Shown piece by piece: positions 1 to 42,826 of a stretch of DNA of 42,826 bases. The translations under genes and the position numbers were made by a program. Position 1 is the stretch's first letter; the number at the start of each line of letters is the position of its first letter. Origin of the DNA: Candidatus Zambryskibacteria bacterium RIFCSPHIGHO2_01_FULL_46_25 (lineage in GTDB: Bacteria > Patescibacteriota > Minisyncoccia > Phycocordibacterales > Zambryskibacteraceae); the NCBI GenBank assembly GCA_001825155.1, contig MHVH01000001.1:1-42826 (forward strand). Direction: 5' to 3'. The notes under the pieces were generated by a model. That model was not told where the DNA came from, did not search any database, and saw only the letters and a program-made list of their open reading frames with translations.

Positions 1-1149
<1,149 letters not shown>

Positions 1150-1305
1150 GGAAACTTACAAACCATTCATTTCTGTCCTGCTAAATGAAATCAACTTCAT
1201 TTAGCATTGCGAATCTCCCGCCTTACAATACAAGCGAGAAATTCTTCCACATCCACCTCTAAACCCGAAAAGACCCACTTGGTCTAAAGTTCAGGGTGGT
1301 ATTAA

Positions 1306-1318
1306 GTTTTCAAAGAAC
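1306..1318 (-). promoter_or_regulatory. boxA-like antitermination element in the 23S leader
   Basis: The minus strand reads GTTCTTTGAAAAC, very close to the boxA of rRNA leaders in many bacteria. It lies between the 23S promoter (1457-1485) and the mature 5' end, where Nus-factor antitermination would be loaded. Just upstream in the transcript is a 16-bp perfect palindrome (1319-1334, TCCGCCAGCTGGCGGA). Confidence 0.65.
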
Positions 1319-1344
1319 TCCGCCAGCTGGCGGACCTAGAAACG

Positions 1345-1376
1345 AAGACCCCCGCTCCTTTCGAAGCGGGGGTCTT
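1345..1376 (+). terminator. Strong GC hairpin in the 23S leader, terminator-like on the plus strand
   Basis: AAGACCCCCGCT (1345-1356) pairs with AGCGGGGGTCTT (1365-1376), a 12-bp stem with an 8-nt loop followed on the plus strand by TTTT. On the minus strand no U tract follows, so it should not stop rRNA synthesis. It may block antisense read-through out of the 23S region, or simply be part of the folded rRNA leader. Confidence 0.5.
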
Positions 1377-1456
1377 TTAGACCTCAATAGCCGACCCTAA
1401 GGCCGTCCAAACCGCTTTGATTGATTAAGGTTTATTAACATTTCTAGATAACGGCT

Positions 1457-1485
1457 ATTCTATACCCCTTCTATAGACGTGTCAA
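1457..1485 (-). promoter_or_regulatory. Sigma-70 promoter of the 23S rRNA transcript
   Basis: On the minus strand TTGACA (1480-1485) and TAGAAT (1457-1462) are separated by exactly 17 nt. Transcription would start near 1450, giving a leader of about 300 nt before the mature 23S. Its -35 lies only 14 bp from the -35 of the divergent promoter at 1500-1528. Confidence 0.8.
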
Positions 1486-1499
1486 ACTTGTGTATTCAT

Positions 1500-1528
1500 T
1501 TGACTATCCAGGCTCTAGAGCGTAGATT
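1500..1528 (+). promoter_or_regulatory. Sigma-70 promoter of the small gene at 1559
   Basis: TTGACT (1500-1505), a 17-nt spacer, then TAGATT (1523-1528). The expected start near 1535 leaves a leader of about 24 nt containing AAGGAGG (1547-1553), which supports ATG 1559 over the in-frame ATG at 1538. Confidence 0.75.
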
Positions 1529-1558
1529 CAACTTAGAATGTTTTCAAGGAGGAAGGCA

Positions 1559-1828
1559 ATGATTATTGTCGAGAACGGCAGGCGGACCAGGCTCCATGCC
1601 GGAGACGAGGTCACATGGACATTGTCCAGAAGGGGCATCACCGCCAGAACGCGTGCGGGCATGGCCATGTCGTGGGACAACAGCATCAACGAATTCTTCG
1701 GCCACTGCTACACCGTGGCGGAGTTCGAGAACATGGTGAATTTCGCCGCGCACGCCGCCAATCTGCGAATCCAGCTCGTAGAGAACAGCCCCGAAAAGAC
1801 GACCTTCCGTTTCATCGCCTGCGCATAG
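1559..1828 (+). CDS. Small GC-rich hypothetical protein (89 aa)
   Basis: I do not recognise a family. The protein starts MIIVENGRRTRL and is soluble-looking, with no membrane segment or signal peptide; a central stretch reads SINEFFGHCYTVAEFENMV. The start at 1559 is chosen because AAGGAGG sits 5 nt upstream and a consensus promoter ends at 1528. The gene is a stand-alone unit closed by a perfect hairpin (1891-1916). Codons are visibly GC-rich at third positions, unlike the AT-rich stretch that follows, and like only two other genes here (26082-26696 and 35995-36570), so acquisition from a GC-rich source is possible. An expressed protein is likely; its function is unknown. Confidence 0.75.
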   Translation: MIIVENGRRTRLHAGDEVTWTLSRRGITARTRAGMAMSWDNSINEFFGHCYTVAEFENMVNFAAHAANLRIQLVENSPEKTTFRFIACA

Positions 1829-1890
1829 TCCAAGACCCGGCTTTGGACTACGCTACCAATTCCTCTGATTTCGTTCCCGCCCCGCCTAAC

Positions 1891-1916
1891 AACGGCCTCG
1901 CACCAGCGAGGCCGTT
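1891..1916 (+). terminator. Rho-independent terminator of the gene at 1559
   Basis: AACGGCCTCGC (1891-1901), loop ACCA, GCGAGGCCGTT (1906-1916): a perfect 11-bp stem followed by a short TT-rich tail. Confidence 0.75.
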
Positions 1917-1920
1917 TGAA

Positions 1921-1954
1921 TTATCCACACCTTACCAAGCCCTCTCCTTGGTAA
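1921..1954. repeat. REP-like palindrome with TTATCCACA box (copy 1)
   Basis: TTATCCACA (1921-1929) is followed by TTACCAAG (1932-1939), a 7-nt loop and CTTGGTAA (1947-1954). The same layout, TTATCC(A/C)CA then ACCAAGGC-NNN-GCCTTGGT, recurs around the transposase gene at 7054-7731. The rest of the gap 1955-2110 is AT-rich with no supported gene. Confidence 0.6.
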
Positions 1955-2110
1955 ACCATTCGTAATAGCTTAAATCCAAGAATTCCCCACAATGGGATTA
2001 TTTATTACGTACCAGAGAAAAATTATTACAACAACAATCAATACAACTAGTATTTTTTTTATAACTTAAATTATAACTTACCATTTGCAATGGATAATCC
2101 TTTGTAACAA

Positions 2111-2206
2111 CTAGAAACGAGGAGCGAGATTGCCTGCGGAGTAGAGAAGATATATGACAAAAGTTACTAATAGAATAATAATCAGTATTTTGAATGACCT
2201 GTTCAT
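2111..2206 (-). CDS. Possible 31-aa single-pass membrane peptide
   Basis: An ATG frame starts 8 nt after the stop of the large lipase-like gene (2214-5921) on the same strand. It encodes MNRSFK, then a hydrophobic helix ILIIILLVTFVIYLLY, then a short polar tail ending APRF. The charge pattern fits a small membrane protein co-transcribed with the two genes upstream. No homologue is recognised and no clear Shine-Dalgarno is seen, so a chance frame in AT-rich DNA cannot be excluded. A similar 33-aa peptide lies at 7821-7922. Confidence 0.4.
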   Translation of the reverse strand: MNRSFKILIIILLVTFVIYLLYSAGNLAPRF

Positions 2207-2213
2207 AATTTAA

Positions 2214-5200
2214 TTATAACCTACTTTTAATCCAAGACCACAGCTTTTTAAATACGCCACCCACTTTTTGGGTAAGAGATTTATATACTGTTGCCGTATT
2301 CTCGGTTGCGGGTTTTTCTATGACATTTTCTTCTTCACCAGACAAAGGCAGCTGTGAGACTGCAGCCACGGGAGCAGTTTCAATAATTGGCGTTGTGGTT
2401 GCAACTCCTAATACTTCGGGAGAACTGGTTGCTTCCTGTTCCCGACTCTGTACAGCTGGCTTAGAGTTGGCCCTGTCAGAAGTTTCCGTTACAGCGGTTT
2501 CCACTATCACCGATATTTTGCCAGTAGATTCCAGGAAGCCTTGCGTCGTCGTAGATACAACGTAACTTGATTCGAAGACACCATCATTTCCACTGTCTAG
2601 ATAAATTTGCGAGGGAATATTCGAATTTAAATCGAATTGCGCTTGAGTCGTCGAACTTAATGGTATATCGGCAAATATTGTCGTCGTAGCCACTTCCCCA
2701 TCAACCACTTCCTGAATGCGAGCATCGAAGCTGCCTTCGCTTGTGGCACTACCCTTCACAGTATAATCCGTCCCGACCGGCAAATACGCAAACTTATTTC
2801 CGTCAATCACTTCATATACAACTCCTGATATATCATTTTCTATATCGCCGTTCCCGTCCGGACCAGCATGATTACCAGAACTGTCATAAATATGAAGGTC
2901 GATTGGACTGTGGAAGCTTACAATGCGGCCGTCAGGAATGGTGCAGCCCGTCGAATCTGTTGCGATGTTGGAATAAGCGGAAATATCGAGAGATTGTGTG
3001 CTTGTGGAAGTAAGAATTTCCGCTATCAGATCCCTTACACCAGAAGTGCTTGGCATGATGGCATGTTGAGCACTTCGCACATAATAAGTAGAACTTGCGG
3101 TAATGGCTTCCGCGCTTTTGAGAGGTACGGTGCCGTCGCCGTTAATCATCCGGATGTTGTATATAGGATGCACACCGTCTTCGAGAATATAGAATTGGCC
3201 TATAGTCGGAGTGCCACAGCCGACAAAATTATAAGTTCTTACCCCGTAATCGGCCGGATTCAGATTGTCTATCTCCTGGTGGAATTCGTCTGCCCTGTCT
3301 ACCAAAGTGTTGTTTCTTCCTTGAGATTTTAGATAATCCTTAGTTTCTTCATAATCCAGCCTATTTGTCCCATTTGTCATATCTGACACATAGTATTGCG
3401 TATCGTCGAAATAATTTCTGCTCGGCAACAGCTGATAAATTGAAGGCATGTTTTGAGAAATAATCTTTACTCTATCGCCATCTAATCCAAGAAGTTTAAA
3501 GAAGAAGGTGGCATCTAAGTTATCTCCATAATTTAGAATCTTAAACGCCTTAGGCGAGCCTGTATGCGGAGTGCCAATATCTAAAAAGACGTCAACAGAA
3601 TCTCCTCCATAATCTTTAAGATACTTCTTAACCAAGAGCCCACCCATACTGTGGGCAACTAAATCAACTTTTTCTGCTCCAGTTAAAACTTTTATTTGTT
3701 CTATTTTTTCTTTCAGACCCAGAGCCAATATTTGTAAATCTAACCGCCAATCGTATGGAAACATGAATAAATCACTATTTTCTTGATATCCTTGTGACTC
3801 AATTAAATTACTTAAGCCCAAGAAAAAGTCTGAATCTCCGATTGAATCTATCAGATTCCCCACTTGTATATCAGACGAGGGAGTTACTCCGTCTTCTAGT
3901 AGAGAAAGCTGATTCAAATGTAAATCCAGTGGAGAAAGTAGCAACACTCCTGCTGGCCACACCTCTGAATTTACTGCATTAACCAGTTGACTACTTAATA
4001 TCCCCGGCACGATGATGACGGGATTGGGTAAGCTGGGGTCACGACCAATCCATGGTTCATACAAAACATTTTCGGTTATCCTTGGATTCGGACCTATAGG
4101 TTGACTTGGAATGGTCGGCCCGGCATTACTTCCCCACCAATTTTCGCGAGCATCGACCACATCTGTACCGGCATTAAAGATAGCGTAAGTAGTGCTGGTT
4201 GAGAATTGCGAATGCGTGATGACTGCCGAGCCGGCATTCTGATAGATATCATTCGCATAGTTGTTGGAAAATTTAATATTATTAAACGTCAAATTCCCGC
4301 CAAGATTGTAAATCACCGCCCTGCTTATGCCGTTGAAGCCGCCAGCATATTGCATGACCGCATAAGATATATTCCCCGTGGAACCGCTCTTAAATTCGAC
4401 CCCATTCCAATCCATAGGAGCAGGAGCGGAAACAACTCCGTCGTTATTGGTATCTCCGCCAATCGAGTCATCTTTAAGCGAAGTTAGATAAACTTTTGCT
4501 GATTCTGTGCCGTTGATTACCAAGCTCCCTTCCACTATCATTTGCCCCGCCGTTCCAAATTTTATGATACTCCCCGGACTGATATTCAAAGTACTGCTAG
4601 CGCCAATCCATACGATATTGCTATCAGCTATAATCAGAGGAAGATCACTGCTGTGCCACGACACATCGCCTTGAACTATGCCGGTTATTTCGAAACCCCT
4701 GTTCGTCGTATCATAACTTGTATTACCACTATGATTGAAGATTGCTCCAGCACCCACTCGACCAGTTTTTGTATTGTTTGAGAAATTGTTGTTTAGAAGT
4801 GTAAGAGAATTAACTCCATAGGCATCGAACCCGAATATGGAGTTGTTCGTAATCGTCGAATTATTGATCGTCACATCTCCTGCCATAACCTGAATGCCGT
4901 ATTGCTGATTTTGGAGAACCGAGTCTGCGACAATAATTGTGCCGCTACCGTTATAAATGCCCCTGATGTAATTGTCGGTGATTGTGGAGTGATTAATCTG
5001 TATCGTGCCACCCTCATTTTCAATACCGCTCTGAGCACCGGCCCCAACATACCCCGCATAGCGTAAAGTCACATAATTTAAGTTCCCGCTTGAACCCGGT
5101 TTAAAGTGGATTCCTCTCCAATCTTTCACTGCCCCAACCGCACCTTCGATTCCGTCGCTGTCTCCGCCAAGCGAATCATCGAGAAGCGAGGTGAAGTAAA

Positions 5201-5921
5201 TTTTATTCTCGGCCATTCCGGTCGCTACCAAATTTCCTTCCACAACAAGTATCCCCGCACCGCCGTGCCTCGCCTTCACGATAGTGCCGGGCTCAATAGT
5301 AAGCGTCGTGCTGGCGGAAACGGTGACAGTATTTTCGAGAATATAAACTCCTTCGCCGGGAGACCATGTCGTATCGGCAGAAATGATGCCAGAAATGCTG
5401 ACAGTAGGAGAAGAAGATGCTGACTCGATAATATTGGCTACGCCGGGAGTTGGCGTTGTAGCTAACCATGTATCATCCGTTTGACGCTGAAGAGAGTTCC
5501 CGTCACCAGTAGCTCCTGTCGATGATGCATATGTAACCGTGTCCGTAGTAAAATCGCTAAGCGTAATTGAGATCGTTTCTCCATCATTACTTAATGAGTT
5601 CCATGAGCTGTCGAATAGTCGGCCACTATAACTTGGATAATCAATCAGGAATTGACTGCTATCGTCGGCGATAACAGCATACTCGCCGGTAAGCATGATG
5701 TCCCCTCCTTGTATATGAGCGATGCCGTGACTGGTGCCATCCTCAAATAATCTATGCGACGACAAGGTACGGGCCGGGCCGTCGTTACGCACCTCAATCC
5801 ATTCATGCCCTTCGTCAACGCCCGGTTCAGGGAGATCATACATGATTTCATTTATGATGATGTTGGCATGCGAAATAAGCGGAAGAGATATTAGCAGTGT
5901 GATTAAAAATAGCTTCTTCAT
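2214..5921 (-). CDS. Secreted lamin-tail / beta-helix / LCAT-like alpha-beta hydrolase (1235 aa)
   Basis: A signal peptide (residues 1-19, MKKLFLITLLISLPLISHA) is followed by a lamin-tail domain (about 20-160, starting IIINEIMYDLPE). Two related parallel beta-helix blocks follow (about 190-415 and 420-620); each contains PGT/SI-K, VEGNL/SLV, DDS-GGD and DW-G--FK-GS-GN. An alpha/beta hydrolase of the lecithin:cholesterol acyltransferase/lipase type comes next (about 632-970), with the oxyanion region IIVPGILSSQL and the nucleophile motif AHSMGG (Ser758). A beta-rich domain and a basic tryptophan-containing tail (FKKLWSWIKSRL) close it. It should be exported and could act on lipids or esters at the surface. 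Its ATG overlaps the upstream stop as TAATG, so translation is probably coupled to the HhH-PKD gene. Domains are clear; substrate unknown. Confidence 0.88.
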   Translation of the reverse strand: MKKLFLITLLISLPLISHANIIINEIMYDLPEPGVDEGHEWIEVRNDGPARTLSSHRLFEDGTSHGIAHIQGGDIMLTGEYAVIADDSSQFLIDYPSYSGRLFDSSWNSLSNDGETISITLSDFTTDTVTYASSTGATGDGNSLQRQTDDTWLATTPTPGVANIIESASSSPTVSISGIISADTTWSPGEGVYILENTVTVSASTTLTIEPGTIVKARHGGAGILVVEGNLVATGMAENKIYFTSLLDDSLGGDSDGIEGAVGAVKDWRGIHFKPGSSGNLNYVTLRYAGYVGAGAQSGIENEGGTIQINHSTITDNYIRGIYNGSGTIIVADSVLQNQQYGIQVMAGDVTINNSTITNNSIFGFDAYGVNSLTLLNNNFSNNTKTGRVGAGAIFNHSGNTSYDTTNRGFEITGIVQGDVSWHSSDLPLIIADSNIVWIGASSTLNISPGSIIKFGTAGQMIVEGSLVINGTESAKVYLTSLKDDSIGGDTNNDGVVSAPAPMDWNGVEFKSGSTGNISYAVMQYAGGFNGISRAVIYNLGGNLTFNNIKFSNNYANDIYQNAGSAVITHSQFSTSTTYAIFNAGTDVVDARENWWGSNAGPTIPSQPIGPNPRITENVLYEPWIGRDPSLPNPVIIVPGILSSQLVNAVNSEVWPAGVLLLSPLDLHLNQLSLLEDGVTPSSDIQVGNLIDSIGDSDFFLGLSNLIESQGYQENSDLFMFPYDWRLDLQILALGLKEKIEQIKVLTGAEKVDLVAHSMGGLLVKKYLKDYGGDSVDVFLDIGTPHTGSPKAFKILNYGDNLDATFFFKLLGLDGDRVKIISQNMPSIYQLLPSRNYFDDTQYYVSDMTNGTNRLDYEETKDYLKSQGRNNTLVDRADEFHQEIDNLNPADYGVRTYNFVGCGTPTIGQFYILEDGVHPIYNIRMINGDGTVPLKSAEAITASSTYYVRSAQHAIMPSTSGVRDLIAEILTSTSTQSLDISAYSNIATDSTGCTIPDGRIVSFHSPIDLHIYDSSGNHAGPDGNGDIENDISGVVYEVIDGNKFAYLPVGTDYTVKGSATSEGSFDARIQEVVDGEVATTTIFADIPLSSTTQAQFDLNSNIPSQIYLDSGNDGVFESSYVVSTTTQGFLESTGKISVIVETAVTETSDRANSKPAVQSREQEATSSPEVLGVATTTPIIETAPVAAVSQLPLSGEEENVIEKPATENTATVYKSLTQKVGGVFKKLWSWIKSRL

Positions 5922-7018
5922 TATTTTGATCTAAGGAAAAATTTTTTTAGAGTTTGAAGCCAGCCGAACTTCACGGCAGTAGCAGTCTGCAACTCCGCCA
6001 CTTCTGTTTCTCCCGGCTCAGCCGGTAATTCCCCACTTAGCTGTCCAACAGCTAAGTGGGGCGGAGGGATATTTGCCATTTGTTGTCTCAAGAGAGCAAT
6101 CTGATTTTGGAGATACGCGGCGCGCTCGGCCTTATCCTTCTCAATTTTTACCAGAATATCCTGCGTCTGCTGGCTTTCACCTATAGTCATGATAGTGACG
6201 CCATATACATTCGTCGGAGTAAGGCCGGTCGTCTTGGAACCGAAGGAAATACTCTGTCCGGGCCTAATGATGGTATCCCGGGGGAAAGCAAAAATCTTTT
6301 CACCCGACACAAGCGCCCGGCCAAAGAGATTTACTTCTTGCCCGGAACCATTTTCTATCTCAATCCTTTCCGGCAAAGCCGACTTTATAGAGAGTTTGGG
6401 ATCGATAATCCTTACATTCACGCGAGAGATAATTTCTCTGTCTTTTACCGATGCGGACAAAACGACGACGTATTCTCCGGGATAATCATATGTGTGGTTT
6501 AAAAGTGGTCCGCCGCCTTGCGTGCCGTCGCCGAAGTTCCAGGAGAAAATATTTTGCCTGCTGTATGTTAAATTAGTTTCCACTCTGAATTCAATCGGGC
6601 TGCCCACCGCTCCGACCCTGTCTCTGCCGGCGCTGAACTCGATTTCTTCCGCCGTGTCATCAGTAGGAATAGATACAGGTGAAGCACTGTAATGCGCCGA
6701 TGTTTGAGTGATAGTGGCAGTAGTTGCGCCTGTTTGGGCAGATCCTACGGTAATGCTGTCTTTTATTTTCGAGAAAGTTGCGTCACCTATGCCGCTGACA
6801 TTCTTTATATCTTCTATTTTTTGAAAAGGGCCGTTCGTATTCCTATAGTCCACAATCCGCTGGGCATATGCCGGACCGATACCGTCGAGCGTATCCAGTT
6901 CCGCCACACCGGCGGTGTTTATATTTATAAGAGTTTGCGCGTATACAAAAACCGGCAGAAGCGCTAGTACGAATGTTATGAAAAGAAATTTAAAAAATAC
7001 CTTGTCGAAAAAGCGCAT
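5921..7018 (-). CDS. ComEA-like helix-hairpin-helix protein with PKD and lamin-tail-like domains (365 aa)
   Basis: An N-terminal hydrophobic segment (residues 1-27) serves as signal or anchor. A ComEA-type HhH DNA-binding domain follows (about 30-90, ININTAGVAELDTLDGIG and GIGDATFSKI). Then comes a PKD domain (about 135-210, with WNFGDG and YDYPGEYVV) and a lamin-tail-like beta domain (about 212-270, IEIENGSGQEVNLFG). The C terminus is basic and amphipathic (WLQTLKKFFLRSK). ComEA proteins bind incoming DNA at the cell surface during natural uptake; that role is inferred here from the HhH domain alone. The gene is the first of a translationally coupled pair (TAATG at 5919-5923). A palindromic element (6031-6061) is read in frame near the C terminus. 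Its first 32 coding nucleotides are duplicated at 7891-7922. Confidence 0.85.
   Translation of the reverse strand: MRFFDKVFFKFLFITFVLALLPVFVYAQTLININTAGVAELDTLDGIGPAYAQRIVDYRNTNGPFQKIEDIKNVSGIGDATFSKIKDSITVGSAQTGATTATITQTSAHYSASPVSIPTDDTAEEIEFSAGRDRVGAVGSPIEFRVETNLTYSRQNIFSWNFGDGTQGGGPLLNHTYDYPGEYVVVLSASVKDREIISRVNVRIIDPKLSIKSALPERIEIENGSGQEVNLFGRALVSGEKIFAFPRDTIIRPGQSISFGSKTTGLTPTNVYGVTIMTIGESQQTQDILVKIEKDKAERAAYLQNQIALLRQQMANIPPPHLAVGQLSGELPAEPGETEVAELQTATAVKFGWLQTLKKFFLRSK
6031..6061. repeat. In-frame palindromic element, family A (copy in the comEA-like gene)
   Basis: CCCCACTTAGCTGT (6031-6044), 3-nt loop, ACAGCTAAGTGGGG (6048-6061): a perfect 14-bp stem encoding PPHLAVGQLSG. A diverged copy with the same core, CCACTTAGCTGTC, lies in argS at 32020-32043. 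Confidence 0.7.
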
Positions 7019-7053
7019 GCATTTAATTGTATGCCCCCACTGTTAACATTGAG

Positions 7054-7085
7054 TTATCCACAATTTACCAAGGCGTTGCCTTGGG
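7054..7085. repeat. REP-like palindrome with TTATCCACA box (copy 2)
   Basis: TTATCCACA (7054-7062) precedes ACCAAGGC-GTT-GCCTTGGG (7067-7085). It forms the stop codon and last dozen codons of the transposase gene, so the 3' end of that gene is built from the repeat. Confidence 0.65.
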
Positions 7086-7731
7086 GATCTGTTGATAGCC
7101 AGTCAAAGAGATTAGATTTAAATTCTTCGCTACTCAAAAAATATTCGGGAAAGGCGAGTTTATTTATAACGCACGATTCCTCTCGGTCAAAACCAGCGTA
7201 ATCCAGATAACTTGAGCCGAAATAGCTTTCAAGAAAAGACTCTGTCTTTTTCTTGTCAAGATTCCCTTGACGCCACTCCGGCTCCTCCACCTTAACGGGA
7301 TTCAAGTGAATATAAGAAAAAATGTACTTGAGATATACGTCAGAATTCAGATGGGATGATTTAAATTCGCTACCAAACAAAGACCCGGTCCTTTCGTATT
7401 TCTTATTGAAATAAGAGGAATAAGCAGTAAGAAGCTTACTCATAAACTTGGTTATTCCACCTTCCTTGGTCTCTTTAACCAGAATATGAAAATGGTTCGA
7501 CATAAGGCAATACGCACCGATTGCCGTGACACACTCCCCTTTCTCTACCGAAACTAGCGGCAATTCCTTGATATCCCGGTAAATTATGGGGACACTACCA
7601 TTGCACAAGAACAAAAGACGAATGAATCTTTTCTCGTCTTGCGAGTCTAAGAATATGGTTCTCTTGTCCACGCCGCGACTATACAAATGATAATATTCAT
7701 CCTTAGCAAAGGAGTTTTTTCTAATAGCCAT
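7054..7731 (-). CDS. REP-associated tyrosine transposase (RAYT, Y1/IS200-like), 225 aa
   Basis: The start (KDEYYHLYSRGVDKRTIF), the HUH metal motif NHFHIL (His80, His82) after AIGAYCLMS, and the SSYFNKKYERTGSLF and IFSYIHLNPVK blocks are typical of the Y1-transposase family, especially the REP-associated branch. Such enzymes nick single-stranded DNA with a tyrosine (candidates Tyr104-Tyr112 or the YIHLNP tyrosine) at palindromic REP sequences. Here the gene is flanked on both sides by ACCAAGGC-NNN-GCCTTGGT palindromes (7054-7085, 7740-7766, 7785-7811, 7953-7984), the expected substrates. Length is close to the family norm and the frame is intact. The last residues (about PQGNALVNCG) are encoded by the downstream palindrome. 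It sits between a duplicated gene start (7018 and 7922). Confidence 0.9.
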   Translation of the reverse strand: MAIRKNSFAKDEYYHLYSRGVDKRTIFLDSQDEKRFIRLLFLCNGSVPIIYRDIKELPLVSVEKGECVTAIGAYCLMSNHFHILVKETKEGGITKFMSKLLTAYSSYFNKKYERTGSLFGSEFKSSHLNSDVYLKYIFSYIHLNPVKVEEPEWRQGNLDKKKTESFLESYFGSSYLDYAGFDREESCVINKLAFPEYFLSSEEFKSNLFDWLSTDPQGNALVNCG

Positions 7732-7739
7732 GACAATAA

Positions 7740-7766
7740 GTCTACCAAGGCAAAGCCTTGGTAGAC
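7740..7766. repeat. REP-like palindrome (copy 3)
   Basis: GTCTACCAAGGC (7740-7751), loop AAA, GCCTTGGTAGAC (7755-7766): a perfect 12-bp stem 8 nt upstream of the transposase start. Likely a transposase recognition site. Confidence 0.7.
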
Positions 7767-7772
7767 TGTATC

Positions 7773-7811
7773 AAGTTATCCCCAGCTCACCAAGGCAAGG
7801 CCTTGGTGAGC
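7773..7811. repeat. REP-like palindrome with TTATCCCCA box (copy 4)
   Basis: TTATCCCCA precedes GCTCACCAAGGC (7785-7796), loop AAG, GCCTTGGTGAGC (7800-7811), a perfect 12-bp stem. A further half-copy CCTTGGTGAAC follows (7811-7821). Confidence 0.7.
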
Positions 7812-7820
7812 CTTGGTGAA

Positions 7821-7922
7821 CTACAAATAAATCCGCGCATAAGCGATTAGTCCAATGCCAATAGCAATAAGGCAAAGAAACACAAACAGGAATTTAAAAA
7901 ATACCTTGTCGAAAAAGCGCAT
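7821..7922 (-). CDS. Possible 33-aa membrane peptide made from a duplicated gene start
   Basis: The frame begins MRFFDKVFFKFLF, identical to the start of the comEA-like protein at 7018; the first 32 nt (7891-7922) match 6987-7018 exactly. After that it diverges to a hydrophobic helix (LCLIAIGIGLIAYARIYL) and stops. It is probably the left-over 5' end of a duplicated comEA-like gene that became a small single-pass membrane frame. A TATAGAAT-like -10 lies upstream (minus strand, about 7930-7938). Whether it is translated is uncertain. Confidence 0.4.
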   Translation of the reverse strand: MRFFDKVFFKFLFVFLCLIAIGIGLIAYARIYL

Positions 7923-7952
7923 CTATTTATTCTATATAAAAGATCATCAAAG

Positions 7953-7984
7953 TTATCCCCAATCTACCAAGGCCTTGCCTTGGT
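7953..7984. repeat. REP-like palindrome with TTATCCCCA box (copy 5)
   Basis: TTATCCCCA (7953-7961) then ACCAAGGC (7966-7973), loop CTT, GCCTTGGT (7977-7984). Same order and spacing as copies 1, 2 and 4. Confidence 0.65.
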
Positions 7985-7993
7985 GAACGCGCA

Positions 7994-8027
7994 ATACAAA
8001 AACCCCGCCGAAGCGGGGTTTTTGTAT
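7994..8027 (-). terminator. Terminator of the peptidoglycan-binding surface protein gene
   Basis: ATACAAAAACCCCGC, loop CGAA, GCGGGGTTTTTGTAT: a 15-bp stem with an internal U run on either strand. It lies 52 bp after the stop of the gene at 8079-10043 and works on the minus strand; the symmetry makes it bidirectional. Confidence 0.85.
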
Positions 8028-8078
8028 GCTTGTCCTAACTTAGCCTAAGCCAGCCGGGATTCGCAGTCCGTAATTGGA

Positions 8079-10043
8079 TTACGGGAAGGAAACGTCAGCA
8101 GTTCTCCAGTCAGTCAAACCAGCCATGAAGGTGGTTTCCTGTACTGCGCTTGTAGTGGTATTCCAGTTGAATCTTTCAAGTCCTACGGAGTAGAGACCTG
8201 TAGTTGCATCAGCGGAGGTTCCATCTGCAAGTCTTCCAGGGACCAAGTACGTAACTTCGATATCAACAGAAGCACCTTCTGCCAATGTACAACTATTTGT
8301 TGTAGATGTGACACAGGTCGAAGGAATGGTGTAAGAAGTCGAGGTAGCGTGGTTTACTGCCGCTGCTACGCCTTCTTTGTACACCGTGAAGCTGTTGACA
8401 GCGAGAGTCTTGGCAAAGGCTGGAGTGGTCGAAGCGGAAGTACCAAGAGAAAGATCAGCCCCAAGTGCTTTGACCCTAACATTGAATTTAGCGGTCAGAG
8501 TAGAGGTGCTAGTACCACCAGAGAATGGTGAACCCATAGGCACACCGTCTGTGGTAATAGACTTTGAGAGCAGAGTTAGTTCAGGACCCTCCTTTCTAAT
8601 AGTAATCGTCTTAGCATCGGCAGAACCAGTTGCAACGACAGCGGTACCAGCAGAGTTCTCCGCGGTAGTGTCACCAGCGTCAGTACTTGCAATGAACGTG
8701 TCAGCAACAAGTACAGCATCAATGATGTCAAACTTGACCGACAGAGTCTTGGTAGTATCCGCAGGGATAATCCAATCAATATCAGAGAAGGTTGCCGTCA
8801 TAGTGTTAGCGTCTGTGCTGGCAACTGATGCTGAACCTACGAGAGATGAACCATCGTAGAGGTAAGCGGTTGACGATGTGGCTGCAGCGCCTCCGGCTCG
8901 AGCGATATCAAGGACAAAGTCAGTGACTTTGATCTGATCCTTTTCTGCCTTGAAATCAATCTTCGCAACCTCTAGACCATCACACTCGTCGCTACTTGTG
9001 CCTGTTTGACAGATTACCTGCTGAGTAGCAGGAGTACCAGAGTTGAGGGAGATTGCGAGAGTAGCGGAATCTACGAGATCAGCCGTAGAGGAGAAGGTGC
9101 GAGTGAAGGCCGTTGAAGGGCCGTACTCATTAACACCAACACCATCTACGCCACGAACGCCGTCAACTTGAATACCAAGTGACCAGCTGTCGTTGTCGTA
9201 AGTCGAGTCCCAAGACGAACGAGCATCAAGAGCGATGTAAAGCACCTTGATGGTCTGAGCAGGAACAATGAAACCGAAGCCAGAGAGGGTTATGAAGTAA
9301 TCAGAACCGTCTTTAACTACAGTGTCGCTGTTGAGGTCAGAAGAAGCCAGTACGGTTGAACCGTCCATGACGTAGATCTTCTGAGCAATCTTGGTGTAGG
9401 TCAAGTTATCACCAGTGTTGGTGATGGAATCAAGGTCAACCTTGATTCTTTCAACCTTGATGTCAGACTGCTGGGCCTCGAGCTTGATGCCGAGAACCTG
9501 TTTCTTGCTGTCACCTTCGTAGAGCTTCACACCGGAAGCGGGAGAAGGATTGAGGGAAACAGTGATGGTGCCTTCGACACCAGGGGTGCCGATAGTTCCA
9601 CCTACTGTACCACCACCCACGGTGCTACCAGGAACGGTGCCAGTCGCGCCAGAAGCGTTAAACTTCGCTCGCGAGAGAGGACCGAAGTAACCGGTGTTAG
9701 GCACGCCGTTGGCTGCCTGCCACTTTATTACAGCGGCTTTCGTAAGAGAGCCAAAGTAACCCATGGCTACACCTGCCGGCATGACGAGATGTCCCTGAGC
9801 AACAAGCGCGCTCTGAAGAGCGACAACCTGTGCGCCGGTCGAACCAATCGTCAAATCGGAAGTGATGCTAGCGCCCGCAGGAACAGAGCTACCCTGAAGG
9901 GAAGCAAGCTGTGCCATAAGAGCGTTGATCTGTGCCTGCAACTCGGCAATCGTCACAGCACCTGCCGTGTCAACGGAGAAGCTGAGAGCGAAGGTCAAGC
10001 CGACTGTGATGGCAGCGATCTTTGCAATTCTTGTTTTTAACAT
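8079..10043 (-). CDS. Secreted peptidoglycan-binding-domain surface protein (654 aa)
   Basis: A signal peptide (residues 1-29, basic start then a hydrophobic core ending GAVTIAEL) is followed by a short heptad-like segment (IAELQAQINALMAQLASLQ). A PG_binding_1 domain follows (about 60-130, GSTGAQVVALQSAL then GYFGSLTKAAVIKWQ and GYFGPLSRAKF). About 500 residues of Thr/Ser/Ala-rich beta-structured repeats complete it. Cysteine pairs (CQTGTSSDEC; CVTSTTNSC) look like local disulfide loops. Such proteins in Parcubacteria are often abundant envelope or S-layer-like proteins; that role is inferred. It is a single-gene unit with a TATAAT box, a long leader with a 5' stem-loop, and a strong terminator, all fitting high expression. 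No catalytic domain is visible. Confidence 0.85.
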   Translation of the reverse strand: MLKTRIAKIAAITVGLTFALSFSVDTAGAVTIAELQAQINALMAQLASLQGSSVPAGASITSDLTIGSTGAQVVALQSALVAQGHLVMPAGVAMGYFGSLTKAAVIKWQAANGVPNTGYFGPLSRAKFNASGATGTVPGSTVGGGTVGGTIGTPGVEGTITVSLNPSPASGVKLYEGDSKKQVLGIKLEAQQSDIKVERIKVDLDSITNTGDNLTYTKIAQKIYVMDGSTVLASSDLNSDTVVKDGSDYFITLSGFGFIVPAQTIKVLYIALDARSSWDSTYDNDSWSLGIQVDGVRGVDGVGVNEYGPSTAFTRTFSSTADLVDSATLAISLNSGTPATQQVICQTGTSSDECDGLEVAKIDFKAEKDQIKVTDFVLDIARAGGAAATSSTAYLYDGSSLVGSASVASTDANTMTATFSDIDWIIPADTTKTLSVKFDIIDAVLVADTFIASTDAGDTTAENSAGTAVVATGSADAKTITIRKEGPELTLLSKSITTDGVPMGSPFSGGTSTSTLTAKFNVRVKALGADLSLGTSASTTPAFAKTLAVNSFTVYKEGVAAAVNHATSTSYTIPSTCVTSTTNSCTLAEGASVDIEVTYLVPGRLADGTSADATTGLYSVGLERFNWNTTTSAVQETTFMAGLTDWRTADVSFP

Positions 10044-10124
10044 TTTGTAATTTTATTTCTAATGCGCTTGCGTTTCCCCATAATTTCTAATGTTGTCGGA
10101 GTCGCGCTTGCGGGTACTAATTTT

Positions 10125-10155
10125 TTGCCGAGAACGGATAAGCCTTTCCCGGCAA
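10125..10155 (-). promoter_or_regulatory. 5' stem-loop in the surface-protein leader
   Basis: TTGCCG-GAA--GG pairs with CC--TTC-CGGCAA (two mismatches), forming a hairpin that begins within about 5 nt of the predicted transcript start (near 10160). It has no U tract on either strand, so it is not a terminator. A hairpin at the very 5' end commonly protects mRNA from decay; this role is inferred. Confidence 0.45.
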
Positions 10156-10167
10156 GCCACAGCTAAG

Positions 10168-10173
10168 ATTATA
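10168..10173 (-). promoter_or_regulatory. TATAAT -10 box of the surface-protein gene
   Basis: A perfect TATAAT on the minus strand about 125 nt upstream of the ATG at 10043. The -35 region is poor. A TTATCCACA box (DnaA-box consensus) lies just upstream at 10204-10212. Confidence 0.55.
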
Positions 10174-10236
10174 AGGGAATAAACCCCAAAAACCTAAATA
10201 CGCTGTGGATAACACTATTTTACCCCTTTTGACCAT

Positions 10237-10857
10237 TTAAGCAAGGGTATAGCGGCTCCAGCGCTTCTCCCCTATTTTCCGGAGAATACCGGCCTGTACC
10301 ATGGCTAGAAGCTCCCTCTGGATAGTTTTCTCACTACACCCTTCTATAAGAGGAGAAACGTCCTTTATCATGATTTCTTTCTTACGCCTAAGGAGACCAA
10401 TGATAATACTCTGACGGCTGTTTTTCTTGACTGATACTGCTCCGAACTCCTTAAGTTCTCTGGGTGCCGGTTTAGGCAATTCCTTCTTTTCCATCCTTTC
10501 TACAAATTTGTCCTTTATCCTATCCAGCTGTTCCGGGCGCGGAAGAGCTTTTTCTTCTGGTACCCTATCTTCCAAAAACATTAATTTCAAAGGACTTTCC
10601 ATACTTTGTCCGAACTTGGACAATTCCTGCGCTATGATTTCGTAATTAGATTCAGAAACAAGTCCTGCCATTCTAGCAATGGAGAGTAAAGATAGAATTT
10701 CCCTGATTATATTAAATTTGTCTTTTACCCTCTCCGAAGCCAAGTCTAGAGACATGACTCTGATCTCCCATTTCAAAGGTTCCTGATCAGAGAAAAAACT
10801 GGTCAGAAGATAGAGGGCGGAAGCTATTTTTTCGGTTTTTTGAGAGATATTGGACAT
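10237..10857 (-). CDS. Winged-helix (DeoR-like) putative regulator (206 aa)
   Basis: The C-terminal 55 residues form a DeoR-type winged helix: RRKKEIMIKDVSPLIEGC, then recognition helix SEKTIQRELLAMVQAGIL and wing KIGEKRWSRYTL. The N-terminal 130 residues are mostly helical (SQKTEKIASALYLLTSFFSD) and may mediate dimerisation or sensing; no sugar-phosphate sensor domain of classical DeoR is seen. No metal or cofactor motif is visible. It is divergent from ftsK, with an inverted repeat TTTGTCCCT/AGGGACAAA between them that could be its operator. A DNA-binding role is likely; its targets are unknown. Confidence 0.7.
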   Translation of the reverse strand: MSNISQKTEKIASALYLLTSFFSDQEPLKWEIRVMSLDLASERVKDKFNIIREILSLLSIARMAGLVSESNYEIIAQELSKFGQSMESPLKLMFLEDRVPEEKALPRPEQLDRIKDKFVERMEKKELPKPAPRELKEFGAVSVKKNSRQSIIIGLLRRKKEIMIKDVSPLIEGCSEKTIQRELLAMVQAGILRKIGEKRWSRYTLA

Positions 10858-10902
10858 TTGCTTAGACTGTCTTTTTATTATGTCTTTTATCTTTTACCAC
10901 AA

Positions 10903-10948
10903 TTTGTCCCTTATTGCAAGCATGACCATTATGGGCATCAGGGACAAA
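10903..10948. promoter_or_regulatory. Inverted repeat between the regulator and ftsK
   Basis: TTTGTCCCT (10903-10911) and AGGGACAAA (10940-10948) form 9-bp arms 28 bp apart. They lie in the 168-bp divergent intergenic region, where an operator for the winged-helix protein would be expected. Confidence 0.35.
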
Positions 10949-11025
10949 ATTTGCAAGACCCCACACCTGATTTTCAGTTCACAATTTATGAATGGCCCCG
11001 TGCTATTATTGAATAAAGAATTTAC

Positions 11026-13266
11026 ATGGCGAAAAAACATAAAAGAAAAGATAGGGCATTTGAAAACGGCTCTTCCTCTACAGGCATAATTTCAAGAGAA
11101 ACTCTCAATACCATTCTGGGAGTCTTCGCTTTGGTTATTTCAATCTTTCTTTTGCTTGGAGCATTTGGCTTGGCAGGACGGGTCGGCACGCTCGCGTACG
11201 AATTTTTCTCATATCTTTTCGGCATCGGATACTACCTTATGCCGCTAGTCTTCCTCCTTCTTTCCATATCGTTCTTCCATGAACGCAAGCGTGACCCGGT
11301 CGGCGCGCAAATTTTCGGCTCCGCACTTCTCTTCGTATCGTCGCTTGGCCTCGTGAATCTTATTTCGAGCAAGGGCGGCATCGTGGGCGGGGTAATCTCC
11401 AAGCCACTCATTTCCCTATTCGATATCTACCTCTCAGCCATCCTTCTTGTTGCCTTAATTACCATATCGGTATTAGTAATCTTCGATATAAATATCAGAT
11501 TAAATGTCTTCGCGCTCATAAAGAATCTATTCTCCAGGGGAAATGGGGCCGAGGTCGCGCGCACTCAGAACGAGGAGGCGATGATTAATAAAGCTGTAGA
11601 GAAAGTAGAGCATCAAGATACAAGATACAAAGGACAAGATACAAACAAGAAACAAGAAACAAGAAACAAGAAACAAATGGATGAGAATGAGGGCTTCACT
11701 CCGATGATGTTGAGGCGAAGCGGCAAACCTTGGTCCCCGCCTCCGCTCTCGCTCCTTGAGGGCGACAGAGGCAAGCCGGGTGTTGGCGACATTAAGGCAA
11801 ACGCCAATCTTATCAAGCGTACCCTCTTGAATTTCGGCATTATGGTTGAGATGGATGAGATTTCTATCGGTCCATCCGTCACTCGATACGCGCTCAAGCC
11901 GGCGGAGGGCGTCAAACTCTCAAAAATTCTCGGTCTCCAAACCAATCTCGAACTCGCGCTCGCCGCTCACCCGGTAAGAATCGAGGCGCCCATCCCCGGC
12001 AAATCGCTTGTCGGCATTGAAGTGCCTAACACGCAGAAAAGTACTATCGGGCTCGGCTCGCTTGTCTCCGATCCGGCATTCATGGAGTCCGAGAAGCCGC
12101 TTTACGTGGCGCTCGGCCGCGATATCGCCGGCGCTTCCCGCTATGCCAACCTCGACAAAATGCCCCATCTTCTCATCGCCGGTGCCACCGGTTCCGGCAA
12201 GTCCGTAAGCATCCACGCCATCATTACTTCCCTTTTGTACAGGAACCCGCCGGAGAACCTCAAATTCATCATGATCGACCCCAAGCGCGTCGAGCTCACT
12301 ATGTACAACAATATTCCCCACCTTCTTACTCCCGTCATTACTGACCCGAAGAAGGCGATCCTCGCCCTCAAGTGGGTGGCGAAGGAGATGGAGCGCCGTT
12401 ATGACATATTGGAGAAAAACAGCTCTCGCGACATAGACTCCTATCACAAAAATATTTTGCAACCTTCCCTTGAAAATTCTAAATTGAAAATTGAAAATTC
12501 TGAGGCGCAGTCTCCGGATCCCATGCCTTATATGATAATTATCATCGACGAACTGGCAGACCTTATGCAGTCCTACCCGCGCGAACTTGAAAGCGCCATC
12601 GTGCGCCTGGCGCAGATGAGTCGCGCCGTTGGCATCCATCTCATCCTCTCGACTCAAAGACCTTCCGTCAATATCATTACCGGCCTCATCAAGGCGAACA
12701 TTCCGGCAAGAATAGCACTGCAGGTGGCATCCCAGATCGATTCCCGCACCATCCTTGACGCCGCCGGAGCCGAGAAGCTTCTCGGCTCCGGCGACATGCT
12801 CTACCAAGGAGCCGAAATGTCTAAGCCTGTGAGAATCCAGTCCGCCTATATTTCCGAAAGAGAGGTCAAAGCTGTGACAAAATATCTCCGCGACGCGTAT
12901 GCCGACGAACTTTCGGATGAAATTAATTTCTCCGCCGAGAATGTCTCCAACGCCATCTTCTCCGCGAACCTAGGCGAGAATTCCGACGATCTTGATGACG
13001 ACGAGCTCTATGAAGAAGCGCGCGAAACCATCACACAGGCGGGCAAAGCATCGACCTCATTCTTGCAACGCAAATTGCGCATCGGCTACGCGCGCGCGGC
13101 ACGACTTATGGATATGCTCGAGGAACGCGGAGTTATTGGCGCCGGATCCGGCGCCAAGCCAAGAGAAGTTTTGAATGCCCCCCGCTTTGATGATTCTGTG
13201 GAAGCTCGGCTTCCACAAGAGGAAGCCGAGCTTCCAGACGACACGAACGATGGCGATGAGAATTAA
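11026..13266 (+). CDS. ftsK: DNA translocase FtsK/SpoIIIE (746 aa)
   Basis: The N terminus has about four membrane helices (residues 28-155). A variable linker follows (about 165-255), then the translocase motor with Walker A AGATGSGKS (385-393) and Walker B MIIIIDELADLM. A C-terminal winged-helix gamma domain (about 665-725, TSFLQRKLRIGYARAARLMDMLEERG) recognises orientation sequences in the family. It pumps chromosomal DNA through the division septum. The linker contains a 63-nt run of nine degenerate heptamers (11615-11677) and a palindromic element (11731-11790). A second heptamer run (12472-12499) and a 16-bp stem palindrome near the C terminus (13199-13236) are also read in frame. Its 3' end overlaps the next gene. 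Confidence 0.96.
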   Translation: MAKKHKRKDRAFENGSSSTGIISRETLNTILGVFALVISIFLLLGAFGLAGRVGTLAYEFFSYLFGIGYYLMPLVFLLLSISFFHERKRDPVGAQIFGSALLFVSSLGLVNLISSKGGIVGGVISKPLISLFDIYLSAILLVALITISVLVIFDINIRLNVFALIKNLFSRGNGAEVARTQNEEAMINKAVEKVEHQDTRYKGQDTNKKQETRNKKQMDENEGFTPMMLRRSGKPWSPPPLSLLEGDRGKPGVGDIKANANLIKRTLLNFGIMVEMDEISIGPSVTRYALKPAEGVKLSKILGLQTNLELALAAHPVRIEAPIPGKSLVGIEVPNTQKSTIGLGSLVSDPAFMESEKPLYVALGRDIAGASRYANLDKMPHLLIAGATGSGKSVSIHAIITSLLYRNPPENLKFIMIDPKRVELTMYNNIPHLLTPVITDPKKAILALKWVAKEMERRYDILEKNSSRDIDSYHKNILQPSLENSKLKIENSEAQSPDPMPYMIIIIDELADLMQSYPRELESAIVRLAQMSRAVGIHLILSTQRPSVNIITGLIKANIPARIALQVASQIDSRTILDAAGAEKLLGSGDMLYQGAEMSKPVRIQSAYISEREVKAVTKYLRDAYADELSDEINFSAENVSNAIFSANLGENSDDLDDDELYEEARETITQAGKASTSFLQRKLRIGYARAARLMDMLEERGVIGAGSGAKPREVLNAPRFDDSVEARLPQEEAELPDDTNDGDEN
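11615..11677 (+). repeat. Nine degenerate 7-bp tandem repeats in the ftsK linker
   Basis: The units are AAGATAC, AAGATAC, AAAGGAC, AAGATAC, then AAACAAG four times and AAACAAA. Sixty-three nucleotides equals 21 codons, so the frame is kept (encoding a K/Q/N/D/T-rich stretch). Confidence 0.75.
11731..11790. repeat. In-frame palindromic element, family C (ftsK linker)
   Basis: The segment encodes SPPPLSLLEGDRGKPGVGD. Its CTCGCTCCTTGAGGGCGACAG core and flanks resemble the CTCC-CTT/AAGG-GAGGG elements at 17119-17171 and 30594-30619. It lies in the non-conserved linker. Confidence 0.5.
12472..12499 (+). repeat. Four 7-bp repeats in the ftsK motor region
   Basis: GAAAATT, CTAAATT, GAAAATT, GAAAATT, encoding LENSKLKIEN in a loop ahead of the Walker B strand. 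Confidence 0.6.
13199..13236. repeat. In-frame palindromic element, family B (ftsK 3' end)
   Basis: TGGAAGCTCGGCTTCC (13199-13214), loop ACAAGA, GGAAGCCGAGCTTCCA (13221-13236): a perfect 16-bp stem, each arm itself nearly palindromic. It encodes VEARLPQEEAELP. The same family appears in tatD (16901-16934). Confidence 0.8.
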
Positions 13267-13600
13267 GCTTTCAACCAGAAGCTGGGCCGCTGTGGGAATA
13301 TTCGTCTTTTTGGCGCTTTATGTCCTCTTCCAGGCGCGCTTTCTCATACTTGGTCCGAGAGTCTATATAGATAACCCTCACGACGCCGAAGTGCTCGCAA
13401 GCGCTCTAGTGACAGTAAGAGGAAGTGTGAGTAATATCGCATGGATTACACTTAACGGGAAGCAAATATTTACCGACGAAGAAGGTCTGTGGGAAGAGAA
13501 ATTGCTCGTCTCCGCCGGCACCAGTATAATGACCGTGCGGGTGCGAGACCGATTCGGCCGCGAGAGTGAGAAGAGCGTACGCGTAATTTATAATCCATAA
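13250..13600 (+). CDS. Small membrane-anchored Ig-like/glucodextranase-B-like protein (116 aa)
   Basis: It starts at ATG 13250 (or 13256, two codons later), overlapping the ftsK stop by 17 nt. A basic start and one membrane helix (about 13-33, [21 protein letters not shown]) precede an extracytoplasmic beta-sandwich (about 40-116, [19 protein letters not shown] to KSVRVIYNP). This resembles the PF09136 (glucodextranase domain B) family, with the typical [16 protein letters not shown] repeat. Function unknown; likely a small envelope protein. Its stop overlaps the recA start (TAATG), so ftsK, this gene and recA look translationally coupled. Confidence 0.8.
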
Positions 13601-14631
13601 TGCTTAAAAATAAAAAAAACAAAGAAGCCAAGCCTACTATCCCCACGGAAGCCAGTCCCAGAAACATCGACTCGACACTCGATGCTATTCGCACGAAGTT
13701 CGGTGAGGATTCGATAATGAAGCTGGGTGACAAACCGCGAGTAGGAGTGGATGCCATTTCAACCGGTTCCATAGGACTCGATGCCGCGCTCGGCGTCGGC
13801 GGGCTTCCCCGCGGACGCATCATAGAAATCTTCGGTCCAGAATCGTCCGGCAAGACTACCCTCTCGCTCCACGTCATAGCGGAGGCGCAGAAGCTTGGCG
13901 GCATTTGCGCCTTCATAGACGCGGAACACGCCATGGACCCGGAATATTCAAAGAGGCTCGGGGTAAAGATAGATGAACTTCTGATTTCCCAACCAGACAC
14001 CGGCGAGCAAGCGCTCGAGATAGTCGACTCGCTGGTACGTTCGGGCAAGCTCGATGTCATAGTCATAGACTCCGTCGCGGCCTTAACGCCCAAAGACGAG
14101 ATCGAGGGCGACATGGGCTCATACCACGTGGGCAAGCAGGCCCGCCTCATGAGCCAGGCTCTCCGCAAATTGACAGCGATTGTGGCGAGGTCGAAGACCA
14201 TAGTTATTTTCATCAACCAGATTCGCATGCAAATAGGCGTTATGTTCGGCAATCCGGAGACAACGCCCGGAGGCAAGGCGCTCAAGTTCTACACCAGTGT
14301 ACGCCTCGACATACGCCGCATAGCGCAGATCAAAAAGGGAGAGGAGGTAATGGGTGGCAGAACGCGCGTGAAAGTAGTCAAGAACAAGGTGGCGGCTCCC
14401 TTCCGCCAGACCGAATTCGACCTCATGTATAACGAGGGTATCTCTCGCGAAGGCGAGCTCATCGCGCTCGGCGAGAAATTCGGCCTCATCCAGAAGTCCG
14501 GCAGCACCTACAAATACAATAATGAAAAGCTTGCGGTGGGTTACGACGCCACTCGCACCTACCTTCGCGAGAACAAACCAATCGCGAATCAGATTCTAAA
14601 GGATATTAGACAAAAACTGAAAGATGCGTAA
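13600..14631 (+). CDS. recA: Recombinase RecA (343 aa)
   Basis: Walker [10 protein letters not shown], the DAEHAMD block, Walker [13 protein letters not shown], loop L1 ([22 protein letters not shown]) and L2 ([22 protein letters not shown]) are all present. Length is typical. It forms filaments on single-stranded DNA, catalyses strand exchange and supports SOS-type cleavage. It starts with ATG overlapping the preceding stop by one base and is followed 12 nt later by efp. The N terminus is lengthened by a short basic segment ([12 protein letters not shown]). Confidence 0.98.
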
Positions 14632-14643
14632 AATGACTGGGCT

Positions 14644-15204
14644 ATGTTGGACTACAGCGAAGTTACGGTACACAAATACATCATCTACGAGAACGAGCCG
14701 TGGGAAGTAATCGGCTCGCACGTTTTTCGTAAACAACAGAGAAAGCCCGTCAATGCAACGAAGTTGAAGAATCTAATGACCAGTCGTATCACCGAAGTCT
14801 CTTTCCATGTATCGGAAAAAGTAGAAGAAGCCGAGATAGACAAGAAGGAGGTCAAATATTTATACACCAACCGCGGAGAATTTTGGTTCTGCGAGTCCAA
14901 GGACCCAAGCAAGCGCTTCGAACTCCCAGAGGAGATGATCGGCTCCGGTGCCAAATTCTTGAAGCCGAACACGATTGTCGATGCCATGCTATTTGATGAT
15001 AGAATCATCGGCATCAAGTTCCCCATCAAGATGGAGCTTAAGGTTGTCGAAGCGCACGAGGCAACCCGCGGCAATACTGCCCAGGGCGCTACAAAGTCGG
15101 TGAAGCTTGAGACGGGGGCTGAGATACAGGTGCCGATGTTTGTGAAGGAGGGAGATGTGGTGAGGGTGAATACTGAGACTGGACAGTATACGGATCGCGT
15201 TTAG
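14644..15204 (+). CDS. efp: Elongation factor P (186 aa)
   Basis: A KOW-like domain I (VHKYIIYENEPWEVIGSHVF) and two OB domains ending in the conserved GDVVRVNTETGQYTDRV are visible. EF-P relieves ribosome stalling at polyproline. The tip loop that carries the modified lysine in E. coli (KPGKGQAF) reads RKQQRKPVNAT here, so an arginine appears to occupy the Lys34 position. It follows recA by 12 nt and its 3' end overlaps the convergent frame at 15089-15469. Confidence 0.96.
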   Translation: MLDYSEVTVHKYIIYENEPWEVIGSHVFRKQQRKPVNATKLKNLMTSRITEVSFHVSEKVEEAEIDKKEVKYLYTNRGEFWFCESKDPSKRFELPEEMIGSGAKFLKPNTIVDAMLFDDRIIGIKFPIKMELKVVEAHEATRGNTAQGATKSVKLETGAEIQVPMFVKEGDVVRVNTETGQYTDRV

Positions 15205-15469
15205 GCCAGAGATCAAGGATTAGCCCTATCAAGAAACCCAGAACTGCCCAGTAGAGCAGGATGAAAAGGAATTCCTGCCCCCTGGTGATGTCGACGCCAT
15301 CGAATATTTTATAAACCGCTATTAGAGGCAAGAAAATAGGCGTAGAAAACTGGTCAGCAAAGCACATGTTCCCCGCCGAAGCGGGGCAAAATGTTTTTAA
15401 TAGAAAAAATAACCCGACAACAGCTGGAGCAAAGAGCGCACCCTGAACGCAGGAAAGAACATGTCGCAT
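15089..15469 (-). CDS. Putative small membrane protein, antisense to the efp 3' end (up to 126 aa)
   Basis: The first 90 residues look real: hydrophobic segments (ALFAPAVVGLFFLLKTF; FSTPIFLPLIAVYKIF; FLFILLYWAVLGFLIGLIL) with a cysteine pair around CPASAGNMC. The last 32 residues (Ser/Pro/Gln-rich) are antisense to efp, so that tail is doubtful. A GC hairpin CCCCGC-CGAA-GCGGGG (15370-15385) is read in frame. It follows rpsR by 19 nt on the same strand. No family is recognised. Confidence 0.5.
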   Translation of the reverse strand: MRHVLSCVQGALFAPAVVGLFFLLKTFCPASAGNMCFADQFSTPIFLPLIAVYKIFDGVDITRGQEFLFILLYWAVLGFLIGLILDLWPKRDPYTVQSQYSPSPHLPPSQTSAPVSQPPSQASPTL

Positions 15470-15488
15470 GCCTAAATTATAAACCTTT

Positions 15489-15689
15489 TTATCTCGAAAC
15501 GTAGGGCAACAATCCCATGAATCGAGCTCGCTTGATAGCTTCCGCGAGTTCTCGCTGGTTTATCGAAGGGACACCGGAACGCTTGCGCGACTGGATACGG
15601 GCGTGAGGAGTAAGAAACTTCTTCAGAGTCTCCACATCTTTGTAATCGATGTGCTCAATCTTATTTTCCTTGAAATAATTCTTTTTCAT
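15489..15689 (-). CDS. rpsR: 30S ribosomal protein S18 (66 aa)
   Basis: The sequence has the S18 core: IDYKDVETLKKFLTP, then IQSRKRSGVPSINQRELAEA and IKRARFMGLLPYV. Start ATG 15689 (MKKNYFKEN) is preferred to an upstream in-frame ATG at 15758, which would add 23 unrelated residues overlapping ssb. It binds S6 on the 30S platform. The order rpsF-ssb-rpsR is the classic bacterial operon. Confidence 0.96.
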   Translation of the reverse strand: MKKNYFKENKIEHIDYKDVETLKKFLTPHARIQSRKRSGVPSINQRELAEAIKRARFMGLLPYVSR

Positions 15690-15711
15690 TACTTGTAATG
15701 AGCCTGTCGAA

Positions 15712-16158
15712 CTAAAATGGTATATCGTCGGCGTTAATAACCTCTTCCGGATAATCAATGGCGTCGATGGGTGGAGCGGGCTGGTCCTCCGTTTTCGCTA
15801 CAGGCGTGGCGACTGCGGGTGCGCCAGAACCAGGTCTGGGACCGAATTGAACTCTGTCTGCGACAATCTCGGTGCGATAGTTCTTCTTGCCGTCTGGACT
15901 CTCCCAGCTTCTGGTCTGCATGCGACCCTCAACCAGTACACTTGAGCCCTTGCGAAGGAATTGCGCCGTGGTCTCCGCTTGGCGGCCAAAAACAACGATG
16001 TTGTGATACTGCGTATCCTCTTTCTTGGACCCGTCTTTATCCTTCCACACACGATTAGTAGCAATACCCATAGTTGCGACCTGAAGACCGGATGGCAAAC
16101 TCTTGAGCTCCGGATCGCGTGTAAGGTTGCCAATAATGATTGCTTTGTTTAAATACAT
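15712..16158 (-). CDS. ssb: Single-stranded DNA-binding protein SSB (148 aa)
   Basis: The OB fold starts MYLNKAIIIGNLTRDPELK and continues through HNIVVFGRQAETTAQFLRKG and VEGRMQTRSWE. A short proline/alanine-rich linker leads to the acidic tip NADDIPF, which recruits repair and replication partners. Length is slightly below the E. coli protein. It lies 4 nt after rpsF and 22 nt before rpsR. Confidence 0.97.
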   Translation of the reverse strand: MYLNKAIIIGNLTRDPELKSLPSGLQVATMGIATNRVWKDKDGSKKEDTQYHNIVVFGRQAETTAQFLRKGSSVLVEGRMQTRSWESPDGKKNYRTEIVADRVQFGPRPGSGAPAVATPVAKTEDQPAPPIDAIDYPEEVINADDIPF

Positions 16159-16162
16159 ATAT

Positions 16163-16576
16163 CTATTCTACCGCCACCTTCTCCTCAACTCCAGCTTCCG
16201 GAGAAGAAGATTCTTCCGCCACCTCAAGAGCCTTCTTCATGGACTGGGTGAAGGTGAAGGAGGTCTCTTTCGGCGCCTTGATGAGCAGAAACCGGAGCAC
16301 CTCATTCATCTTCTCCACCCCAACTTTGACACCACCAAGCTTCTCGGGTTCAAGCTCAAACTTTACCCATCCGATATATGCTTCGTTTACCACGTATTTG
16401 CTGGCCCCGACAGTCTTACTCATGGTGTAGGCCAGATCAATCTTGATGGGATCTTCGCCGGCGAAAACACTGCCGTCATTGGCGGAGACCAGAGACTTGA
16501 TAGCTTCCGCCGCCTGAAGCACTCTGTCTTCGGCAAGGCTCGGCAATATGAGATAGCCCAGTTCGTAAATTTGCAT
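16163..16576 (-). CDS. rpsF: 30S ribosomal protein S6 (137 aa)
   Basis: The start MQIYELGYLILPSLAED and middle IDLAYTMSKTVGASKYVVNEAYIGWVKFE match the S6 ferredoxin-like fold. The tail is Glu/Ser-rich (EVAEESSSPEAGVEEK), longer than the E. coli core. First gene of the rpsF-ssb-rpsR trio; 6 nt after tatD. Confidence 0.92.
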   Translation of the reverse strand: MQIYELGYLILPSLAEDRVLQAAEAIKSLVSANDGSVFAGEDPIKIDLAYTMSKTVGASKYVVNEAYIGWVKFELEPEKLGGVKVGVEKMNEVLRFLLIKAPKETSFTFTQSMKKALEVAEESSSPEAGVEEKVAVE

Positions 16577-16582
16577 GTTGCG

Positions 16583-17371
16583 CTACATTATCATACTAAG
16601 GGCATTACTGACAAGAGCCGCTCTGACACGCTCCGGGTCTTCTCCTCGAATCTCGGCCAGCTTCTTCGCCACTTCCACAACATAGCTGGGCTCGTTCCTT
16701 TTACCCCTATAAGGCACGGGGGCCACGTACGGAGCGTCCGTCTCAACCATAATGGACTCCAGAGGAACTGACCTGATAACTTCGTCATAATTCCTGGCGA
16801 AGGTAATCACTCCGGTAAAGGATAGAGTGAAGCCAAGCTTCAGGAATCTCTTCGCCGTTACTAAATCGCCGGCAAAAAAGTGCACATTCCCCCGCAACTT
16901 GGAAACTGAGTTTCCAAGTGGAAACTCAGTTTCCAGGATTTCAAGAATTTCGGGGTAAGCGTCGCGGGCATGGATCATAATAGGTTTGTCGTGCGCGAGT
17001 GCGAAATCAATTTGCTCGAGGAAGAGTTTCTTCTGCCTTTCGAAATCTCTTTCCTTGTCCTGATGGAAAAAATCCATGCCGCATTCCCCTATGGCAACGA
17101 CCTTGGGATGCTTGACCAATTCACCCCACCCTTGCCCTCCCCTTATTAAGGGGAGGGTTGGGAGAGGTGAATCTACGGGATGAATCCCGATACACGCGTA
17201 AATTTCCGGATACCTCTCCGCAAGCTCCACAGCCCGTTTCGATGACTCATAATCCGTGCCAACAACTATGGTGTACGTCCCTGTTTCCCGCATCCGGCCT
17301 ATTACCTCGTCCCAATCCTTATCATAGTCGCCAAAATTGAGATGCGAATGAATATCAAAATATTTAGGCAT
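16583..17371 (-). CDS. tatD: TatD-family metal-dependent DNase/hydrolase (262 aa)
   Basis: TIM-barrel amidohydrolase with metal motifs FDIHSHLN (HxH), GECGMDFF, MIHARD and VETDAPYVAP. The family cleaves DNA and removes damaged nucleotides. Its stop is 6 nt from rpsF and its start overlaps the metG stop by one base, the familiar metG-tatD order. Two palindromic elements are read in frame: one between residues about 67 and 84 (PLPTLPLIRGGQGWGEL, 17119-17171) and one around residues 146-157 (GNSVSKLRG, 16901-16934). Both fall where surface loops are expected, so the enzyme is probably active. Confidence 0.94.
   Translation of the reverse strand: MPKYFDIHSHLNFGDYDKDWDEVIGRMRETGTYTIVVGTDYESSKRAVELAERYPEIYACIGIHPVDSPLPTLPLIRGGQGWGELVKHPKVVAIGECGMDFFHQDKERDFERQKKLFLEQIDFALAHDKPIMIHARDAYPEILEILETEFPLGNSVSKLRGNVHFFAGDLVTAKRFLKLGFTLSFTGVITFARNYDEVIRSVPLESIMVETDAPYVAPVPYRGKRNEPSYVVEVAKKLAEIRGEDPERVRAALVSNALSMIM
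16901..16934. repeat. In-frame palindromic element, family B (tatD)
   Basis: GGAAACTGAGTTTCC (16901-16915) and GGAAACTCAGTTTCC (16920-16934) are exact reverse complements with a 4-nt loop. Same design as the ftsK copy at 13199-13236: TGGAARCT--GYTTCC arms. Confidence 0.8.
17119..17171. repeat. In-frame palindromic element, family C (tatD)
   Basis: CCCTCCCCTTA (17135-17145), one base, TAAGGGGAGGG (17147-17157), extended outward by CACC--ACCC / GGG-GAGGTG. Related to 30594-30629 (AAGGAGAGGGCTGGGTGAGG). Confidence 0.75.
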
Positions 17372-18789
17372 TAATTTTTGCGGAGGAATAGAGGCTCTGA
17401 CGGCTTTTTGTTTGTTTTTATCAGTTCTTTAATCTTGGCGGAAGTTTCCGGCATGAGCGGATTGAGCATGCGGGCAATAGAATAAAGTTTCACTACCAGT
17501 CCAGATATCACATCCTTGTTTTTCGATTCCCATGGCTTCTTTTCCTGAATCTCTTTATCCAGTTCCCCGATTTTCTCCCAAACATAATTCGCTGCGGCAT
17601 TCGTCTCAAATTTGTTCAGGAAAGCAAAATACTCGCCCATATCTTCCCATTCCGCTATCTTTGCCGGCTCATCCAAGTATGTCTGGGCAAGCTGCATAAT
17701 CCTTGAAACCAGATTGCCAAGACCGTTTGCTAAATTGGCATTATAACTTTCTCTGAACCGTTCAATGGTAAAGGGACTATCATCGAATGAAGAGATCTCG
17801 CGCAAAAGGAAATAACGCAAGGCGTCCGTACCGTACTCTTCTACAATTTCGACGGGGCTCACGACATTGCCGAGCGATTTAGACATTTTTACGCCGCCTT
17901 CACCGGTAATAAACCCATGGTAAACAATATGATTAGTGGTTGGTAAACCCGCAGACATGAGCATCCCCTGCCACATGGCCGACTGGAATTTGACCATATC
18001 TTTCCCGGCTGTTTGCACCGTCTCGGCATCTTGCCAAAATTTTTCAAAGAGTTCTTTATTGCTCGGCCACCCCAACGTTGAGATGTAATTAATAAACGCC
18101 CCAAACCAAACATACATTACCTGGGTAGCATCTCCCGGTACCGGTATACCCCACGAGAGACGCTCCTTGCTACGGGAAATCGAAAAATCTTCCATAACGT
18201 TCGCATATTCAATCGCCTCTTTTCTGCGCCAATCAGGGAAAACTGTCTTCTCATCGGAAAGATATTTCAAAATCTTTTCCTTATAATTACCGAGTTTGAA
18301 AAAATAATTCTCTTCCTCCACCATTTCCGGCATCTGACTAGGATGAAGCGCACACTTGCCATCCACCAAATCTTTTTCTGTTAAAAACTTCTCACAGCCG
18401 ACGCAATAAAGACCCTTGTATGTTTTTTTATAAATATCCCCCTTCTTGTCGCATAATCTCCAGAATTCCTGTGCCGCAAAGATATTTTCATCACTAGTAG
18501 TTCTAATAAAATTGTTGTAAGAAAGATTGAGTTTGTCCTTTAAATCCAAATATTTTCCCGCATAAAAATTAACGTATTCCTGGACGTTCTTGCCTTCTTT
18601 TTGGCTTGCTTCCCAGATTTTCTGGCCATATTCATCAGTCCCAGTACTAAAGAAAACTTCTTCCCCAATCAAGCGCCTATACCTTGCTACCGCGTCAGAC
18701 TGTACAAGCTCCAGCGCAAAACCAATATGCGGCTCGGCATTCACATAAGGAATCGTTGTCGTGATGTAAAAGCTTTTTTTCTCCTCCAT
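17371..18789 (-). CDS. metG: Methionyl-tRNA synthetase (472 aa)
   Basis: Class I synthetase: HIGH motif PHIGFALE, zinc knuckle CVGCEKF...CALH, tRNA-contact WFGAFINYI, and KMSKS in GVKMSKSLGN. An anticodon-binding helical domain follows (about 345-465). It charges initiator and elongator tRNA-Met. There is no C-terminal tRNA-binding EMAP domain, so this is a short form. It follows the AI-2E-type gene by 5 nt and overlaps tatD. Confidence 0.97.
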   Translation of the reverse strand: MEEKKSFYITTTIPYVNAEPHIGFALELVQSDAVARYRRLIGEEVFFSTGTDEYGQKIWEASQKEGKNVQEYVNFYAGKYLDLKDKLNLSYNNFIRTTSDENIFAAQEFWRLCDKKGDIYKKTYKGLYCVGCEKFLTEKDLVDGKCALHPSQMPEMVEEENYFFKLGNYKEKILKYLSDEKTVFPDWRRKEAIEYANVMEDFSISRSKERLSWGIPVPGDATQVMYVWFGAFINYISTLGWPSNKELFEKFWQDAETVQTAGKDMVKFQSAMWQGMLMSAGLPTTNHIVYHGFITGEGGVKMSKSLGNVVSPVEIVEEYGTDALRYFLLREISSFDDSPFTIERFRESYNANLANGLGNLVSRIMQLAQTYLDEPAKIAEWEDMGEYFAFLNKFETNAAANYVWEKIGELDKEIQEKKPWESKNKDVISGLVVKLYSIARMLNPLMPETSAKIKELIKTNKKPSEPLFLRKN

Positions 18790-18794
18790 TAGAA

Positions 18795-19850
18795 TTATTG
18801 ACCGGTTTGTGAAAGCTTGGCGATTTTCCTCTCCTCCATGTCGTTAACGAATTCCATGACTACTGCCGCGACCGGCACGGCGATAAGGAGACCGAGGAAA
18901 CCGGCCAGCTCACCACCTATGACTAGGGCAAGGATTGAGACGATGGCTGGCACACCAACAAGCTTCTTTACCACCAAGGGATACACAACGTGGTTTTCTA
19001 GCTGCTGGATAAGCAAGTAGAGTATCGCCACTACTATGGCCATGGTCATACCACCCGCCGTATAGGCGATAAAGAGGGCTGGAATGGCCGCAAGCACCGG
19101 ACCGAATAGCGGTATAAGTTCGAGCACCCCGGCAAGAAACGCGAGAAGGAGTGCGTGTGGCACCCCGATAATAAGCAAGCCGGCGTAAACAAGAACCATA
19201 ATAAGCACGGCAAGGAGTAGCTGACCTTGCATCCAGTAGCCGATTTTCACCTGCGAGCGGCGCCAGAGACCTATGGCGTAATTCTCGTGCTTCAAGGGAA
19301 CAATAATACGAAGAAGCTTGGCGATGCCATCATCTTGCACGGCGAGATAGAAGGAGAGGACAATCATGAGGATGAAGCTCATCACTCCTCCGAAGATAAA
19401 CGAGGCTGTGGAGAAAATGCCCTGGGAGAGGAAGGACGAGAAATTGTTGAGATAAGAATTGAGGTCGCTCAAGAGCCCCCGAGTATCAATTCGGCCGAAG
19501 ATATCCTGAGTCTCGAACATGCCGGAGAGGACGCTGTCATTGACAATCGAGTTCGAGTAGATGGTAAGAGTTCTGATGAAACTCGACACCTCGCCGATAA
19601 GCGGTAGAAGCAGGAAGTAGAAGAAACCCGCGAGGAAAAGGGCCCCGATGACGTATACAAATATGACGGTGGGCAGGCGCGGGACTCTCCTCCTCTTGGC
19701 CCATTGGGTAAATGGCTCTATGGCTGAAGCGATAATAATGGAAGCGACGACAACCAAGATGAAGTCGCTTACCTGGAAGAGGGCGTACGCCAAAACTATG
19801 ACCATAACCCCCCTTGCCCAACTCTCGGTGGTGATGGAAAGTTTTTCCAT
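18795..19850 (-). CDS. AI-2E family transporter / PerM-like membrane protein (351 aa)
   Basis: Seven to eight hydrophobic segments; conserved blocks are QVSDFILVVVASIIIASAIEP near the N terminus and the C-terminal family signature LENHVVYPLVVKKLVG with LVIGGELAGFLGLLIAVPVAA. The family (PF01594) includes the AI-2 exporter TqsA and cation/proton antiporters; the substrate here cannot be told. It lies in the long minus-strand gene run, 5 nt before metG. Confidence 0.92.
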   Translation of the reverse strand: MEKLSITTESWARGVMVIVLAYALFQVSDFILVVVASIIIASAIEPFTQWAKRRRVPRLPTVIFVYVIGALFLAGFFYFLLLPLIGEVSSFIRTLTIYSNSIVNDSVLSGMFETQDIFGRIDTRGLLSDLNSYLNNFSSFLSQGIFSTASFIFGGVMSFILMIVLSFYLAVQDDGIAKLLRIIVPLKHENYAIGLWRRSQVKIGYWMQGQLLLAVLIMVLVYAGLLIIGVPHALLLAFLAGVLELIPLFGPVLAAIPALFIAYTAGGMTMAIVVAILYLLIQQLENHVVYPLVVKKLVGVPAIVSILALVIGGELAGFLGLLIAVPVAAVVMEFVNDMEERKIAKLSQTGQ

Positions 19851-19865
19851 AGGATTATAGTATCA

Positions 19866-21137
19866 TCATTTAAACGTCAGTACCTTTTTTACGGATTTCT
19901 GGTCGGCGATATTCCCCACAATGGCCAGATTGAGTTTCTCGTTTTTGAAAATATCCCGAGCTACTTTCATCACATCTTTGGCGGTAACTTTGCGGATTTC
20001 CCTCTCAATCTCGCTTGGATTCTTGGGCTTCCCAGTGCCAATCTCCTCCGAGGCATAGAACTCTGCCAGCGAGTCCGTCGTCTCCAAATCCATGTATAGA
20101 TGACCTATGTGATGCTCCTTGGCCTTCAATAATTCTTCGTTGGATACAGGCGTCTGAGCAAGCTTCTTGCATTCCTCCAAAAGAATTTTAATCACTTCCT
20201 TGGTGCGAGAGACATTGATGCCTGTCGAGATGGCAAAAATGCCATGGTCAGTGTATTGGTCATGCCCTGCGCGAACGTAGTAACAGGCGCCCATCTCATC
20301 ACGCAGTTTGGTAAAGAGGCGTGAGGACATACCCTTGCCCAATATCTCGGCCAGTACGGCAGCGGTAGAAGATCTCTTATCCTTTGCTCCGTAGGTCGGG
20401 AAGGCCATGACCATGTGAGTTTGGTCAGTCTTCTTTTTGTGCACGAGAAGCCTCGGCAAGCTTTGCTTTACCCTTACCGCCGGCTTGGAAAGTTTTTTGC
20501 CCTTCGGAATATCTTTAAATCTTTTCTTCGTTTCCCTAAGCACCGCATCCACACTCATATCTCCCGCGACAACAACAATAGTCTTCGGCGCCACGTAGTG
20601 CTTGCCTCTATAGTCGACAAAATGCTTGCGGGTAAATTTCCTGATATTTTCCCGCGGGCCAAGAATACTTCTGCCAGCCGGCACATCGCCGTAAAGAAGT
20701 TCCGAGAGAACATACCAGACCTTCCTCTGTGGCAAATCTTCGTACATGCTAATCTCCTCGAGTATCACCCCCCTTTCTTTCTCCAAATCTTCTGCTGGCA
20801 AAGTAGGGTTGAGATATAGGTCGGAAATAATTTCAAATAGTTTTGGAAAATGTTTCTTGGCCGCCTTGGCGTAATAGCCGGTCATTTCGTGGGAGGTAAA
20901 GGCATTGTTTTCGGCGCCCAAAGCATCCAACTCCACGGCAATATCCTTTGCTTGTGGCCTGTTGGTCGTACCCTTAAAGCACATATGCTCGAGGAAGTGT
21001 GACAGGCCATTTTGCTCCTTGGTCTCGTAATTAGAACCGGTCTCCACCATGACCAGGACCATCACCGATGGGTTGCCCTTGACTGGCACGGTTATCACTC
21101 GCAAGCCATTCGGCAAAGTAGTCTTTTTGAAATTCAT
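19866..21137 (-). CDS. M16 family zinc metallopeptidase (423 aa)
   Basis: The inverted zinc motif HFLEH (residues 47-51) with the distal glutamate region (EKERGVILEEISMYED) marks an active M16 peptidase of the processing-peptidase/PqqL type. Two homologous half domains are present, the second ending near LAIVGNIADQKSV. No signal peptide is seen, so it is probably cytoplasmic. Neighbours are glyS (16 nt upstream) and the AI-2E-type gene (15 nt downstream). Confidence 0.94.
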   Translation of the reverse strand: MNFKKTTLPNGLRVITVPVKGNPSVMVLVMVETGSNYETKEQNGLSHFLEHMCFKGTTNRPQAKDIAVELDALGAENNAFTSHEMTGYYAKAAKKHFPKLFEIISDLYLNPTLPAEDLEKERGVILEEISMYEDLPQRKVWYVLSELLYGDVPAGRSILGPRENIRKFTRKHFVDYRGKHYVAPKTIVVVAGDMSVDAVLRETKKRFKDIPKGKKLSKPAVRVKQSLPRLLVHKKKTDQTHMVMAFPTYGAKDKRSSTAAVLAEILGKGMSSRLFTKLRDEMGACYYVRAGHDQYTDHGIFAISTGINVSRTKEVIKILLEECKKLAQTPVSNEELLKAKEHHIGHLYMDLETTDSLAEFYASEEIGTGKPKNPSEIEREIRKVTAKDVMKVARDIFKNEKLNLAIVGNIADQKSVKKVLTFK

Positions 21138-21153
21138 AGATGTATAGACTACC

Positions 21154-22365
21154 TTACTGAAGTTTTTCTTTCAAATCATCAATCCTAACCCTCTCCTGCT
21201 CGCCGGTGTCGCGGTCGCGGATGGTAACCATGTCATCGGTCAGAGTGTCGAAGTCGATGGTGATGCAATGTGGCGTGCCGATTTCGTCTTGCCTTCTGTA
21301 GCGCTTGCCGATATTGCCGTTGTCGTCGAATTCTATGTTGCCGAATTCTTTTTTAAGCATCAAGTAAACCTCGCGAGCTTTGGAGACCAGTTCCGGTTTG
21401 TTTTTGAGTAGCGGGAAAACCGCCGCGCGCACCGGCGCGATGTTTTTGTTCAGTTTTAGATAAACTCTTTTCTCCCCGCCTAATTCATCTTCGGTATAGG
21501 CCGAGGCTAGAACAGCAAGAACCGTTCTATCTACGCCCAGGGAAGGTTCTATTACGTGCGGGGTTAATCTGTCTCCAGTTTCTTCATCAAAGTATTCGAG
21601 GTCTGTGCCGCTTCTGGCAGAATGAGCCCTGAGATCATAATCGGTACGATACGCTAATCCCCACAACTCTTTGCGGCCGAACGGGTAATCGAATTCGAAA
21701 TCGATAGTGCGCTTGGAATAATGCGCTCTGTCTTCTGGCGGAACATCAAGTTCGACAATTTGTGTGATACCGATTTCCTTGCCGAATTCTCTCATTTTTT
21801 CGAGCCATTCCTGAAAATACTTTTCCCAATCTTTCTCCCTCACAAAATATTCAAGCTCCATCTGCTCGAATTCGCGCGAACGAAAAATGAAGTCACGCGG
21901 CGAAATCTCGTTACGGAAAGCTTTGCCTATTTGAGCAATACCAAACGGCAATTTTGGGTGGAAAGAATCAATTGTATTTTTGAAATTAACAAACATGCCT
22001 TGGGCAGTTTCCGGCCGAAGATAAGATGTGGTCGCTTCTTCCCCGGCGCCCACAGAAGTTTTAAACATTACGTTAAATCTCTGTCCGTCTTCCATCGGAT
22101 CGTCGAAGGTTGTTGCATGACCGGAAGCTTCCCACACCTGAGGATTCATGACAATAGAGGTCCTTATCCCGTATATATCTTCGCGGCTGGAAACAAAATT
22201 TCTCCACCAAAGTTTTTTGATATTATCCAGCAATTCATTGCCGTAGTGTCCGTAATCCCAGAAACCGGACATTCCTCCGTAGATTTCCGAACTCGGATAT
22301 ATAAACCCTCTTCGCTTGCAGAGCGAAACAATCTTCTCCATTAAATCTCCGTTTTTCTCGGTCAT
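21154..22365 (-). CDS. glyQS: Glycyl-tRNA synthetase, alpha2 type, compact (403 aa)
   Basis: Class II synthetase of the homodimeric kind: SSEIYGGMSGFWDYGHYG, motif 2 region LRPETAQGMFVNF, AFRNEISPRDFIFRSREFEQMELEYF, and motif 3 EPSLGVDRTVLAVL, then an anticodon-binding domain. The segment after ASGHATTFDDP joins directly to GQRFNVMFKT (residues about 84-103); homologues usually have a zinc-ribbon-like insertion of several dozen residues here (CxxC pairs), which is missing. ATG overlaps the upstream surface-protein stop by 4 nt. Confidence 0.95.
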   Translation of the reverse strand: MTEKNGDLMEKIVSLCKRRGFIYPSSEIYGGMSGFWDYGHYGNELLDNIKKLWWRNFVSSREDIYGIRTSIVMNPQVWEASGHATTFDDPMEDGQRFNVMFKTSVGAGEEATTSYLRPETAQGMFVNFKNTIDSFHPKLPFGIAQIGKAFRNEISPRDFIFRSREFEQMELEYFVREKDWEKYFQEWLEKMREFGKEIGITQIVELDVPPEDRAHYSKRTIDFEFDYPFGRKELWGLAYRTDYDLRAHSARSGTDLEYFDEETGDRLTPHVIEPSLGVDRTVLAVLASAYTEDELGGEKRVYLKLNKNIAPVRAAVFPLLKNKPELVSKAREVYLMLKKEFGNIEFDDNGNIGKRYRRQDEIGTPHCITIDFDTLTDDMVTIRDRDTGEQERVRIDDLKEKLQ

Positions 22366-24293
22366 TTTTTTACCACTATATCATCCCCTTGGATAAATGC
22401 GGGGTCTTGCGTAAGCCGTGTGGTTAAGGGCTGGTTCGCGACCGTTACCGTATTGCCGGTCTCCAAATCCTTGCCCGAGAAGACAATACCCGTGACAAGG
22501 ACCGGCGCCGTGCCAAGCTGGCTCAAGGACGGCGTGAGAGCCACCTGGAACGAAGTTTCCCTGCCCGAAGTGGAGAACCCAGACCCGGCAGAAAGACTGC
22601 CGAGATTCCAGGTAAGAGTGTTCGTACCCCCGTCATAAGATAGTGTATCGCTCCCAGCGCTCTGGGCGGAAGCCATGGTAACACCCTGCCCAAGCTTGGC
22701 GACAACCTTCGCCTCGGCTATGTCATTTCTGGTATTGCCGATGTTCCAAACGACAGTGTAGGTAGTCTTGCTCTCCACCTTCGGCGGCATGGGTCCGGTA
22801 TTATCGAAAGGGCCGGTAGAATAAAGCGCTTTGGAAGAAAAGGTGACTTGCGAAGCGATTTTTATAGTGCTTGATTCGCTCACGGAGACAGCCGATGAGC
22901 CCACGGGCGTGCCTGTAAGCGAAATTCTCACGGTAATATCGCGATTGCCGATAGGCAAAATATTTTCTGGAAAGGAAGCGAGGGAGAAATTGAGAGTCCC
23001 TCCGTCGCCCGGCAGAAGTTCTGAAGCTCCGGCGGAATTCAGAATGTTCCAGGAGATAGTATTGCTACCGGAGTTGTAGAACCCGTCTTGCTGTACTCGA
23101 ACGCTCAACTTGTCGAGAGCCGCTCCAGCAAGATTTACTTCCACGCGCGGATTCACGAGCTTGTCCGGCAAATTATTTTGGAATCTTACCGACGCAGAAA
23201 TGGCTTGTCCCGCCGGCGCGACATAGGTAGGTGCTGCATCGCCGTTGAAGCTCGTTATAATAGCGATTGATGGGCGCTCTATAGCGATGGTCTCCTGTGC
23301 CGCCACTATAACCGATCTGAAATTGGGATTCACGCTTCCATTGTCGGAAACCCCGGCGTAGAAGCGAAACGTCCGCTCATCCAGATTCTCCCCCGTAAGG
23401 CGGCCCCTTATCTCAATTGTCTTTTCCGCTCCCGGGGATAAATCGCCAAGCGACCAGATATTGTTCTCCGATACCGCCGCCGGGCTCGCAGATACGGCGC
23501 TGTAACCGTAAGGATATTCCGCCCTAAGCATTACGTTTTTCAATATTTCGGTCGAACTTAGTTTGAGCTTCACTTTCGTAGTGAAGGTATCGCCCGAAGT
23601 TACGGAGAGTGGGCTTTCGACCGAAATAGTCATGGGAGCGCTGCCGATGGTTATCTCGTAGACCTTATCTTTGTAAAAAACGGCGTTTGAGCCCTTAACC
23701 TTGTACTCGACCGAGAACTTAATCTCCTTGACCTCGCCTGTCGTGCCTATGAGAACAAGGCGCACATTCCTCGCCACCTCATCACCGGCTTCTATGGCGC
23801 CGAGCTCGGTCTTGGTAAAGGTGAGACTATTTGCGGTATCGGTCGGGTCACGACTACCGGTGGGATATTGCACCGAGAAATTCGCCACCTCTAGGTCGGA
23901 GTTATTCGAATTCTTCACAGTCACGCCAAGCTCAAGTACTTCTCCGGCGGCGACGGTCGTGGGTCCGAGGACCGAGATGCCGACATTTTTCGAAGAGATG
24001 AAGTTCGACCCGCCGAGGAAAATTACTCCGGCAACTACGATAGTCGCCGCGAAGAAGAACAGGGCAAAAGCAAAAAACTTTTTCATGAATGGATTTATCT
24101 CCGGCACCTCTCTCTCGTGCATTAAGAGTTCGTTGAGTTCCGGCGATTGCCACTTCTCGCTCACCTCCGCGGCGGACGCATCCGCGTCCGCCGCTCGCAT
24201 AGCGGGCCTCTTGCCCAGAGGGTCGTGATACCGCGTCCGCGAATAAAGAGTATCGTCCAGACTGTCCACACTGCTTTTGTTGTCTTCTGACAT
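22362..24293 (-). CDS. Large membrane-anchored surface protein with beta-sandwich repeats (643 aa)
   Basis: A polar cytoplasmic N terminus (about 1-68) contains the palindrome-encoded stretch MRAADADASAAEV. One membrane helix follows (about 70-96, FFAFALFFFAATIVVAGVIFLGG). About 540 extracytoplasmic residues form four or so DUF11/CARDB-like domains (VGISVLGPTTVAAGEVLELGV; WSLGDLSPGAEKTIEIRG; WNIGNTRNDIAEAKV; WNLGSLSAGSGFSTSGRE). It begins 12 nt after the DGR reverse transcriptase stop and heads the run glyS-M16-AI2E-metG-tatD-rpsF-ssb-rpsR. Function unknown; an envelope or adhesion role is inferred. Confidence 0.82.
   Translation of the reverse strand: MSEDNKSSVDSLDDTLYSRTRYHDPLGKRPAMRAADADASAAEVSEKWQSPELNELLMHEREVPEINPFMKKFFAFALFFFAATIVVAGVIFLGGSNFISSKNVGISVLGPTTVAAGEVLELGVTVKNSNNSDLEVANFSVQYPTGSRDPTDTANSLTFTKTELGAIEAGDEVARNVRLVLIGTTGEVKEIKFSVEYKVKGSNAVFYKDKVYEITIGSAPMTISVESPLSVTSGDTFTTKVKLKLSSTEILKNVMLRAEYPYGYSAVSASPAAVSENNIWSLGDLSPGAEKTIEIRGRLTGENLDERTFRFYAGVSDNGSVNPNFRSVIVAAQETIAIERPSIAIITSFNGDAAPTYVAPAGQAISASVRFQNNLPDKLVNPRVEVNLAGAALDKLSVRVQQDGFYNSGSNTISWNILNSAGASELLPGDGGTLNFSLASFPENILPIGNRDITVRISLTGTPVGSSAVSVSESSTIKIASQVTFSSKALYSTGPFDNTGPMPPKVESKTTYTVVWNIGNTRNDIAEAKVVAKLGQGVTMASAQSAGSDTLSYDGGTNTLTWNLGSLSAGSGFSTSGRETSFQVALTPSLSQLGTAPVLVTGIVFSGKDLETGNTVTVANQPLTTRLTQDPAFIQGDDIVVKK
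24169..24194. repeat. In-frame palindrome in the surface-protein N terminus
   Basis: GCGGCGGACGC (24169-24179), loop ATCC, GCGTCCGCCGC (24184-24194): an 11-bp perfect stem, much GC-richer than its surroundings. Confidence 0.65.
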
Positions 24294-24305
24294 ATATTTA
24301 CCTAA

Positions 24306-25342
24306 TTATATCATTTGTTTAAGTTTGTAAGCATTCCCATGCTTGAGCATTCCTAAATACGAAGCTCTCGATTCTTCAGACGGATTGATACTTAAATTCT
24401 TCCTCATTCTTCTCTTCGTCACCGTTCTCAAGACTCTATGGTCTGGAAAATGCACCCAACCCAAAAAATCTACACCAGAAGAAAGAGTTTTAATAAAAAC
24501 TTTATCGGGATGAAGTTGTAGTTTTAATTTTTCATTTAGGAATAGTTCGATATATCGAACTATTCCTACCAGATGATTTTTGTCGTGAGATAGAAAAACA
24601 AAGTCATCGGCGTATCTAATGTAATACCTTATCTTCAGTTTATGCTTAACGAACTGGTCAAATTTGTTCATGTAGACATTAACCAAAAGTTGAGAAGTGA
24701 GGTTGCCCAGAGGTAATCCTTTACTAGGAGCAGTTTCAAAGCTTTCGATAATCTGAGTTAGAAGCCAAATGACATTCTCGTCCTCGATGTAATTCAATAC
24801 GATATATCGTAGTGAATCGTGGTCTATGGAAGCGAAGAATTTTTTGATGTCACACTTCAAAATCCAGTATTGTTTGGTGTTGTTTTTAGACACTTTGCCT
24901 GCAAAATACTTGAATCTTTCCAGAGCTTTGTGCGTGCCTTTGTTTATACGGCAAGAATATGAGTCGGAGATGAACTTTTTATCGAAATAGGGATAAAGAA
25001 CTCTGTAGATAGCATGATGCAAGAGTCTATCTCGGACGGAAGCTTTGTGGATGTTTCTGGGCTTGGGGTCAGAAATGTTGAAGGCGTGATAAGGACCGTG
25101 GGTGTAGGTCTTATTTTTTAAATCCTGATGGAGAGCAAGGATATTGTCCATCAAATTTAAATGGAACTCTTGGACGTCTCGTTTACCACGCTTGCCATTT
25201 AGGAATTCTTTCCAGGCTTCAAGCAGATTCTCAACCGAGATGATATGCTCATAGGTATGACAGAACCTATTAAAAGCCCCCCCCCCAACGGGTTTTGCCC
25301 GGAGTTTTGGAAAAGATTAAGTGTGCTTATGTTGTCTGGCAT
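24306..25342 (-). CDS. DGR reverse transcriptase, start out of frame across a C10/G10 tract
   Basis: RT domains are intact: CDIKKFFASID (catalytic Asp), GLPLGNLTSQ (the GxxxSQ motif that marks DGR enzymes, where other RTs have GxxxSP) and YYIRYADDFVFL (YADD), then VDFLGWVHF. It copies the TR RNA with adenine errors. The conserved N-terminal part (TYEHIISVENLLEAWKEF, GKRGKRDVQEF) is in frame back to 25276, but no ATG or GTG exists there; the only in-frame start is TTG 25154, which would discard it. One extra G in the tract 25277-25286 would join ATG 25342 (MPDNISTLN) and give 345 aa. The stop lies 12 nt before the surface-protein gene. Conservative start: 25154. Confidence 0.93.
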
Positions 25343-25660
25343 AAAACTCATATAATTCTACCCCAAGTAAACCGATATACACTCGGAAACAAGATCGATA
25401 AGTTATTTATCGAGATAATAGGAAATGTCAGCGCTGCATCTTTCCTGCCGAAAGAGGAGAGGTTACCGGACGTGAGAAAATCAATCAGGAAACTGGACGT
25501 ACTTAAAATCTTGCTAATGGTCTTATGGGAGACAAAATCGATTACAAACAAAAAATATATTGAAATTTCTTCATTCCTAGATGAAATCGGAAGAATGCTT
25601 GGAGGTTGGCGTAATCAAATTTTAAAACAAAACTCCCAAACCGAAGTCTGGGAGAAATGA
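25257..25660 (+). CDS. avd: DGR accessory protein Avd (four-helix bundle), start out of frame across the C10 tract
   Basis: The recognisable protein runs from VLEKIKCAYVVWHKTHI through RYTLGNKIDKLFIEII, SIRKLDVLKILLMVLWE and ISSFLDEIGRMLGGWRNQ. This is the four-helix-bundle Avd/23S-IVP fold, a positively charged pentamer that binds RT and nucleic acid in DGRs. As sequenced its only start is TTG 25295. ATG 25257 (MTEPIKSPPPQR) lies one base out of frame and would join exactly if the C tract 25277-25286 had 11 instead of 10 C. It is on the strand opposite to RT, TR and target, ends 5 bp before the TR, and its 5' end overlaps the RT 5' end. Confidence 0.9.
25277..25286. repeat. C10 homopolymer in the overlapping starts of RT and avd
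   Basis: Ten C on the plus strand. With 10, the RT frame hits TAA at 25317-25319 with no ATG or GTG start after it, and ATG 25257 is out of frame with Avd. With 11, RT runs from ATG 25342 and Avd from ATG 25257. Both predicted spans are one nucleotide short of a multiple of three (1037 and 404 nt). Confidence 0.85.
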
Positions 25661-25665
25661 GAGAT

Positions 25666-25766
25666 TTGCGCACGCCCGCGAAGCGGTAGTTCCGGTTCCA
25701 CCTATTGTCGTTCCGGTTGACGTTCACCCTACGCTTGCCGTCGTTGCGGTTGAAGATCGCGTAGCA
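25666..25766 (-). other. DGR template repeat (TR)
   Basis: 101 nt aligned without gaps to the VR at 26086-26186 (offset exactly 420). The minus strand reads AAC/AAT/GAC-rich codons (CYAIFNRNDGKRR, VNVNRNDNRW, NRNYRFAGVRK), the classic TR design in which AAY codons are randomised. Of 22 differences from VR, 16 are at TR adenines. The 19 bp 25672-25690 are identical to VR (IMH-like end). TR lies 5 bp from the avd stop. Plus-strand sequence further left would be antisense avd, so a TR RNA read leftward continues through the complement of avd into RT. Confidence 0.93.
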
Positions 25767-26002
25767 TTGTACAATAAGCCATCTTTGCCACTGCCCCTCG
25801 AATACTCTTGGAGCTGTACAGTATTCCGCATCATAATGCGTTAGCTTACCATACCAAGTATCTTCATTTTTTGAGTTTGCATGCGCTACTCTTTCCGAAA
25901 CCTTGGTCGCGGAAATTCTCGGCGCATGGATACTGGATTCGGGGACTGGAAACCTTGGTCGCCAATACTTCCCTACTACCACGAATATTATACAAAAATT
26001 CA
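25767..26002. other. Spacer between TR and the VR-downstream hairpin
   Basis: No convincing gene. A long minus-strand frame crosses it and runs into the TR (WYGKLTHYDAEY, then EGQWQRWLIVQCYAIF). The part next to TR resembles the target protein (QWRDKRGRACYAIF), so TR probably arose by duplication of a target-gene 3' end. A 14-bp direct repeat GAAACCTTGGTCGC lies at 25897-25910 and 25949-25962. Confidence 0.55.
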
Positions 26003-26030
26003 GGGCGAGCATTCTTGCGAATGCTCGCCC
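26003..26030 (-). terminator. GNRA-loop hairpin downstream of VR (terminator and/or DGR target hairpin)
   Basis: On the minus strand GGGCGAGCATTC, loop GCAA, GAATGCTCGCCC: a perfect 12-bp stem with a GNRA tetraloop, followed by TGAATTTTTG. It starts 51 nt after the target stop. It can act as an intrinsic terminator; in phage BPP-1 a GAAA-loop hairpin/cruciform just after VR is needed for retrohoming, so it may have that role as well. Confidence 0.7.
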
Positions 26031-26081
26031 AAGAGCTAGAGCCAAAGGATCTAGAAAACCCAGAAGCCCAAGCTCTAAGAA

Positions 26082-26696
26082 TCACTTGCGGACGCCCGCG
26101 AAGCGGTAGTGCCGATACCACCTGCTGCCGCGCCGGCGGACGTCGACGCCGCGCCTGCCGCCGCCGCGGCCGAAGATCGCGTAGCAAGCACGACCCCGCT
26201 TGTCTCGCCACTGAACGGCAACAGGTCGCTCGTCGGCGAAGGCGGGATCGTCGGCCATGACTTGTGCCACAGCGGCGGGGTCGGGGCGAAGACCGTGGGC
26301 TTCATACTCGCGGTCAAGTTCGTCGACTGTCGGGTCGTAGTCGAGTTCGAAGAACTCGACTCTATCCTTCGCCAGCCCCTCGAGCGGCATCTCGGCGAGG
26401 ACTTCCTCGTCGATGTACCACTTGATGCGACCGGTGGCATCAACCACCTGTGCCGCCGTCTTGGTGCGGTCGACCTTGACCGCCCGACGAATGATGTTCG
26501 ACACCATCTCGACGCGCTTCTGGAACAACGCGAACATTTCGCTCGCGAGCTCCTGCATGCCGAGAACCGTTTGCACAGTCTCCGCCTGGAACTCTCCGGC
26601 ATGCTTCTCGAGCAACGCCCGGTAGTTCGCGACAGCCTTGTTGATCTGTCCCGCCGTTGTAACCTGCTGTTCGGACGGGATCATGGTTTTAGCCAT
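26082..26696 (-). CDS. DGR target (variable) protein, 204 aa
   Basis: The VR forms the C terminus (about residues 170-204: CYAIFGRGGG, RRGVDVRRRG, SRWYRHYRFAGVRK) and ends right at the TGA, as in C-type-lectin-fold DGR targets. The N-terminal 165 residues are mostly helical (VANYRALLEKHAGEFQAETV, ELASEMFALFQKRVEMVSNI) without signal peptide or membrane helix, and acidic after that. Start ATG 26696 (MAKTMIPSEQ) is preferred over the in-frame ATG at 26759, because the -10 box covers 26759 and GGGAGA lies 9-14 nt upstream of 26696. The gene is GC-rich compared with its neighbours. Ligand unknown; the variable surface presumably binds diverse partners. Confidence 0.93.
   Translation of the reverse strand: MAKTMIPSEQQVTTAGQINKAVANYRALLEKHAGEFQAETVQTVLGMQELASEMFALFQKRVEMVSNIIRRAVKVDRTKTAAQVVDATGRIKWYIDEEVLAEMPLEGLAKDRVEFFELDYDPTVDELDREYEAHGLRPDPAAVAQVMADDPAFADERPVAVQWRDKRGRACYAIFGRGGGRRGVDVRRRGSRWYRHYRFAGVRK
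26086..26186 (-). other. DGR variable repeat (VR)
   Basis: 3' end of the target gene, aligned to TR over 101 nt. Compared with TR it changes 12 residues: Asn to Gly, Gly, Asp, Arg, Arg, Ser, Tyr and His; Asp to Gly (twice); Lys to Arg; and Arg to Gly. Non-adenine differences also exist (TR plus-strand positions 25671, 25695, 25704, 25725, 25728, 25731). Confidence 0.93.
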
Positions 26697-26758
26697 GGCG
26701 TCGTCTCCCAAGCTGCGCTGGCATGCGGTAAATCCGCACCCATCAGCTTCTGTTTTCA

Positions 26759-26787
26759 ATTATACACCCAAATTAGATTTATGTCAA
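26759..26787 (-). promoter_or_regulatory. Perfect-consensus sigma-70 promoter of the DGR target gene
   Basis: On the minus strand TTGACA (26782-26787), 17-nt spacer, TATAAT (26759-26764). The predicted start near 26752 gives a leader of about 55 nt. The transcript could run on through the TR toward RT if the hairpin at 26003-26030 is passed. Confidence 0.88.
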
Positions 26788-26852
26788 TGCTTCGCATCGC
26801 TTAAGGTTCGCTCGGGCTCTATGTGAGCAAGCTCCCATATTCCCTCGCTGCC

Positions 26853-27338
26853 TTAAGTCAAGTGACTATTTTGTAACCCTTCATTTATGGCTTTAACTAG
26901 CGATTTTTTTGGCAAATTCAAGTCGTCTAATTTTAGATAGCCCAAATGATAGAGAATTTGGGCGACGAAATCAATTTCTGCAACACCGAGTGTTGCAGAT
27001 TTTTCCACGACATCGAAGAGTTCGGGGTGTATCGCTTCGCCTTGGACAAGCTTCTCAAGGAGAGCGAGCGGTCGAGCAATTGCTTCTTCGGCGGGAATTT
27101 TCTTTATAAGTTCGGCTGAGGTCAGACGCCAGCTATCCTTCCCTCTCACCAGAGAAACGCTCGAGAGAGAAACCGGTTCTATATTGCCGCGCAATTTTGA
27201 CGCAGCTTTCCTCACGCCCAAAGCGGAGGCTCTGACGAGACCGAGATCGCGCGTGAGAATATTGTAAACGCGGTCAGCTTCCCGCACAGGTTGCGCGGAT
27301 AGAATAATCCCTTTTGTCGTATATATGTGATAGGACAC
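26853..27338 (-). CDS. recO: DNA repair protein RecO, short form (161 aa)
   Basis: The N-terminal OB fold is typical: HIYTTKGIILSAQPVREADRV, NILTRDLGLVRASALGVRK, KLRGNIEPVSLSSVSLVRGK. A shortened helical C-terminal part follows, with no zinc cysteines; usual RecO is about 220-250 aa. RecO loads RecA on SSB-coated DNA. It starts with GTG overlapping the ileS stop (TAGTG), so its translation is coupled. Confident for the family; activity of the short form is inferred. Confidence 0.85.
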   Translation of the reverse strand: MSYHIYTTKGIILSAQPVREADRVYNILTRDLGLVRASALGVRKAASKLRGNIEPVSLSSVSLVRGKDSWRLTSAELIKKIPAEEAIARPLALLEKLVQGEAIHPELFDVVEKSATLGVAEIDFVAQILYHLGYLKLDDLNLPKKSLVKAINEGLQNSHLT

Positions 27339-30300
27339 TAGAATTCGATATTTGTTGCCTTCTTTATTTCCTCCGCATGTTTGGAGAAAAATTCTTTTTC
27401 CGCTTCGGGTACTTCGTAGCGCGCGGTCTCGCCAGGCTTGAGCCCTCTTTCCTTCCTCCAGTCCTGAACAGCGCGCATCGCATCACGCACCCTCCCCTCT
27501 TCTTCGAGTTTCGGAGTAAGAGTTGTATCGAGGCAAACGTCGCCCTCGAGCGCATTGTTTACTACAACTTCTTTCACATTCAATTCATCTTTGATTATTT
27601 CCAGATATTCCGACCCAAGCGCGTCTGTCCTGATCTCGAGCTTGGCGAGCGGCTGACGCACCTTGATACCGGCTTTCGAACGCGCTTCGAGAGCAAGCGA
27701 CACGATTTTTCTCGCCTCTTCCATATTCTCAAGTATTTTCTGGTCAACGCTGCCGGCCTTGGGCCAATCTTCCAAATGCACGCTCTCCTTGCCGCCCTTC
27801 AGGCGTCGGTAGATATCTTCGGCTATGAAGGGCATGACCGGAGCAATCAGTTTGGAGAACTCCTGGAATACATGGCGCGCCGTGCCAAGAGCTTCCTGGT
27901 CTCGAACTTTGAACCTGTCTCTCGAGCGCCTGATATACCAGGTTGAGAGGTCCGAGACAAAATCCTTTATCGGTCTGGTAGCCCGAACCATGTCATATTT
28001 TTCCATAGCTTCCGTAACTTCTCCGATAAGCTGGTCCAACCGCGCCAGAATCCAGCGATCTAGTACATGTTTAGTTTCGAGTTTCGAGTTTCGAGTTTCG
28101 AGCTTACCATCAGCGTACAGTTCGTAGAAGCTGAAAGAATTCCAGAGAATGTTGATAAGCCTATTGTGCACATCTTTGATTTCCTCATCCTTGAAGAGCA
28201 TGTCCTCTGCCTGCATGACAACGGAAGACATGAGGTAATAGCGGAAAGCGTCCGCACCCATACTGTCGATAAGCACCAGAGGGTCAGTATAGTTGCCCTT
28301 CGACTTGCTCATCTTCGAGCCGTCCGCAGCCACGACATTGCCCGTCGTTATCACATTTTTGAAAGCGATGTTGTCGAAGAGGGCTGTCGCTATGGTGTGC
28401 ATGTAGTAGAACCAGGTCCTCGTCTGGGCAATGTACTCCGCCACAAAGTCTCCCGGAAAACGGTTCTCGAATTCTTTCTTATTCTCGAAAGGATAGTGAT
28501 ACTCGGCGAAGGGCATCGAGGCCGACTCCACCCAGCCGTCAATTACTTCCGGAATTCTCTTGAGTGGCTCGCCGTCTTCGGAAATCAATTCGATATCATC
28601 GATATACGGGCGGTGAAGGTCGAGCTCGAAATTTTTATTGTGAGGCAGCGGTACAAAATCAAGTTTCCGAAATTCTCCCGTTTTTATCCACCTGTTGTTG
28701 GGTATAAATTTTTCGGCATTCTCTCCCTCTGTCATCCTCTCAAGCCACCAGATCGGCTCTCCGTGTGATATAACAAGAATTTTCTTGTTCTGATATTTAT
28801 TTTCAATATCGTAGATGAAATCCCCCATCCTGCGTCTTGCTGATGATCCTTCTTCATTCTGACCTATTTCGCGTAGCCTTTCATCGACGACAAAATCTCT
28901 GCCAATTATTTCCGCTGATTCGCGCGCTCGAAGGAAGGGTGAACAGAAAACAAGATCAAATTCTTGCCCCTTAATCTGTTCCACTTCTTGCTTACCCTTC
29001 TCCGTCAAATGATTCTCGGGATCTCCGGTTAAATCAAGAATGTTTTTAACATTGCTCTCTGCCTGCCCGTGTCGCATTACGAAATATTTGTTGCCGGATT
29101 TTTTCGTATGCTTCTTAAGCTCATCTATTGAGCCGATGAGATAAATCTTGCCACTTGCGTCTTTCCAGATTGGCAAAGGAGAAGCCCAATAGCGATTGCG
29201 GGAAATCGTCCAATCAGGCGCATTCTCGACGATGTTCAAGAATCGACCATGCTTCAGGTATTCTGGCACCCAGTTAACCTTCTCGTTGAGTTTAATCATG
29301 CGGTCCTTCACTTTCTGAATGTTAATAAACCAGGAAGTCAGGGCGTTGTAGACAAGCGCCGTGCCGCAACGATGACAGTGCGGGTAGGAGTGGGTATGAT
29401 TCTCACGTTTGAACATTAGACCCCTCTTTTCCAAATCGTCTTTGATTGCTTTTTCCGCTTTTTTGAAATACTGACCGCGAACAAGTTCCGGTGCGGCGTT
29501 ATTGAAGTGACCTTTCTCATCAAGAAGCGGCACTTGAGGCAAATTTTCGCGAAGACCCAACTGGTAGTCATCTTCGCCGTAGAGAATTGCCGTATGAACA
29601 ATGCCGGTGCCATCTTCCGTCGTTACGAAATCAGCCGCGTATACGTGATATGCTTTTGAATCGTCTGTAATTCTATAGAGTGGCTCATACTCAAGACCTA
29701 CAAGCTCCGTACCCTTCATTTCTCGCACAACCTTATAATCATCATTGCCAAACACGGTCTCCAATCGAGCCTTCGCCAAGACAAATCTCACAAGCTCCCC
29801 ATCCCCCATGTCTTTCTTCTCAATCTCGACATAATCAATATCCGGATGAACGGCTAGCGCAACATTGCCTGGCAAGGTCCACGGCGTGGTTGTCCATGCC
29901 AGAAAGGATTTATTCTCTTGTCCCTTGATTCTAAATTCCACCGTAACCGATTCTTCCGTAACGTCCTTGTAGCTGTTATCCATCGCCACTTCCGCCTTGG
30001 CAATCGGCGTCTGGCAATGCGGGCAATACAGGAGCACCTTGCGACCTTCGTAGAGAAGGCCTTTTTTATTTATCTCACTCAAAGCATGCCAAACACTCTC
30101 GATGAACGTGTTGTCCATCGTTTTGTAGGCATTGTCATAATCAACCCAGCGTCCGACACGATCCACATACTGTTTCCACTCACGCACGTAGCGCAGAACG
30201 GAAGAGCGGCAAGCTTCGTTAAATGCTTCTATGCCAAACTTGGATTCGATTTCGAGCTTGTCTTTAATGCCTAGCTCCTTCTCAATCATATTCTCGATCG

Positions 30301-30562
30301 GCAAACCGTGGCAATCCCAGCCCCAGCGGCGACGAACGTGGAATCCTTGCATGGTCTTGTAACGCGGGATGACGTCTTTGATAATCGAGGAAAGCAAACT
30401 TCCCGCATGAGGCAAGCCAGTGGCGAATGGTGGCCCGTCGTAGAAAATAAATTCTTTTTTCCCCTTCGACTGACTCAGGGTCTTCGAGAAAATTTTGTTG
30501 TCTTGCCAGAATTGGAGGATTTTCTCTTCCTTTTGTGCTCTTTCGGACTTCATTTTGGTCAT
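27338..30562 (-). CDS. ileS: Isoleucyl-tRNA synthetase with an inserted histidine-phosphatase domain
   Basis: Class I IleRS of the eukaryote-like type: GPPFATGLPHAGS (HIGH variant HAGS), GWDCHGLPIENMIEKELG, editing domain (WTTTPWTLPGNVALAVHPD), and KMSKS in GSKMSKSKGN. Between about residues 507 and 655 (counting from ATG 30610) lies a complete phosphoglycerate-mutase-like domain: KYFVMRHGQAESN (RHG), FCSPFLRARESAEII, VISHGEPIWWLE. After it the synthetase resumes at FELDLHRPYIDDI. The longer frame to ATG 30610 begins in a palindrome; ATG 30562 (or 30553) is more likely. A 7-bp repeat (28073-28100) encodes KLETRNSKLETK. Stop overlaps recO. Confidence 0.95.
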   Translation of the reverse strand: MTKMKSERAQKEEKILQFWQDNKIFSKTLSQSKGKKEFIFYDGPPFATGLPHAGSLLSSIIKDVIPRYKTMQGFHVRRRWGWDCHGLPIENMIEKELGIKDKLEIESKFGIEAFNEACRSSVLRYVREWKQYVDRVGRWVDYDNAYKTMDNTFIESVWHALSEINKKGLLYEGRKVLLYCPHCQTPIAKAEVAMDNSYKDVTEESVTVEFRIKGQENKSFLAWTTTPWTLPGNVALAVHPDIDYVEIEKKDMGDGELVRFVLAKARLETVFGNDDYKVVREMKGTELVGLEYEPLYRITDDSKAYHVYAADFVTTEDGTGIVHTAILYGEDDYQLGLRENLPQVPLLDEKGHFNNAAPELVRGQYFKKAEKAIKDDLEKRGLMFKRENHTHSYPHCHRCGTALVYNALTSWFINIQKVKDRMIKLNEKVNWVPEYLKHGRFLNIVENAPDWTISRNRYWASPLPIWKDASGKIYLIGSIDELKKHTKKSGNKYFVMRHGQAESNVKNILDLTGDPENHLTEKGKQEVEQIKGQEFDLVFCSPFLRARESAEIIGRDFVVDERLREIGQNEEGSSARRRMGDFIYDIENKYQNKKILVISHGEPIWWLERMTEGENAEKFIPNNRWIKTGEFRKLDFVPLPHNKNFELDLHRPYIDDIELISEDGEPLKRIPEVIDGWVESASMPFAEYHYPFENKKEFENRFPGDFVAEYIAQTRTWFYYMHTIATALFDNIAFKNVITTGNVVAADGSKMSKSKGNYTDPLVLIDSMGADAFRYYLMSSVVMQAEDMLFKDEEIKDVHNRLINILWNSFSFYELYADGKLETRNSKLETKHVLDRWILARLDQLIGEVTEAMEKYDMVRATRPIKDFVSDLSTWYIRRSRDRFKVRDQEALGTARHVFQEFSKLIAPVMPFIAEDIYRRLKGGKESVHLEDWPKAGSVDQKILENMEEARKIVSLALEARSKAGIKVRQPLAKLEIRTDALGSEYLEIIKDELNVKEVVVNNALEGDVCLDTTLTPKLEEEGRVRDAMRAVQDWRKERGLKPGETARYEVPEAEKEFFSKHAEEIKKATNIEF
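28073..28100 (-). repeat. Four exact 7-bp repeats in ileS
   Basis: AGTTTCG four times on the plus strand, followed by a diverged unit. It lies in the helical domain after the catalytic core. Confidence 0.8.
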
Positions 30563-30593
30563 TCTAACACACTCACTCGTCTGCTCAGTAGTC

Positions 30594-30619
30594 GCCCTCT
30601 CCTTGCTCAAGGAGAGGGC
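30594..30619. repeat. Palindromic element, family C, between argS and ileS
   Basis: GCCCTCTCCTT (30594-30604), loop GCTC, AAGGAGAGGGC (30609-30619), followed by TGGGTGAGGT up to the argS stop. It could also end transcription weakly, but there is no U tract. Confidence 0.7.
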
Positions 30620-30628
30620 TGGGTGAGG

Positions 30629-32203
30629 TTACATCCTCTCCGGCGCTGGAATACCCAGAATATTGAGGCCGTTTTTCATCACTATTTTAAATGCTTCAAC
30701 AATAGCTAGACGATAACCAGATTCTGGAGAACCATCTAAGACCTGCTCGTGCGCGTAGAAATTGTTGAAGCTTGCCGCAAGCTCGGTAAGATAAGTTGTA
30801 ATATAGTTCGGCGCGTATTCCGCCCCAGCTCGCTCCACGATTTCTGGGAATCGGTAGAGCAGACGTTCGATTTCGTGAGTATTTCTTAAGGCCGGGCCTT
30901 GGGAATCGATACTTAAGGTCCGGCCTTGGACTTTCGCTTTCTCCAGTATCGAATTCGCCCTCGCGTGCGCGTACTGGAGATACACTCCAGAATCTCCTTC
31001 AGTAGAAACAGACTTTTCGAAATCAAAGACGATATCGTTCCCTATCGCCTGCCTTAGAATCATGTACTTGATAGCCGCAATAGCCACCTGCTCATCGCCC
31101 TTGGTTCTCTTCTTCACCTCTTCAATGAGCGCCTCGGCGGTGATGACATCTCCAGTTCTCGAAGACATTTTGCCGGACGGTAGCCGTAGCATGCCGTGTG
31201 ACAAGTGCGTTAACTTGCCCTTGAGCTCGGGGAAAACTTCTCCGATTGCCACCTCAACAACATCGAAGAACGCGTCCTGCTCGTTGGCGGTAACAGTTAT
31301 CGATTGACCGAAATTGAATTTCTCCTTCTTTATTTTCGCCAAACCAACCTCCTTGGCCTCATACGTCGGAAGTTTGTCGGAATTGAGAAAAACTCTGGTA
31401 TGAAGTCCGGCCTTCTCGCCCCTAAAGACAGTTGCGCCCTCGCTTTCTTCAAAAACCTTGCCCACGTTTTGCAATACAAGCTCCTTGCCAATCCCGGCGG
31501 CCTCACTCTCGAAGAAATTGAAATCAAATTTTGTATCAAGTTTCTCATAAATTTTCCGGAACTCTTCCATCGACTTCTTTTTGCCTTCTTCGTAGCGAGC
31601 ATTGAGCTCCGGGTCGGATTTATCGTAAACTTTTCTATTTATCTCCTGTATTTCCGCCTTGGCTTGCGGGTCTTCCTCAAAAGCTTTTGCCCCGGCGGCG
31701 TAATCGCCCTTCCATAAAGCCTTGGCTACGTGCATACCGATATCGCCGTGATAGCTTGCGGTCCTTACCTCAGCACCATTGGCCTTGATAATCCGCGCCA
31801 GCGCCTCACCAATGGCATTGTTCATCATATGCCCGATGTGAAAGGCTTTGAAAGGATTCGGCTGGGTGTGTTCAATCATTACCTTGAAACCTTTGGCATG
31901 CTCGCCTCTGCCGAAATTTTCTCCCTTTTCGATAATTTCTTCCAAACTATTTTTGAAAAATTCTCTCGAGAGATAAAAGTTGATAAATCCCGGGCCGGCG
32001 AGCTCAATCCTTTCGATTCCACTTAGCTGTCGGACAGATAAGTAATTATAAATCTCCCTTGCCTTGCCGGTCTTGATACCGGCATTGGTCGAATAGTCCC
32101 CCATCTTCAAATCGGTCGGATGCTCAACGGAAAATTTCGTATCGCTAATTCCAAGCGACACCAAAGTTTCTTGTATTAATTTTTCTAATTTTTCTTTCAT
32201 CAA
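30629..32203 (-). CDS. argS: Arginyl-tRNA synthetase (524 aa)
   Basis: Class I synthetase: HIGH motif QPNPFKAFHIGHMMNNAIGE, the conserved SHGMLRLPSGKMSSRTGD block, and the anticodon-binding domain YAHARANSILEKA to ALPERM-like end (IPAPERM). The add-1 N-terminal domain is short. Two palindromic elements are in frame: 32021-32043 (residues around YLSVRQLSG) and 30885-30929 (45 nt, giving VQGRTLSIDSQGPALR between the ILEKAK helix and RLLYRFPEIVERA). It lies 2 nt after the HD gene and 66 nt before ileS. Confidence 0.96.
   Translation of the reverse strand: MMKEKLEKLIQETLVSLGISDTKFSVEHPTDLKMGDYSTNAGIKTGKAREIYNYLSVRQLSGIERIELAGPGFINFYLSREFFKNSLEEIIEKGENFGRGEHAKGFKVMIEHTQPNPFKAFHIGHMMNNAIGEALARIIKANGAEVRTASYHGDIGMHVAKALWKGDYAAGAKAFEEDPQAKAEIQEINRKVYDKSDPELNARYEEGKKKSMEEFRKIYEKLDTKFDFNFFESEAAGIGKELVLQNVGKVFEESEGATVFRGEKAGLHTRVFLNSDKLPTYEAKEVGLAKIKKEKFNFGQSITVTANEQDAFFDVVEVAIGEVFPELKGKLTHLSHGMLRLPSGKMSSRTGDVITAEALIEEVKKRTKGDEQVAIAAIKYMILRQAIGNDIVFDFEKSVSTEGDSGVYLQYAHARANSILEKAKVQGRTLSIDSQGPALRNTHEIERLLYRFPEIVERAGAEYAPNYITTYLTELAASFNNFYAHEQVLDGSPESGYRLAIVEAFKIVMKNGLNILGIPAPERM
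30885..30929. repeat. In-frame 45-nt palindromic element in argS, family D
   Basis: Minus strand: CCAAGGCCGGACCTTAAG, 9 nt, CCAAGGCCCGGCCTTAAG. Two near-palindromic 18-mers in direct order; 45 nt equals 15 codons. Related to 808-849 in the 23S gene and, more distantly, to the ACCAAGGC palindromes near 7.8 kb. Confidence 0.75.
32020..32043. repeat. In-frame palindromic element in argS, family A
   Basis: ACTTAGCTGT (32021-32030), loop CGG, ACAGATAAGT (32034-32043), one mismatch. Shares CCACTTAGCTGTC with the comEA-like copy at 6031-6061. Confidence 0.6.
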
Positions 32204-32205
32204 AG

Positions 32206-32799
32206 TTATTTCGCCCCGCGCTTGCTCCTAACCCATTTGCCAGTCAGCTTTTGGTGCCACGCATTCGGATTGGTTTTTTGGATTTCATCCCACATTTTCT
32301 TCGCGGTCTTAGTATAGAGCTTCTGGGCCCTGACGTGGGGACGGTGGTCCTTCAGCATCCCTATAGCGGAGGTATCACCGATCTTCGCCAATTCATTCAG
32401 CTCTAGGTCAACGTCCAAATTATCCGCATCTTTAACTATCTTAGCTTCAAGGGATTGTCTTTCATTATATTCCTTGAGAAGAGTGACAGTCTCTTTTTCA
32501 AGCATGGTGTTCTTGAAAATATGCTTCTCGGCCAACTCTTCGTGCCTGGTAACATACTCCCGATGCATGAAAGCGATATCCCCTGCCCTCGATTCGCCAA
32601 GGTCGTGTACCAGGCACATCTTAAGAACCTTTGCCGTGTCGGCTTTCTCCGCCGCGGCGATTATCCACGCGATCATTGTCATTCGGAAAATATGCTCGGC
32701 AATGTTCTGCACTCTTCCAGTCAATACTTGTTGCCAAGCTCTCGGCACATTGCGCAGAGATCCTATCTCGAATAAAAAATCTATATCTCTTTTTGCCAT
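32206..32799 (-). CDS. HD-domain hydrolase, YfbR/HD_3 type (197 aa)
   Basis: Metal-binding HD motifs are visible: QNIAEHIFRMTMIAW, CLVHDLGESRAGDI and KDADNLDVDLE. The family (PF13023) includes 5'-deoxynucleotidases such as YfbR. A role in nucleotide turnover would suit the nearby thyA-folA-glyA genes but is inference. The basic C terminus (KLTGKWVRSKRGAK) may touch nucleic acid. One base separates it from glyA and two from argS. Confidence 0.85.
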   Translation of the reverse strand: MAKRDIDFLFEIGSLRNVPRAWQQVLTGRVQNIAEHIFRMTMIAWIIAAAEKADTAKVLKMCLVHDLGESRAGDIAFMHREYVTRHEELAEKHIFKNTMLEKETVTLLKEYNERQSLEAKIVKDADNLDVDLELNELAKIGDTSAIGMLKDHRPHVRAQKLYTKTAKKMWDEIQKTNPNAWHQKLTGKWVRSKRGAK

Positions 32800-32800
32800 A

Positions 32801-33985
32801 TCATTTTCTTAAGACCCTGTTGATCTTTCTCGCAATCTTAATCATATCCTTTTCTTTCTTGCCTCGGGTAGTTTCCGCTGGAGGACCGAGACGAATGCCG
32901 GATGGGTCGAAGGGCGAGCGGGTTTCCCCCGGAATGGTGTTCTTGTTCACGATGATACCAGCCTTCTCGAGTTTAGCTTCCGCCTCTTTCCCAGGAATAC
33001 CCTTGCCTCCCATCCATGTGTCCACCAGAAGCAAGTTCGACTCCGTTCCGCCAGAGACTATGCGCCAGCCCAATCTCGACAATTCTTTTGCGAGCGCCTG
33101 CGAATTTTTTACCACCTGCTTGGCGTATTTCTTGAAGGCCGGAGTAGATGCTTCTTTGAGCGCCACAGCTACGGCCGCAATCTGCCCCAAGTGAGGGCCT
33201 CCCTGCAAACCGGGGAAGATTGCCTTATCTATCAAAACGGAAATATCCTTGTCTCCTATTTTCTTGTCTTTGCGAGAAAAAATAATTGCGCTTCTCGGAC
33301 CACGCAGAGTCTTGTGCGTAGTGGTCGTAACCACATCCGCATATCGAAATGGTGAATTATAGACCCCGCCAGCCACCAGTCCGGCAAAGTGCGACATGTC
33401 TACCATAAAAAAAGCTCCACATGAATCTGCAATTTCACGAAATTTCTTAAAATCAATCATGCGCGGATAAGCAGTGAAGCCCGCCACGATGAGCGCTGGT
33501 TTCTCTTTCTTGGCTAGAGCCTTAAGCGCCTTGTAATCAAGCACTTCGGTTTTCGGGTCAACCCCAAATGGCACTTGCTGCCAAGCCTTGCCCGTCATGG
33601 AAACCTTCTGCCCGTGCGTTAAGTGCCCGCCGGCAGTAAGCGTCATGCCCATAATCTTCCCGCCCATGGGAACGAGCCCCAGATAAACGGCAAGGTTTGC
33701 CGGCGAACCGGAATGGGGTTGGACGTTGACATGCCAAAGCTTTTCGGAGAGCCGAAAAGCTTTCCTCGCTCTCTTTTGGCATAAGATTTCCAATTCGTCG
33801 GTGACAGTATTTCCACCGTAATATCTCTTGTGCGGATATCCTTCGGCGTACTTGTTGTCGAAGATGGAGCCAAGAGCGGTGAGCACGTCCTTCGAGGCAT
33901 AATTCTCGGACGGGATAAGATTTATGACGCCCTTCTGCCTCTTGGTCTCCTTTTCTATTAATCTCTGGATTTCTTTGTCTTTCAT
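32801..33985 (-). CDS. glyA: Serine hydroxymethyltransferase (394 aa)
   Basis: PLP enzyme with LIPSENYASKDV, NKYAEGYPHKRYYGGN, NVQPHSGSPANLAVY, FMVDMSHFAGLVA and the lysine block TTTTHKTLRGPRSA (PLP Lys in THKTLRGPR). It converts serine and tetrahydrofolate to glycine and 5,10-methylene-THF, the cofactor for ThyA, whose gene starts about 50 bp away on the other strand. Slightly shorter than the E. coli enzyme (417). Confidence 0.97.
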   Translation of the reverse strand: MKDKEIQRLIEKETKRQKGVINLIPSENYASKDVLTALGSIFDNKYAEGYPHKRYYGGNTVTDELEILCQKRARKAFRLSEKLWHVNVQPHSGSPANLAVYLGLVPMGGKIMGMTLTAGGHLTHGQKVSMTGKAWQQVPFGVDPKTEVLDYKALKALAKKEKPALIVAGFTAYPRMIDFKKFREIADSCGAFFMVDMSHFAGLVAGGVYNSPFRYADVVTTTTHKTLRGPRSAIIFSRKDKKIGDKDISVLIDKAIFPGLQGGPHLGQIAAVAVALKEASTPAFKKYAKQVVKNSQALAKELSRLGWRIVSGGTESNLLLVDTWMGGKGIPGKEAEAKLEKAGIIVNKNTIPGETRSPFDPSGIRLGPPAETTRGKKEKDMIKIARKINRVLRK

Positions 33986-34035
33986 GTTGTATTTTTACGA
34001 CCAATTTTGCCACTTATGGTAGCATGGAGAGCAAC

Positions 34036-34950
34036 ATGATGAAACCAGCTTCCGAACGCGTCCCGGACAGCCAGTACCAGAACCTTCTTAGAAACATTTT
34101 AGAAAAGGGTGTGCGCACCCCAAGCCAGCAGGGGGTAGATGCTATCACCCTCATGGCGCCGGGACCTATACGCTTCAAGTTTGAAAACGGGTTCCCTATC
34201 ATCAATGAGCGTAATATGGCGCCCAAAGAATCTGAGAGACTCCCGGTCACCGTCTGGCAACAGGCTATTGGAGAAATCTGCGGCTTTATTAACGGTGCCC
34301 ACACCCAAGAAGAGCTGGAGAAATTCGGCTGCTACTGGTGGAAGTCGTGGGTAACACCGGAGAAATGCGGCAAGCGCGGCCTCGAAACAGGAGACCTTGG
34401 ACCAGGTTCTTATGGAGCAGCCTTCCATGACTTCCCCACTGCCGATGGTGGACATTTCAACCAATTCCAGCACATAGTCGAGCAGATTATCGAGGAGCCT
34501 CAACTTCGCACACACTTCGTATCTCCTTGGATTCCACAGTACATCGGACGAGGCAAAGGCAAACAGCAGAAAGTTGTGGTAGCGCCATGCCACGGCTGGG
34601 TTCACATAAGAATCATCGACAACAAACTTACGCTTCACATGATGCAACGCTCAGGTGACACTCCGGTCGGTGTGCCATCGAACATGGTCCAGTACGCGGC
34701 ACTCACCATGATGCTCGCCCACGTTACCGGCACTGAACCTTATGAATTCATCCACAGCATTTCCGATGCCCACATCTTCGTTGATCAAATACCAGCGGTA
34801 GAAACCATGCTCTCGAGAGAGGCACGACCATTTGCCACCATGACTCTCAATACGGAAAAGAAAAATCTATTTGATTTCCGCAAAGAAGATTTCACTCTCT
34901 CGGATTACAACCCTCATCCGGGCATTGCGGGTATACCTGTTGCTATATGA
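34036..34950 (+). CDS. thyA: Thymidylate synthase ThyA (304 aa)
   Basis: Active-site cysteine in VVAPCHGWVHI and the dUMP-binding block QRSGDTPVGVPSN are clear, with YEFIHSISDAHIFVDQ near the end. It methylates dUMP to dTMP and yields dihydrofolate. ATG 34036 is favoured because GGAGAG (34026-34031) sits 5 nt upstream; ATG 34024 is in frame and would add four residues. The divergent glyA start is only 50 bp away. Stop overlaps the folA start (ATGA). Confidence 0.96.
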   Translation: MMKPASERVPDSQYQNLLRNILEKGVRTPSQQGVDAITLMAPGPIRFKFENGFPIINERNMAPKESERLPVTVWQQAIGEICGFINGAHTQEELEKFGCYWWKSWVTPEKCGKRGLETGDLGPGSYGAAFHDFPTADGGHFNQFQHIVEQIIEEPQLRTHFVSPWIPQYIGRGKGKQQKVVVAPCHGWVHIRIIDNKLTLHMMQRSGDTPVGVPSNMVQYAALTMMLAHVTGTEPYEFIHSISDAHIFVDQIPAVETMLSREARPFATMTLNTEKKNLFDFRKEDFTLSDYNPHPGIAGIPVAI

Positions 34951-35438
34951 TTTCTATTATTGTTGCGATTGCTGACAATGGTGTCATCGGGGACAAAAAT
35001 AGTTTGCCCTGGTACCTGCCGGCAGACCTCAAGCGTTTCGCGGAAATCACCAAACCTCACACGGTAATAATGGGGAGGAAAACTTATGAATCTATAATTT
35101 CACGCCTGGGTAAACCGTTGCCGGAAAGAACAAACATTATCATCACCAGACAAAATGATTTTAAGGCGCTAGGATGCAATGTGGTTAATTCGATAGAAGA
35201 AGCTCTGAAACAGCCGGGTGAGGAAAAATTTGTCATCGGCGGAGAAGAGATATTCAAGATTTGCATGCCATACACGGAAAAACTCTTTATTACCGAGGTC
35301 CATGCGCCAATTGCTGGAGATGTCAAGTTCCCAGAATTTGATAAATCAGAATGGGAAGAAATTTCCCGTGAGGATCACGATAAAGACGAGAAAAATCAGT
35401 ATAATTACAGCTTTGTAATATATGAGCGGAAAAAATAA
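34947..35438 (+). CDS. folA: Dihydrofolate reductase (163 aa)
   Basis: IIVAIADNGVIGDKNSLPWYLPADLKRF (Asp in the LPADLK helix), then VIMGRKTYESI and KFVIGGEEIFK, are the classic DHFR motifs. It regenerates THF from the dihydrofolate made by ThyA. It overlaps thyA by 4 nt and the following HIT gene by 17 nt, so the three are one operon. Confidence 0.97.
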   Translation: MISIIVAIADNGVIGDKNSLPWYLPADLKRFAEITKPHTVIMGRKTYESIISRLGKPLPERTNIIITRQNDFKALGCNVVNSIEEALKQPGEEKFVIGGEEIFKICMPYTEKLFITEVHAPIAGDVKFPEFDKSEWEEISREDHDKDEKNQYNYSFVIYERKK

Positions 35439-35919
35439 ACATATCAACCTCTCTGCCGTGAGGAGGGAGGACCAGGCCAAGGTCATGGAAGAAATAGACA
35501 AAGCTAATGAATGCCCTTTCTGCCGTGAGAATTTGGAAAAATATCATAAGAATCCAATCATCAAAGAGGGAAAATTCTGGCTACTGACGAACAATCAGTG
35601 GCCTTATGAAAAAATAAAACATCAACTACTCGCCATTTATAAAACACATATCGAGCACCTAAATGAAATGGAGCCGGAAGCCGGCAAAGAACTTATTGAA
35701 ATGTTTTCCGAGGAAACCAAGAAGAGGAGTATACCCGGTGGCGGACTCGCCATCCGCTTCGGCAAATCGGAAGACGGCAACTATGGCTCGAGTGTGCTTC
35801 ACATCCACGCGCACCTCATTGAGCCCGACCTCAAGACCTTAGCCCCGGATGAAGCTTGGAAATTCAAATTCGGCCAACCGAAAGATTACACAAAGAAGCA
35901 TCGCTCTCAAGAATCCTAG
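35422..35919 (+). CDS. HIT-family protein 1 (165 aa)
   Basis: A CPFC zinc pair near the N terminus and the histidine triad SVLHIHAHLIEP identify a HIT hydrolase. The family cleaves nucleotide phosphoanhydrides such as Ap4A or AMP-amidates. It overlaps folA by 17 nt. Codon use matches its AT-rich neighbours, unlike the second HIT gene that follows. Confidence 0.9.
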   Translation: MSGKNKHINLSAVRREDQAKVMEEIDKANECPFCRENLEKYHKNPIIKEGKFWLLTNNQWPYEKIKHQLLAIYKTHIEHLNEMEPEAGKELIEMFSEETKKRSIPGGGLAIRFGKSEDGNYGSSVLHIHAHLIEPDLKTLAPDEAWKFKFGQPKDYTKKHRSQES

Positions 35920-35922
35920 TAT

Positions 35923-35951
35923 TTGACGCTTGTAGGCAAAAAGCGTATAAA
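35923..35951 (+). promoter_or_regulatory. Sigma-70 promoter of the second HIT gene
   Basis: TTGACG (35923-35928), 17-nt spacer, TATAAA (35946-35951), starting 4 nt after the first HIT stop. Predicted start near 35958, leader about 37 nt with AAAGAGG (35982-35988). Confidence 0.8.
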
Positions 35952-35994
35952 GTTTGCCAGACCGTAACACAACTTCCCCAGAAAGAGGTTCAGA

Positions 35995-36570
35995 ATGTCA
36001 GAAGCGACACTCGTCATCGACGGTATCACTGACAGCGGCACTCTCGCCTGTATCGCCCGTGCCCGCACGTACAAGCAGTACTGCCAGATGGTGCGGGACG
36101 CACTCGCGGGTCGCTGTCCGTTCTGCGAACCCGACCCGGAAGTCAACAAGGTTGTTGCCCAGAATACACTTTGGCGGGCCTGGCAAAGCCCATTCCCAGA
36201 GAAAAACACGCTGTACCACTTCATCGTCGTGCCTAAACAGCACCACGTCGACACTCAACAGTTGAACGCTGGTGAAAAACTTGGACTGTTCGACATTCTG
36301 AAGGGACTGAGGGATGCCTACTGCTATCAGAGCCGCGGCATTCTCATCCGCGATGGCGATGCCACCCTCTCGGCTGGCACAATCCAGCATCTCCACGTCC
36401 ACGTGATGGTGCCCGACGGCAAGGGCCGGGTCGAAAGTCCGTTCTACAAGGGAGCGGACGAGGAGGAAGCTGGCATCCGTCGTGCAGTGATCTACGAGAA
36501 ACTGCGACAAGGAACGTTGGTCGACGATCTTTCCCCCGACGAGAAGGAGCTCGTCAAAGGAAGGATTTGA
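35995..36570 (+). CDS. HIT-family protein 2, GC-rich (191 aa)
   Basis: A zinc pair CPFC and triad QHLHVHVMVPDG mark a second, distantly related HIT protein; before it ILIRDGDATLSAGTI. It has its own promoter, an SD 7 nt from the ATG and a terminator, and a GC-rich codon use unlike thyA-folA-HIT1, so it is not simply the next gene of that operon. Possible recent acquisition. Biochemical substrate unknown. Confidence 0.9.
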   Translation: MSEATLVIDGITDSGTLACIARARTYKQYCQMVRDALAGRCPFCEPDPEVNKVVAQNTLWRAWQSPFPEKNTLYHFIVVPKQHHVDTQQLNAGEKLGLFDILKGLRDAYCYQSRGILIRDGDATLSAGTIQHLHVHVMVPDGKGRVESPFYKGADEEEAGIRRAVIYEKLRQGTLVDDLSPDEKELVKGRI

Positions 36571-36583
36571 CCGACGGAAGAAC

Positions 36584-36610
36584 ACGGGCACGTGCTTCGC
36601 GCGTGCCCGT
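36584..36610 (+). terminator. Terminator after the second HIT gene
   Basis: ACGGGCACG (36584-36592), loop, CGTGCCCGT (36602-36610), then TTAATTATTT. It lies between two convergent genes and may serve both. Confidence 0.75.
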
Positions 36611-36614
36611 TTAA

Positions 36615-37460
36615 TTATTTGTCATCAACGTAAATTATCTCTATACCCTTGCTTTTTAGAATTCGTTCTTGGTCAAGCATTTGATAGCCCCCGCCATAAT
36701 AGATTCTCTTGATGCCGGAAAAAGCAATCTGTTTCGCACAAAGTGAGCAAGGAAATACTGTTACATACAAGGAAGCGCCATCAAGAGATACACCCTTCCG
36801 CGCCGCTTCCGCGATAAGCCTTGCCTCGGAATGAATGGCGGTGGCGATATCCGTCCCAATACCTTTGTGAAAATTATTGCGAGGATCGCCATCCGAGTAA
36901 GGAGAGTGCTGCGAGGGCAAATGTTCGTTGTGCGCGATCAAAAGAATTTCGCCATCCCTAACAATCGCTGACGCGATTCTCCGCCACCAGTCAGAACTTT
37001 TTTCAGCTTCCGTTTTCAGTTTTTGTATTACTTCTCTGTCGAATTCTTCTCTTGAGATTTTTTGATCGGCTTCAACAGGCTTCTCTTCCATTGATTTGTG
37101 CTTATCCCAACGCAAAAAAACCTGATCAAAACTTGTTTTCTTGTCCTTGAAGTACTTTTCAGCCAGTTCCCTGCTCACATCCTCGTCGGGGAAAACGATT
37201 TCTATATCTTCTTTTCCCAATTCTCCCAACTTTTTTATATCCAAGATTTCCACATGGTTCACACTGGGCAAAACCTTAAGAACACTCATCATCACTTCCG
37301 GCTCAAGCGCGCGAATTTCTTTCTGAAGATACGGGAATTCCCTTTCTACAATATCTTTGCCGAATATATACAAGGTGTCTGCACCAGAATTCTTCTCTAA
37401 AAATTTTCGATAACCTTCATGTAGCACGGGGACAAAAGCGATGATAATTTTTCTCGGCAT
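36615..37460 (-). CDS. dCMP/cytidine deaminase-fold protein with an unknown N-terminal domain (281 aa)
   Basis: The C-terminal half (about 150-281) is a deoxycytidylate deaminase: zinc site TAIHSEARLIAEAA and TVFPCSLCAKQI, then KRIYYGGGYQ. dCMP deaminase feeds dUMP to ThyA, encoded nearby. The N-terminal 135 residues (KIIIAFVPVLHEGYRKFLEK, VEILDIKKLGELGKEDIEIVFPDE) are an additional alpha/beta domain I do not recognise. Stop is 5 bp from the terminator; start overlaps the nucleotidyltransferase stop by one base. Confidence 0.87.
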   Translation of the reverse strand: MPRKIIIAFVPVLHEGYRKFLEKNSGADTLYIFGKDIVEREFPYLQKEIRALEPEVMMSVLKVLPSVNHVEILDIKKLGELGKEDIEIVFPDEDVSRELAEKYFKDKKTSFDQVFLRWDKHKSMEEKPVEADQKISREEFDREVIQKLKTEAEKSSDWWRRIASAIVRDGEILLIAHNEHLPSQHSPYSDGDPRNNFHKGIGTDIATAIHSEARLIAEAARKGVSLDGASLYVTVFPCSLCAKQIAFSGIKRIYYGGGYQMLDQERILKSKGIEIIYVDDK

Positions 37461-38026
37461 TATTTCTTTTTCTTAGAAGCCCCACCCTTAAGTTCGCTGA
37501 AAACTTCTTCTATCGCGCTTAGAACCTTTGGCGTGAGGGCTTGACCTATCTTTTCGGCAATATTGATCTGGAGCAGTCTTATTTTGGCACTGGTGGAGGT
37601 AGTCGCTTGGCGCGGCATAACCACAACTTCTTTGCAATGTGTTTTCAAAGCCTCGCGCTGGCCATCGCTATAAGTTTCCTTAATAGTAATAAGAATATCC
37701 GGCTTTACAGCCTTGATTAAAGCCCATTTCGGGTCACGCAGTCGTTTGAGAACCACCAGATCTACAGATCGCAAATGTGTAAGCATTTCCAAGCGCTCAC
37801 CTTCCGGCACAACTGGTCGATCAGGACCTTTTCGATATCTAACCTTTTTATCCTCATCAACACCCACAATCAAAATATCCCCGTATTTTTTTGCGTTCTC
37901 TAGATAACGCGCGTGCCCGACATGCACCATATCCCAAGTTCCTTGGGCCAATACTATTTTACGCCCCAAATTGCGGTAGTAATCGACAAATTTCTTAACT
38001 TTTTTATAATCCTTGCTGATCTTCAT
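37460..38026 (-). CDS. Cytidylyltransferase-like nucleotidyltransferase (188 aa)
   Basis: HxGH motif in TWDMVHVGHARYLENAKKYGD, the VDEDKKVRYRKGPDRPVVP block and TSTSAKIRLLQ (S/T-x-x-I/K-R) mark the RfaE C-terminal/FAD-synthetase-like branch. It would transfer AMP or CMP to a phosphorylated sugar or cofactor; the acceptor cannot be told. It has a Lys-rich C terminus (GGASKKKK). It sits directly after rplK where rplA would usually be. Confidence 0.87.
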   Translation of the reverse strand: MKISKDYKKVKKFVDYYRNLGRKIVLAQGTWDMVHVGHARYLENAKKYGDILIVGVDEDKKVRYRKGPDRPVVPEGERLEMLTHLRSVDLVVLKRLRDPKWALIKAVKPDILITIKETYSDGQREALKTHCKEVVVMPRQATTSTSAKIRLLQINIAEKIGQALTPKVLSAIEEVFSELKGGASKKKK

Positions 38027-38049
38027 TTCGCATGAGCAAAAAGCAAAAT

Positions 38050-38472
38050 TTATTTCACGTCTACGCCCATCGATCTCGCCGTCCCCGCGATAATTTTTGA
38101 TGCGGCGTCGAGGTCGTTGGCATTGAGGTCGGGCATCTTCTTCTCGGCGATTTCTTTGACTTGCGCCTTGGAAAGCGTGCCTATCTTCGCGGTATTGGGA
38201 GTGCCTGAGCCCTTCTCCTTGCCGAGAGCCTTGAGAATAAGCGCGGCGGCCGGTTCGGTCTTGTATGAAAGCTTATAAGTGCGGTCCTCGTAAATATCGA
38301 CAACCGTGGGCACAGTTTCTCCCCTGCGATCCTTGGTCTCCTCGTTGAAGCGCTTGACGAATTCGCCAATGTTTATACCGGCGGCGCCAAGAACAGGACC
38401 AAGCGCCTGGCCCGGAACAGCCGCTCCGCCTGGGATTTGGAGCTTCAATACTTTTGTAACTTTCTTAGCCAT
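38050..38472 (-). CDS. rplK: 50S ribosomal protein L11 (140 aa)
   Basis: [32 protein letters not shown] and the C-terminal RNA-binding segment ending [14 protein letters not shown] are diagnostic. It organises the GTPase-associated centre. It follows nusG; unusually, rplA does not follow. Confidence 0.97.
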
Positions 38473-38490
38473 TTGAACCGTTAGAATACC

Positions 38491-39036
38491 TTAAACTTTC
38501 TTAACTTGCAAAAAATCTAGTTCGACAGGGGTTTCTCGGCCGAACATGCTGACCAGAACTTTTACCTTGCCTCTCTCTTCATCAATGCTTGAGACTTTGC
38601 CCTCAAGGTCTTTGAACGGGCCATCAACTATGAGAATTGCGTCATTCTCTATGAGATTGATAGTGTGTGTAACCTTGTCGGCATTCATGCGAGCAAAGAG
38701 AGTGTCCACCTCCTTCTTGTCCAAGGGCACTGGGTAAACTCCAGAGCCGACGAAACCCGTTACTCTTGGTGTGTTTCGAACCACGAACCACGAGTCGTCG
38801 GTCACAACCATCTCGACCAAGATATACCCTGGGTAAATTTTCTCCTCCTCCTCGACCCGCTTGCCAGCCTTAATCTTGACCTTCTTCTCCGTCGGCACGA
38901 TGACGCTGAATATCTTGTCCTGCATGTCGTAGGACTCGATCCTCTGCTTCAGGTTCCTCATAACGGCATTCTCGTAGCCAGCATAAGTGTGGACCACGTA
39001 CCAATTCCTTCCTTCGGATATAGTTTGCTTTGCCAT
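38491..39036 (-). CDS. nusG: Transcription elongation/antitermination factor NusG (181 aa)
   Basis: NGN domain (WYVVHTYAGYENAVMRNLKQR, YPGYILVEMVVTDDSWFVVRNTPRVTGFVG) and KOW domain (ILIVDGPFKDLEGKVSSIDEERGKVKVLVSMFGRETPVELDF). Normal length. Lies between secE and rplK as in most bacteria. Confidence 0.97.
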   Translation of the reverse strand: MAKQTISEGRNWYVVHTYAGYENAVMRNLKQRIESYDMQDKIFSVIVPTEKKVKIKAGKRVEEEEKIYPGYILVEMVVTDDSWFVVRNTPRVTGFVGSGVYPVPLDKKEVDTLFARMNADKVTHTINLIENDAILIVDGPFKDLEGKVSSIDEERGKVKVLVSMFGRETPVELDFLQVKKV

Positions 39037-39137
39037 AATATTACTCGATACTAATATACTAATAACTCAGCGAATTACACAAATTGAATTCCATTTGTTT
39101 CATTCGTATGCCATTCGTTGATTGGTATCGCATTTCT

Positions 39138-39323
39138 TTAGAGGATGAATTTCTGCAGAATAAGAGAAAGAACGTAGTCGAAGAGGCCGAGATATGCCGC
39201 GACGACAATAGAGACCACAATGACAATTGCGGTAAAAACTATGGCTTGCCTCTTTGTCGGCCATGAGACATGGCTCATTTCCCCTCTTGTATCCTTAACG
39301 TAGTTAATGAATCTATTCATCAT
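39138..39323 (-). CDS. secE: Preprotein translocase subunit SecE (61 aa)
   Basis: RFINYVKDTRGEMSHVSWPTKRQA is the conserved amphipathic SecE segment, followed by one membrane helix (AIVFTAIVIVVSIVVAAYLG). Single-helix form. A terminator-like hairpin ends two bases before the start, leaving no Shine-Dalgarno. ATG 39320 is an alternative start. Confidence 0.94.
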   Translation of the reverse strand: MMNRFINYVKDTRGEMSHVSWPTKRQAIVFTAIVIVVSIVVAAYLGLFDYVLSLILQKFIL

Positions 39324-39330
39324 GTTTTAA

Positions 39331-39350
39331 AAAACACCCCTTCGGGTGCT
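39331..39350 (-). terminator. Terminator-like hairpin immediately upstream of secE
   Basis: Minus strand: AGCACCC, loop GAAG-type, GGGTGTT, then Ts; 7 bp with one G-U. It can end the SIMPL gene transcript, but its U tract lies right before the secE ATG, so any read-through or attenuation would directly affect secE-nusG-rplK. Confidence 0.65.
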
Positions 39351-39393
39351 CTTTAAAGCTACCATGCTTCAGTAGAAGAAGTCAAATGTCGGT

Positions 39394-40182
39394 CTAGCGG
39401 ATTTCGTAGGTAACGTTCACGACAATCTTGACCTTATTTTCTCCCGTAGGAAGAGTAGGCGCCTTCTGCGCGACCGCCGTGTCCCCGCCGCCCATGCCAA
39501 GAGTCTCGCGGGCATAGTAAGGCATCGGTCCGCCATCAGTTGAGTCGGAGAAACTAACGACCCTGACGAGCTTAACATCCAGTTCGTCCGAAAGCAGTTC
39601 AGCTTTCTCTCGGGCATCCGAGATGGCAAGCGCCCTGGCTTCCGCGGCGAGAGCATCCGGGTCATCGATGGTAAAGGAGATACCCGAGAGATTAGTGGCT
39701 CCGGCAGAGCCGGCGGCGCCAAGAACTTCGCCCGCCCTTTCTGTATCTCGAACCTTTATCGTAATGGAATGATTGGCAGTATAACCGTCCTGCGTCTGCC
39801 GCAAGGGAGGGCAGTACGTTGCCGTACACGCGATAGGCACATAAACGTATTTCGGATAGACAGAGTAGTCGGTCGTCTTTATGTCCTTCTCCTCGATGCC
39901 AAGCTTCTTTACTGCTTCCAAGATACCATCGACCTTGTCTGTTACCTGCTTCTGCGCCTCGGTTACGGTCTTCGCGTCGGCTGAGACAGTGAAGGAGAAC
40001 GAGGCTACGTCAGGCACGGCAAAAACTTCCCCCTCTCCCGAAACGCTTATGGTGTTATAGGAAGGAGAAACGTCGCGAAGGTCCTTGAGGGAGCCAAGCG
40101 TCTTTACTCCCAGGAAAACGGCCAGAATAATCAGCACAATCCAAGTCCACTTGTAAATATTTTGCATTTCTTGTGTTTGCAT
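39394..40182 (-). CDS. SIMPL-domain (DUF541) envelope protein (262 aa)
   Basis: A signal anchor (about residues 10-30, WTWIVLIILAVFLGVKTLG) precedes the SIMPL domain: ISVSGEGEVFAVPDVASFSF, then VTEAQKQVTDKVDGILEAVKKLGI, ISFTIDDPDALAAEARALAI and KAELLSDELDVKLVRVVSFSD. Two cysteines (CTATYC) interrupt it. ATG 40182 is chosen (40167 also possible); the longer frame to 40245 begins in a palindromic repeat. Function of the family is unclear; periplasmic/surface location is likely. Confidence 0.88.
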   Translation of the reverse strand: MQTQEMQNIYKWTWIVLIILAVFLGVKTLGSLKDLRDVSPSYNTISVSGEGEVFAVPDVASFSFTVSADAKTVTEAQKQVTDKVDGILEAVKKLGIEEKDIKTTDYSVYPKYVYVPIACTATYCPPLRQTQDGYTANHSITIKVRDTERAGEVLGAAGSAGATNLSGISFTIDDPDALAAEARALAISDAREKAELLSDELDVKLVRVVSFSDSTDGGPMPYYARETLGMGGGDTAVAQKAPTLPTGENKVKIVVNVTYEIR

Positions 40183-40219
40183 GCGAGAGATTTTATCATG
40201 GATTCGATGTTTCTCACCA

Positions 40220-40244
40220 TGACCCTGAGCCCGTCGAAGGGTCA
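40220..40244. repeat. GACCCTGAGCCCGTCGAAGGGTC-type palindromic repeat
   Basis: TGACCCT (40220-40226) pairs with AGGGTCA (40238-40244) around GAGCCCGTCG. A related TGAGCCTGTCGAA lies at 15699-15711 between ssb and rpsR. This kind of CCCTGAGCCYGTCGAAGGG element is met in many bacterial genomes. Confidence 0.6.
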
Positions 40245-40907
40245 CAGGTTCAGTCTTTTCCTCAAAGAGCGGTTTTCTTCTAGGAAAATATTAAAAAGGA
40301 GAATGGTAAGACTTACCGAAATGAGGCCCAGGGCAATACCAGCGAGGATATCGAGCGTCCAGTGCGCGCCGAGGTAGAGCCTGGAGAAACAGATCAGGAG
40401 AGTGCCGACAATCGAGCCGATGATAAGAATTGTCTTGCTCCGCAAGCTCTTCATTTTGCCGAAGAAGATGTAGGGGAGGAGAAAGAAGAATGAAGTGGCG
40501 AGCGTGGCATGGCCAGAGGGGAAGCTCCATCCGTCCGCGGCATAAATGTCCGAGACTGGACGACTAATCTGAAAAACATTTTTCAGTATCGTAAGCGAGA
40601 CTACCGTCACAATGAGCGCCGTGAGAAAAAGAGTGGCATCATACGCGTTTCTCTTCACAACAAGTATGACAGAAATAAAGACCGCGACCGACGCGAACAC
40701 GAAAGGATTTCCTATGCGTGTAATCCAAACGAGAAGAGTTGTAAGAATCGGCGTCCTCATGTGTACCACTGCGCTTTCGATAACAGCGTTAAGAGGCTCA
40801 AGATCGCTTCCGGAGAGAAGTCCCCCGATAATAATCACGAGCACGAGTCCCGAGATCATGTAGACCAGGAGAAAAAGAATATTCTTCGCCCAATTCGGAA
40901 ATCCCAT
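40242..40907 (-). CDS. PAP2-family membrane phosphatase (221 aa)
   Basis: All three motifs are present: KNVFQISRP, FPSGHATL and SRLYLGAHWTLDILAG, within about five membrane helices. Enzymes of this branch act on undecaprenyl pyrophosphate or phosphatidic-acid-type lipids; recycling of the lipid carrier for cell-wall synthesis is plausible. It lies 17 nt after the cupin gene, and its last codons run into the palindromic repeat (40220-40244). Confidence 0.92.
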   Translation of the reverse strand: MGFPNWAKNILFLLVYMISGLVLVIIIGGLLSGSDLEPLNAVIESAVVHMRTPILTTLLVWITRIGNPFVFASVAVFISVILVVKRNAYDATLFLTALIVTVVSLTILKNVFQISRPVSDIYAADGWSFPSGHATLATSFFFLLPYIFFGKMKSLRSKTILIIGSIVGTLLICFSRLYLGAHWTLDILAGIALGLISVSLTILLFNIFLEENRSLRKRLNL

Positions 40908-40924
40908 GGTATATGATTATAACA

Positions 40925-41326
40925 TCATTCACTTGTAACTCCGTCGAATTCAGCTTCGTTTGCCACAGCTTTTTCTTTTGTCGCGCGGACTATGCCATCA
41001 GCGTGGTGGGCCGGAGAGTAAATAGTGTAGAGCTTGAGGTCTTCCATCTGGGAAGTGTTGATAACGTTGTGCTCGGCACCACGCGGTACGACCACTGCAT
41101 CGCCGTCGCTTACTTCGTACTCGGTATTGTCGATAATAACCTTGCCACTCCCCTTCTCGAAGCGAAAGAACTGGTCGTTGTCCTCGTGCACCTCCGCGCC
41201 AATTTCTTCACCCGGCTTGAGGCTCATAAGCACGAGCTGGGAACGTTCACCGGTGTAAAGCACTCGACGAAAATCAGTGTTCTCTATCGTTAATTTCTCT
41301 ATATTGTCCTTGAATCCTTTTTTCAT
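40925..41326 (-). CDS. Cupin-fold protein (133 aa)
   Basis: Single cupin: QLVLMSLKPGEEIGAEVHED (motif 1 with His and Glu), RFEKGSGKVIID, and GDAVVVPRGAEHNVIN (motif 2), then YTIYSPAHHADG. Such small cupins are often sugar isomerases or metal-binding proteins; the substrate is unknown. The C-terminal ATKEKAVANEAEF tail is charged. Confidence 0.88.
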   Translation of the reverse strand: MKKGFKDNIEKLTIENTDFRRVLYTGERSQLVLMSLKPGEEIGAEVHEDNDQFFRFEKGSGKVIIDNTEYEVSDGDAVVVPRGAEHNVINTSQMEDLKLYTIYSPAHHADGIVRATKEKAVANEAEFDGVTSE

Positions 41327-41334
41327 TTTTTAAT

Positions 41335-41859
41335 TTAATAAGATTTGAAATGGATATTCTCGCGCGAGGCAAACATTTTCCCGTAGAAGCCAAGCTCGGG
41401 ATTAATCTCTCTTGAAGTGAAGAGGAGTAAATCTGAACCCTCCCAAAGCAAAAACCATGACGCCGGCTCTAGAAAGACCACCAAGAAGGACTTGAGCATA
41501 TCCCCTTCCGCGCTGCCAGAGAGTATAAAAGTGGCAAGTATCATGGATATTACACCGAGAACGACCATGAGAACTCCCTGACCCATCGTCTTTCTCTTTT
41601 CTTTGAGCACCAAGCCATAATGTTTCTCGAAGTGGCCTGCCAGGCGTTCCTTGATGGTAACCTCGTGAGATTCGCTCCTCGCGTCCGCCGGCACAGATAT
41701 GGAAAGGTCTATGCCCGACTCGCTCTTGTCGAGAGACGCCCGCCTAATCTCGTCGACGAAGTCGACCGAGAGAGCCCTCTTGGAATAAGGTCGCATGTCA
41801 AAATCGGAGAAAATGTCGTCGTAATGCTCAAGCTTGAGAGATATTTCCTGCGTTGTCAT
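41335..41859 (-). CDS. Hypothetical membrane protein (174 aa)
   Basis: A soluble N-terminal part (about 1-95; KLEHYDDIFSDFDMRPYSKRALSVDFVDEI) precedes two membrane helices (GQGVLMVVLGVISMILATFIL and MLKSFLVVFLEPASWFLLW). No family recognised. ATG overlaps the previous stop by 4 nt, and the cupin gene begins 8 nt later. Confidence 0.75.
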   Translation of the reverse strand: MTTQEISLKLEHYDDIFSDFDMRPYSKRALSVDFVDEIRRASLDKSESGIDLSISVPADARSESHEVTIKERLAGHFEKHYGLVLKEKRKTMGQGVLMVVLGVISMILATFILSGSAEGDMLKSFLVVFLEPASWFLLWEGSDLLLFTSREINPELGFYGKMFASRENIHFKSY

Positions 41860-42239
41860 ATGTCTTTCTTTTTACTCAACTCAATAAGCATCTTCTCGAT
41901 TCTGTCCACCTTAGTTTTGAGGTTCGAGAGGAACATCTCCTCGTCTTCAATCTCCTTCAAGGTCTTCTCCTCGAGCTTTTTGTCACCGCGAAGTCCCGTA
42001 ATGATGATTCTATTGCCTAGAAACTCGGTAACGAGTATGCCGACAGACATCATGATAAGGGTCCCGAAGACGAGAGAGGCCTGGGGCGTAATACCTAAGA
42101 GGTCAGATGTCTCCCACACCCCGCGCCAGAAGGAAACCACGGCCACTCCTCCGAGGAAGGCATAGAACATGGGGAAATGGCTCAAAGCCCCGCGCACCTT
42201 GTCCTCAAACCGGTCAAAGAATCTCAAAATCTTTCTCAT
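41856..42239 (-). CDS. Small membrane protein with C-terminal coiled coil (127 aa)
   Basis: Basic start (MRKILRFFDRFEDKV), two hydrophobic helices (FYAFLGGVAVVSFWRGVW and LVFGTLIMMSVGILVTEFLG), then a cytoplasmic coiled-coil-like tail (KKLEEKTLKEIEDEEMFL, KVDRIEKMLIELSKKK). Function unknown. Overlaps the next gene by 4 nt, suggesting the two membrane proteins work together. Confidence 0.78.
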   Translation of the reverse strand: MRKILRFFDRFEDKVRGALSHFPMFYAFLGGVAVVSFWRGVWETSDLLGITPQASLVFGTLIMMSVGILVTEFLGNRIIITGLRGDKKLEEKTLKEIEDEEMFLSNLKTKVDRIEKMLIELSKKKDI

Positions 42240-42257
42240 ATACTAAAAGTATACCAT

Positions 42258-42518
42258 TTAGAATAAAAGAGTTTTTCTAAGTTTATCTTTGATTTGCTGA
42301 TGCCCAGCCCCACTCTTTAGGAAAACTTCTCTAGCCCTGGCATCTGATTCGTTAATAAAATATTCATAATGAATTAATTTAAATGGTCTGCGATTCTTGG
42401 TGGAAATTACTTCCCCTTTGGCATGCTGGGTTAGTCTTCTTTTAAGATTGTTAGTAAATCCTATATAAAGCTTATTATCTTTTTTGCTTAATAAAATATA
42501 TACATAGAAATGTTCCAT
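42258..42518 (-). CDS. GIY-YIG nuclease-superfamily protein (86 aa)
   Basis: FYVYILLSKKDNKLYIGFTNNLKRRLTQH contains the YVYIL (GIY-like) and YIGFT (YIG) motifs with the conserved arginine, and the C-terminal ARAREVFLKSGAG helix (catalytic Glu). Single-domain UPF0213/YhbQ-like family; nuclease activity likely but biological role unknown. Confidence 0.9.
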   Translation of the reverse strand: MEHFYVYILLSKKDNKLYIGFTNNLKRRLTQHAKGEVISTKNRRPFKLIHYEYFINESDARAREVFLKSGAGHQQIKDKLRKTLLF

Positions 42519-42524
42519 AGACTA

Positions 42525-42549
42525 GTTCAAAACGTCAGACGTTTTGAAC
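42525..42549. repeat. Palindrome GTTCAAAACGT-CAG-ACGTTTTGAAC
   Basis: A perfect 11-bp stem with a 3-nt loop upstream of the GIY-YIG start. Two more hairpins follow before the tRNA: GCCTCGT-CGA-ACGAGGC (42579-42595) and CCACGT-TTG-ACGTGG (42614-42628). Confidence 0.6.
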
Positions 42550-42627
42550 ACATCTTAATTATATATCTTAACAGCCGGGCCTCGTCGAACGAGGCACGTC
42601 TGCACGGGCAAAGCCACGTTTGACGTG

Positions 42628-42699
42628 GGTGACTACTGGGAGTTGAACCCAGACTAAAAGCTCCACAAGCTTTTGTGCTACCGCTACACCATAGCCACC
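42628..42699 (-). tRNA. tRNA-His (anticodon GTG)
   Basis: The minus strand begins GGTGGCTAT, as E. coli tRNA-His does, with an encoded G-1. Acceptor GTGGCTA pairs with TAGTCAC (one G-U), C73 is present, and the anticodon arm AAAGC-TTGTGGA-GCTTT carries GTG. The T arm reads TGGG-TTCAACT-CCCA. The bases after C73 are CAC, so the CCA end is not encoded. G-1 with C73 is the identity signature of bacterial tRNA-His. Confidence 0.96.
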
Positions 42700-42704
42700 A
42701 TCTT

Positions 42705-42740
42705 GGTAAAACGGCGGCGGGATTCCACCGTCGTTTTACC
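42705..42740. repeat. Hairpin upstream of tRNA-His
   Basis: GGTAAAACGGCGG (42705-42717) and CCGTCGTTTTACC (42728-42740), one G-T pair, 10-nt loop. On the minus strand it precedes the tRNA; it could end the preceding transcript. The remaining 86 bp show only another short palindrome (CACGCGC-GAA-GCGCGTG, about 42796-42812). Confidence 0.5.
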
Positions 42741-42826
42741 CTTGTGCCTTTATTTTACCAAATCCGAACCTATTTTCAAAATCGGTAATGTATCGCACGC
42801 GCGAAGCGCGTGGTGGCTTTGACCAA

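Follow-up and report, generated by a model that had tools for sequence, protein, structure and literature searches.

Diversity-generating retroelements (DGRs), gene cassettes which hypermutate selected proteins, and phase variation by simple sequence repeats (SSRs) are each well known, the latter from the tetranucleotide contingency loci of Haemophilus and the poly-G/C phase-variable genes of Campylobacter and Neisseria. In the DGR of Bordetella phage BPP-1 the avd gene, the template repeat (TR) and the RT gene all run in one direction, and no repeat switch is known. How cellular DGRs avoid continuous mutation is a question to which we know of no answer. The combination of the two systems appears to be unreported, in so far as no account of an SSR-switched DGR was found in open-access full text (subscription papers were outside the scope of the search). 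The cassette described below resembles the Patescibacteria-only DGR clade 2 (Roux et al. 2021, PMC8144416) in its RT, Avd, TR, variable repeat (VR) and adenine-biased substitution, in being cellular and in having a target without known domain, but the part of that publication available here mentions neither an SSR at the avd start nor a head-to-head arrangement of RT and avd. The same part reports an activity significantly below average for the clade and names masking by purifying selection as an explanation.

Here we analyze a window of 42,826 nucleotides from Candidatus Zambryskibacteria bacterium RIFCSPHIGHO2_01_FULL_46_25, in which a C10 tract lies at the start of avd. We consider it highly likely that this tract is an SSR contingency locus within the 5' part of the avd coding sequence and that the DGR is phase-varying. 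The anatomy of the cassette, the conservation of the repeat, the reading frames, their coupling and the non-detection of MutS are all observed directly; slippage in living cells, ON/OFF control at translation and the effect on mutagenesis are inferred, and no reads, within-population mixture or expression data support them.

The cassette and its start frames

The window cassette satisfies all criteria for DGR membership, namely a DGR-type RT, an adenine-biased TR/VR pair and an Avd (Table 1). The RT matches RVT_1 at 9.5e-24 and its two motifs are present in the sequence. The TR/VR pair is 101 nt long with 22 mismatches, 16 of which fall on TR adenines, and adenines make up 27 of the 101 TR bases. 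The Avd protein reaches 40.1 bits against PF22296 (cut-off 40) and matches NF033474 at 4.7e-14, yet stays under the NF033474 cut-off of 80. The target gene had no match in Pfam or NCBIfam. The cassette shares with BPP-1 the set of Avd, RT and TR-to-VR mutagenic retrohoming; unlike in BPP-1, avd is found on the other strand, sited between TR and RT (24306-25766), so that a transcript running through TR and RT would include the antisense of avd.

Table 1 Features of the DGR cassette in the window.
Feature	Position	Strand	Basis or remark
RT body (RVT_1; GNLTSQ and YADD motifs)	24306..25154	-	ORF, profile match
RT N-terminal block, conserved (...CHTYEHIISVENLLEAWKEFLNGKRGKRDVQEF...), without in-frame ATG/GTG/TTG	25155..25276	-	Comparison
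ATG, proposed avd start (MTEPIKSPPP...)	25257..25259	+	Out of avd frame at C10, in frame at C11
C10 mononucleotide repeat (G10 on RT strand), proposed switch	25277..25286	.	Counted; position and hypermutable type kept in relatives
avd body (PF22296 bAvd, NF033474 DivGenRetAVD)	25287..25660	+	ORF listed from TTG 25295
TTG 3' of tract, possible length-independent avd start	25295..25297	+	
TAA closing RT frame at C10	25317..25319	-	
ATG starting RT at C11	25340..25342	-	Second in-frame ATG at 25349-25351
Template repeat (TR)	25666..25766	-	
DGR target gene, VR C-terminal	26082..26759	-	
Variable repeat (VR), 3' end of target gene	26086..26186	-	

The frames on both sides of the tract depend on its length. 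At the assembled C10, translation from ATG 25257 is a dead end of 32 aa, and the RT frame crosses the G run and reaches the TAA without meeting an ATG, GTG or TTG, leaving TTG 25154 as the first ORF start, with loss of the conserved N-terminal residues. At C11 an Avd of 134 aa opens from ATG 25257 and RT opens from ATG 25342 (or from the in-frame ATG at 25351), while C9 and C12 open neither gene in the window. A preliminary description of this DNA had given the run of ten C, the start and stop coordinates and the frames at C10 and C11, including the truncation of RT at C10, and all of it was correct on recounting. The two start codons are embedded in each other's genes: opposite ATG 25257-25259 the RT frame has a conserved His codon (CAT), and opposite ATG 25342-25340 the avd frame likewise reads CAT (His). 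The window satisfies one criterion for a contingency locus, a repeat whose unit is not a multiple of three, placed in the 5' coding region, with its length setting the frame. We propose that C10, as assembled, represents OFF and that one extra C gives the ON state, with the caveat that the TTG just 3' of the tract could start an Avd of 121 aa at any tract length.

Repeats at the avd start in related loci

RT relatives were gathered from 198 related genomes, the GTDB genomes, IMG/VR and further regions, and avd was placed by tblastn using a panel of queries. Both genes could be positioned in 173 loci, and in every one of these avd was on the strand opposite RT (the comparison did not cover TR); after dropping duplicates and loci containing N we retained 161 distinct head-to-head loci, nearly all from Patescibacteria. 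An SSR was present at exactly the avd-start spot in 145 of them. It was poly-C in 131 loci, with lengths from 7 to 14 and a mode of 9, and at the same site the remaining loci had repeats of CT (10 loci), CA (2), GTCA (1) or AACC (1) spanning 10-42 nt. One locus, L063, was scored as A9, although a C9 is present there too. Among the 145 loci no unit of three or six nucleotides was seen, nor any other multiple of three. The preliminary description had held that its idea would fail if relatives lacked a homopolymer and started the two genes elsewhere; comparison of tract and frames in homologous loci, which it had proposed as a check, gave the opposite result.

The repeats cluster at this place beyond chance expectation. 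Within 615 kb of DNA from the relatives, C/G runs of at least 8 occurred 71 times at the avd start versus twice elsewhere, and dinucleotide repeats of at least 7 units occurred 6 times at the avd start versus 0 elsewhere. Both C/G runs away from avd are in the flanks of a single locus (L078), one a C10 at +1909 from avd and the other a G8. The repeat type has changed at least 13 times on the RT tree. Near-identical loci from the same species were sought as direct proof of length variation, and the genome collections contain one genome per species; pairs of different loci with 82-90% DNA identity have unequal tract lengths (C12/C10, C9/C10, C11/C10 and C9/C6).

It could be argued that the out-of-frame C10 is merely a homopolymer error of the assembly or that the cassette is inactive and decaying, and a single extra C does indeed restore both frames, as expected from an error. 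The preliminary description had named such an error as the plain alternative. As a general account it is contradicted by the recurrence of the same kind of repeat in about 145 loci from independent assemblies, 14 of them with di- or tetranucleotide repeats, and the RT and avd genes are otherwise open and conserved, and the second cassette of the same genome (see below) also has a tract. We therefore find error or decay scarcely tenable.

Selection at the protein level for a Pro-rich linker was ruled out, as the unit switches to CT, CA, GTCA and AACC, and kinship to the G/C-rich homing element near VR was ruled out by the position of the repeat and by the units other than G/C.

Frame of avd and coupling to RT

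The frame of avd differs sharply between loci with and without a repeat. The 16 SSR-free loci comprise a sister group, phage-borne cassettes and a few loci with short or interrupted tracts (the head-to-head relatives from IMG/VR are SSR-free), and all 16 have an upstream ATG in the avd frame, versus 43 of the 145 SSR loci, or about one third (Fisher p = 2e-8). Related loci are not independent, and p-values are thus only indicative. In 141 of the 145 loci a frame opened by ATG reaches the SSR within 60 nt, whereas only 41% of shuffled upstream sequences give such a frame. From the frames with and without a repeat we conclude that the natural start of avd is upstream and that the repeat sets its phase. 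Changes between ON and OFF number 37 and are scattered on the RT tree. The lengths differ between relatives and in-frame and out-of-frame states are both common, which satisfies a second criterion for contingency loci.

A potential in-frame start 3' of the repeat is present in 84 of the 145 SSR loci (TTG only in 47), and TTG is enriched at a conserved Leu 3' of the repeat, where it makes up about half of the Leu codons versus 16% in the Avd body. These starts suggest that the OFF state could be leaky. They are also what would be expected if the repeat did not code for protein but belonged to a promoter or leader separating two divergent genes, with avd starting 3' of it at TTG or GTG and the spacing tuning expression. 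SSR control of the spacing type is known for meningococcal nadA and porA, according to the parts of the two sources available here (PMC2791445, PMC3639595). We nevertheless regard a leader element as improbable, since the other 61 loci have no start 3' of the repeat, the SSR-free relatives without exception start upstream, ATG-led frames run into almost all of the repeats, and nothing in a spacing device would rule out units of three.

The involvement of RT varies. In 112 of 144 loci RT is independent of the repeat, because translation of RT can start (at ATG, GTG or TTG) without crossing it or because a stop codon closes the RT frame before the repeat is reached; this indicates that only avd would be switched in most relatives. 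In the other 32, the window included, RT lacks a start on its own side, and its frame continues into the repeat without a stop (overlap-type loci). Where RT and avd each open at a single length class in such loci, the class was shared in 15 of 15, as follows from each ATG being the antisense of the other gene's in-register His codon. The earlier proposal that one slippage event would act on both genes thus stands for the window and for the 15 unambiguous overlap-type loci, but does not extend to most relatives, and the slippage itself remains an inference. We lean towards the view that one SSR puts RT and avd under joint control by way of their antisense-overlapping N-termini, each start codon being the other's His codon, so that a slippage mutator gates a targeted retro-mutator, cassette by cassette, in Patescibacteria. 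The coupling could be a by-product of the conserved His codons and not selected.

The avd gene was assembled in the OFF state in 26 of the 32 overlap-type loci, among them the window. With both cassettes of the window genome and most overlap-type loci OFF, correction at the RNA level might take place. Under programmed transcriptional slippage, RNA polymerase would slip on the C/G tract and bring a constant share of the transcripts into frame whatever the length in the DNA; the excess of out-of-frame overlap-type loci agrees with it, and poly-C of 9-11 is a plausible slippage site. Against it, the CT, CA, GTCA and AACC repeats of 14 loci are poor sites for RNA polymerase and good sites for DNA slippage, and the repeat length varies freely, and we give this explanation very little weight.

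Proposed switching and the genome of the window

MutS (MutS_V, PF00488) was not detected in the window genome (G000), and it was over the cut-off in only 1 of 41 genomes of the genus and family, in a search that found it in 11 of 14 known genomes used as control. With MutS undetected in nearly all genomes, simple repeats should all be unstable. Judged from the sequences, slipped-strand phase variation would explain the unit sizes, the one third of loci in frame, the different picture in SSR-free loci, the ease with which one repeat type replaces another and the lack of a detected MutS.

In the proposed mechanism, replication slippage would alter the repeat length by one unit, and the gain or loss would bring the upstream ATG and avd into or out of a common frame, with Avd made (ON) or not made (OFF) as a result. 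In the window and the other overlap-type loci RT too would start past the repeat, on the opposite strand, and both genes would be opened by one and the same length class. Since Avd is required for retrohoming, we propose that switching of the hypermutation cassette is stochastic and reversible; random slippage at the tract probably turns the entire machinery on and off, although this is inferred. As in known SSR contingency loci, the repeats are mono-, di- and tetranucleotides but never trinucleotides, are placed at the 5' coding end and leave about one third of the loci in frame, in small genomes without detected MutS. The differences are that control would fall on an indispensable component of a targeted hypermutator, where the known loci control surface or modification genes, that some loci would switch two antisense-overlapping genes at once, and that the hosts are Patescibacteria. 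If true, the avd slippage switch would be a population-level restraint on DGRs in a large uncultured bacterial group, and target diversity should track the repeat state. It would also account for the low DGR activity of the Patescibacteria clade, as given in the available part of the report (PMC8144416); this low activity fits frequent OFF states, but other explanations exist.

Only five C/G runs of at least 8 occur in the window genome (582 kb); each of its two DGR cassettes has one at the avd start, and another two are not at an obvious gene start. The second cassette is split by a contig break between the end of contig 6 (L124, G000:C6:118000-120238) and the start of contig 3 (L121, G000:C3:1-5000), and has its own target, TR, RT (80% identical) and avd, the last with a C9 tract out of frame. 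Its avd start reads MTEPLKSPPP, compared with MTEPIKSPPP in the window. Several relatives also have two or more cassettes with unequal tract lengths, suggesting that the switches may act independently.

Elsewhere in the same genome a surface protein with beta-helix and Ig-like domains (L123 2032-4101, G000:C5:40131-42200) has the fifth of these runs, a G10, in its signal-peptide region, where an ATG-led MTKLLR is followed by the G10 and then by the remainder of the signal peptide (LLGNSFKLLLVFTVAFGGFFVANSAQA) one base out of frame. From this arrangement the protein looks phase-variable.
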